DNA of 42,062 nt from an uncultured Ignavibacterium sp. (GTDB lineage Bacteria; Bacteroidota; Ignavibacteria; Ignavibacteriales; Ignavibacteriaceae): assembly GCA_937942875.1 (NCBI GenBank), contig CALEBT010000055.1, positions 1 through 42,062 on the forward strand. The letters run 5' to 3'. Made by a program: the position numbers and the translations under genes. How positions within the stretch are numbered: the stretch's first letter is position 1; each line of letters opens with the position of its first letter. Below, piece by piece: positions 1 to 42,062 of the stretch. Under the pieces are notes generated by a model that saw only the letters and a program-made list of their open reading frames with translations, was not told the DNA's origin and ran no database searches.

Positions 1-2283
1 CGCAGTTGTCGGCTCGGAAATTTTCAGATGCTTTTCATACTTCTTCAGAGCTTTACGAAAATCAACCGCAGCACCTTTTGCCTTCTGCTCTGATTTATCT
101 TTTGTTTCAATCAAAGCTAATCTTGTGAAAGGAGGATAACCGTGTTTTTCTCTGTCTAAAATTTCTCTTCTGTAAAATCCGTCATAATCATATAATAAAA
201 CTTTTTGAATTACGAAGTGTTTATCATTTTTAGTTTGAATTAAAACCTCGCCTTCAGTTTTACTTCTTCCTGATCTGCCAGCAACCTGAGTTAATAATTG
301 AAAAGTTCTCTCATCTGATCTGAAGTCTGGCAGCCACAAAGTGTTTTCAGCGGAAATCACTCCAACTAAAGTAACTCTCGGGAAATCAAGTCCTTTTGAT
401 ACCATCTGTGTCCCAACAAGGATATCAATTTCGCCTTTTGAAAAACTCAAAAGAATGTTTCCCAAATAATTTTTCTTAGTAATTGAATCTGAATCAATTC
501 TTTTTATAACAGCATTAGGAAAATAAAATTGAAGTTCATCTTCAACCTTTTCTGTGCCTGCGCCGAAATGTTTGAGATTAAGAGAACCGCAAGTTGAGCA
601 TTCACTTATAATATTTTTGATCATTCCGCAATAATGACATTGAAGAATATTTTTGTTTAAATGAAAAACCATAGGTACACTACAATTTGTACAAGTTTCG
701 ATTTCACCGCAATCCTCACAATAAATCTGAGTTGAAAATCCTCTTCTGTTCTGAAGAAGGATTACTCCTTCCTTTTTCTTTAGTCTATCCTCAATTTTAT
801 CTAATAGAGTTTTTGAAAACACTCCCTCGATTCTGCCTTTTTTCTGCTCAACGATAACATTAACAGATTGAATATGCGGCATTTTAGCACCGTCAATTCT
901 TTTGGGTAGTTGAATATAGACATATTTTCCTATTTCTGCGTTGTAACGGCTTTCTATTGAAGGAGTTGCAGAACCAAGAACTACAGGACAATTGTAAAAA
1001 CTTCCCAGCATAATAGCCGAATCACGGGCATTATATCGTGGCGTTAAATCCTGCTGTTTATAACTACTATCGTGCTCTTCATCAACTACAATCAATCCGA
1101 TATTATCAAGCGGAGCGAAAAGTGCTGACCGTGCTCCAACAACGACTTTGGATTTACCTTTCAGAATTCTTCGCCAGGCGTCAAATCTTTCTCCATCAGA
1201 CATTCTGCTATGAATAACTGAAACAGTATCACCAAAGTTGTTAAAAAATCTTGAGGCAATTTGAGGAGTTAATGAAATTTCGGGTACAAGAATTAAAACG
1301 GTTTTGCCCTTTTCAATAGCAATCTTTGCAAGTTCAATGTAAACCTGAGTTTTACCACTGCCCGTAATCCCGTGTAAAAGAAATGTTTGAAATTTTTCTT
1401 CATTAATTCTGGGGATAACTGCATCAATTACTTTTTTTTGATTTTCTGTTAGTTTAAAATTCTGAAGTTGTTCCGTGTAAATATCATTATACATTCGCTC
1501 AACTTCTTTTTCAAAAATTTCAAGTATTCCTTTTTTAACAAGTGAATCAACCGATGATTTTGAGGTCTCTGTTTTGTGTAAAAGTTCGGCAAGAGGAAGA
1601 ACATTATTACCCTTTTGTAACATTATCAGTAAAATCTTAACCTGATTCGGAGATTTTCTTTCCAATTCCGGAAAACTTGAATAAAGATCCGCAACATTTT
1701 TTTTTAATTTTACGTACTTTTCCTTCTTAGGTTTAACTTTCGGTTTTGATATTTCATCTGAAATAGTAATTACACCCTCTTCCTGAAGATTTCTTATTTG
1801 TGAGTAAATATTTTTTTGACCAACAGCTTTTTTTAAGGCAGTAAGAGAGATTTGCTCTTTATTAAGAAGAACATTCAATATTTTATGTTTCAGAGTGCTT
1901 TGTTTTTTTTCCTGATCAATAATTTTACGAATTATCTCTTTATCAGAATAAATCATTCTTTTTGATTCTATTTCTGTTCCGTGGGGAACTGCAAGCTTTA
2001 ATGCTTCTCCCAATGAGCAGAGATAATATTCAGAAAGCCATTCGTAAAATTTCAGATTAGTCTTATTAATTACAGGAGTTTCATCTATCACTTCTTTGAT
2101 TAATTTAATATCATCTTCAATAGTTGTATTTTTTGAAATATCTACAACAAATCCCGTTAGAGTTCTTTTTCCGAAAGGAGCAACTACACGGACACCTTCT
2201 TTGATGTATTTAAGAAGTTCAGAAGGAATTTCATAGGTAAACCTTCTTCTGAAAGGTAATGGAAAAACTACTTGAGCATACAT
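1..2283 (-). CDS. priA: Primosomal protein N' (PriA helicase), C-terminus cut by window edge
   Basis: Replication-restart 3'-5' DNA helicase that recognises stalled forks and helps reload the replicative helicase. The frame is open from ATG at 2283 to base 1, giving 761 residues with no stop, so the last residues lie outside the window. Visible parts: N-terminal DNA-binding region starting MYAQVVFPLPFRRRF; Walker A GITGSGKT at about residues 305-312; DEEH box at 401-404; the zinc-binding insertion with four Cys pairs (CEDC at 522-525, then CTNC, CHYC, and CSTC at 562-565); then GAGTE and the helicase C-lobe with VGTQMVSKGLDFPRV and QVAGRSGR. The start ATG shares one base with the stop of the upstream gene (TAATG), indicating co-transcription and coupling. 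Family identity is clear; only the C-terminus is unseen. Confidence 0.95.
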   Translation of the reverse strand, partial: MYAQVVFPLPFRRRFTYEIPSELLKYIKEGVRVVAPFGKRTLTGFVVDISKNTTIEDDIKLIKEVIDETPVINKTNLKFYEWLSEYYLCSLGEALKLAVPHGTEIESKRMIYSDKEIIRKIIDQEKKQSTLKHKILNVLLNKEQISLTALKKAVGQKNIYSQIRNLQEEGVITISDEISKPKVKPKKEKYVKLKKNVADLYSSFPELERKSPNQVKILLIMLQKGNNVLPLAELLHKTETSKSSVDSLVKKGILEIFEKEVERMYNDIYTEQLQNFKLTENQKKVIDAVIPRINEEKFQTFLLHGITGSGKTQVYIELAKIAIEKGKTVLILVPEISLTPQIASRFFNNFGDTVSVIHSRMSDGERFDAWRRILKGKSKVVVGARSALFAPLDNIGLIVVDEEHDSSYKQQDLTPRYNARDSAIMLGSFYNCPVVLGSATPSIESRYNAEIGKYVYIQLPKRIDGAKMPHIQSVNVIVEQKKGRIEGVFSKTLLDKIEDRLKKKEGVILLQNRRGFSTQIYCEDCGEIETCTNCSVPMVFHLNKNILQCHYCGMIKNIISECSTCGSLNLKHFGAGTEKVEDELQFYFPNAVIKRIDSDSITKKNYLGNILLSFSKGEIDILVGTQMVSKGLDFPRVTLVGVISAENTLWLPDFRSDERTFQLLTQVAGRSGRSKTEGEVLIQTKNDKHFVIQKVLLYDYDGFYRREILDREKHGYPPFTRLALIETKDKSEQKAKGAAVDFRKALKKYEKHLKISEPTTA

Positions 2284-2819
2284 TATTTTTTGTAATAAGG
2301 CGCCAGTGATTTAATGTTTGGCAATTCCGTATCCTCACTAAACATTTTAAACTTCAGGGTTTTCAAAGATTTATCCCAAACGATTCGCTTATATTCATCA
2401 TATACAAAAATTTGTCCGTTTGTTGATATTATGCTGTCTTCAGGACTTAGTGTAAGAAAATAGTAAGGATCATCAAACTGAATGGATTCAGCTTTTGAAA
2501 TGTCATCAAATTCATAACTGATAATAGCATTTAACTTATCCCCTTGAACGAATAAATTTCTTGAAACAATTTTCTTCCCTTCGTTTTCCAAATCTCTTAT
2601 AAAGTCACTGCTTTCGGCAGCGTAGTCAAATACAATTTCCTTATCATTTTTCAATTCCTCTTCATTTTTAGCATCTGAGCAAATATCTTCAATAGTAACA
2701 AAGGAGCTGCCCTTCAAATCATCTATAATAGTTACCTCGTAACTGACGGATTTGAAAATAATACAACCATTAAAAACAAAAGCAAAACTGACCATAAAGA
2801 ATAAAAATAATTTTTTCAT
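2283..2819 (-). CDS. Putative lipoprotein of unknown function
   Basis: 178 residues. The N-terminus is a Lys-Lys start, a hydrophobic stretch (about residues 4-17) and a Gly-Cys pair at 18-19, which reads as a lipoprotein signal peptide, although the FNGC box is not a perfect lipobox. The mature part is charged and has no motif I recognise; it alternates short hydrophobic strands and polar turns. It lies upstream of priA with a one-base stop/start overlap, so it is probably co-transcribed with it. No function is assigned. It could equally be a secreted protein cleaved by signal peptidase I. Confidence 0.75.
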   Translation of the reverse strand: MKKLFLFFMVSFAFVFNGCIIFKSVSYEVTIIDDLKGSSFVTIEDICSDAKNEEELKNDKEIVFDYAAESSDFIRDLENEGKKIVSRNLFVQGDKLNAIISYEFDDISKAESIQFDDPYYFLTLSPEDSIISTNGQIFVYDEYKRIVWDKSLKTLKFKMFSEDTELPNIKSLAPYYKK

Positions 2820-2866
2820 AACTGCCTCATTGTAATAAAAATAAGTAAAATCTTAAATCAAATATA

Positions 2867-3934
2867 TCAGATAACAGGAGATTCTTCTAAACTAAAAGTC
2901 TGTTCTTCTGTATCAAGAGTTGCCAAAGCACCGAAAGGGATAGTGAATTTATTTTTTATATGACCGAATGTCATTCCGTAAATAACAGGAATTTTAAGAT
3001 TTCCAAGACGGTCTTTGAGAACTTCCATTAAAGTAAATGATTTTGAAAAAGAAGGATCATCAGTTTTTGATTCACACTTTCTGAAAATACCCATCATTAT
3101 ACCGGAAGCTTTATCAAACTTTTTTGCCTGAATAAGTTGCGTTAACATTCTATCAATTCTGTAAGGTTCTTCTCCGACTTCTTCAAAAAAGACAATTGCA
3201 TTTTCATAAGAAACATCATATTCAGTTCCAATTAAAGAGACCATTATTGAAAGATTACCTCCTATCAATTTACCTTTTGCTTTCCCTTTTACAATAGAGA
3301 AAACACCATAAGGATTTTCATCTAGATCTTCGGTTGCATTTGAAAATTTGATCGGATAATTATTTTCAATTAAAACTGAGTTAAAATTTTTAACTGAAAA
3401 ATCGTTAAAAGTTGAGGTTGAGACCGGACCGTGAAAAGTAATCAATCCGGTCTTTTTGAAAATTCCATACATCAAAGCTGTAACATCACTATAACCTATA
3501 AGCACTTTTGGATTTCGTTGAATTGATTTATAGTCTAATAAAGGAAGAATTCTTGCACAACCATATCCGCCTCGAGCACACATAATACCGTTAACTGATT
3601 TATCTTCAAATTTTTCTTGTAAGTCCTCTGCCCGCATAGAGTCTGTTCCGGAGAAATATCCGTTTTGAAGCAAAATTTTATCTGAATAGACTCCCCTAAA
3701 ACCTAAAGCTTCAATCTTTTTAATTGAATCTTCAAGTTCCTCTTTTGATATATAACTACCCGGAGCAACCAATGCAATTGAATCTCCGCTTTTTAATCTT
3801 TTGGGTTTAATAGTTTTTGGAAATACTTCCGATAAAAATTCATCAGCTAAATCATTTGCAAATACTTTGTTTACGGGATTTACCGCCATTGCAGAGGTTA
3901 AGCCAATAGTTTTTAAGAAAGCTTTTCTTTTCAT
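2867..3934 (-). CDS. ldcA: Muramoyltetrapeptide LD-carboxypeptidase (peptidase S66 family)
   Basis: Cleaves the L,D bond that releases the terminal D-Ala from muramyl tetrapeptides during peptidoglycan recycling. The S66 Ser-Glu-His set is visible: nucleophile Ser149 in GYSD, Glu in FFEEVGEEPYRIDR (about residues 249-262) and His325 in GMTFGH. The FHGP block is at 167-170. Length is 355 residues; the extra roughly 45 N-terminal residues carry a basic start (MKRKAFLKTIGLTSAMA) resembling a Tat or Sec export signal, so the enzyme may be exported rather than cytoplasmic as in E. coli. It sits about 45 bases downstream of the large sensor kinase on the same strand. Family assignment is firm; localisation is inference. 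Confidence 0.9.
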   Translation of the reverse strand: MKRKAFLKTIGLTSAMAVNPVNKVFANDLADEFLSEVFPKTIKPKRLKSGDSIALVAPGSYISKEELEDSIKKIEALGFRGVYSDKILLQNGYFSGTDSMRAEDLQEKFEDKSVNGIMCARGGYGCARILPLLDYKSIQRNPKVLIGYSDVTALMYGIFKKTGLITFHGPVSTSTFNDFSVKNFNSVLIENNYPIKFSNATEDLDENPYGVFSIVKGKAKGKLIGGNLSIMVSLIGTEYDVSYENAIVFFEEVGEEPYRIDRMLTQLIQAKKFDKASGIMMGIFRKCESKTDDPSFSKSFTLMEVLKDRLGNLKIPVIYGMTFGHIKNKFTIPFGALATLDTEEQTFSLEESPVI

Positions 3935-3978
3935 TTTAGTTTAGGAATAATTTTTATGGGGTAAATAAAAATTTTGTA

Positions 3979-6900
3979 TTATTCTTCTAACATTTGTGCT
4001 AACAAGTCAAATAGATCATTTTTCGAAAATGGTTTCGATAAATAATGGGTCATCCCTTGTGATAAAAATTCTTCTTTATTTTTATCAAAAGCGTATGCTG
4101 TAATTGCTGCTATGGGAACTTTACTATAGTCATTTAGTTGTCTGATGAGTTTTGTAAGTTGAACTCCATCAGTATCATTCTTCAAATTAATATCCATCAG
4201 AATAGCTCTGTAAGAATTTTGCTTAACTTTCATCAATGCTTCATCCGCAGTACGAGCAATATCAAAATCATACTTACCTCTCAACATAAGACTAACTATA
4301 TCAACAGAAGCCTGATCATCTTCTACATATAATAAATCGAACTGATTTTTAGTTAAAAGATTTTCTCCATTTTTCGATGCAATTTTATTAGTTTCTTTCA
4401 ATTCTTTATTTAATTTTTTATCAACTAAAGGAAATTCTATGATAAAATTGCTGCCTTTATCTTTCTCACTCTCCAGATAGATTTTTCCATTCAAAAGGGT
4501 TGTGAATCTTTTAACAATTGTCAGTCCTAAACCTGTACCTTCGAAACTTCTGTTCAGACCCTCACTAACTTGTCTGAACTCTTCCCAGATAAGATTCTGG
4601 CTTTCTTTTGGAATACCAATTCCTGTATCAATAATTTGAATTCTTGCATTATTACCAACAGTTTCTAATTTAACAGTTACACTTCCTTTGTTTGTAAATT
4701 TAATTGCATTATTAATTAGATTATTTAGGATGTTTTGAATTAAATTGGAATCAATTCGGCATAGGATTTCTTTGTTAGGCAGCTCAAGAATGTAATTCAA
4801 CCCTTTTTTCTTAGCAGCTTGTTCAAAAAGTTTATAAGAATTGATAATGTGAGGAATTATATTTTCTTCAACCATCTTTATCTCAATTTTTCCTGCCTCA
4901 AGTTTTGAAAGACTTAAAATAAGGTTCAGTGTTTCTTTTAACCGCTGCCCAGATTTAGTAATAAGTTCTGCCATATGGGAAAGATCTGGTCTGTCTTCAA
5001 GTTCGTCCTTTAAAATGTCAGCAAATCCAAGTATTCCTACTAATGGAGTACGCAATTCGTGACTCATATTTGCAAAGAAGTATGATTTAACTTTATTCAT
5101 CTCTTCAGCTTTATTTTTAGCATCAGTTAATTCATTTATAAGTTTTTTATAAGGTGTAATGTCTCTAAAAATGCTAAGGAGCATTGCAGAGGAATCTTTT
5201 ACTTCAATAAAAGCACTTGTTAATTCTACCCATATTAAATTTCCGTCCAATAGCTCTATTTCTGTTTCAAATTTATCTCTAATTGTTCTATACTTAAATC
5301 TTTGAATAAAAGAGTTCAAAGTTTTATCTCTATCTCTGATTACGTAAGCAATATTAAAAGGTTTTCCAATTAAGTTTTCCCGTTTAACTTTAAATAGTTC
5401 GCAATAGGCTTTATTCACATTAACTACAATTCCTTCTTCATTAACAAGCCGCATTGCGTCAACCGAATTTTCCCACACAGAACGGAATTCTTCCTCAGAC
5501 CTAATTAAAGTCTCCATCATTTTTTTACGCTGAGTAATATCCTCCTGAACTGCTACGAAGTGCGTAATTTTTCCATACTTGTCAATAATTGGAGAGATAG
5601 TAGATTCCACCCAGAAAAGCGAGCCGTCCTTTTTACGATTTAATATCTCTCCATGCCAATCTTCTCCCTTAATAATTTTACTCCAGATAGATTTATAAAA
5701 ATCTTCTGAATGAAATCCAGACTTTAATAACCTTGTGCTTTTACCTTTTACTTCTTCTAAAGTGTATTGAGTTAACTCAGTAAATTTAGGATTAACAAAT
5801 TCAATATTTCCTTTTGTATCAGTAATAAATATTATTACAGGATTTTGAATTACAGCTGTTTTTAGAAGTTGAATTTCTTTTTCTGCTTGTTTTTGTTCAG
5901 TCTTGTCAAATACAATAGCATAGAAGAATTTATGATTTTTTATAGTAATTAAAGAAGTATAAACTTCCACATTTTTTATATCACCATTTGCTAATCTATG
6001 ATTGGCTTCAAATTTACTTTGTATCTTATTAAAGATTTTAATCATTGAATTTTTTATAATTTCTTGAGGGGCTGTATCAATATCAAATATGGATTTCTCT
6101 TTGAGCTTATCTAAACTATATCCGTAGAACTTCTGTGCTGATTTGTTTGCGTCAACAACTATCCCGCTCTCAGAATCAAAGAGTAGTAAAATTGCTTCTT
6201 GATTTTCAAAAAGATTTCTGAAACGTTCTTCACTTTCCCGAATTTCTTCCAAACCTCTTTGACGATCTAAAAATAAACTAAGAGTACCAGCTACTCTCTC
6301 CATTAAACTGATAGTATCCTCATCAAAAGCATCTGGATTTGAATAATCCTGTATTACAAGAGCTCCTACAACATCATCTTTGACTCTTAAGGGTACACCA
6401 AGCCATTGCTGCGGAGCAGTTCCAACAAGTTCAATGATTTTTTGATCAAGTAATTTGTCTAATTCCGATTTTTTCAAACAAATGGTTTTATTTTGCTCGA
6501 TTAAGTAACCTGTAAGAGAGCCTTTTGCTTTCCAAACGGTAATATCGTCTTTTTCATCAACTTCCAAAACAGACCGCAGAAGACCTGTTTCAGAATTATA
6601 ATAAGCAATAAAAAAGTTTTTAACATCTGTTAACTGAGAAATTTGCTGAATTACAGTTTCATATACTTCAATTTCTGATTTATGAGTGATTACTGCTTTA
6701 AATATCTCCAATTCAATCTGAGAAAGTAAAACGGACTTCTTTTCAGTGGTGATATCTTTTACGGCTCCGAGTATTTCTGTAACTCTTTTTTCTTTTGTAT
6801 CCCAGATAGGACTAGCAAAAACTCTGACCCATACAATTCTACCACTCTTATGGAAAGTTCTAAACTCAGCAGTGGCTTCCTGGTTATTCAATAATTTTTG

Positions 6901-8478
6901 TTGAAATCCTTCAACAATATTTCTATCATCTGTATGTGAAAAAGCAATCAATCCGTTAGATTGAATATATTCTTCAAAACTATATCCGGTAATTTTTTCA
7001 AAAGCTCCTGCTACCCAATTTGTTGAAACTTTACCCTCTTTATCGATTTTGGATGAGAATAAGTAATCAGAAATAAGATTTGAAATTACTCTAAATTTTT
7101 TCTCACTTTCTTTTAACTGTAAATAATAATTTGTTTTTTCAGTTATATCTGTAATATATCCTTCAAGATATAAAAGCTCTCCTGAATCTGATAAGATAAC
7201 ACGACCTTTTTCCCATATCCATTTAATAACTCCTGATTTTGTTTTGATAGGATACTCATATTCAAAATAACTATTATCTCTTAAAGCTTTTTCCCATCTT
7301 TCATTTATTTCATTTTTATAATCTGAATCAATAATATCATTAAAAACAATGCTATTAGTTAAAAATTCTTGTGGTTTATAGCCTGTTATTTCAAAACAAC
7401 CATCACTTATATAATACATTGTCCAGCTTTTATCATAAGCGCATCTGTAAACAAAACCGGGTAAGTTCGATATAAGAAAACTTTGAAATTTCTCTTTTTC
7501 TTCCAGAGCTTTTATTTTTTTTCTTTCTTCAGTTTGGTCTCTGAATATCAGAACTACACCAATTATTTCTTCTCTTATTTTTATTGGTGCAGCGGAATCA
7601 ACAATAGGATATTCTTTACCGGTTTTACTGATGAGAAGAGTATGGTTTGCAAGATTTGTAACTATACCCTTTTCATAAGCCAATTTCACAGGATTAGTTA
7701 CTGTGGATCTTGTATATTCATTGCATATAACAAAAACTTTGTCAAGTGGTTTACCTAAAGCATCTTCTTCTTTCCAGCCAGTTAGTTGCTCAGCAATAGA
7801 ATTCATTTTCATAACGTTACCATACTTGTCTGTTGTAATAACCGCATCACCAATACTGTAAAGAGTAGTCTTGAATAATTCTTCACTTTTTTTCAATGAA
7901 ACAAGAGTTTCATTATTTCTAAGTTGATTTAATATTATTTTCCCAATTCCAAGTGTTATTATAGGATAAAAAATTATTACAGTCGGACCTATTTTGTGTA
8001 TCACATTAACAATACTTTTAGAGGGCAGAAAGACCATTGAAAGAACCATAACAGAGGAAACTATTAAGCCAAATAAATAGAGATTAGAATTACTTAGCTG
8101 AATTTTATTTTGAGCAACTTTTTTATAAAAATAACAGCCTAAAAGGAATGATATTAAGATAACTAATACACCTACAAAAGCGCCCTCACCACCAAGATAT
8201 ATTCTGTAAGAAATAGCAAACAGTGAGGATATAAGTCCTGAGATATAACCAAAAAATAATGTTGATAAACTAATTACAATAGACCTGCCGTCGAAAATTA
8301 TGCCTTCAGAAAAAACGAAAGGATATGACATTCCAATAACTGCAATTATACCAAACAATAATCCTTGAGAGATTTGTCCTTTGATAGTCTTGCTGTCAAA
8401 TTTCTGATCTATAAAATTTGAAATAACACTTAAAGACAAAAGTGCAAATAAATTATATAGAAGATCAACTATTATCAT
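3979..8478 (-). CDS. Hybrid sensor histidine kinase with 5TM-LytS-type input, multiple PAS, GAF and receiver domains
   Basis: 1499 residues. The N-terminal ~180 residues form a multi-helix membrane unit with FDGRS and YRIYLGG motifs typical of 5TM-5TMR_LYT sensors. Next come PAS/PAC units at roughly 198-320, 330-450, 458-580, 745-865, 870-985 and 990-1110, interrupted by a GAF domain at about 585-740. The transmitter follows: H-box FFANMSHELRTP with phospho-acceptor His1140, N-box around NNLINNAIKF, G1 DTGIGIP (1284-1290) and G2 GTGLGL (1314-1319). A receiver ends the protein: acidic pair Asp1387/Asp1388, phospho-acceptor Asp1429 (LMDIN), Thr1460, Lys1482 (SKPF). No output DNA-binding domain and no response regulator lie next door, so its partner is elsewhere. 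It probably senses an envelope or redox/small-molecule cue, but the ligand cannot be read from sequence. Confidence 0.92.
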   Translation of the reverse strand: MIIVDLLYNLFALLSLSVISNFIDQKFDSKTIKGQISQGLLFGIIAVIGMSYPFVFSEGIIFDGRSIVISLSTLFFGYISGLISSLFAISYRIYLGGEGAFVGVLVILISFLLGCYFYKKVAQNKIQLSNSNLYLFGLIVSSVMVLSMVFLPSKSIVNVIHKIGPTVIIFYPIITLGIGKIILNQLRNNETLVSLKKSEELFKTTLYSIGDAVITTDKYGNVMKMNSIAEQLTGWKEEDALGKPLDKVFVICNEYTRSTVTNPVKLAYEKGIVTNLANHTLLISKTGKEYPIVDSAAPIKIREEIIGVVLIFRDQTEERKKIKALEEKEKFQSFLISNLPGFVYRCAYDKSWTMYYISDGCFEITGYKPQEFLTNSIVFNDIIDSDYKNEINERWEKALRDNSYFEYEYPIKTKSGVIKWIWEKGRVILSDSGELLYLEGYITDITEKTNYYLQLKESEKKFRVISNLISDYLFSSKIDKEGKVSTNWVAGAFEKITGYSFEEYIQSNGLIAFSHTDDRNIVEGFQQKLLNNQEATAEFRTFHKSGRIVWVRVFASPIWDTKEKRVTEILGAVKDITTEKKSVLLSQIELEIFKAVITHKSEIEVYETVIQQISQLTDVKNFFIAYYNSETGLLRSVLEVDEKDDITVWKAKGSLTGYLIEQNKTICLKKSELDKLLDQKIIELVGTAPQQWLGVPLRVKDDVVGALVIQDYSNPDAFDEDTISLMERVAGTLSLFLDRQRGLEEIRESEERFRNLFENQEAILLLFDSESGIVVDANKSAQKFYGYSLDKLKEKSIFDIDTAPQEIIKNSMIKIFNKIQSKFEANHRLANGDIKNVEVYTSLITIKNHKFFYAIVFDKTEQKQAEKEIQLLKTAVIQNPVIIFITDTKGNIEFVNPKFTELTQYTLEEVKGKSTRLLKSGFHSEDFYKSIWSKIIKGEDWHGEILNRKKDGSLFWVESTISPIIDKYGKITHFVAVQEDITQRKKMMETLIRSEEEFRSVWENSVDAMRLVNEEGIVVNVNKAYCELFKVKRENLIGKPFNIAYVIRDRDKTLNSFIQRFKYRTIRDKFETEIELLDGNLIWVELTSAFIEVKDSSAMLLSIFRDITPYKKLINELTDAKNKAEEMNKVKSYFFANMSHELRTPLVGILGFADILKDELEDRPDLSHMAELITKSGQRLKETLNLILSLSKLEAGKIEIKMVEENIIPHIINSYKLFEQAAKKKGLNYILELPNKEILCRIDSNLIQNILNNLINNAIKFTNKGSVTVKLETVGNNARIQIIDTGIGIPKESQNLIWEEFRQVSEGLNRSFEGTGLGLTIVKRFTTLLNGKIYLESEKDKGSNFIIEFPLVDKKLNKELKETNKIASKNGENLLTKNQFDLLYVEDDQASVDIVSLMLRGKYDFDIARTADEALMKVKQNSYRAILMDINLKNDTDGVQLTKLIRQLNDYSKVPIAAITAYAFDKNKEEFLSQGMTHYLSKPFSKNDLFDLLAQMLEE

Positions 8479-8584
8479 TAATTATCAAACCCGCAAAGAT
8501 TTTATTGTAATTAATTATCGAAAAAAAAAGTTTTTTTATTAGGAAAAAACGATAAAAACCTTGTGAAAAATAGGTATTAGTACG

Positions 8585-9565
8585 TTATTTTCTTAAACTT
8601 TTTATCAATTTCTGAAAATCTTCAGGGAGCTCAGAATCAAATTTCATAAATTGTTTTGAAATCGGATGAACAAATCCCAAAGTTTTGGCGTGAAGTGCCT
8701 GCCTTGGCATAATTGTCAAGAGATTATTTATTCTTGCTTTCATCTGAGGTAATTCACTTCCATAAACTATTTTATCACCACCATAGGTTCTATCCCCAAA
8801 AACAGGCTTTCCAATTCCCGACATATGAACACGAATCTGATGTGTTCTTCCTGTCTTTAACTTTAGTTTAAGTAAGGTTGTAAACCCGAATTCTTCAATC
8901 ACTTCATAGAAAGTAGTGGCATCTTTTCCTTCAGTATGACTTACAGTAAACTTTTTCCGGTCAGATTTACTTCGTGTAATTTTTGTGGATATTTCACCTT
9001 TCATTTCAGGAAATTTACCCCAACAAATTGCCTGATATTCTCTTTCAATTGTATGTCTGGCAAACTGTTCAGCTAATTTTGAATGAGTAAAATCATCTTT
9101 TGCAATTAGTAATAGTCCTGAAGTATCTTTATCAATACGGTGAACAATGCCAACTCTGAAATTTTCATTTACTTTACTTAACTTATTAGTATGATGTAGA
9201 AGGGCATTTACAAGTGTTCCCGTATAATTTGCAAAAGCAGGATGAGCAACCATCCCGGCAGGTTTATTTACTACTAATAAGTTCTCATCTTCATAAATTA
9301 TGTCAAGAGGAATATTTTCAGGTTCAATTTCTTCAGGACGAGGGGCAATAGGTTGAATGACCAGAATTTCATCGGAAGGTTTGACGATATAATTTGCTTT
9401 TGTTGGTTTGTTATTTACGGTAATTAGTCCTGCTTTTATTGCTTCCTGAATTTTCGTTCTGGTAACATTCTCAATATGATTTGTAAGATAGGTATCTAAC
9501 CTTTCAGGTTTTTTTGCATCAGGAACTTTTATCTGATGTTTCTTTTCCGATATTATTCTGCTCAT
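8585..9565 (-). CDS. rluD: 23S rRNA pseudouridine synthase, RluD/RluA family
   Basis: Isomerises uridines of 23S rRNA helix 69 or a related site. 326 residues: an S4 RNA-binding domain at about residues 20-75 (ERLDTYL...AGLITVN) and the RluA catalytic domain, with catalytic Asp145 in HRIDKDTSG and the KLKTGRTHQIRVH block typical of the family. The start lies 47 bases inside the end of lspA. A GAAAG ribosome-binding sequence sits just upstream of the ATG at 9565, which supports this start despite the overlap. Gene order lspA-rluD is common in bacteria. Whether it is strictly RluD or a close paralogue cannot be decided here. Confidence 0.92.
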   Translation of the reverse strand: MSRIISEKKHQIKVPDAKKPERLDTYLTNHIENVTRTKIQEAIKAGLITVNNKPTKANYIVKPSDEILVIQPIAPRPEEIEPENIPLDIIYEDENLLVVNKPAGMVAHPAFANYTGTLVNALLHHTNKLSKVNENFRVGIVHRIDKDTSGLLLIAKDDFTHSKLAEQFARHTIEREYQAICWGKFPEMKGEISTKITRSKSDRKKFTVSHTEGKDATTFYEVIEEFGFTTLLKLKLKTGRTHQIRVHMSGIGKPVFGDRTYGGDKIVYGSELPQMKARINNLLTIMPRQALHAKTLGFVHPISKQFMKFDSELPEDFQKLIKSLRK

Positions 9566-10217
9566 TTATACTTTCAGAACGATTTTCTAAAGCTTGTTCA
9601 ATGAATTCAAAGCCTGAATCTGAAGGTAAATCAACATTATTATCAGTAATTGAATTTTCATTCACAATTTTTTCATCGTGATCTTCTTTCTTATAAAATA
9701 TGATTAAGATTAGGACCCCAATACTTACAGCGGCATCTGCAATGTTAAAAATTGGCCATCTATCGTAACTGATTCCAAAAATTGTAAAGTTGAAAAAGTC
9801 AAAATCAAAAAAGTCAACTACTCTTCCGTAAAAAAGCGGAGCATATCCAAAAAGAACTCCATAAAAAGTTCTATCTATCAAGTTACCAATTGCTCCACCA
9901 ATAATAAATGCAATGGAAATCCGTAAACTTAAACTTTTATCTCGGATCATATACAAATAAAAAATTAGTCCGACACTTGCAATTAAGGAAAACAAAGAAA
10001 TAGCAAGTTTAAAGTTTTCTCCTGGATCAAAGCCAAAAGCCATTCCGGGATTTTCAATATAAGTTAGACGAAAAAAATCATTTATAATCGGAATGCTCTG
10101 ACCATAATACATCCCATCATAATTGAAATTTAACAGCGGAATTGAAAAACCTTTAACAAAAAGTTTTGTTATTTGATCTATCAGTACGATTATTAACGAT
10201 AAAAAGATAACTTTCAA
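9519..10217 (-). CDS. lspA: Lipoprotein signal peptidase (signal peptidase II) with long polar C-terminal tail
   Basis: Inner-membrane aspartyl protease that removes signal peptides from diacylglyceryl-modified prolipoproteins. Four hydrophobic helices are visible at about residues 2-20, 70-90, 98-113 and 155-175. Conserved blocks: LIDQITK near the N-terminus, ENPGMAFG (55-62), GGAIGNLIDR (107-116), VVDFF with catalytic Asp135, and FNIADAA with catalytic Asp161. At 232 residues it is longer than the usual 160-170: after the last helix there is a tail of about 57 residues, acidic and Asn/Ser/Glu-rich, whose coding end overlaps rluD by 47 bases. The tail may simply be a consequence of the overlap. 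Confidence 0.93.
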   Translation of the reverse strand: MKVIFLSLIIVLIDQITKLFVKGFSIPLLNFNYDGMYYGQSIPIINDFFRLTYIENPGMAFGFDPGENFKLAISLFSLIASVGLIFYLYMIRDKSLSLRISIAFIIGGAIGNLIDRTFYGVLFGYAPLFYGRVVDFFDFDFFNFTIFGISYDRWPIFNIADAAVSIGVLILIIFYKKEDHDEKIVNENSITDNNVDLPSDSGFEFIEQALENRSESINEQNNIGKETSDKSS

Positions 10218-10250
10218 AAATTAACTCCAAAGTCTGAATGAAAAATCAAT

Positions 10251-10700
10251 CTATTTTTTTTCCTGCCTTTGTTTCATAGGTAAACATAACTGAGTATGCG
10301 GTACGGCTTCTAATCTTTCTTTAGGAATAAGAGGGCAGGTTGGACATAAATACTGTGGCTCTTCAACACAAGCTATACATATTCCATAAGTTCCATCTTC
10401 AATTCTTTTAAGTGCTTCTTCTAAATAACTAAGGAACTTAGTTTCTCTTTGAGCATAGAGAAAAGTTTTTTCTCTTTCCATTGCATCGGTTCCCTGTTCA
10501 GCCATATGAAGGGAGTAAGGAGAATTTTCGTTGATATATTCTCCTGTGGATGGGTCCAACATCTGATCCCTGAGATTTTGAAGCTGCTCTATAATTTCAT
10601 TTTGTTTTTCAATAATTATGCTTTTGAAATGATCAAGCTCTTTTTGGCTGTACTTTTTAATTTTCTTTAAGGCTTCTGCTCTTCTTCTGGCAGCTTCCAT
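10251..10700 (-). CDS. DksA/TraR-type zinc-finger protein, C-terminal part of a frameshifted gene
   Basis: The frame encodes a coiled-coil helical region (about residues 1-100 of this piece) followed by a DksA/TraR-like finger YGICIAC...YLCPTC...KERLEAVPHTQLC. Relatives bind RNA polymerase or act as general stress regulators. The ATG at 10700 is unlikely to be the true start: no ribosome-binding site precedes it, and the same frame continues upstream to about 10815 with clear Lys/Glu-rich coding character. That segment matches the Lys-rich reading in the neighbouring frame (10667-11044). Adding one A to the coding-strand A6 run at 10798-10803 joins both into one protein of 264 residues. The finger is unusual in having an extra CPTC pair inserted before the RLEAVPH motif. 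Confidence 0.85.
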   Translation of the reverse strand: MEAARRRAEALKKIKKYSQKELDHFKSIIIEKQNEIIEQLQNLRDQMLDPSTGEYINENSPYSLHMAEQGTDAMEREKTFLYAQRETKFLSYLEEALKRIEDGTYGICIACVEEPQYLCPTCPLIPKERLEAVPHTQLCLPMKQRQEKK

Positions 10701-11044
10701 TTCGGCCGATATCTGAGCATCGATTTCATTTTCTTCCTGAATAGTTTCTTCAACCTGTTTTTTAACAGTAGAAAGTTTCTTAATCTCTTTCGGCGCCTTT
10801 TTTGTTTTACTTCTTTTTCAACAGAAGCTGAAACCTTCTTGACTTTTTTAGTTTCTTTTGTTTCCTTTTTCTTAGGCTCGACTTTTTTTGTTGCTTTTTT
10901 ATCAACTTTGATTTTAGAAGGTTTTGCCTCTGCCTTTTTTGATACTGCTTTTTTTACTTTCGGCTTTTCAATTTTCTTTTTCATATCAGATTTTGCTTTT
11001 TTTACGGATTTTTTAACAGCCTTTTTCACAACTTTCTTAGCCAT
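10667..11044 (-). CDS. Lys-rich N-terminal part of the frameshifted DksA/TraR-family gene
   Basis: Begins with a good ATG at 11044 behind an AAAGGAG ribosome-binding site, 24 bases after ileS. The first ~80 residues are a histone-H1-like run of Lys, Ala, Val and Pro (MAKKVVKKAVKKSVKK...). After about residue 80 the reading changes abruptly to an Arg/Leu-rich, unlikely sequence (KRRRKRLRNFLLLKNR), the sign that the true frame has been left. The other frame takes over with KAPKEIKKLSTVKKQ and runs into the zinc-finger piece ending at 10251. The two are best read as one gene, 10251-11044. A sequencing or assembly deletion in the A6 run is the simplest cause; a real mutation or slippage is possible. 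Confidence 0.75.
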   Translation of the reverse strand: MAKKVVKKAVKKSVKKAKSDMKKKIEKPKVKKAVSKKAEAKPSKIKVDKKATKKVEPKKKETKETKKVKKVSASVEKEVKQKRRRKRLRNFLLLKNRLKKLFRKKMKSMLRYRPKWKLPEEEQKP

Positions 11045-11068
11045 TTTATTCTCCTTTAAAGGTTATTA

Positions 11069-14000
11069 TTAAACTTTTTTAATAAAAATTTTACAATCAA
11101 AACCGCTTATTTGCCAGTCCTGACTATAAGATTCTTTAAGTTCTGAACCAGAGGTTAATTTTTCTGCTAAAGTTTCATTAGAAATATAATCAGAAAATTT
11201 ATTGATTGCTTGAATAAATTCATTCGAACCATTAAAATTAATTATAATCTTGTCCGTAACCTCAAATCCGGCATCTTTTCTCATATTCTGAATCCGGTTA
11301 ACAAATTCTCTGGCAAGTCCTTCATCAATTAAATCCTGTGTCAACTCTGTATCAACTGCAACTGTTACTCCGGATTCGGTTTCAACCACCCAGCCTTCAA
11401 TTTCGTGACTGATAATTTCAACATCATCTTTAAGAACTGAAATGGTTTCTCCATCGATTATTATATCTATTGAAGCTCCATTCTCAAGCAATTTAATTTG
11501 TTCTTTATTAAAGTTCTTTATTTCTCCGGCAACTTGTTTAACTTTCTTTCCGAACTTTGGTCCAATTGATTTAAAGTTTGCTTTACAGGTTTTATTAACA
11601 ATTTCAGAATCGTCGTTTAATACTATAAGTTCTTTGATGTTTACTTCATCAAGAATAACATCTTTCATTTTATTCAAAGCTTCACGTTTCTCCTTTTCCA
11701 CAACTACCATAATTCTTTTAAGAGGCTGACGAACTTTCAGATTATTCTTTGCTCTCAATGCACGAGTAAGATAAACTACTTTTTGAGCAATATCCATTTT
11801 GTGTTCAAGTTCAGGCTCACGATAAGTTTGTTCAGGAAATTCAGAAAGATGAACGGATTCAAATTTTTCTTTATTTGTAACAGAATTTAAATTTCTATAA
11901 ATCTCTTCAGCAATGAAAGGAGCAAAAGGAGAAGTTAATTTTGAAACAGTAATCAGACATTCATATAAAGTTTGATAAGCAGAAAGTTTCTCACGATTCA
12001 TTTCGGATTTCCAGAACCTTCGTCTGCTTCTTCTGACATACCAGTTGGAAAGCTGATCAATTGTAAAATCAGAAACTGCTCTTGCTGCTTTAGTAACATC
12101 ATATTCATCCATTTCCTGTTGATATTCTTCTACAAGAGCATTTAATTTGGAAATAATCCATCGATCAATTTCAGTTCGCTCTTCATAAGGAACCAACTCT
12201 TCACTGAAATCGAATTTGTCAATATTAGCATATAGTGCGAAGAACGAATAAGTATTAACGAGAGTACCGAAAAACTTTCTTTGAGTTTCAGCAAGACCTT
12301 CTTCATCGAACAGGGTTGGTCGCCAGGGAGGACTATTGGTTATTAAATACCAACGCGTAGCGTCAGCGCCATATTTTTCAAATAAATCAAAAGGATCAAC
12401 AGTATTTCCTTTTGACTTGGACATTTTATTGCCTTTTTTATCAAGTATCAGCTCATTCACGAGAACATTTTTATAAGCAACATTATCAAAAAGCATTGTT
12501 GAAATAGCGTGCAAAGTGTAAAACCAACCTCTGGTTTGGTCAATACCCTCACTGATAAAATCAGATGGGAAATATCTTTTTTCAAAAATTTCTTTGTTTT
12601 CAAATGGATAATGATATTGAGCAAACGGCATTGCTCCTGAGTCATACCAAACATCAATTACTTCAGGGGTTCTTCTGTAAATCTTTCCATTTTTCTCAAA
12701 GAGTACTTTATCCACAAAGTGTTTATGTAAATCTATATTTTCAATCTCAGAAACAGAAATTCTTTTACCGTTTTCTTCAATAAATCCTTCTTTTAACTCT
12801 TCAATACTACCAACTGCAAACATATCACCATCTTCAGAAATCCAAATAGGCAGTGGGGTAGCCCAGAATCTGTCCCGAGAAAGTGCCCAATCTTTATTCT
12901 CTTCCAGCCAATTTCCAAATCTGCCTGAGCCAACTTCTGAAGGCTGCCAGTTAATAGTTTTATTCAGTTCAACCATTCTATCAGCAAATTGAGTTGTTCT
13001 GATAAACCAGGACTCACGTGCATAATAGATTACAGGAACATCCTGATGACGCCAACTGAAAGGATATGTATGAATAATAGTTTCTTTTTTGTAAAGTTTT
13101 CCTTCGTGCTTCATCTTTAGAATAATTCCATTGTCAGCATCTTTCACAAACTGACCGGCGAAATCTGTTACTTCTTTTGTGAATAGTCCTGAACGAGTAA
13201 CAGGTTGCAGTAATGGAAGATTATATTTTTTGGATATCTCATAGTCATCAGCACCAAAAGCAGGAGCAATATGAACAATACCTGAACCGTCTTCAGTACT
13301 TACAAAATCCCCTTCAATGACATAGAACGCTTTTTTATCAACCTGACAATAATCAAATAATTGAATGTAGTGAATGCCAGATAAATCTTTTCCTTTTAAT
13401 TCTTCTAAAACTTCATAATCTTCATCAATTACAGAAAGTCTTTCTTTAGCAAGAATAATTACTTTACCCTCAGACTTTATTTTAACATAATCAATTTCAG
13501 GACCTACTGCTAATGCTACGTTGGAGATAAGTGTCCAGGGAGTGGTAGTCCAAACTAAAAAATACTCATCAGCATCTTCACGCTGGAATAAAACGTAAAC
13601 AGATGGATCTTTTGTTTCACGATAACCTAATGCGAGTTCGTGAGAAGAAAGGACTGTCTCAGACTTTGGGTCCTGGGGAACTATTTTATAATCACGGTAA
13701 ATTAGTCCTCTGTCAAAGAGATTTTTCAAAGACCACCAGACAGATTCGATATAATTATTATCTAAAGTTATGTAAGCAGATTTTAGGTCAATCCAATAAC
13801 CCATTCGTTCAGTCATTTTTTCCCAAAGATCAAGATAAGTAAAAACAGATTCTTTACATTTCTGATTATACTTTTCTATTCCATATTCAATTACTTCACT
13901 TTTATGTTTAATACCAATAGTTTTTTCAACTTCAATTTCAACAGGTAACCCGTGAGTATCCCAACCCGCTTTTCTTTCAACTCTATAACCCTTCAATGTT

Positions 14001-14215
14001 TTGTAACGGCAAACCAAATCCTTCAGAGTTCTTGCCATTACGTGATGAATACCAGGTTTTCCATTAGCTGTAGGAGGTCCTTCGTAGAAAGTGAATGATT
14101 TATTTACATCTCTGGAAGTGATACTCTTTTCAAAAACTTTGTTCTCTTTCCAGAATTCTAAAATTTCTTTTTCAATTTGAGGATAACTGAATTTTTCTAG
14201 ATTTTGTTTGAACAT
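11069..14215 (-). CDS. ileS: Isoleucyl-tRNA synthetase
   Basis: Charges tRNA-Ile with isoleucine and edits mischarged valine. 1048 residues, a normal length for the eukaryote-like form of IleS. Class I signatures: the HIGH-type motif in GPPTANGKPGIHH (46-58), KMSKSKG at 597-603, and the CP1 editing domain with the VWTTTPWTL block (221-229). FYEGPPTANG and GWDTHGLPVE are typical of IleS. The anticodon-binding region follows KMSKS (IDRWIISKLN, SNWYVRRSRRRFW). It lies 8 bases after the membrane/coiled-coil gene and 24 bases before the DksA-like gene, as part of one operon. Confidence 0.97.
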   Translation of the reverse strand: MFKQNLEKFSYPQIEKEILEFWKENKVFEKSITSRDVNKSFTFYEGPPTANGKPGIHHVMARTLKDLVCRYKTLKGYRVERKAGWDTHGLPVEIEVEKTIGIKHKSEVIEYGIEKYNQKCKESVFTYLDLWEKMTERMGYWIDLKSAYITLDNNYIESVWWSLKNLFDRGLIYRDYKIVPQDPKSETVLSSHELALGYRETKDPSVYVLFQREDADEYFLVWTTTPWTLISNVALAVGPEIDYVKIKSEGKVIILAKERLSVIDEDYEVLEELKGKDLSGIHYIQLFDYCQVDKKAFYVIEGDFVSTEDGSGIVHIAPAFGADDYEISKKYNLPLLQPVTRSGLFTKEVTDFAGQFVKDADNGIILKMKHEGKLYKKETIIHTYPFSWRHQDVPVIYYARESWFIRTTQFADRMVELNKTINWQPSEVGSGRFGNWLEENKDWALSRDRFWATPLPIWISEDGDMFAVGSIEELKEGFIEENGKRISVSEIENIDLHKHFVDKVLFEKNGKIYRRTPEVIDVWYDSGAMPFAQYHYPFENKEIFEKRYFPSDFISEGIDQTRGWFYTLHAISTMLFDNVAYKNVLVNELILDKKGNKMSKSKGNTVDPFDLFEKYGADATRWYLITNSPPWRPTLFDEEGLAETQRKFFGTLVNTYSFFALYANIDKFDFSEELVPYEERTEIDRWIISKLNALVEEYQQEMDEYDVTKAARAVSDFTIDQLSNWYVRRSRRRFWKSEMNREKLSAYQTLYECLITVSKLTSPFAPFIAEEIYRNLNSVTNKEKFESVHLSEFPEQTYREPELEHKMDIAQKVVYLTRALRAKNNLKVRQPLKRIMVVVEKEKREALNKMKDVILDEVNIKELIVLNDDSEIVNKTCKANFKSIGPKFGKKVKQVAGEIKNFNKEQIKLLENGASIDIIIDGETISVLKDDVEIISHEIEGWVVETESGVTVAVDTELTQDLIDEGLAREFVNRIQNMRKDAGFEVTDKIIINFNGSNEFIQAINKFSDYISNETLAEKLTSGSELKESYSQDWQISGFDCKIFIKKV

Positions 14216-14223
14216 AATTTGTA

Positions 14224-14841
14224 CTAAAGTTCCCTATATTTTTTTAGTAATTCGAATTCACTTTTGATAAGTTGTTTTAATTCTTCTTCGGTTTTGGTTT
14301 TAATCATACTAATCTTTTCTGCTTCGGATTCGGCATTATTAACAATTTCTCTGGCTTTTAATTCAGCTTCTTTAATAATCAAAGCACCTTGCAATTCATA
14401 GTCAGCTTTACTGTTTTCTAAAATTTTAATTTTTTCTTTGAGAATAATTACTTCTCTTGCCCCTTGTAAAATGAATTGAATAGCCATTCCGAAAAATCCC
14501 ATTGCACCAAGCGTAATATTTTTTAGACTGTAAAGAATTATATTTTCTGCAGAAATATTATCGCTTCCAAAATACTCATTAAAAAAAGTTATGGTAAAAA
14601 GACTTAAAAATAAAGTTGCAACAATAACTGCAAATAAAATTTTACCACCGTATTGCCAGCCTGCCTGTCTGGACAGAAACCATCCGCTTGCAAAACACAT
14701 AACTGACAAAACAAACCAAACAGCAAAGTTGTTTGCCCCAAAATTGAAATACTCAACTCCGATAAAATTGGAGGCATACATCAGCAAAGCTATTAGTAAT
14801 GCACCAAAATAATCCAGCAAATGTTTTTTTAATTCAATCAC
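14224..14841 (-). CDS. Membrane protein with DivIVA-like coiled-coil tail, unknown function
   Basis: 205 residues. Three to four hydrophobic helices lie in residues 9-30, 41-58, 68-88 and 104-126. They are followed by a highly charged coiled coil from about 130 to the end (KEAELKAREIVNNAESEAEKI). That tail resembles the coil of the DivIVA-like protein two genes upstream (MEAEIKANQIIENAKEQA). The start overlaps the end of the nucleoside phosphorylase gene by 8 bases, so it is translated in the same operon, just ahead of ileS. No family is recognised. The shared coil character suggests, but does not show, a membrane partner or anchor for the DivIVA-like protein. Confidence 0.75.
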   Translation of the reverse strand: MIELKKHLLDYFGALLIALLMYASNFIGVEYFNFGANNFAVWFVLSVMCFASGWFLSRQAGWQYGGKILFAVIVATLFLSLFTITFFNEYFGSDNISAENIILYSLKNITLGAMGFFGMAIQFILQGAREVIILKEKIKILENSKADYELQGALIIKEAELKAREIVNNAESEAEKISMIKTKTEEELKQLIKSEFELLKKYREL

Positions 14842-15664
14842 TTGATATTCTCTTAATTAATTCCACAAATATTGATGTCATCTTTGGTTCTGCCTGATTT
14901 GCAGCTTCAATAATTTCTTCCAAAACAACAGGTTTTAAGTTTTCCGGAAAACATTCATCAGTTACTATACTCATACCAAAAACTTTAATCCCCATATGAT
15001 TTGCTACAATATTTTCAGGAACAGTTGACATTCCGACAACATCAGCACCTATTTGGCTTAAAAATCTGTATTCAGCTTTGGTTTCTAAATTAGGACCTGA
15101 AACTGCAACGTAAACCCCTTTATGTACTTTAATGTTTTTTTCTTTGGCTATTTCCTCTGCAAGATTTATTAGTTCTTTTGAATAAGGCTCACTCATATCA
15201 GGAAAACGTGGACCAAGTTCATCTTCATTTTTGCCAATCAAAGGATTGTCACCAAGAAGATTTATATGATCCTCAATAATCATTAAATCACCTTTTCGGT
15301 AGTCTCGATTCATACAACCACAGGCATTTGAAATAAGCAAGATTTTTACTCCAAGAAATTTCATTACTCTTACAGGATATGTAATCTCCTGCATAGAATA
15401 ACCCTCATAGAAATGAAATCGTCCTTGCATAACAACGACATTTTTTCCACCAATTTTACCAAGGATTAATTTTCCGTGATGAGATTCAACAGTTGAAATT
15501 GGGAAATGAGGAATTTGTTCATACTTAATCTGATGTTTAACTTCAATTTCTTTTACTAAACCGCCAAGCCCTGTTCCAAGGATGATTCCAATGGCATAAT
15601 CTTCTTTGGAATATTCTCTGATTACTTTAAGTGATTCATTTATTTTACTGATCAAATTATTCAT
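14834..15664 (-). CDS. punA: Purine nucleoside phosphorylase, trimeric (class I) family
   Basis: Phosphorolysis of purine nucleosides to base and (deoxy)ribose-1-phosphate for salvage. 276 residues. Motifs: GTGLGGL (30-36), phosphate-binding HHGK (62-65), the long block NACGCMN...GDLMIIEDHIN (113-135), SGPNLETKAEYR with purine-binding Glu194 (189-200), and GADVVGMSTVPE (206-217). The residue corresponding to the base-recognising Asn of mammalian PNP (SLITN) is Asp236 here (SIVTDEC). This could widen specificity to 6-aminopurines, or mark a family relative such as an MTAP-like enzyme. Overlaps its upstream neighbour and its downstream neighbour by 8 bases each. Confidence 0.9.
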   Translation of the reverse strand: MNNLISKINESLKVIREYSKEDYAIGIILGTGLGGLVKEIEVKHQIKYEQIPHFPISTVESHHGKLILGKIGGKNVVVMQGRFHFYEGYSMQEITYPVRVMKFLGVKILLISNACGCMNRDYRKGDLMIIEDHINLLGDNPLIGKNEDELGPRFPDMSEPYSKELINLAEEIAKEKNIKVHKGVYVAVSGPNLETKAEYRFLSQIGADVVGMSTVPENIVANHMGIKVFGMSIVTDECFPENLKPVVLEEIIEAANQAEPKMTSIFVELIKRISSD

Positions 15665-16196
15665 TATCTAAAGATTCCACGATTTTATCAATATCTATTT
15701 TAAGAAAATCTACATTCTGAAGATTTTCTTCGATAGTTTTTGTTGAATCGAAACTATATTCCGGATTAATCATACGAACTTGAGTACTGATTATAGCTTC
15801 AAGTTTGGCAATTATAAGATTTTTTTCTTCCTGAAGAGTTAAAATCGCCTCATTAAGTTTTCTTGCCTGTTCTTTAGCATTTTCAATTATCTGATTAGCC
15901 TTTATTTCGGCTTCCATTAACATAACCTGCGTTTGCTTGCGAGTTGATTCAATGGATTTACTTGAGCTTTCCTGCGCCTTTAAGAGAGTTTGCTGCAGGT
16001 TATTTTCAATTTCCTTATAAGATTCAATTTGTTCATTTAGTTCCTTTGTCTTCGATTTAAGTTCTTCATTTTCGCGTAATAACACATCCACTTCTTCAGC
16101 AATGCGATCAAGAAAAGTTTTAACTTCTTCAGTATTAAAACCTAAAAGTTTTTTTGAGAATTCTTGATTTCTGATAGAGTTTGAATTTAATTTCAA
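15657..16196 (-). CDS. divIVA: DivIVA-domain coiled-coil protein
   Basis: 179 residues. The N-terminal ~60 residues match the DivIVA lipid-binding/dimer region (SIRNQEFSKKLLGFNTEEVKTFLDRIAEEVDVLL). A continuous coiled coil follows to about residue 145, then a short C-terminal tail. DivIVA proteins bind curved membrane at poles and septa and recruit partners. In this operon (yggS upstream with a 4-base overlap, phosphorylase downstream) the pairing with yggS mirrors the yggS/divIVA neighbourhood of many Gram-positive division clusters. Its role in a diderm is uncertain. Confidence 0.88.
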   Translation of the reverse strand: MKLNSNSIRNQEFSKKLLGFNTEEVKTFLDRIAEEVDVLLRENEELKSKTKELNEQIESYKEIENNLQQTLLKAQESSSKSIESTRKQTQVMLMEAEIKANQIIENAKEQARKLNEAILTLQEEKNLIIAKLEAIISTQVRMINPEYSFDSTKTIEENLQNVDFLKIDIDKIVESLDNE

Positions 16197-16894
16197 ATTT
16201 GTCTCCAGTCTTTAGAATAATCTCTCTGGCCAAAAATCGCTGAACCAATACGCAAAATTGTACTGCCTTCCTCAATAGCTATTTCGAAATCACTTGTCAT
16301 TCCCATCGAAAGTTCCAGATAATCATAACCATTTCTTTTAAGCATTTCTTTTAAATTTCTCAAATAACTAAAACTTTTTCTAACAAGTTTTTCATCTTCT
16401 GTCAGAGGAGATATTGTCATTAGTCCGATAGCTCTGATATTTGGAAGTTTTTTTGCTTCTTCAGCTAATTTAAATATCTCTTCTTCAGAATTAACTCCTG
16501 ATTTTGATTCTTCTTCAGAGGTTTTCACTTCAAAAAGAATTTTCTGAATCTTACCAAATGACTCAGCTTTTTTATTGATTTCGTAAAGTAAATCTAAACT
16601 ATCAACAGAATGAATAAATTCAGCACATCGAACTGCATATTTAACTTTATTTTTTTGCAAAGTGCCTATAAAATGCCATATAACTGAATCACCAAGTCTG
16701 TCAAATTTAAGAGTCAATTCCTGTGCACGATTTTCTCCGAAATTATCAATCCCACAAGCTTTTACTTGCAGAATTGCATCTATTCCAAAATACTTTGAGA
16801 CAGCTACAAGTTTAATATCTTCAGGTTTTCTACCACACTCAAGACACTTTTTCTCAATTGCCTGTTTTACTCTATTTACATTTTCAGAAATCAT
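16193..16894 (-). CDS. yggS: YggS family pyridoxal 5'-phosphate homeostasis protein
   Basis: PLP-binding alanine-racemase-fold protein that buffers PLP and affects amino-acid pools; it has no confirmed enzyme activity in the family. 233 residues, the usual size. Lys34 in KLVAVSKYF is the Schiff-base lysine. Other signatures are [41 protein letters not shown] and [12 protein letters not shown]. It is the first gene of the operon that runs through ileS to rluD; the stop overlaps the start of the DivIVA-like gene by 4 bases. A 332-base stretch without a gene lies upstream and presumably holds the operon promoter. Confidence 0.94.
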
Positions 16895-17226
16895 AAAAAT
16901 AAGGTTGTGAATTTATCTTTGAACGCTATAAAAAGCAATGAAAACCATTGATTAACATAAATTCAACAAAAATGACTTTACAAATATAAGGTCTTTTAGA
17001 GTACGGGGTTTAAGAAAATGAAGTTTATAAAAGAATGCAAATAAATTGAATAACAATCTGATTTAAACCAAATAACTTTTCAGGCAATCATAAAGATAAG
17101 AGTAATTAAAGTGAAATATCCATTTTTTATATTAACTATAGACTATTTTGCTTTAAACTTCTTAGGTTTTTGAAAGTTACTTATATCAAAAATCTATAAA
17201 ATTAATGCCGTTATTTCTAAAAAGGA
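16895..17226. other. 332-base intergenic region, no gene seen
   Basis: Lies between the end of the SLBB exporter gene and the start of yggS, both on the minus strand. Very AT-rich. I see no open frame of note, no tRNA, and no convincing promoter hexamers. A small inverted repeat CAATG-N5-CATTG is at 16938-16952. It probably contains the yggS operon promoter. Confidence 0.5.
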
Positions 17227-18642
17227 TTATTTTGCTAATTGAACTATAAGAAGCAGAATTGTGGCAATACTACCAATTATGCTAAAATAGCCTGAAAGTT
17301 CCATAGCAAATGTTCTGAAAGATCTTAGCCTTTCCTTAGGAACGAAAATGAAATCACCTTCTTCAAGAACAATGTTATCTTCTGCAGAAATCCAGTTTCG
17401 GGAACTTCCTTTGATAATCATTATTTCGTCTTCGGCGTATTCACCTATTCCACCAGCCTGATCGATATAATATTTATAATTTTTACCTTCAGAGAATTTA
17501 ACGTGCCCGGGATTAGAAACCTGACCAAATACATAAACAGTATTCATTTTAGGAGGAATGATTATAACATCTCCCGGATAAATAATAAAGTTATAAATCT
17601 CAGAATTTTCATCAGTTACTTTTGTAAAATCAACTGCACTACCTTCATTCAAAACACGATATTGATTTTCGGCAGCAAAATACGCTTGATCTTCTTCGAC
17701 AAGATTTGACATTCTGAACATCATCTGCTGTTCATAATTTACGATTCTGTCAACCAATTCGGGATTATTATTTATAAGATTTTCATCAATCTTAATTCCA
17801 TATTGTTTTTCTAAAAGTGTGGTAATACTATTGCCTCTGAAAATCCTTGCTCTCTTGAGAGATGCATTTGTAGTAAAACCATTTGTCTTTTTAATTAGTT
17901 CTCCTAATTTCGTATTACTTTTAGTAATTGGTACATATCCTGGTTGATTAACTTCGCCAAGCACTAAAGCATAGAATTGTTTTCTTTGAGTTTCATCTGC
18001 CAGAATAACTACCTGATCACCTCTTTGTAAATTGAAATCATCATTTATATTAATTTCTATCACTTCCTGTTTTTCGCCATCGTAAGTTAACCGGCTGATT
18101 TTAGCTTTCCCCGATATTTCATATGCTGGATTTAAACCGTGAGCAAGTTCTAAAAGGTCAGACAATTTATCGCCTTCAACGAATAAAAAAGTCCCCGGAA
18201 TATTTACAGCTCCGGAAATCGAAATAAAATTTCTTTCAATATCATTAGGAGGGAAAATTATTACATCATCATTTTTTAAGTAAGGATTATTTACAAAGTC
18301 TCCGTTTATTCTAAACTTTTGTAAATCAATTTTAAGTAGAGAACCATCTGCACGTTTAAGATTTATGCCTCTTAATGAAAAGTTAGAAAAATCCTTTTTT
18401 ATTTTTTCAAGAAGTCTTTCTTCATTAACTGAACCAATCGCTCTCTCAAGAGATTGATTATAAATTCTCGTTACAAACTGATCTAATCTTTCTGCAATAG
18501 TCGCCACAAAACTTCCTGTAACCGGAAAATGCCCTGCAATACTTACAGAAATTGTTGTAGGCATAGTGTTTTGATTTATTCTTTCATTAGTTTGAGCAAA
18601 AACTATTATTGTAAACAAAATAAAAATTATAATATGCTTCAT
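17227..18642 (-). CDS. SLBB-domain polysaccharide export protein (Wza-like)
   Basis: Periplasmic/outer-membrane component expected to carry exported polysaccharide. A signal peptide is at the N-terminus (MKHIIIFILFTIIVFAQ). Repeated SLBB or poly-export units have cores of the form G.V..PG at about residues 37, 144, 229 and 370 (GHFPVTG, GAVNIPG, GEVNQPG, GQVSNPG). A hydrophobic helix closes the protein (IIGSIATILLLIVQLAK). No lipobox Cys is present, unlike E. coli Wza, so anchoring may be through the C-terminal helix. I chose the ATG at 18642, which shares one base with the stop of rfbB (TGATG); a GTG one codon earlier (18645) is also possible. Translational coupling to rfbB supports a role in surface sugar export. 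Confidence 0.85.
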   Translation of the reverse strand: MKHIIIFILFTIIVFAQTNERINQNTMPTTISVSIAGHFPVTGSFVATIAERLDQFVTRIYNQSLERAIGSVNEERLLEKIKKDFSNFSLRGINLKRADGSLLKIDLQKFRINGDFVNNPYLKNDDVIIFPPNDIERNFISISGAVNIPGTFLFVEGDKLSDLLELAHGLNPAYEISGKAKISRLTYDGEKQEVIEININDDFNLQRGDQVVILADETQRKQFYALVLGEVNQPGYVPITKSNTKLGELIKKTNGFTTNASLKRARIFRGNSITTLLEKQYGIKIDENLINNNPELVDRIVNYEQQMMFRMSNLVEEDQAYFAAENQYRVLNEGSAVDFTKVTDENSEIYNFIIYPGDVIIIPPKMNTVYVFGQVSNPGHVKFSEGKNYKYYIDQAGGIGEYAEDEIMIIKGSSRNWISAEDNIVLEEGDFIFVPKERLRSFRTFAMELSGYFSIIGSIATILLLIVQLAK

Positions 18643-19655
18643 CACTTATTCTGATATTGTTCGTTGTAATATTTAATATAATCGCCTGAAATAATTCTTT
18701 CCCACCAACTTTGATTTTTTAAATACCAGTCAATGGTGAACTGAATTGCTGATTCAAATGAAAATTCAGGTTTCCAACCTAACTCATTTTGGATTTTTGA
18801 GGAATCAATTGCATATCTTCTATCGTGACCAGGTCTGTCTTTTACGTATTCAATCAGTTCTTCCCCTTTATTCAGGTATTTCAAAATAAGTTTAATAATG
18901 TCAATATTCCTCATTTCGTTAGTTGCACCAATATTATATACTTCTCCCACTTTTCCCTTCTCCAGGACAAGATCAACGGCTTTATTGTGGTCAATAACGT
19001 AAATCCAATCCCTAACATTAAGGCCATCACCATAAACCGGAAGTTTTTTATTGTTTAAAGTATTTATTATCATCAGAGGTATTAATTTTTCAGGAAACTG
19101 GAAAGGACCGTAATTATTTGAACATCTGGTTATTAGAACAGGCATTCCGTAAGTATGGTAATACGCCTGAACCATTAAATCAGCAGCAGCTTTACTTGAT
19201 GAATAAGGGCTGTTTGGAGAAATCGGAGTTGATTCGGTAAATAATCCAGTTGGTCCCAAACTTCCATAAACTTCATCTGTTGATACTTGAAGAAATCTTT
19301 CGACCTCAAATCTTCTTGCGGTCTCGAGAAGTACATTTGTTCCAATAACATTTGTACGATAAAAAACTTCTGCTCCAAGTATGCTTCGGTCTACGTGAGA
19401 TTCGGCTGCAAAGTTTATGACATATTTGATTTTGTACTTTTCAAAGATGTAGTTAACCAATTCATTATTTAGTATGTCACCTTTGATAAAGACATAATTC
19501 GGGTTATTCTCTGATTCTTTTAGATTTTCAAGATTTCCGGCATAGGTAAGTTTATCCAGGTTCACTATGAAATAGTCATCACGCTCTTTAAGAATATGAT
19601 TAATAAAATTACTACCGATAAATCCTGCACCGCCTGTTACTAAAATATTTTTCAT
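18642..19655 (-). CDS. rfbB: dTDP-glucose 4,6-dehydratase
   Basis: Second step of dTDP-rhamnose and other dTDP-deoxysugar pathways; converts dTDP-glucose to the 4-keto-6-deoxy sugar. 337 residues. Extended SDR signatures: GGAGFIGSNF (8-17) for NAD, DKLTYAGNLENL (34-45) typical of RmlB, catalytic Thr126-Asp127-Glu128 (STDEVYG), and Tyr151 with Lys155 (PYSSSKAAAD). It sits 2 bases after the outer-membrane protein gene and overlaps the SLBB gene by one base. The RmlD-like reductase divergent at 20462 may belong to the same pathway; rmlA and rmlC are not in the window. Confidence 0.95.
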   Translation of the reverse strand: MKNILVTGGAGFIGSNFINHILKERDDYFIVNLDKLTYAGNLENLKESENNPNYVFIKGDILNNELVNYIFEKYKIKYVINFAAESHVDRSILGAEVFYRTNVIGTNVLLETARRFEVERFLQVSTDEVYGSLGPTGLFTESTPISPNSPYSSSKAAADLMVQAYYHTYGMPVLITRCSNNYGPFQFPEKLIPLMIINTLNNKKLPVYGDGLNVRDWIYVIDHNKAVDLVLEKGKVGEVYNIGATNEMRNIDIIKLILKYLNKGEELIEYVKDRPGHDRRYAIDSSKIQNELGWKPEFSFESAIQFTIDWYLKNQSWWERIISGDYIKYYNEQYQNK

Positions 19656-19657
19656 AA

Positions 19658-20365
19658 TTAAAATGCAAAAAATCCGAAATAAATTCCTGTATGAATAAAA
19701 AATGAATTGCCGTTAAAACTATCAGGAGCATTGAAAAGAGTCTGATCGTTATTTACTTTCCATTTACCTCCAACTGCTAACTGATATCCCCCACCCAACC
19801 TTAAAGCAAGAAATCTATATATGGGGATGTCAAAATTTAATGTAGGCGAAAAAAGGAAAAAATCATTTTTAAGCTTTGTATAATTATTTTTCTGAGAAGA
19901 TGGAATGATAGTGGGCCAGGAAAAATTCTGACTGTTTTCGTAATACTCAACAGTTATTTCTCCTCCCCCAAGAATTGCTCCCAAAGAAATTGCAATGTCT
20001 TTGACAAAAGGAAGAGTATATTCAACAGTAAAACCACCAACTCCTAAACTATAATCAATCTGATAATTAATATCATTTTTCAAATGAGAAATGCTTTTTG
20101 TTCCACCATAACCAAGACCTCCAATTCTAAGCTGCGGAATAAATCCAATATAAATATATCCTCCACCTCCTGTTATAAAAACTGTTTCATTATTGAATTT
20201 AGGCAAGGAAGCTGAATTAAGCTGAGCATTGAGGTCTTTCAAATTAACAAATTGAGCACCTGGGAAAAACCCACCACCACCGCCGAAAGGAGCATCAAAA
20301 TAAGTTTGTGATTGGGAAAAAATGTAAACAGTGATTGTCAAAAAGGTTAAAAATAATTTTTTCAT
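19658..20365 (-). CDS. Putative outer-membrane beta-barrel protein
   Basis: 235 residues with a signal peptide (MKKLFLTFLTITVYIFSQSQ), a Gly/Phe-rich mature N-terminus (GGGGGFF), and alternating amphipathic strands rich in Gly and aromatics through to a C-terminal Phe (YFGFFAF), the usual barrel ending. No named family is recognised. It leads the minus-strand group with rfbB and the SLBB exporter, spaced 2 bases from rfbB, so it may act in the same envelope process. Confidence 0.7.
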   Translation of the reverse strand: MKKLFLTFLTITVYIFSQSQTYFDAPFGGGGGFFPGAQFVNLKDLNAQLNSASLPKFNNETVFITGGGGYIYIGFIPQLRIGGLGYGGTKSISHLKNDINYQIDYSLGVGGFTVEYTLPFVKDIAISLGAILGGGEITVEYYENSQNFSWPTIIPSSQKNNYTKLKNDFFLFSPTLNFDIPIYRFLALRLGGGYQLAVGGKWKVNNDQTLFNAPDSFNGNSFFIHTGIYFGFFAF

Positions 20366-20377
20366 AATTATTCATTT

Positions 20378-20420
20378 GTTGTTTATAAATTTAGTGAAGT
20401 GCCGTAAATTAGCAAACAAC
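20378..20420. promoter_or_regulatory. Imperfect inverted repeat between divergent genes, operator or promoter candidate
   Basis: Arms of 16 bases at 20378-20393 and 20405-20420 match at 13 of 16 positions, including the outer GTTGTTT/AAACAAC, around an 11-base spacer. The repeat lies between the outer-membrane protein gene (start 20365, minus) and the RmlD-like gene (start 20462, plus). On the minus strand the same stretch reads TTTG-N19-TAAATTTA (20416 to 20386), close to the Bacteroidetes-type TTTG / TAnnTTTG promoter. A dimeric regulator could bind here and control both genes; this is inference. Confidence 0.35.
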
Positions 20421-20461
20421 TAAAATAATTCAAGAATCTATTTATTAAATATGAAGAAAAT

Positions 20462-21361
20462 ATGAAGATATTAATTACTGGCGGTAGTGGCTTGTTGGGG
20501 CAATACCTGAATCTACTATTATCAAAAAAACACGAAATATTAGCCATTTACAATTCAAATATGGGAAATTGTAATTTATTTAATTCCCGAAAAACAGACC
20601 TTAGAAATAGAGAACAGTTAATAAAAATATTTTATGAATTCGAACCTGAGATAGTAATACATACTGCAGCTATTACTTCTACACTTTTTGATAGCGGACA
20701 TTCACTGAGCGAATATTTCCAAAGTAATGTGTCAGTTACAGAAAATATCGCTAAACTTTCATCTAAGTTAAATTCCAGAATGATTTATTTGTCAACCGAT
20801 TTAGTTTATGACGGAAACAGAGGCTCAAATTTAACAGAAGATTCTAAACTAAATCCTGTTTCACCTTATGCTGAATCAAAACTTATTGGTGAAGAGAAAG
20901 TAAAGGAATTTTCTGATAATTATTTGATTTTTCGTTTAGCTTTGTTAATAGGATTTGGACTTAACCATTCAGTTTGCCACTTTCAATCAATGTATGAAAA
21001 TTTAATAAATAATAAACCCGTAAAACTTTTTACTGATCAGTTCAGATCGCCAATATCTCTTTTAGAGGCATCAAAAGTAATGGAAAAAGTTATTGAATTA
21101 GATATTCCAACTGGCATTTACAATCTGGGCGGGAACGAAAGACTATCACGATTTGACATCGGGTTGATACTTGCTGATTTGATTAAAGTTAATAAAGACT
21201 TACTAATCCCTCTCTCTTTGAACGAAGCCTCGCAAGTACCTAAAGTTAAAGATGTATCGCTCAATATTTTTAGGCTGAAAGATTGTGGAATTACGATAAA
21301 TTCATTAGACGAAATGATATTTGATTCTTTAGCATTTAACAAACAAAATTCATTTCGTTAG
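20462..21361 (+). CDS. RmlD-like NAD(P)-dependent dTDP-4-dehydrorhamnose reductase / SDR family
   Basis: 299 residues with the RmlD-type SDR fold. Visible are the nucleotide-binding GGSGLLGQY (7-15), HTAAIT (67-72), STDLVYDG (111-118) and PYAESK with Tyr136 and Lys140. RmlD reduces the 4-keto sugar to dTDP-L-rhamnose, the last step of the pathway begun by RmlB. It is divergent from the rfbB/SLBB group. A four-codon mini-frame (ATG at 20451) ends inside the true start, giving two near-identical start contexts 11 bases apart. Other sugar-nucleotide reductases share this fold, so the exact substrate is not certain. Confidence 0.82.
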   Translation: MKILITGGSGLLGQYLNLLLSKKHEILAIYNSNMGNCNLFNSRKTDLRNREQLIKIFYEFEPEIVIHTAAITSTLFDSGHSLSEYFQSNVSVTENIAKLSSKLNSRMIYLSTDLVYDGNRGSNLTEDSKLNPVSPYAESKLIGEEKVKEFSDNYLIFRLALLIGFGLNHSVCHFQSMYENLINNKPVKLFTDQFRSPISLLEASKVMEKVIELDIPTGIYNLGGNERLSRFDIGLILADLIKVNKDLLIPLSLNEASQVPKVKDVSLNIFRLKDCGITINSLDEMIFDSLAFNKQNSFR

Positions 21362-21371
21362 TAATAAAAAC

Positions 21372-21400
21372 TTGACTTTAAATGTTTATTACTTCATATT
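21372..21400 (+). promoter_or_regulatory. Sigma-70-like promoter candidate for unit A
   Basis: TTGACT at 21372-21377, a 17-base spacer, and CATATT at 21395-21400 (four of six matches to the -10 consensus). It lies just after the RmlD-like gene and drives the stretch that ends in the terminator at 21498-21530. Confidence 0.4.
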
Positions 21401-21406
21401 CGCAGT

Positions 21407-21530
21407 GGAAATTAAAAAGGAAAATTTATCAGAGACTTGTTACTTTTTTAAATTTATTACGTCTAACTAAGTGGTTCTTAAAAAAGTAACATTTTGTACC
21501 GATGTAGGGAATTTCTCTTATCGGTTTTTT
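21407..21530 (+). ncRNA. Candidate small RNA or leader, unit A
   Basis: About 124 bases between a promoter-like sequence and a rho-independent terminator, with no credible gene inside. A perfect 14-base inverted repeat (21438-21451 with 21478-21491; outer bases TGTTAC/GTAACA) encloses a 26-base loop, followed at once by the terminator hairpin. Transcript ends are inferred. The alternative is an attenuator leader of the 82-residue gene that starts at 21619, with the hairpin pair deciding read-through. It matches no RNA family I recognise. Confidence 0.4.
21498..21530 (+). terminator. Rho-independent terminator
   Basis: Stem ACCGAT (21498-21503) and ATCGGT (21520-21525), partly extended inward by G-C and G-U pairs, followed by a T run to 21530. 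It ends unit A, or the RmlD-like transcript. Confidence 0.65.
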
Positions 21531-21565
21531 GTTAAGTAGAAAAAAAGGAGGAATATTTAATTAAA

Positions 21566-21622
21566 TTGATACGATTTGCAAGTATCCGAATCAAAAAACA
21601 AAAAAGGAGAAAAGAACGATGA
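21566..21622 (+). CDS. Possible 18-residue leader peptide
   Basis: A very strong AGGAGG site at 21546-21551 has no ordinary gene behind it. The only frame it could serve starts with TTG at 21566, 14 bases away (long spacing), and reads MIRFASIRIKKQKRRKER before a TGA that overlaps the ATG of the 82-residue gene (ATGA). A short hairpin GATAC/GTATC (21568-21572 with 21582-21586) covers its beginning. It could couple translation of the next gene; weak evidence. Confidence 0.2.
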   Translation: MIRFASIRIKKQKRRKER

Positions 21623-21867
21623 AAGAAATCAAAGCAAAATTAGAAAATCCTTTATCAGAACTTATTAGCGATGATATTTATGAACTTCTAAATGCTCATG
21701 GTTTAATTGATGAAAAGGCTGTTAGAGATTATCAGATACGTAAAAAATTCAAACAGTTACGTGCAAGTAAAATCAGTGCCGGAGATGCAATAGATGCAAT
21801 AAGGGAAGAATATCCATATTTGCAATTCGATACAATAAGAAAAATTGTATATCAAATTAGCAAATAA
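21619..21867 (+). CDS. Small conserved-looking helical protein of unknown function
   Basis: 82 residues, no signal peptide or membrane segment, strongly helical and charged. The C-terminal half (QIRKKFKQLRASKISAGDAIDAIREEYPYLQFDTIRKIVYQ) has the spacing of a small helix-turn-helix, but I cannot name a family. It has a good AGGAGA ribosome-binding site 8 bases before ATG. It lies alone between two promoter/hairpin/terminator units (21372-21530 and 21878-21990), an arrangement more typical of an autoregulated or RNA-controlled gene than of an operon member. A DNA- or RNA-binding role is a guess. Confidence 0.7.
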   Translation: MKEIKAKLENPLSELISDDIYELLNAHGLIDEKAVRDYQIRKKFKQLRASKISAGDAIDAIREEYPYLQFDTIRKIVYQISK

Positions 21868-21877
21868 TCGTTAGTAG

Positions 21878-21906
21878 TTGACAAATACAAATTAATGTTT
21901 TATTTT
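21878..21906 (+). promoter_or_regulatory. Strong sigma-70-type promoter of unit B
   Basis: Perfect -35 box TTGACA at 21878-21883, optimal 17-base spacer, -10 TATTTT at 21901-21906. The predicted start, about 21912, falls on the first base pairs of the hairpin described next. It begins 11 bases after the stop of the 82-residue gene. Confidence 0.6.
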
Positions 21907-21910
21907 TCAA

Positions 21911-21990
21911 CTGACTTTTTCAAAGGGTTCTCCCCTGCCTTTTGAAAGCTAATAAGTCAGGCCCGGTGTCTCCCCGTCACCGGGTTTTTA
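21911..21990 (+). ncRNA. Candidate small RNA with two C-rich anti-Shine-Dalgarno loops, unit B
   Basis: About 80 bases from the predicted start to the end of the T run. Hairpin 1: CTGACTT (21911-21917) plus TTTCAAAGG (21918-21926) pairs with CCTTTTGAAA (21938-21947) and AAGTCAG (21954-21960), leaving a 1-base and a 6-base bulge. Hairpin 2 (21962-21984) abuts it and is the terminator. Both loops contain the same heptamer TCTCCCC (21929-21935 and 21969-21975), complementary to GGGGAGA and so to Shine-Dalgarno cores such as GGAGA. This resembles the general design of sRNAs with repeated C-rich anti-SD loops known in other phyla. It could instead be an attenuator leader for the membrane protein/dprA genes that begin 21 bases later. 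GGG at 21925-21927 could also pair with the loop C run and hide it. Confidence 0.5.
21962..21990 (+). terminator. Strong rho-independent terminator
   Basis: Stem CCCGGTG (21962-21968) and CACCGGG (21978-21984), 9-base loop, then TTTTT. The most GC-rich stem in the window, unmistakable in form. Confidence 0.85.
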
Positions 21991-22010
21991 TTTTAATTTA
22001 AGAGGTATTT

Positions 22011-22289
22011 ATGGCAAAAGTTGTAAAAAAATCAACCGCTAAAGTAGCAAAAAAGTTACCATCTCCTTTTTTTATTTATTGGGAAAAATCAAATTATTTA
22101 CTACTTATCTTGGGAATTATTCTCCTTATTTTAGGATTTTATGCAATGAGTATTGGTTCCTGGGATAGCACGGCTTCACTAGTAATTTCGCCTGTAATTC
22201 TTTTTATAGCTTACGTGTTGATTTTCCCTGTTGCAATTCTTTACAGAAAGAAATCGAAATCAGAGGATGAATTAAATAATACTCATTAA
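22011..22289 (+). CDS. Small membrane protein, DUF3098-like
   Basis: 92 residues: a Lys-rich N-terminus (MAKVVKKSTAKVAKK), then two hydrophobic helices at about 28-46 and 56-77 with the loop YAMSIGSWDSTAS between them, and a charged tail. The layout (basic start, NYLLLILGIILLILGF, short polar loop, second helix beginning with Ser-Pro) resembles DUF3098 proteins of Bacteroidota; this is by memory of the pattern, not a search. An AGAGG site stands 6 bases before ATG. It lies 21 bases after the terminator of unit B and 5 bases before dprA. Confidence 0.75.
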   Translation: MAKVVKKSTAKVAKKLPSPFFIYWEKSNYLLLILGIILLILGFYAMSIGSWDSTASLVISPVILFIAYVLIFPVAILYRKKSKSEDELNNTH

Positions 22290-22294
22290 ATATT

Positions 22295-23422
22295 TTGAGT
22301 AAACTATCTTTTGATCAGCTTGTTGATCTGTTTTTATTGCTGTCGGTTGACAAAATTGGACCCTCCCGAGTAAGATCTTTATTATCCAAATTCAAAAACT
22401 TTAACAATATCTTTGATGCCTCTTTAACTGAATTAGAGAAAGTTGAAGGTATCAGTTTTGAATTAGGTAAAAGGATTAAAAGTGCCAGGCAGAAAAGAAA
22501 TGATCTAATTTCAATAGTTGAAAGTCAGCTGAATGGATTAGATAAGATAAATGCTAAACTGATTTCTCTTTGGGATGCTGAATATCCTTCTTTGCTAAAA
22601 AAAATTTATGACCCACCACTATTACTTTATACAAAAGGAATTTTTTCAGATAAAGACAATTATTCAATAGCTGCAGTTGGTACAAGAAATCCAACAAACT
22701 ATGGTAAAGTTCAGACCGAAAGGATTATATCTGAGCTGGCATTGCAAGGTATCACAATTGTAAGCGGTCTTGCAAGAGGAATTGATTCGATTGCTCATCA
22801 AACCGCATTAAAAAACGGAAGCCGAACAATTGCAGTTATTGGTTCAGGGTTAGATGTGGTATATCCTCCAGAGAATAAGAATTTATTTAATAAGATTTCT
22901 GAAAACGGACTAATAATTTCTGAATATCCTTTAGGTACTAAACCTGATGCACAAAATTTTCCCAGAAGGAACAGAATTATTTCCGGGCTTTCCTTAGGTG
23001 TAATTGTTTTTGAAACAGCTATTAATGGTGGTGCTATGCAAACAGCGCATTTCGCCTTAGATCAAAACCGAGAGGTTTTTGCAATTCCTGGTAATTTAGG
23101 TGTAAGACAATCTGAAGGAACCAATCTCTTGATTCAGAAAGGAGAGGCTGAATTATTAATAAATGCCGAAGATGTTTTGAACGAATTACAATTAAAATTA
23201 AGACCTGTTATTGGCAAGAATATTCCTCAACCAGAAAAAGATTTAAACGTTTTTGAAGAAAAAATTTTTATTGCTTTAAAGGAAAATGGAGAATTACAAA
23301 TTGATAAACTATCTGAACTAACAAACCTTTCAACTTCAGATTGCCTTGTAAATTTATTAACCCTTGAATTCAAAGGGCTTGTTAAACAATTACCGGGTAA
23401 AATATTTTCTGTGATTGTTTAA
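22295..23422 (+). CDS. dprA: DNA processing protein DprA (DNA-protecting protein)
   Basis: Binds incoming single-stranded DNA and loads RecA during transformation; it is also widespread in bacteria not known to be competent. 375 residues: a helical N-terminal domain with IGPSRVRSLLSKF (21-33); the Rossmann-like core with VGTRNPTNYG (128-137), SGLARGIDSIAH (157-168), VIGSGLDVVYPPEN (181-194), FPRRNRIISGLS (222-233) and ETAINGGAMQTA (240-251); then a C-terminal winged-helix-like part. The start is TTG at 22295: an in-frame stop at 22277 rules out any ATG, and no clear ribosome-binding site precedes it, so translation may be coupled to the membrane protein gene just upstream. Confidence 0.95.
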   Translation: MSKLSFDQLVDLFLLLSVDKIGPSRVRSLLSKFKNFNNIFDASLTELEKVEGISFELGKRIKSARQKRNDLISIVESQLNGLDKINAKLISLWDAEYPSLLKKIYDPPLLLYTKGIFSDKDNYSIAAVGTRNPTNYGKVQTERIISELALQGITIVSGLARGIDSIAHQTALKNGSRTIAVIGSGLDVVYPPENKNLFNKISENGLIISEYPLGTKPDAQNFPRRNRIISGLSLGVIVFETAINGGAMQTAHFALDQNREVFAIPGNLGVRQSEGTNLLIQKGEAELLINAEDVLNELQLKLRPVIGKNIPQPEKDLNVFEEKIFIALKENGELQIDKLSELTNLSTSDCLVNLLTLEFKGLVKQLPGKIFSVIV

Positions 23423-24711
23423 TACTTCTTTTTGTTATTCCAAATTGATTTAAGATATTCTTTTAGCTTTTTTTCCTGTCCTTGTTCAGTAGGAAAATAA
23501 AACTGTTTTGTCTTCAGTTCTTTTGGCAGATATTCCTGTTCGATAAAATGTTTATCAAAATCGTGAGCATATTTATAGTCTTTCCCATAACCAATCTTTT
23601 TCATTAAATCTGTCGGAGCATTTCTCAAATGAAGAGGAACGGGATATTGTGGATTATTTCTGATTTCTTCAATTGCCCTATCAATTGCAATATAAGAAGC
23701 ATTACTTTTAGGTGATGATGCTAAATAAGTTGTGCATTGGGCGAGTATAATTCTTGCTTCGGGCATTCCAATTTTTTCAACTGCACTGAAGGTTGATTCA
23801 GCTAAAACTAAAGCATTTGGAGATGCATTTCCAATATCTTCTGATGCAAGAACAATTAATCTTCTTGCAATAAAAAGTGGATCTTCACCTGCTTCTAACA
23901 TTCTTGCAAGCCAATAAATTGCCGCATCAGGGTCACTACCGCGAATACTTTTAATGAAAGCAGAAATTAAATTATAATGTTCTTCACCGTCTTTATCATA
24001 AATAATATTCCTTTTTTGAACTACATTTTCAAATAATTCTTTTGTTAGATGAATTTCTTCTTTGTCTAATTCCTGAATAATTGCTGCTTCAAGAATGTTT
24101 AGTAGTATTCTAGCATCTCCCGAACAGATATAAATTAAAAAATCCTCATCGAAAGATTTTATTTTAACAGACGATAAGAACTCATCTTTTATTAAAGCAA
24201 ATGAAATAATTTTTTTTAAGTCTTCATAATTAAGCTGATTCAAGACAAAGATTCTTGTCCTTGATCGCAATGCAGGAATAACTTCAAACGAAGGATTTTC
24301 TGTTGTTGCTCCAATCAGTATTATCAGACCTGATTCAATTGAGTTTAACAGTGCATCCTGCTGAGCTTTATTGAAACGATGGATTTCATCTATGAAAAGA
24401 ATTGTTCTTTTATTAAGATTTTTATTTTGTTGTGCCAATTCAATTACGTGCCGGACTTCTCTGACTCCGCTTGAGACAGCGTTCAAACTAAAGAATTCAG
24501 ATTTGGTTTGACTTGCTATTATTCTCGCAATAGTTGTTTTACCACTTCCCGGAGGTCCCCACATTATGAATGATGAAAGACTATCATTTAATATCATTGT
24601 TCTGATTGGTTTGCCTTCTCCGAGCAAATGTTCTTGACCAACAAACTCTTCAAGATTTTTGGGTCGGACTCTTTCAGCTAATGGAACCTCTGGAGGGATA
24701 ATTTTTTTCAT
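23419..24711 (-). CDS. rarA: Replication-associated recombination protein A (RarA/MgsA, AAA+ ATPase)
   Basis: Clamp-loader-like ATPase acting at stalled replication forks. 430 residues: Walker A WGPPGSGKTT (51-60), Walker B LFIDEIHRF (105-113), sensor GATTENPSFEV, then the C-terminal MgsA tetramer domain (YWLARMLEAGEDPLFIARRLIVLASEDIG; HLRNAPT). It ends convergently with dprA; the two stop codons share the palindrome TTAA at 23419-23422. The start overlaps the end of the FtsB-like gene by 4 bases. Confidence 0.95.
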   Translation of the reverse strand: MKKIIPPEVPLAERVRPKNLEEFVGQEHLLGEGKPIRTMILNDSLSSFIMWGPPGSGKTTIARIIASQTKSEFFSLNAVSSGVREVRHVIELAQQNKNLNKRTILFIDEIHRFNKAQQDALLNSIESGLIILIGATTENPSFEVIPALRSRTRIFVLNQLNYEDLKKIISFALIKDEFLSSVKIKSFDEDFLIYICSGDARILLNILEAAIIQELDKEEIHLTKELFENVVQKRNIIYDKDGEEHYNLISAFIKSIRGSDPDAAIYWLARMLEAGEDPLFIARRLIVLASEDIGNASPNALVLAESTFSAVEKIGMPEARIILAQCTTYLASSPKSNASYIAIDRAIEEIRNNPQYPVPLHLRNAPTDLMKKIGYGKDYKYAHDFDKHFIEQEYLPKELKTKQFYFPTEQGQEKKLKEYLKSIWNNKKKY

Positions 24712-25004
24712 TCAACTCTAACATCAATTCTTTTTTCATTTTGTTTAGTCATATTATGCTTCTCTCGAGCAACTTGTTCAATTTTTGCGGGTTCAAATCT
24801 TTTTAATGAGTCTATTTCTGCCTCAAGTCTTTTATTTTCAGCTTTGATTTCTTCCGTTTGCTGAATAAGTGAATCCACTTCCTTTTTCAACTTAACATAT
24901 TTAATTAACCCAAAGTCGTTAAATAATAGATACAATGAACCTAAAGCAAAGATTATCAGAAATAATATAAGTCTGAACTTGCTATTGAATGTTATTTTTT
25001 TCAT
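24708..25004 (-). CDS. ftsB: Septum formation initiator FtsB/DivIC family protein
   Basis: 98 residues: one membrane helix at about 11-28, then a coiled coil (KYVKLKKEVDSLIQQTEEIKAENKRLEAEIDSLK), then the short conserved region PAKIEQVAREKHNM typical of FtsB/DivIC. These proteins join FtsL and FtsQ/DivIB at the divisome. It overlaps ddl and rarA by 4 bases each; ddl upstream fits a cell-wall and division operon. Confidence 0.88.
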   Translation of the reverse strand: MKKITFNSKFRLILFLIIFALGSLYLLFNDFGLIKYVKLKKEVDSLIQQTEEIKAENKRLEAEIDSLKRFEPAKIEQVAREKHNMTKQNEKRIDVRVE

Positions 25005-25999
25005 AAACTTATTTTCACAATTTGATTTACCAATTCCTCAAAAGAAACATTTACTGACTTTGCCATTTTAGGAAGCAAACTGAGTGAAGTCATACCAGGC
25101 AAAGTATTTATTTCAAGTAAGTAAAATTTATTATCGTTATTTAAACGATAATCCAATCTTGCATAACCTTCACACCCGAGTGCTTTGAATGCTTTCATTG
25201 AGACTTTCTTAAGCTGCTCAGAAATTTCATCATCAATTTCTGCCGGAGCAATGTATTGACTCATTCCAGATGTATATTTACACTCATAATCATAGATTTC
25301 GTGTTTTGGAATAATTTCTAAAACCGGAAAGATAGAATTGCCAACTATACCAACTGTTAATTCTCTTCCTTCAATAAATTCTTCTATCAGAATTTTATTT
25401 GAATAATATGAAGCAAGTTTTAATGCATTATCTAATTGTGATTCTTGTTTAACAATAGTGAGTCCAACTGTTGAACCCTGATCATTTGGCTTAACCACAA
25501 CCGGAAAATTCATTTTTTCTTTAATTGAAGATAAAACTTCTGAAGTATTGATTTCTTTACTAAAAACCGAAATCCATTTGGGAGTAGGAATATCAAATTT
25601 ATCGAAAAGAATTTTGGAAAGAATTTTATCCATTGTAACTGCACTTGAAAGCATTTTCGAGCCGGTATATTTGATTCCTTTCATATCAAGTAATGCTTGA
25701 ATAGTGCCATCTTCACCCCATCTGCCGTGTAAACCAATGAAAACTAAATCACAGTAATTGAAAACTTCAAGATTGAATGCTTCAACATAATTTTTTTCTG
25801 AAACAATAAAGAAATCTTCTTCAACAAAAAATTTTTCATTCTCATCAGGTTGATTCTTTCCATAAGCGGGATCAATTAAAGTAACATCATATCCAAGGTG
25901 AACAAGAGCATCATAAATTGATTTAGATGATCTTTTCGAAATTATTCTTTCTGTTGAACTACCGCCAACGAGTAAAACTATTCTAATTTTTGAATTCAT
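25001..25999 (-). CDS. ddl: D-alanine--D-alanine ligase
   Basis: ATP-grasp enzyme making the D-Ala-D-Ala dipeptide for peptidoglycan. 332 residues: GGSSTERIISKRS (12-24) with Glu17, HGRWGEDGTIQ, VVKPNDQGSTVGL in the ATP-binding lobe, YDYECKYTSGMSQYIAPA around the Tyr region typical of D-Ala ligases rather than D-lactate (VanA-type) ligases, and the metal-binding ARLDYR...LLEINTLPGMT. It overlaps the aldolase gene upstream by 17 bases and ftsB downstream by 4. Confidence 0.95.
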   Translation of the reverse strand: MNSKIRIVLLVGGSSTERIISKRSSKSIYDALVHLGYDVTLIDPAYGKNQPDENEKFFVEEDFFIVSEKNYVEAFNLEVFNYCDLVFIGLHGRWGEDGTIQALLDMKGIKYTGSKMLSSAVTMDKILSKILFDKFDIPTPKWISVFSKEINTSEVLSSIKEKMNFPVVVKPNDQGSTVGLTIVKQESQLDNALKLASYYSNKILIEEFIEGRELTVGIVGNSIFPVLEIIPKHEIYDYECKYTSGMSQYIAPAEIDDEISEQLKKVSMKAFKALGCEGYARLDYRLNNDNKFYLLEINTLPGMTSLSLLPKMAKSVNVSFEELVNQIVKISL

Positions 26000-26636
26000 C
26001 TTTTTTTATTCCATAGGTTGGTTCTGCAATCGCAATGAGTTTATTGGTTTCTTCCTCAGTTAATTTTCTGGGAATTCCTAAAAGACGAGCAAGAAAAATA
26101 GTTTTTGCAGCGTGTTCGATTTTTTCCATTTTGTAATAAGCATCGAAAACAGAGTTTCCAAAAGTTACTGCTCCGTGATTTTGTAAAAGCAAAGCATTTG
26201 AGTTTTCAACAAAATCTTTAATTGATTCTGTTATTTCATCAGTGGAGGGAGTGGCATATTTACAAAGCGGAACTTTTCCGATTGTTAAAAAAACCTCAGG
26301 GAAATAATGTTCAATTAGTCCTTCTCCTACAAGTGTAAATGCAGTTGAATAAATTGGATGACAATGAACAATCGCTTTTACATCTTTTCTTTTTGAATAA
26401 ATGAATCTGTGTAGTTTATTTTCTGTAGAAATTTTCCCATTACCGGATATAAGACTACCATCAAAATCAACTTCAAGTATATCAGCAGTGGTTAATTCAC
26501 CTTTACAAACACCTGAACGAGTAATGTATATTGTATTTCTTTCAGATAAAGAGGAAATGTTTCCATCGTAAGCAGCTACAAATTTATTTTCATAAACTAA
26601 ATGAGCAACTTTAACTATTTCATCTTTGACTGACAT
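25983..26636 (-). CDS. Class II aldolase/adducin family protein, FucA-like
   Basis: 217 residues, almost the size and spacing of E. coli L-fuculose-1-phosphate aldolase. Proton-relay/zinc-site Glu72, and zinc ligands His91 and His93 (HCHP) and His154 (NHGA), fall one residue from FucA Glu73, His92, His94 and His155. N-terminal GNISSLSERNTIYITRSG is the phosphate-binding region. It may act on L-fuculose-phosphate or a related sugar phosphate, or on the methionine-salvage intermediate (MtnB). The overlaps with a Gfo/Idh oxidoreductase (22 bases) and with ddl (17 bases) do not settle the substrate. Confidence 0.87.
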   Translation of the reverse strand: MSVKDEIVKVAHLVYENKFVAAYDGNISSLSERNTIYITRSGVCKGELTTADILEVDFDGSLISGNGKISTENKLHRFIYSKRKDVKAIVHCHPIYSTAFTLVGEGLIEHYFPEVFLTIGKVPLCKYATPSTDEITESIKDFVENSNALLLQNHGAVTFGNSVFDAYYKMEKIEHAAKTIFLARLLGIPRKLTEEETNKLIAIAEPTYGIKKDEFKN

Positions 26637-27616
26637 TTTCTTTCCAATTCTTCCATCAGTTTCATATTTACAAAACCATCATAACCAGTAACAAGAGGTT
26701 TTCTATTAAAAAGAAATGAATCCTGAACTGACCTGAGTGCAAACAGCATTTTATTTCCACCTTTCCTGAAACTTTTTTTAGCTTCACCATCAATAATAAT
26801 TGAGAGTTTAGTCCCGATAATTTTTCTGCCCATAAGATTATCAATTTCAATTGAGCCGCGATGACAAATTATTTCTAAACGATTAAAGGCTTTTTTGGTA
26901 TTATAGGAAACATTAAAGTAACCATATCCGCCATTTTGAAATTTTACAATCGCTGAAGCAAAATCTTCCACTTCACTTTGATAAACGATATTATCAATAA
27001 ATCCATCAATTTCAGAAATTTCACCGCCAAAGTATCTAAGTAAATTTATCATATGAGTGCCTAAGTCTCTTAAAGCACCACCACCACTTTTTGCTTTAAT
27101 AAATCTGAAATTACTATCGGGGGGAAAATCTATGTTAAAATTAGCCTGAATGGAAACTATTTTTCCAAGTTTGAGAGTATTGATTAATTCTTTTGCTTTA
27201 ATAGTCAAAGGATGAAAATTGTGGATATAATTCACAGCAAATAAAACATTATTCTCTTTTGCTACATTGACCATTTCTTCAGCCTGCTGTGAGTTTAATG
27301 CCAAAGGTTTTTCACAAAAAATATGTTTGCCGGCTTTTGCTGCTTTGATGGCTTGTTCATAATGATCACTATTTACAGAAGCTATATAGACGACATCAAT
27401 ATCCGACTTTAAGAATTCATCGTAATTATCAAAAAAAAACGGAATTCCAAATTTTGATGAGATTGATTTTGCACGATTCAAATTATGACTGCAAACAGAA
27501 ACTGCTTTACTTTTTCCCAGATGTTGTAATGATGGAAGAAAAGTGTTTTCTGTAAACCTGCCAAGTCCGACAATGCCCCATTTTAATTTTTTAATATTTA
27601 TCAGTTTAGTTACCAT
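26615..27616 (-). CDS. Gfo/Idh/MocA family NAD(P)-dependent oxidoreductase
   Basis: 333 residues: Rossmann motif WGIVGLGRFTENTFLPSL (13-30), CEKPLAL with the conserved Glu-Lys-Pro (102-104), and GGGALRDLGTHMINLLRYF with conserved Asp184 and His188. Family members oxidise or reduce sugars, inositols and related compounds. Its end overlaps the FucA-like aldolase by 22 bases, so the two probably serve one carbohydrate route, but the substrate is unknown. One base separates it from metF upstream. Confidence 0.9.
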   Translation of the reverse strand: MVTKLINIKKLKWGIVGLGRFTENTFLPSLQHLGKSKAVSVCSHNLNRAKSISSKFGIPFFFDNYDEFLKSDIDVVYIASVNSDHYEQAIKAAKAGKHIFCEKPLALNSQQAEEMVNVAKENNVLFAVNYIHNFHPLTIKAKELINTLKLGKIVSIQANFNIDFPPDSNFRFIKAKSGGGALRDLGTHMINLLRYFGGEISEIDGFIDNIVYQSEVEDFASAIVKFQNGGYGYFNVSYNTKKAFNRLEIICHRGSIEIDNLMGRKIIGTKLSIIIDGEAKKSFRKGGNKMLFALRSVQDSFLFNRKPLVTGYDGFVNMKLMEELERKCQSKMK

Positions 27617-27617
27617 T

Positions 27618-28568
27618 TTATAATTTCAATCTTTCCATAAGTTTAACAATTGGCTTCGAATTCTGCATTACATAAAAATGAACTGCTGGTACATTTATGT
27701 TTAATAATTCTTCAACTTGTTTTGCAGCCCACTCAACACCGATATCTATAACATGTTCATTTTTAGCTGCGTGAATTTCATCTGATAATTCCTCAGGTAT
27801 GTTAATATAGAAATTTTTAGGAACAGTGTTGAGTTGAACTTTAGATGTAAGAATTTTTAATCCAGGAATAACAGGAACTGTTATCCCCATTTCCCTTGCT
27901 AGTTTAACAAAGTTGATATAATGTTTATTTTCATAAAACATTTGTGTTACAATATATTCAGCACCAGCGTCAATTTTTTCTTTTACAAACTTTACATCCG
28001 TCTTTAAATTCGGAGCCTCAAAGTGTTTTTCAGGATAACCACTTACGCCTATACAAAAGTTAGTAGGCTTTGCATCGAGAAGATTATCTTCCAAATATTT
28101 ACCTTTATTCATATCTATGATCTGCTTTACTAAATCAACAGCGTATTTATTAACACTTCGCCCTTGAGGAATTGGTTTATCATACCCGCTATCATCACCT
28201 CTTATTGCAAGTACATTCTGAATTCCAAGATAATTTAATTCAATAAGAAAATCTTCTGTCTCTTCCCTGGTAAATCCTTTAGTCAGCACGTGGGGGACTG
28301 CATCAACATTATACTTATTCTGAATCAATGCACAAATACCTAAAGTGCCTGGTCTTTTTCTTTTAACTATTTTTTTAATTCCATTGGGACCTTCATCATA
28401 ACTTACTTCTGCTGCGTGACTGGTAATATCAATAAACGGAGGATTATATTTTACTAAATCATCAAGCAGAGCCAGAATACTTCCAATATCGCCACCTCTT
28501 TTTGGCGGAATTATTTCAAAACTGATTAGTGGTTTTTTAGCTTTTTCAAGATGTTCTATAACTTTCAT
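27618..28568 (-). CDS. metF: 5,10-methylenetetrahydrofolate reductase
   Basis: FAD enzyme producing 5-methyl-THF for methionine synthesis. 316 residues: SFEIIPPKRGG with catalytic Glu18 (16-26), FIDITSHAAE, NVLAIRGDD, FCIGVSGYPEKH and YIVTQMFYENKHY, all in the usual order for a MetF TIM barrel. It is the first gene of the minus-strand group that continues through ddl to rarA. Upstream, on the minus strand, TAACTTTG resembles a Bacteroidetes -7 box, but a matching -33 box at proper distance is not seen. Confidence 0.95.
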   Translation of the reverse strand: MKVIEHLEKAKKPLISFEIIPPKRGGDIGSILALLDDLVKYNPPFIDITSHAAEVSYDEGPNGIKKIVKRKRPGTLGICALIQNKYNVDAVPHVLTKGFTREETEDFLIELNYLGIQNVLAIRGDDSGYDKPIPQGRSVNKYAVDLVKQIIDMNKGKYLEDNLLDAKPTNFCIGVSGYPEKHFEAPNLKTDVKFVKEKIDAGAEYIVTQMFYENKHYINFVKLAREMGITVPVIPGLKILTSKVQLNTVPKNFYINIPEELSDEIHAAKNEHVIDIGVEWAAKQVEELLNINVPAVHFYVMQNSKPIVKLMERLKL

Positions 28569-28621
28569 ATAACCTTGTTATTATTGACGGGCAAAGTTAA
28601 TATAAAGAATGATAATCTTCA

Positions 28622-31078
28622 TCAATACATTTTTTTCTTAATTGTTAACTTCTTTTTGTCTGAAGAAATAAATGAACTCTCCGAAATATTTATTTTGTAA
28701 TATTTACCTTTTAGCCAGAAATCTGACATATCACTATAATGTTCGCTGAATATATTTCCTGACTGACCTGTTGTTAAAACTATATTTAATTCGTCAGGAG
28801 TTCCAAAATCATAAATAAATCTCATTGAAGGACCCAAAACATTGTCAAACTGATTATTAAAAAAATCTGAGCGAAAATTAGGTTTTTTTGCAAAAGAGTA
28901 CTCTGTATTAAATATAGTAGTACCATCTCCACCTACCTCAAAAGGACCAATGTTAATTAATTTATCAACCGGATTGAATGCACCGGATAACGGATGTTTA
29001 AACATTACTTTGTGAATTCTTCCCCATTGCCAGAGTTTGATATCTTTTCCATAATTAGTTTCAAGATATGTTAAAGCATCTGCAAGTGATTTTCTGATTA
29101 TAGAATTTTTATCATAAGTTTTTTCTGATTTCACATCATCAAACCAAGCAGATTCGGATTTTAAGATTTTCAATAAACTTCTGTAAGGAACGCTCGCAAT
29201 AAAAAGAAACTGATTGTACAAATCTTCATCCATCTCATCATAATAAATATTCTTCAATAATTTATTCATAAAAACCTGATAAATAGATGCAGTCTGAGAA
29301 TAAGCATCCATTTTATAATCCCAGTTTTCAAACAATTCCAGAGCTTGCTTCAGATTTTTATCTTTAATTTTTACCTCATTAAAGGCTGCTATTATTTGAG
29401 GCACAATTTGTTCAGCATACTTTGAAGTCTGATCAAACTGATATTGTTTGAAGTTATCAACTGAGTGTTTTTCTTTTTGATTTAATAGTTCATTTATCCT
29501 GTCAAACCGGGAAGATGGTTCCCAAAGATGAGTGATGTAGTAATTTAATTTATCAAAATGATTGCAATTAGCTGTTGCTAAAAATCCATTAGCTGGATTT
29601 AAAGAAGTTATCATTTCATTTTTTGAAACAAATCCAAGCCAATCGTTAGATGATTTAGTGCCGTCAGATATAATTGATGAAGAATTGCTGCTTCTGATTG
29701 GAATTTTAGCACCAGTTATATAACCAATATTTCCATCTTTATCAGCGTACAAAAAGTTTTGTCCGGGTACAGAGAAATCCGAAACTGCTTCTTTGAATTC
29801 CTGAAAGTTTTTTGCTTTGTTAATTTTATAAAATGCGAACATTTCATCACTAAACTCCAGACCAAGCCAACGCATACTTATTGCCGGAAAGTTTTTTTTA
29901 TCTTCATTATAAAAGAAAGTCATTTGGTGAACATCAGAAATAACAGGACCTCTGTGAGTAGATGCAATCTGAATAATTTTAGATTGAAAATTTTTTATCT
30001 TAATTGTGTCTTTAATTACTTTAAGTGGCTGCCATTTATTATCCAGATAATAATTCTTTTTTGATGAATCAATTTTTTCAAGATAAAAATCTGTTTCATC
30101 GTTCATAAGATTTGTCAGTGCCCACGCAATATTTTTATTCGTTCCTAGTACTACTCCCGGAACTCCAGGTAAGGTAACACCTGCTATAGTCTCACTTCCA
30201 TTAATAATTACAGCTAAATACCATTTCGATGGAACACTGTAAGGGAGATGAGGATCGTTTGCAATTATTGGTTTTCCGGACAAAGATTTCTTCCCATCGA
30301 CCACCCAATTATTTGAGCCAATCTGTGAACCTTCCAATCCAAAGAATTCTTTGAATTCAAAATTTGATTGCAAAAAATTCTGAGCTAATTCTGAAATAAT
30401 ATTGGAGCTCTTGGGAATGTTATTCAGGTCCTTTAAAGAAACATCGGGAAGAATCTCTTCTGCTTTGTCTGTTCCCAATTTATCAATTAAATCAGCATAG
30501 ACGAAATCAGCCCACCAATTGATATTCAACTCCCAAGCCATCATACGAATTATAAGCAAGCTATGAATATCAGTCCAGGGTTCAGGATAGTACCCAAGCA
30601 AATCAAATTCGATTTGTAATTTCGACTTATTATTTTCAATATAATTGTTTACTCCTTCAGAATAAGATTTTAGCAAACTTAAAGTTGTTTTATCATATTT
30701 ATTGAGATTTGATTTGATGGTTCTGTAAATTCCAATCGTTCTGAATAATTCATCAAATTTTATAGTTCTTTTACCAAAAATTTCACTTAACCGACCTTCA
30801 CCTGCTCTGCGATATAAATCCATCGAAAACAATCTGTCCCGGGCGTGAAGATATCCGAGTGCAAAAGCAACATCATTATCATTATTTGCAGTGATATATT
30901 GAATGCCAACACTGTCAGTGTAAATTAAAATGTTATCTTTAATTTTTTCCGATTCTATTACTCCTTCATAATTAGGCAAAGATTTTTTCAGCATTCCAAA
31001 GAAAATTATTACAGCAAAAATTGACACAATTATCAAAGTTGAAAGTATTCCAATTATTATTCTTAACCAGTTAGGCAT
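28622..31078 (-). CDS. Penicillin acylase family Ntn hydrolase (peptidase S45)
   Basis: 818 residues. A single membrane helix at about 7-29 anchors or exports the protein. The alpha part holds DRLFSMDLYRRAGEGRLSE (81-99); the autocleavage site is in EGSQIGSNNWVV with predicted N-terminal nucleophile Ser255, followed by the NDPHLPYSVPSKWY oxyanion region typical of S45 enzymes. Members cleave beta-lactam side chains, acyl-homoserine lactones or other amides. The substrate cannot be told from sequence. No spacer-peptide boundary is evident. It lies between metF and the cbb3 operon and appears to be its own unit. Confidence 0.9.
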   Translation of the reverse strand: MPNWLRIIIGILSTLIIVSIFAVIIFFGMLKKSLPNYEGVIESEKIKDNILIYTDSVGIQYITANNDNDVAFALGYLHARDRLFSMDLYRRAGEGRLSEIFGKRTIKFDELFRTIGIYRTIKSNLNKYDKTTLSLLKSYSEGVNNYIENNKSKLQIEFDLLGYYPEPWTDIHSLLIIRMMAWELNINWWADFVYADLIDKLGTDKAEEILPDVSLKDLNNIPKSSNIISELAQNFLQSNFEFKEFFGLEGSQIGSNNWVVDGKKSLSGKPIIANDPHLPYSVPSKWYLAVIINGSETIAGVTLPGVPGVVLGTNKNIAWALTNLMNDETDFYLEKIDSSKKNYYLDNKWQPLKVIKDTIKIKNFQSKIIQIASTHRGPVISDVHQMTFFYNEDKKNFPAISMRWLGLEFSDEMFAFYKINKAKNFQEFKEAVSDFSVPGQNFLYADKDGNIGYITGAKIPIRSSNSSSIISDGTKSSNDWLGFVSKNEMITSLNPANGFLATANCNHFDKLNYYITHLWEPSSRFDRINELLNQKEKHSVDNFKQYQFDQTSKYAEQIVPQIIAAFNEVKIKDKNLKQALELFENWDYKMDAYSQTASIYQVFMNKLLKNIYYDEMDEDLYNQFLFIASVPYRSLLKILKSESAWFDDVKSEKTYDKNSIIRKSLADALTYLETNYGKDIKLWQWGRIHKVMFKHPLSGAFNPVDKLINIGPFEVGGDGTTIFNTEYSFAKKPNFRSDFFNNQFDNVLGPSMRFIYDFGTPDELNIVLTTGQSGNIFSEHYSDMSDFWLKGKYYKINISESSFISSDKKKLTIKKKMY

Positions 31079-31155
31079 TGTAATTTTTTATTGTGTTGAA
31101 AAAAGAGAAATTATTGCATTCAAAAATATTGATAATATAATTATGGTGAGATGTA

Positions 31156-31173
31156 ATGAACAGGAGTTCATTC
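31156..31173. repeat. Short perfect hairpin between tauE-like gene and acylase gene
   Basis: AATGAAC (31156-31162), AGGA loop, GTTCATT (31167-31173). No T run follows on the minus strand, so it is not a standard terminator; it may stabilise the 3' end of the cbb3 operon message. Confidence 0.35.
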
Positions 31174-31188
31174 AATAGAATTATTATT

Positions 31189-31911
31189 TTACTGAGGATG
31201 GCACTCCATCTCGGTTTGATTGATTGTTTGTGCGGAAATTTTTGGTGAAATGTATGGAATTCCTAATGCTAATCCTCTTAAGATAAATAGAATTGCGAGC
31301 ACTACTGCAAGTGCAGGGATTGCTTGATTTATTTTTTTTCTTATATTCAAATTTATGAACTTACCAAATATTGTTGCAGCAAACATTGCTGGAAAAGTTC
31401 CTAATCCGAAAAGTATCATAAATAACATTCCGGAAATTGCATCTCCCGAAGAAATTGCTCCAGCAATTGCAACATAAACTAATCCACAAGGTAATAATCC
31501 ATTCAATAAGCCAATTAAAAACATAGCTGGAATTGTGCCTTGTTTGAAAAGTTCTGAAATTCCGGATTTAATTGGAGCAGAAATTTTCCTGACTACTTTA
31601 TGCTGATATAATTTTGATTTGTATTTCATAGGAGTTACTACTATCAAGATAATAACAACACCAACAATTATAGTTACGGCTTGCTGAAATCCAGCGATTA
31701 TAAGTCTTGAACCCAGCAACCCAAAAACTGCTCCGATAAAAGAATAGGTAGTTAATCTTCCAAGATTGTAAATAATTCTACCTAGTATAAAATAAGAAAC
31801 TCCTGAGTTAGGATAAGGAAGAGCCACAGCAATTGGTCCACACATTCCGATACAATGTGCAGAGCCAAAAAAACCGAGAGCTAAAGCAGAAATAATTTCC
31901 GGAGTTATCAT
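31189..31911 (-). CDS. Sulfite exporter TauE/SafE-like (COG2836) membrane protein of the cbb3 cluster
   Basis: 240 residues with six or so membrane helices. The N-terminal GFFGSAHCIGMCGPIAVAL motif with Cys pair is typical of the TauE/SafE-like (UreH-domain) proteins that end cco operons and are thought to help copper or haem delivery to cbb3 oxidase. GLLPCGLVYVAIA is the second half-motif. Its ATG shares one base with the ccoH stop. The last gene of the operon. Function is by context; sulfite export is not implied. Confidence 0.85.
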   Translation of the reverse strand: MITPEIISALALGFFGSAHCIGMCGPIAVALPYPNSGVSYFILGRIIYNLGRLTTYSFIGAVFGLLGSRLIIAGFQQAVTIIVGVVIILIVVTPMKYKSKLYQHKVVRKISAPIKSGISELFKQGTIPAMFLIGLLNGLLPCGLVYVAIAGAISSGDAISGMLFMILFGLGTFPAMFAATIFGKFINLNIRKKINQAIPALAVVLAILFILRGLALGIPYISPKISAQTINQTEMECHPQ

Positions 31912-32351
31912 TAAAGATTGATTACACTTTCTTTATAATAATTTTTGTCTTTGTAGCTCCAATTTAATTTAATTCTCCAAAAACCTTTTTTCAGTGATGA
32001 AACAGGAATGATTTGTTTCTGGTTACTTAAATTAATAGGAATTTTAATATCAAGTTCTGAATCAGATGGACGATAAAATAAAATTTCTCCGCTTACCTGA
32101 TTGCTCTGAATACTTTCCGGAAAATCAATTAAGACAAATTGACCATCAGACTGAATTGATATCTGATCAGAATATTGATTTGTCCTTTCTTCAGAATCAA
32201 TTTGCTTCTGATATTCTAATCCTTTTTTATAATAGTCTTCTGTTACTAAATCTACTTTCTGGTTCATCAAGTAAACAGTTGTAGCTAAAGTAAAGACCAC
32301 AAAGATTATTATTGCAATTACAATTCCTGTCCCCCAACTAATTTTTTTCAT
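31911..32351 (-). CDS. ccoH: FixH/CcoH-family cbb3 oxidase assembly protein
   Basis: 146 residues: a short N-terminal tail, one membrane helix (8-28), then DLVTEDYYKKGLEYQKQIDSEER, the FixH/CcoH hallmark region, and a beta-rich periplasmic domain. Helps assemble or stabilise the oxidase. Its start overlaps the end of ccoG by four bases (ATGA). Confidence 0.9.
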   Translation of the reverse strand: MKKISWGTGIVIAIIIFVVFTLATTVYLMNQKVDLVTEDYYKKGLEYQKQIDSEERTNQYSDQISIQSDGQFVLIDFPESIQSNQVSGEILFYRPSDSELDIKIPINLSNQKQIIPVSSLKKGFWRIKLNWSYKDKNYYKESVINL

Positions 32352-33763
32352 TTATTTATCTCCACCGGACCTAAAAAAGTTGTAGTAATAGATTTTATTA
32401 ATTTATCTCCGTCAAAAAAATCAAGATGAACAGGAGTATTCATTTTCTTAATCTGATCTTTATTCACTGAAACCATAAATTTCATTTCTTTAATTTCTTG
32501 CGGAGCAAACTTAAGATTACCGCCAATAAGTTTAATTTCTCCATCAAGATTTTTCAATATCATTTTAACATTCGCCGGATCAAATGTTTTATTAACAATA
32601 TTCAAGTCATACAGGTTACTGATTTTACCATCTGGCTGTTCCTGAAAAAGAGTTCCTCTTGTTCTCAGAACTGTAATAACATAATCAGAACGATTTACCA
32701 AAAGTATAGTAAGAATAGTTAATAGAATTATTAAAATAACACTATATAAAGTCATTCTTGGAGTAAATTTGAATTTAGCTTTATTCTCTATGTTTTTTAA
32801 TGATGCATATCTAACCAATCCTCTCGGGCGATTTACTTTATCCATTATACTATCACAAGCATCTATACAAGCAGTACAATTTATACACTCAAGTTGAATT
32901 CCGTTTCTTATGTCAATTCCTGTTGGACAGACATCCACACAGAGATGACAATCAATACAATCTCCACGATTTGAGAAATCTTCTGATTTCTTAAGTTTAC
33001 CACGAGGTTCTCCGCGCTTATAATCATAGGCAATAACTATGGAATCCTGATCTAATAAGACTCCCTGTAATCTACCGTAAGGACAAACTATAGTACAAAC
33101 CTGTTCACGGAAATAAGAAAAGATGAAATAAAAAACTCCCGAAAAAACTGTAATTGCAAATAATCCCCCTAAATGCTGAGAGGGCGGATCGGTAATAATA
33201 TCAATAAGATTATCCATACTTATTATGTATGAGAGAAAGATATTCGATATGAAAAAAGCTATTCCAAAAAATATTATTTGCTTCAATCCTTTCTTGAGAA
33301 ATTTTTTCCCGGTCCAGGGAGCTGCTTTCAGTTTAATTTGTTCACGTGCATCACCTTCAATCCAGTATTCAATTTTTCTGAAAACCATTTCCATAAAAAC
33401 TGTTTGGGGACAAGCCCAACCACAGAATATTCTTCCAAAAATTACAGTGAACAGAATTATAAAAACTACAAGAGTTATCATAGCCAATGCGAAAAGTATA
33501 AAATCGTGCGGACCAAACGGAATGCTAAACAAAATGAAGCTGCGGTTTGGAAAGTCAAGCAACATAAATGGATGACCATTAACTTTGATAAAAGGAGCGA
33601 TTATAAGAAATGCTAATAGAATTGCACTAACAATTATTCTTGCATTATGAAATCTGCCCGAAGGTTTCTTTGGAAAAATCCATTTCCTTTTACCTTCTTT
33701 TGTGACAGTTGCGAGATGGTTCCTAAATTCCTGATGTTCTTCGTTTATTTGATCAGTATCCAT
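32348..33763 (-). CDS. ccoG: Cytochrome c oxidase accessory protein CcoG (FixG family)
   Basis: 471 residues. Membrane helices surround the FCGWACPQTVFMEMVFRKIEYWIEG block. Two 4Fe-4S cluster motifs follow (CIDCHLCVDVCPTG and CINCTACIDAC), with VCPYGRLQG upstream and a C-terminal Ig-like periplasmic domain. CcoG proteins are thought to act in copper reduction for the cbb3 CuB site. It follows ccoP by 32 bases and overlaps ccoH. Confidence 0.95.
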   Translation of the reverse strand: MDTDQINEEHQEFRNHLATVTKEGKRKWIFPKKPSGRFHNARIIVSAILLAFLIIAPFIKVNGHPFMLLDFPNRSFILFSIPFGPHDFILFALAMITLVVFIILFTVIFGRIFCGWACPQTVFMEMVFRKIEYWIEGDAREQIKLKAAPWTGKKFLKKGLKQIIFFGIAFFISNIFLSYIISMDNLIDIITDPPSQHLGGLFAITVFSGVFYFIFSYFREQVCTIVCPYGRLQGVLLDQDSIVIAYDYKRGEPRGKLKKSEDFSNRGDCIDCHLCVDVCPTGIDIRNGIQLECINCTACIDACDSIMDKVNRPRGLVRYASLKNIENKAKFKFTPRMTLYSVILIILLTILTILLVNRSDYVITVLRTRGTLFQEQPDGKISNLYDLNIVNKTFDPANVKMILKNLDGEIKLIGGNLKFAPQEIKEMKFMVSVNKDQIKKMNTPVHLDFFDGDKLIKSITTTFLGPVEINK

Positions 33764-33795
33764 ATCGATAATATCAGTTGTTGATTTTATTTAAT

Positions 33796-34620
33796 TTATT
33801 CTTCTTTCCAAATTGTGCCTTCAGGAGCTTTTGGATTTGCAGGAGTAGTTCCGTGCAACGATAATACATAACTTGAAACTTCCTGCATTTGTTTAGGATT
33901 AAGTTGATTTTGCCAGGCAATCATACCTTTATTAACAACTCCGTATTTAACTACTTTAAATACATTTTTTATCCCGCCGCCGTGAATCCAATAATCATCA
34001 GTAAGATTTGGACCTACAAGCCCACCACCATCAGCAGCGTGGCAGGCAGCGCAATTAGTAATAAAAATCTGTTTGCCCGATTCTAATAAAGCTGGTTCTG
34101 TCAACAAAGTAACTGTTTCTTCATTGATCATAGCTCCACTTCTCATCAACTCAGCTCTTTGAATTTCTGCGATTCGGACTTCCTGAGCATATTCTGCTTC
34201 CTGTAAATCTCCGGTTCCTAAAACGTGGTAATGAAGCATATACCATATAGAAAATAAAATCGTAGCATAAAACAATCCGCTGAACCAAGGTGGAATTCTG
34301 TTGTCAAGTTCTTTGATTCCATCATAATTATGATCGGCAAGCAGAACTTCCTGTTCTTTTTCAATCGGAGTAGATTTAGTTAAATAATATTTAAATTTAG
34401 CCCAGAAAACTGAAGGTTGCTTTTCTTTGACAACCTTTATTTTACTCTCGAAATAAACCAACGAAAGAAATCCGATTATAATAACAAAAATCAGGAACAA
34501 TGCGACTTTGTCATAATAATTTTCGGGATAATCTGCTTCACCTGCAGCCATTAAAATTTGACTGAACAATAAAAAAGCTGTTATTACTTTTATTGTAAAT
34601 AAACTAATTATTCTTTTCAT
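33796..34620 (-). CDS. ccoP: cbb3-type cytochrome c oxidase subunit III (CcoP), single haem
   Basis: 274 residues. N-terminal hydrophobic segment, second helix at about 38-57, then DHNYDGIKELDNRIPPWF and a third helix, the CcoP signature. Only one c-type haem site is present, CAACH at 190-194, with distal ligand Met expected in the KGMIAWQ region; proteobacterial CcoP has two. The NLTDDYWIHGGGIKNVF block is typical of the subunit. The start lies 17 bases inside ccoQ. A mono-haem CcoP is common in the Bacteroidota side of the tree, so it is not a truncation artefact. Confidence 0.93.
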   Translation of the reverse strand: MKRIISLFTIKVITAFLLFSQILMAAGEADYPENYYDKVALFLIFVIIIGFLSLVYFESKIKVVKEKQPSVFWAKFKYYLTKSTPIEKEQEVLLADHNYDGIKELDNRIPPWFSGLFYATILFSIWYMLHYHVLGTGDLQEAEYAQEVRIAEIQRAELMRSGAMINEETVTLLTEPALLESGKQIFITNCAACHAADGGGLVGPNLTDDYWIHGGGIKNVFKVVKYGVVNKGMIAWQNQLNPKQMQEVSSYVLSLHGTTPANPKAPEGTIWKEE

Positions 34621-34810
34621 TTACTTCACCTGAAATTAAATTTTGATTATTATCATTGTTTAATGGTAATTGTTTCATTTTATTGATTTGAGATTTATCC
34701 ATTTTCAGCAACCATATTCCCATACCAATGAAAAACAGAAAGAAAATCACCAATGAAATTATTGGATAAATCTCAACTCCTTCAATTGATTGTAATATTT
34801 CCTTTATCAT
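34604..34810 (-). CDS. ccoQ: CcoQ/FixQ-like small subunit of cbb3 oxidase
   Basis: 68 residues: one membrane helix at about 16-36 and a polar Asn/Lys-rich tail. Size, single helix and position between ccoNO and ccoP identify it as the CcoQ-type subunit, although this family has little sequence conservation. One base separates it from ccoNO; its end overlaps ccoP by 17 bases. Confidence 0.8.
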   Translation of the reverse strand: MIKEILQSIEGVEIYPIISLVIFFLFFIGMGIWLLKMDKSQINKMKQLPLNNDNNQNLISGEVNEKNN

Positions 34811-34811
34811 T

Positions 34812-36941
34812 TTATTTACTTACAGTTTCTTTATTAGCTTTGATATCTGTTCCAAGCCTTTGCAAATATGCTATCAGGGCAATTATTTCTTTTTGTGGCT
34901 CTGCCGGAATGCCATTCTTTTGTAAATCTAACGCAATCTGATCAGCTTGTTTTACTAACTCAGCATTTGCAACTTTTTCAAAACCATCCGGATATGGAAC
35001 ACCGATTTTTCTTAATGCATTAATTTTAGCTTCTGTGGTAGTTGTATTTAAATCATTTACTAACAACCACGGATAAGGTGGCATTGTTGAACCAGGAGAG
35101 ATTTGTCTTGGATTTTCCATATGCAAATAATGCCAGGAATTAGGATACTTACCGCCAACTCTATGAAGATCGGGACCTGATCTCTTTGAACCCCAAAGGA
35201 AAGGATGATCATAAACATATTCACCGGCTTTTGAATATTCTCCATATCTTTCTGTTTCCGATCTGAAAGGTCTAACAAGTTGAGAATGACAACTGTTACA
35301 AGCTTCTCTGATATAAATATCACGACCCTGTAATTCCAAAGGAGTATATGGTTTGACAGAAGCTATAGTCGGAATATTTGATTTAATTAAAAATGTAGGA
35401 ACAAATTCAACAATACCGCCAATAAGAATTACAACTAAAGCCAGAATTGTAAAATAAATTGGTTTTCCTTCAAGCCATCTGTGCCTTGTTCCTTTTTTAA
35501 ATGGATCCCTAAAGTTATGAAGTGGTGGTGCTTCAGATACTTCTTCATTAATAAAGGAACCTTGCTTCATTGTTTTTATCAGATTATATAACATCAAAAT
35601 AAATCCAATGATATAAAGTGATCCGCCAAAAGCACGAATTATATACATTGGTACAATCTGTAAAACAGTTTCTAAAAAGTTAGGATATTGAAGAATACCA
35701 AATTCATTAAACTGCTTCCACATCAATGCCTGAGTAATTCCTGAAAACCACATTGGTAGAGCGTAAAAGACTATGCCAAGAAATCCAATCCAGAAATGGA
35801 CATTTGCCATCTTTTTAGAATATAAATCTGTCTTCCAAAGTTTTGGAACTAACCAGTAAAGAATACCAAAAGTTAAAAAGCCATTCCAACCTAAAGCACC
35901 AACGTGAACGTGGGCAATAATCCAATCTGTAAAGTGAGCGATTGCATTCACATTTTTAAGCGATAAAGTTGGTCCTTCGAAAGTAGCCATTCCATAAGCA
36001 GTAACTGCCACAACCATAAATTTAAGTACCGGATCCTGTCTAACTCTATCCCAGGCACCTCTCAAAGTAAGAAGACCATTGACCATTCCACCCCAGGAAG
36101 GGGCAATTAACATTACTGAAAAAACAGTTCCCAATGATTGAGCCCAATCAGGTAAAGCCGAATACAGCAGATGATGTGGACCAGCCCAGATGTAGAGAAA
36201 AATCAAGGTCCAGAAATGAAGAATTGATAATCTATAAGAATAAACCGGACGATTTGCAGCTTTTGGAAGATAGTAATACATCAATCCGAGGTAAGGAGTA
36301 GTCAGGAAAAATGCAACGGCATTATGACCATACCACCATTGAACAAGAGCATCCTGCACACCAGCGTAAAGGGAATAACTTTTCAAGAAAGTAACAGGAA
36401 TTTCAAAAGAATTGACTATATGGAGAACAGCTACTGTAACCCAGGTAGCAATGTAAAACCAAATTGCAACATAAATATGACTTTCTCTTCTTTTAATAAT
36501 TGTACCAATCATATTTATACCAAAAGCAACCCAAACTAATGTAATAGCAATATCAATTGGCCATTCCAATTCAGCATATTCTTTGGATGTTGTAATTCCA
36601 AGAGGTAATGTAATTGCTGCAGCAACAATTATCAGCTGCCATCCCCAGAAATGAATATTGCTTAGCATTTTACTGAACATCGGGGTTTTCAGTAATCTTG
36701 GAAGTGAATGATATACTCCCATAAATATCGCATTACCAACAAATGCAAAAATCACCGCATTAGTGTGCAGAGGACGAATACGTCCAAAAGTTAAAAACGG
36801 AATTGAAAAATTTAGTTCCGGAATAAATAGTTGAAGTGCAATCAGCAATCCGACTATCATTCCCACCATGCCCCACAGAAGAGTTGCAAAGGCAAAGTTC
36901 CGCACAATTCTGTTATCATAACTGAATCGCTCTAGCTCCAT
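34812..36941 (-). CDS. ccoNO: cbb3-type cytochrome c oxidase, fused subunits I and II (CcoN-CcoO)
   Basis: 709 residues. Residues 1-460 are CcoN: low-spin haem ligands His59 (RPLHTN) and His346, CuB ligands His206 (WYGHN) and His256/His257 (GPHH), haem b3 ligand His344 (AHVHVGALGWN), over about twelve helices. A linker and one helix (495-515) lead to the CcoO domain with haem c site CNSCH at 548-552 and SGPDLHRVGGKYPNSWHYLHMENPRQISPGSTMPPYPW, including the axial Met region. Terminal oxidase with high oxygen affinity, pumping protons under microoxic conditions. Lies 3 bases downstream of the hidden ccoS. Confidence 0.97.
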   Translation of the reverse strand: MELERFSYDNRIVRNFAFATLLWGMVGMIVGLLIALQLFIPELNFSIPFLTFGRIRPLHTNAVIFAFVGNAIFMGVYHSLPRLLKTPMFSKMLSNIHFWGWQLIIVAAAITLPLGITTSKEYAELEWPIDIAITLVWVAFGINMIGTIIKRRESHIYVAIWFYIATWVTVAVLHIVNSFEIPVTFLKSYSLYAGVQDALVQWWYGHNAVAFFLTTPYLGLMYYYLPKAANRPVYSYRLSILHFWTLIFLYIWAGPHHLLYSALPDWAQSLGTVFSVMLIAPSWGGMVNGLLTLRGAWDRVRQDPVLKFMVVAVTAYGMATFEGPTLSLKNVNAIAHFTDWIIAHVHVGALGWNGFLTFGILYWLVPKLWKTDLYSKKMANVHFWIGFLGIVFYALPMWFSGITQALMWKQFNEFGILQYPNFLETVLQIVPMYIIRAFGGSLYIIGFILMLYNLIKTMKQGSFINEEVSEAPPLHNFRDPFKKGTRHRWLEGKPIYFTILALVVILIGGIVEFVPTFLIKSNIPTIASVKPYTPLELQGRDIYIREACNSCHSQLVRPFRSETERYGEYSKAGEYVYDHPFLWGSKRSGPDLHRVGGKYPNSWHYLHMENPRQISPGSTMPPYPWLLVNDLNTTTTEAKINALRKIGVPYPDGFEKVANAELVKQADQIALDLQKNGIPAEPQKEIIALIAYLQRLGTDIKANKETVSK

Positions 36942-36944
36942 TGA

Positions 36945-37139
36945 TTACTCCTTACTTTTATTAGAATTATTATTATTTGAATTTTGATTTTCGTTTTTAT
37001 TCTGTTCTTCAAATAAGATTCTTATTGAAGGTGTTACAATATCCTGATATTGACCGGATTTTACATTCCAGATAAATGCAAATAAAAAACCAATTGCCAC
37101 CAACAAACTTACTATAATAAGAATAATAATAACTTCTAT
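36945..37139 (-). CDS. ccoS: CcoS-like cbb3 oxidase assembly protein with non-canonical start
   Basis: A 64-residue frame between ccoI and ccoNO that ordinary gene callers would miss. Translation from ATA at 37139 gives (M)EVIIILIIVSLLVAIGFLF, one membrane helix, followed by WNVKSGQYQDIVTPSIRILFEE, which matches the CcoS signature (W-V+SGQ-D---P--RIL--), then an Asn/Lys-rich tail. No ATG, GTG or TTG lies in frame upstream within the overlapping part of ccoI that I checked; the first canonical ones (TTG, TTG, GTG at 37106-37098) fall inside the helix. An AGAGG site stands 6 bases before ATA. The ATA overlaps the ccoI stop (ATAG). The start codon is therefore AUA or another near-cognate. Confidence 0.8.
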   Translation of the reverse strand: MEVIIILIIVSLLVAIGFLFAFIWNVKSGQYQDIVTPSIRILFEEQNKNENQNSNNNNSNKSKE

Positions 37140-39532
37140 GATAAACCTCTTCTTTTTCCAAATAAATTTGTCATTACAGTAGCGAAAGTAACTACTGAGA
37201 TTGAACTTAATGGCATCAGAATAGCAGCAATAACAGGCGACAGCAAACCTTGCACAGCAACAGATGTACCTATCAGATTATAAATCAACGATATTAAAAA
37301 ACTCATCTTTATTACTCTGACACTATTTCTTGAATATTTAATAAACTCTGGCAGTTTATATAATTCATCACCTTTTAGTATAGCATCACAAGCTGGTGAG
37401 AAACTACTAATATCATCTGTAACTGCAACTCCGACATTACTTTGACTTAATGCACCTGCATCATTTAATCCATCGCCAAGCATCAAAACTTTTTTACCTT
37501 CTTCCTGAAGCTTTTTGATGAATTGTAATTTACTCTCTGGTGACTTGTTAAAATGTAAATCTGAATTTTTACCGAAGAACTTTTCCAAATTTATTCTTTC
37601 CCCTTCATTATCTCCTGATAATAATGATAAAGAAAAATCAGGATTCAATGAATTTATTACTTCATCAATTTTCTCACGATATGAATTAGAAAAGATAAAT
37701 TTGCCGACATAGAAATCATCAATTGAAATATAAATTTTAGTTTGGAGATTTTCTTCTTTTTCTTTTGTTAATCCAACAAAATCGCCTGAGCCAATCTTGA
37801 TTGTATGACCGTAAACAATTCCGGAAATTCCTTTACCTAAGTTTTCTTCAAAACCAGTTACCGGAAGAATATTTTTATCTTCAATTGAATCAAAAATTTT
37901 TTTACTTAGCGGATGAGTGGAATTTCTTGTTAATGATTTTATAATTTGCTTTTCAAGCTCTGTTAATACTTTTCCGTGATAAATTATATCAGCTGAGCCA
38001 GTCTGAGTAATTGTTCCCGTTTTATCAAATACAATATGATTAATTTTAGCAATCTCCTCTATTACATAGGAATTTTTCAGATACAATTTATTTCTGCCCA
38101 AAATTCTCATTGCGTTACCTAAAGTAAATGGAGTAGAAAGTGCTAAAGCACAAGGACAAGCAACAATCAGTACTGATGTAAAAACGTGAACTGCAGTAGT
38201 CAAATCAACTGTTAGCCAATAAGCAGAAGATAAGAAAGCAATAAAAAGCACTACTATTGTAAAATACTTACTTGTTGTATTTGAAAATCTGGTAAAGAAG
38301 CTTTCGCCGATTTTATTAAAAGCATCATTATTCCACAACTTGGTCAGATAACTTTGAGATAATTCTTTGACAACTTCCAACTCAATTGCTCCTCCAAGTT
38401 GCCTTCCACCTGCATAGATAAATTCACCGCTTACTTTTGGAATTGGATGAGATTCTCCTGTAACAAAACTATAATCAATAATACCATCGCCATTAATCAG
38501 AATTGAATCAGCCGGAATAATTTCATTTTTCCTGATAATTATTCTGTTTCCAATGCGAAGATTTGAAACCGGAATTGTTTTTTCGATTTCGTTTTGTTTG
38601 ATTGATACAGATAAAGGGAAATAAGACTTGTAGTCTCTTTCAAAATTTAAAGCTTCATAGGTTTTCTCCTGAAGAATTTTGCCTATTAAAAGAAAAAATA
38701 CTAATCCGGCAAAAGAATCAAAGTAACCCGGTCCAACCTGAAAAATAACTTCATAACAACTTCTTAAAAACAGGACAAGAATTCCAAGTGCCAACGGAAT
38801 GTCAATATTAATAATTTTTTTTCGTAGCCCTTTATATGCTGAAATGAAATATCCCGAAGCTGAATAGAAAAATACAGGAATAGAGAGGAACAAATTGAGA
38901 TAAGAGAAAAAATCTTTTAACAATTTATCCTGAACGTCAATGGAAAAATACTCGGGAAAGCTAAAAAGCATAATATTTCCGAAACAAAAACCAGCAACTC
39001 CAATTTGATAATAAAGTTTTCTATTAGGATTTACTGTTTTTTTATCTGCCTGAGAATCAAGTGAAATCTGTGGCTCATATCCAATTGATGTAAGCAACAT
39101 TACTACTTCTTTTAAAGATACTTTTTCCCAAAGAAATTTTACTGTAAGCTCTTTTCTTACAAAATTTACTTTAGAATCAACAATGGACGGATTTAATTTG
39201 AATAAATTTTCAAGTAACCAGATACAACTGCTGCAATGCATTTGAGGGATAAAAAAAGTAACAATGAAAAACTTATCATCCCGATATTCTACAAGTTTGT
39301 TGATTACATCCTGTTCATTCAAATAATCGAATTTTTGTTCGTAAACAGCCGAAGGTGAAATGCCCGGACTTTCCTGAAAAGTGTAGTAATTACAAAGCTG
39401 CTTCTGATTGAGTATTTCATATACAGTTTTGCACCCATTGCAACAGAAATTTTTATCGTCTATTGAAATAGAATCATCGGGACAATATTGTCCACAATGA
39501 TAACAAACTAACTGTATTTCGGTTTTACTCAT
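37136..39532 (-). CDS. ccoI: Copper-translocating P-type ATPase CcoI
   Basis: Exports copper for insertion into cbb3 oxidase. 798 residues: an N-terminal Cys-rich region (CYHCGQYC, FCCNGC; 10-34), a heavy-metal domain with CSSC (100-103), membrane helices, TGES phosphatase loop (358-361), CPC metal site (459-461), DKTGT phosphorylation site (Asp503) and a later GDGLNDAGAL hinge motif. The N-terminal Cys-rich extension is typical of CcoI/FixI rather than of detoxifying CopA. First gene of the cco operon. Confidence 0.96.
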   Translation of the reverse strand: MSKTEIQLVCYHCGQYCPDDSISIDDKNFCCNGCKTVYEILNQKQLCNYYTFQESPGISPSAVYEQKFDYLNEQDVINKLVEYRDDKFFIVTFFIPQMHCSSCIWLLENLFKLNPSIVDSKVNFVRKELTVKFLWEKVSLKEVVMLLTSIGYEPQISLDSQADKKTVNPNRKLYYQIGVAGFCFGNIMLFSFPEYFSIDVQDKLLKDFFSYLNLFLSIPVFFYSASGYFISAYKGLRKKIINIDIPLALGILVLFLRSCYEVIFQVGPGYFDSFAGLVFFLLIGKILQEKTYEALNFERDYKSYFPLSVSIKQNEIEKTIPVSNLRIGNRIIIRKNEIIPADSILINGDGIIDYSFVTGESHPIPKVSGEFIYAGGRQLGGAIELEVVKELSQSYLTKLWNNDAFNKIGESFFTRFSNTTSKYFTIVVLFIAFLSSAYWLTVDLTTAVHVFTSVLIVACPCALALSTPFTLGNAMRILGRNKLYLKNSYVIEEIAKINHIVFDKTGTITQTGSADIIYHGKVLTELEKQIIKSLTRNSTHPLSKKIFDSIEDKNILPVTGFEENLGKGISGIVYGHTIKIGSGDFVGLTKEKEENLQTKIYISIDDFYVGKFIFSNSYREKIDEVINSLNPDFSLSLLSGDNEGERINLEKFFGKNSDLHFNKSPESKLQFIKKLQEEGKKVLMLGDGLNDAGALSQSNVGVAVTDDISSFSPACDAILKGDELYKLPEFIKYSRNSVRVIKMSFLISLIYNLIGTSVAVQGLLSPVIAAILMPLSSISVVTFATVMTNLFGKRRGLS

Positions 39533-39760
39533 ATCTAAATTTATTCGCTCAAAAGAAGAATAATTAGAAATTCTATATTTATGCCAGTTTTTTTACTTAA
39601 TATTTGGCAACAAATTTTAATTTTTTAAATATCTCTTCTAAAAACTAAGAAATTTTGTTTTAAGATTCTTTTATCTGAAAAAGAAAATGTATGATATTGA
39701 TAAAATCACACCAATAATTTCATTTATTGTTTATTTTTACTGGCAAAATTTGGAAATAAC

Positions 39761-40492
39761 TTGTTTTTATTAAAACCTTACATTTTCAATAATTTTCCTG
39801 AAATTACCTGTTGTTTCACCACTAAGATTGGGCTGGAAAGAAAATCGCCTTACTTCTTTAATATCTCTTTTGCAGTGGGCGATGATGAAAAAATTGTCAG
39901 GGAAAATCGTTCAGCACTATTCTCTTCCTTAAAATTAGAGAAATTAACGGTACATTTCCAGAAACAGATTCACTCTGATATTGTAAGAATTGTTAAATCT
40001 GATTCCATTTCCGAAGAAAGTGATGCAATGATTTGTTCAGATACAAAAAATGCCTTGGCAATAATTGCAGCTGACTGCACATCAATTTTTGTATATGATT
40101 TTAAGAATAAAATTATTGCTGCAGTTCATTCCGGATGGCGTGGAACTCAAAAAAGGATTTTAGAAAAAACGTTGAAAATTCTATCGGACCAATTTAATTC
40201 AATAAATAAAGATTTATATGTTTATTTGGGTCCATCAATTTCACAAGAAAATTATCAGGTTGGAGAAGAAGTTGCAGAATTGTTCGAAAAAAAATACTTA
40301 GCTGATATTGAAGGGAAAATTTATCTTGATGTTGCAGGAGCAAATTATGATATGTTATTAGATTTTGGAATACCTGAAAATCAGATTCAAAAATCTTCTA
40401 TTTGCACTTACGAAATGAAAGAGATAATGCATTCTTACAGAAGAGATGGTGAAAAATCAGGCAGATCATTAGGAGTTATAGCTTTAAGATGA
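39761..40492 (+). CDS. pgeF: Peptidoglycan editing factor PgeF / laccase-domain (YfiH) protein
   Basis: 243 residues of the YfiH family, which removes mis-incorporated residues from peptidoglycan precursors in E. coli; relatives have purine-nucleoside phosphorylase or adenosine deaminase activity. Zinc ligands His71 (QKQIHSD), Cys106 (ADCTS) and His123 (AVHSGWRG) are present, plus YLGPSIS, the CTY motif and HSYRRDG near the end. The start is TTG at 39761: no in-frame ATG or GTG exists after an upstream stop at 39701. Its stop overlaps the start of the transporter gene (ATGA). Confidence 0.9.
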   Translation: MFLLKPYIFNNFPEITCCFTTKIGLERKSPYFFNISFAVGDDEKIVRENRSALFSSLKLEKLTVHFQKQIHSDIVRIVKSDSISEESDAMICSDTKNALAIIAADCTSIFVYDFKNKIIAAVHSGWRGTQKRILEKTLKILSDQFNSINKDLYVYLGPSISQENYQVGEEVAELFEKKYLADIEGKIYLDVAGANYDMLLDFGIPENQIQKSSICTYEMKEIMHSYRRDGEKSGRSLGVIALR

Positions 40493-41427
40493 AAGAAACG
40501 CCTGCATATAAAATAATTATTATTTACGCCATATTATGTTTTGTTTGGGGTTCGACCTGGCTGGCGATCAAGATAAGTCTCGAATCTTTCCCCCCATTTT
40601 TATCTGCAGGACTAAGATTTTTTGTAGCCTCATTTACTATTTATACTTTAATGCGAATAAGAGGCACAGAATTACAGACCGATAAAGATTCCATCCGATT
40701 ATATCTTATGATGGGATTTTTTTCTTTCGTTATCCCTTTCGGTTTGGTTTATTGGGCAGAGCAATTCGTTGACTCAGGATTAGCATCTGTTCTTTTTGGA
40801 GTATATCCGTTTTTTGTAGCTATTTTCTCATATTTTATGATTCCTAATGAAAAAATTGGAATTATAAGAATAGCAGGTATGATCCTTGGCTTCTCAGGAA
40901 TTGCCATAATATTTCAGGATTCCTTTTCATTTAATTTATCCGGATACATACTTGGAATGTTTGCAATAGTTTTAAGTGCTATTATGCAAGCTTTTATGGC
41001 TGTTACTATCAAAAAACACGGCAAATATTTAAATCCCTTAACTATGAATTTAGTGCCTATGCTTATCGCAGGTATTGTTATGCTTTCTGTAGGATTGCTG
41101 TTTGAGGATTTTGGGAAAATCAATATAACTGAAAAAGGCGTTATCGCGGTTTTATACCTTGCTGTTATTGGGAGTGTTGTTACTTTTACTTCATTTTACT
41201 GGTTATTGAAAAAAGTCAGTGTGATTATTATGTCTTTAATTGCATTTATAACTCCAATTGTTGCTATTCTTTTAGGATGGATTATTTATGGAGAAATTCT
41301 TAGTGAAAAACATATGGTAGGGACGACATTGGTCCTGATTGGAGTTCTTATTGCTAATCTCCCATCAAATTCTTCAGAAAAAATAAAAAAAATGGCTGAC
41401 AGATTATTCTCTGACAGCCATTTATAA
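40489..41427 (+). CDS. EamA (DMT superfamily) transporter
   Basis: 312 residues with ten membrane helices in two EamA repeats: VWGSTWLAIKISLESFPPFLSAGLRF (repeat 1) and the second repeat from about residue 155. Such proteins usually export amino acids or other metabolites; the substrate is unknown. Overlaps pgeF by 4 bases, so co-translated. Its end contains a terminator that works for the convergent gene on the other strand. Confidence 0.9.
   Translation: MKETPAYKIIIIYAILCFVWGSTWLAIKISLESFPPFLSAGLRFFVASFTIYTLMRIRGTELQTDKDSIRLYLMMGFFSFVIPFGLVYWAEQFVDSGLASVLFGVYPFFVAIFSYFMIPNEKIGIIRIAGMILGFSGIAIIFQDSFSFNLSGYILGMFAIVLSAIMQAFMAVTIKKHGKYLNPLTMNLVPMLIAGIVMLSVGLLFEDFGKINITEKGVIAVLYLAVIGSVVTFTSFYWLLKKVSVIIMSLIAFITPIVAILLGWIIYGEILSEKHMVGTTLVLIGVLIANLPSNSSEKIKKMADRLFSDSHL
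41385..41423 (-). terminator. Rho-independent terminator of the outer-membrane protein gene
   Basis: Inverted repeat AAATGGCTG (41390-41398) and CAGCCATTT (41415-41423) with a 16-base loop. Read on the minus strand it is followed by eight T (plus A run 41385-41392). It lies inside the last codons of the convergent transporter gene. Confidence 0.65.
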
Positions 41428-41440
41428 AGTTTGTTAAGTT

Positions 41441-41995
41441 TTAAAAACCGAATTTGTAAGCAACACCAATATTAATTGCTGCAGTAGAGCTTGCGTAATT
41501 TTGATATTTAGCAGAAATATCCAAGGAATTTTTGCCCATTGGTAAAACATATCCGGCACCGAAACCAAAGCCGAATTCTGAAGTACTAGATGATGTACTT
41601 GAGCCGGGGATAGTCACACCCATAAATGTTCTTGCTGGAACATCTACTTTCAATGAAAGCAAATTTATTCCAGTTTCTGCTAAACCGTAAAAATTACCAA
41701 AGTAATATTTTGCTCCAGCTTGAATAGGAATGATAGAATAAGAAATTTTTCGAGTTCCTGCTAAATCTTTTTCTCCGAACATTAAATAAGTTGCGGAAAC
41801 AGTACCAGAAATATTGGGAGAAAGCATATACTCAAACTGAGCACCGCCTCCAAATCCCATTCCAGGTTCATTACCAAAGGTACCACCCATTGGGAGAGCT
41901 AAATTAGCACCTACTCCAAGAGCCATTTTGCTTTGTGCGTTTACAAAAGTAAATGCAAAAAGAACTACAAATAGAACTGAAACAAGTTTTTTCAT
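41441..41995 (-). CDS. Outer-membrane beta-barrel protein (OmpX/porin-like)
   Basis: 184 residues: a signal peptide (MKKLVSVLFVVLFAFTFVNAQ), Gly-rich amphipathic strands (GVGANLALPMGG, GFGGGAQFEYML, YYFGNFYGLAETG, GFGFGAGYVLPMG) and a C-terminal Phe (AYKFGF). The strand count suggests a small eight-stranded barrel of the outer-membrane beta-barrel domain family. An AAGGA site precedes the ATG. No specific function. Confidence 0.8.
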   Translation of the reverse strand: MKKLVSVLFVVLFAFTFVNAQSKMALGVGANLALPMGGTFGNEPGMGFGGGAQFEYMLSPNISGTVSATYLMFGEKDLAGTRKISYSIIPIQAGAKYYFGNFYGLAETGINLLSLKVDVPARTFMGVTIPGSSTSSSTSEFGFGFGAGYVLPMGKNSLDISAKYQNYASSTAAINIGVAYKFGF

Positions 41996-42062
41996 ATTAG
42001 TTATCCTTTATTTGTTAATAAATTAGTTAATTTTGGTCGAGCGAAGATAAATAAATTTTTTA

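Follow-up and report, generated by a model that had tools for sequence, protein, structure and literature searches.

A putative small RNA family of Ignavibacteria carrying two C-rich hairpin loops

The window analysed here, a stretch of 42,062 nucleotides from an uncultured Ignavibacterium sp., contains a structured element located between two short genes, which encode a conserved protein of 82 residues and a membrane protein of 92 residues (Table 1). The same order, namely the 82-residue gene, the RNA, the membrane gene and then dprA, is observed in Ignavibacteriaceae. A domain search gave no family above cut-off for the 82-residue protein, which is mostly 70-97% identical across the order, and the membrane protein is named DUF3098-like after a match (E = 0.001) that is below the Pfam cut-off. 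The arrangement described in the original prediction, TTGACA, a 17-base spacer, TATTTT and then a bulged hairpin joined to a terminator hairpin, is exactly what the sequence contains. The RNA stretch folds at -38.9 kcal/mol against a mean of -20.0 for its dinucleotide shuffles (z = -5.74), and none of the 200 shuffles folded as low. Covariance models R1 and R2 both match the window at 21908-21990, and the limits of the RNA given in the table were deduced from the promoter for the 5' end and from the terminator for the 3' end. Judging from the sequence, this element almost certainly encodes a structured RNA and has a promoter and a terminator of its own.

Table 1. Features of the RNA locus in the window
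Feature	Position	Strand	Basis or remark
82-residue conserved protein, upstream of the main copy	21619..21867	+	ORF and orthologues
Promoter of the RNA, -35 element TTGACA	21878..21883	+	sequence; kept before homologues of many families
-10 element TATTTT	21901..21906	+	17-nt spacer from the -35; TATATT in most homologues
Small RNA, about 80 nt	21911..21989	+	fold, covariance models, covariation, strand counts
Hairpin 1	21911..21960	+	fold and covariation; asymmetric internal loop, bulged
Hairpin 1, outer stem CTGACTT/AAGTCAG	21911-21917/21954-21960	+	fold, alignment, covariation
Hairpin 1, inner stem TCAAAGGG/CCTTTTGA	21920-21927/21938-21945	+	fold, alignment, covariation
Loop 1 TTCTCCCCTG with invariant CUCCCC core (proposed seed A)	21928..21937	+	conservation
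Hairpin 2, intrinsic terminator, stem CCCGGTG/CACCGGG	21962..21984	+	fold and covariation
Loop 2 TCTCCCCGT with C-run, terminator loop (proposed seed B)	21969..21977	+	conservation
U-tract 3' of hairpin 2	21985-21989	+	sequence; TTTTTATTTT after the stem
92-residue DUF3098-like membrane protein	22011..22289	+	about 21 nt 3' of the U-tract; conserved neighbour of the main copy

Homologues of the RNA were detected by BLAST in 32 genomes among 97 relatives, with up to six copies in each. With a covariance model built from thirty aligned RNA sequences, they were found in 143 of the 391 genomes of the class Ignavibacteria, and the number of copies reached 8 per genome. In a phylum-wide draw, all strong matches of model R2 fell inside this class; those outside it had E values of 0.001-0.01 and either occurred in about the number expected by chance or looked like bare terminators. 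When 84,980 species genomes were scanned for the 20-mer surrounding loop 1, 64 stretches were returned, 62 of which belong to Ignavibacteria-type or 'Bacteroidetes' metagenome bins. The remaining two, from Martelella (L056) and Dialister (L088), are without the hairpins and were set aside as unrelated. Since homologues span the class, a chance origin of the hairpin pair is untenable. Dispersed copies are found together with tandem ones, which lie about 185-230 nt apart (L139:2845-3134; L067/L079; L048/L061). A mobile-element origin was also considered and rejected, as viral contigs, phages and plasmids gave no match. Two further loci could be diverged second members of the family, one in the window's own genome (L217:983-1059, corresponding to G000:C66:30382-30458) and one in genome G030 (L218:1027-1106); their hairpins display UUAACCCCCAG and UUCUCCCCCA in the loops, and a terminator hairpin comes next in both cases.

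The promoter is conserved along with the RNA. In most copies, TTGACA-17-TATATT is placed 2-3 nt upstream of the covariance-model start, and a promoter match at 10 or more of the 12 positions was obtained for 78 of 111 copies versus 2 of 110 control stretches. The DUF3098-like gene lies 3' of the RNA in 59 of the 108 copies with enough flank, in several families, and the gap to its start is mostly 17-57 nt (about 20-50 nt). Since this leaves almost no room for another promoter, the membrane gene probably needs read-through. To that extent, the alternative offered in the original prediction, a leader RNA for the downstream membrane gene, agrees with the data, but it fails for the other 49 copies, which stand alone without a DUF3098-like neighbour. 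For nineteen of these 49, the gene found within 150 nt is convergent, so that they cannot be leaders, and the RNA is probably an independent transcript and more than a leader. One could still suppose that the two hairpins are primarily the 5' untranslated region of the DUF3098-like gene, that regulated read-through of the terminator controls this gene and that the standalone copies are derived. The linkage and the lack of promoter room speak for such an attenuator, and the linkage extends to families devoid of the upstream 82-residue gene. On the other hand, the unlinked copies speak against it, the consensus fold shows no conserved alternative antiterminator pairing, and simple attenuation does not need invariant C-rich loops; we consider this explanation unlikely. 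A cis role would nevertheless also suit the main copy, which is tightly linked to a single gene.

Fifteen of the standalone copies (L032, L036, L044, L047, L048, L051, L053, L054, L061, L063, L067, L068, L076, L079 and L090) have in common the element GTTRTnnnTATCACA, located 61-62 nt upstream of the RNA and absent at the main copy. This element resembles a Crp/Fnr-type activator site and may be one. Several standalone copies (L032, L051, L054, L067, L079, L053 and L061) are situated beside amidohydrolase-like and xanthine dehydrogenase-like genes, and GGGG is present in the start regions of those amidohydrolase genes in four cases.

Covariation was assessed in 60 diverse copies, 58 of them distinct. 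Two-sided compensatory changes were observed in 23 of the 24 base pairs and amounted to 267 cells versus a shuffled mean of 78, in an alignment that was fitted to the covariance model and hence leans towards the structure. Covariation extends to all 14 pairs of hairpin 1. Paired cells made up 94.6% versus 75% after shuffling, and the signal was destroyed by sliding the partners one to three columns. An independent MAFFT alignment of closer sequences (A1) gave the same picture, with compensation in 13 pairs and 50 cells versus 14. Moreover, G-U cells outnumber A-C/C-A cells in the stem alignment by 126 to 31, which assigns the RNA to the + strand.

Among thirty aligned copies, the ten-base loop 1 is invariant and the stems are variable. 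In the larger set, CUCCCC is kept in loop 1 of 55 of the 58 distinct sequences and CCCC in the terminator loop of 51. The heptamer TCTCCCC, originally reported for both loops, is indeed present in both within the window, but as an exact shared sequence it is confined to the window's genus; the family-wide pattern is CUCCCC in loop 1 and a run of 4-6 C in loop 2. The general rule for this RNA family is two C-rich loops rather than an exact shared heptamer. Losses affect either loop: sister family f2, at the syntenic site flanked by the 82-residue and membrane genes, has a shortened loop 1 devoid of C's and a terminator loop that still reads CCCCCC, and some other families (L185, L224) retain loop 1 but have no C-run left in loop 2. 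At least one C-rich loop was retained in each lineage looked at, a pattern that interchangeable seeds would allow. The covariance check proposed with the original prediction therefore turned out in its favour, with covarying stems and conserved C-rich loops in place of the missing covariation and lost loops that had been named as counter-evidence. Taken with the conserved promoter and terminator, these features support what had been proposed, that is, a putative separately transcribed small RNA in an Ignavibacteria-type organism.

Repeated identical loops on variable stems would also fit the titration of a protein. The C-rich loops could dock an RRM, cold-shock or KH protein, for which the RNA would be a sponge or scaffold, and RRM proteins are encoded in 9 of the 12 genomes tested. 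However, RRM is absent from two RNA-bearing genomes (G014 and G198), no protein is known here to bind such loops, and the loops, like those of pairing RNAs, can be matched to complementary G-rich, SD-like sequence, which makes a protein-binding role quite improbable. A plain terminator preceded by a chance hairpin, with coincidental C-rich loops, would account for hairpin 2, which is an intrinsic terminator, but has next to no probability in view of the covariation throughout hairpin 1, a loop that is nearly invariant across families, the RNA's own conserved promoter and its duplication as a unit. Just as implausible is a functional opposite strand, where the reverse-complement loops contain GGGGA and their GGA would titrate CsrA: the promoter and U-tract lie on the + strand, and the G-U counts rule out such a CsrA-type RNA.

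No Rfam family reaches its threshold for the window's RNA in gathering or permissive scans, and ar14 and anti-hemB recur below threshold. The nearest architecture is that of the alphaproteobacterial ar14/cuckoo family (RF02344; NfeR1, CcsR1-4), in which an identical C-rich anti-SD loop tops each of several hairpins with variable stems, the final hairpin is the terminator, and copies are both tandem and dispersed (PMC10746234, PMC3927594, PMC10253847). The part of the ar14 definition cited in PMC4504443, two to four hairpins in which the stems vary and a C-rich loop is conserved, describes the RNA presented here equally well. The RF02344 model, however, scores 20.2 bits in the window and 35.0 bits in the best homologue, versus a gathering threshold of 58.8 bits. 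The loops also differ, being UUCUCCCCUG and (U)CCCC(C) here, whereas the motif CCUCCUCCC is present in each ar14 hairpin. The two families further belong to different phyla, and a DUF3098-like gene downstream of the RNA contrasts with a DUF1127 gene upstream of ar14. NfeR1 is Hfq-independent, and the pairing of NfeR1/ar14 with SD regions through C-rich loops has been studied experimentally (PMC10746234). A comparable organization is known for LhrC1-5 of Listeria, a multicopy sRNA in which the CUCCC motif occurs redundantly, in a hairpin loop, a linker and the terminator loop, and which was shown to block an SD region (PMC4132741). The RNA described here differs from LhrC in phylum and sequence and has two proposed seeds, neither of them in a linker; LhrC gave no Rfam match to the window's RNA even at E values up to 10.

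Other families share fewer traits. The anti-hemB RNA of Burkholderia (RF02837) likewise has a hairpin with a C-rich loop followed by a terminator, but the terminator loop of its model is without a C-run, and it scores 21.0 bits in the window and 32.5 bits in the best homologue versus a gathering threshold of 49.5. Chlorobi-1 (RF01696), from the same phylum, is also multicopy and tandem, with two hairpins and then a terminator; its big loop, in contrast, is constant and G-rich (AAUGGGGGA) and thereby the opposite of the C-rich loops described above. Chlorobi-1 RNAs with this G-rich loop were observed in other families of the phylum (L233-L239), none of the listed Rfam matches is in Ignavibacteria, and R2 matches Chlorobi-1 at 15.5 bits at most. 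Homology was rejected because of the G-rich loop, the other families and the weak R2 score. FopS of Bacteroides is a multicopy sRNA family of Bacteroidota that silences at translation starts in a host with RRM proteins (PMC11697453); FopS uses the 5' region R1' as seed instead of a pair of hairpin loops, and the two families are not recognisably related. In the open-access literature, we found no earlier paper on a defined small RNA family in Ignavibacteria. The family is apparently undescribed and new as a family, whereas its design is already known from Alphaproteobacteria and Listeria.

The targets suggested in the original prediction were not confirmed. GGAGA, the proposed pairing site, is found 5' of the 82-residue gene in only 8 of 51 orthologues. 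The 82-residue and membrane genes were rejected as conserved targets, since they have ordinary SDs with modest, non-conserved complementarity. A search of SD regions was no more successful: in 16 genomes, AGGGGAGA upstream of ATG was barely more frequent than controls (about 106 versus about 80-90), most of the matches examined were not real gene starts, and no conserved target emerged. When pairing of the loop with the translation starts of 268 genes was computed, starts bound better than upstream DNA; as a general anti-SD, however, the loop did not surpass permuted versions of itself, since 136 of 150 bound at least as well. The usual anti-SD at the 3' end of 16S was found by pattern search in 4 of 8 genomes. 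Hfq was not found in the 12 genomes examined.

The loop-redundancy pattern, the lack of Hfq in those 12 genomes and the same build of LhrC and NfeR1/ar14 lead us to favour, with moderate confidence, a new family of trans-acting sRNAs of Ignavibacteria with two redundant C-rich seeds, silencing in trans independently of Hfq. Gene silencing would plausibly proceed by pairing with SD or G-rich ribosome-binding sites. An RNA of about 80 nt would be made from its own housekeeping-type promoter, end at the intrinsic terminator and fold into two hairpins, the loops of which could serve as redundant seeds and initiate pairing with G-rich stretches around the translation starts of a set of mRNAs. As with Listeria LhrC or Sinorhizobium NfeR1, this pairing would keep ribosomes from binding and would not require Hfq. 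At the main copy, transcription of the DUF3098-like gene probably results from read-through, either past the RNA's terminator or from a transcript begun further upstream, and this copy may double as a leaky leader; duplicated copies elsewhere would have acquired their own upstream control element. A bolder version of this trans-acting scheme, which is conceivable but rather doubtful, is a class-wide Hfq-independent global regulator, whose ancestral RNA combined a leaky leader with a two-seed trans silencer and was amplified to as many as 8 differently controlled copies.

This is apparently the first small RNA family to be defined in Ignavibacteria, a group that yielded no Hfq in the genomes examined. 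The recurrence of redundant C-rich loops, drifting stems and a last loop in the terminator, in a family that is unrelated to the known ones or only very distantly related, suggests repeated origins of this design. It also provides a further lineage for testing how loop seeds select their targets.
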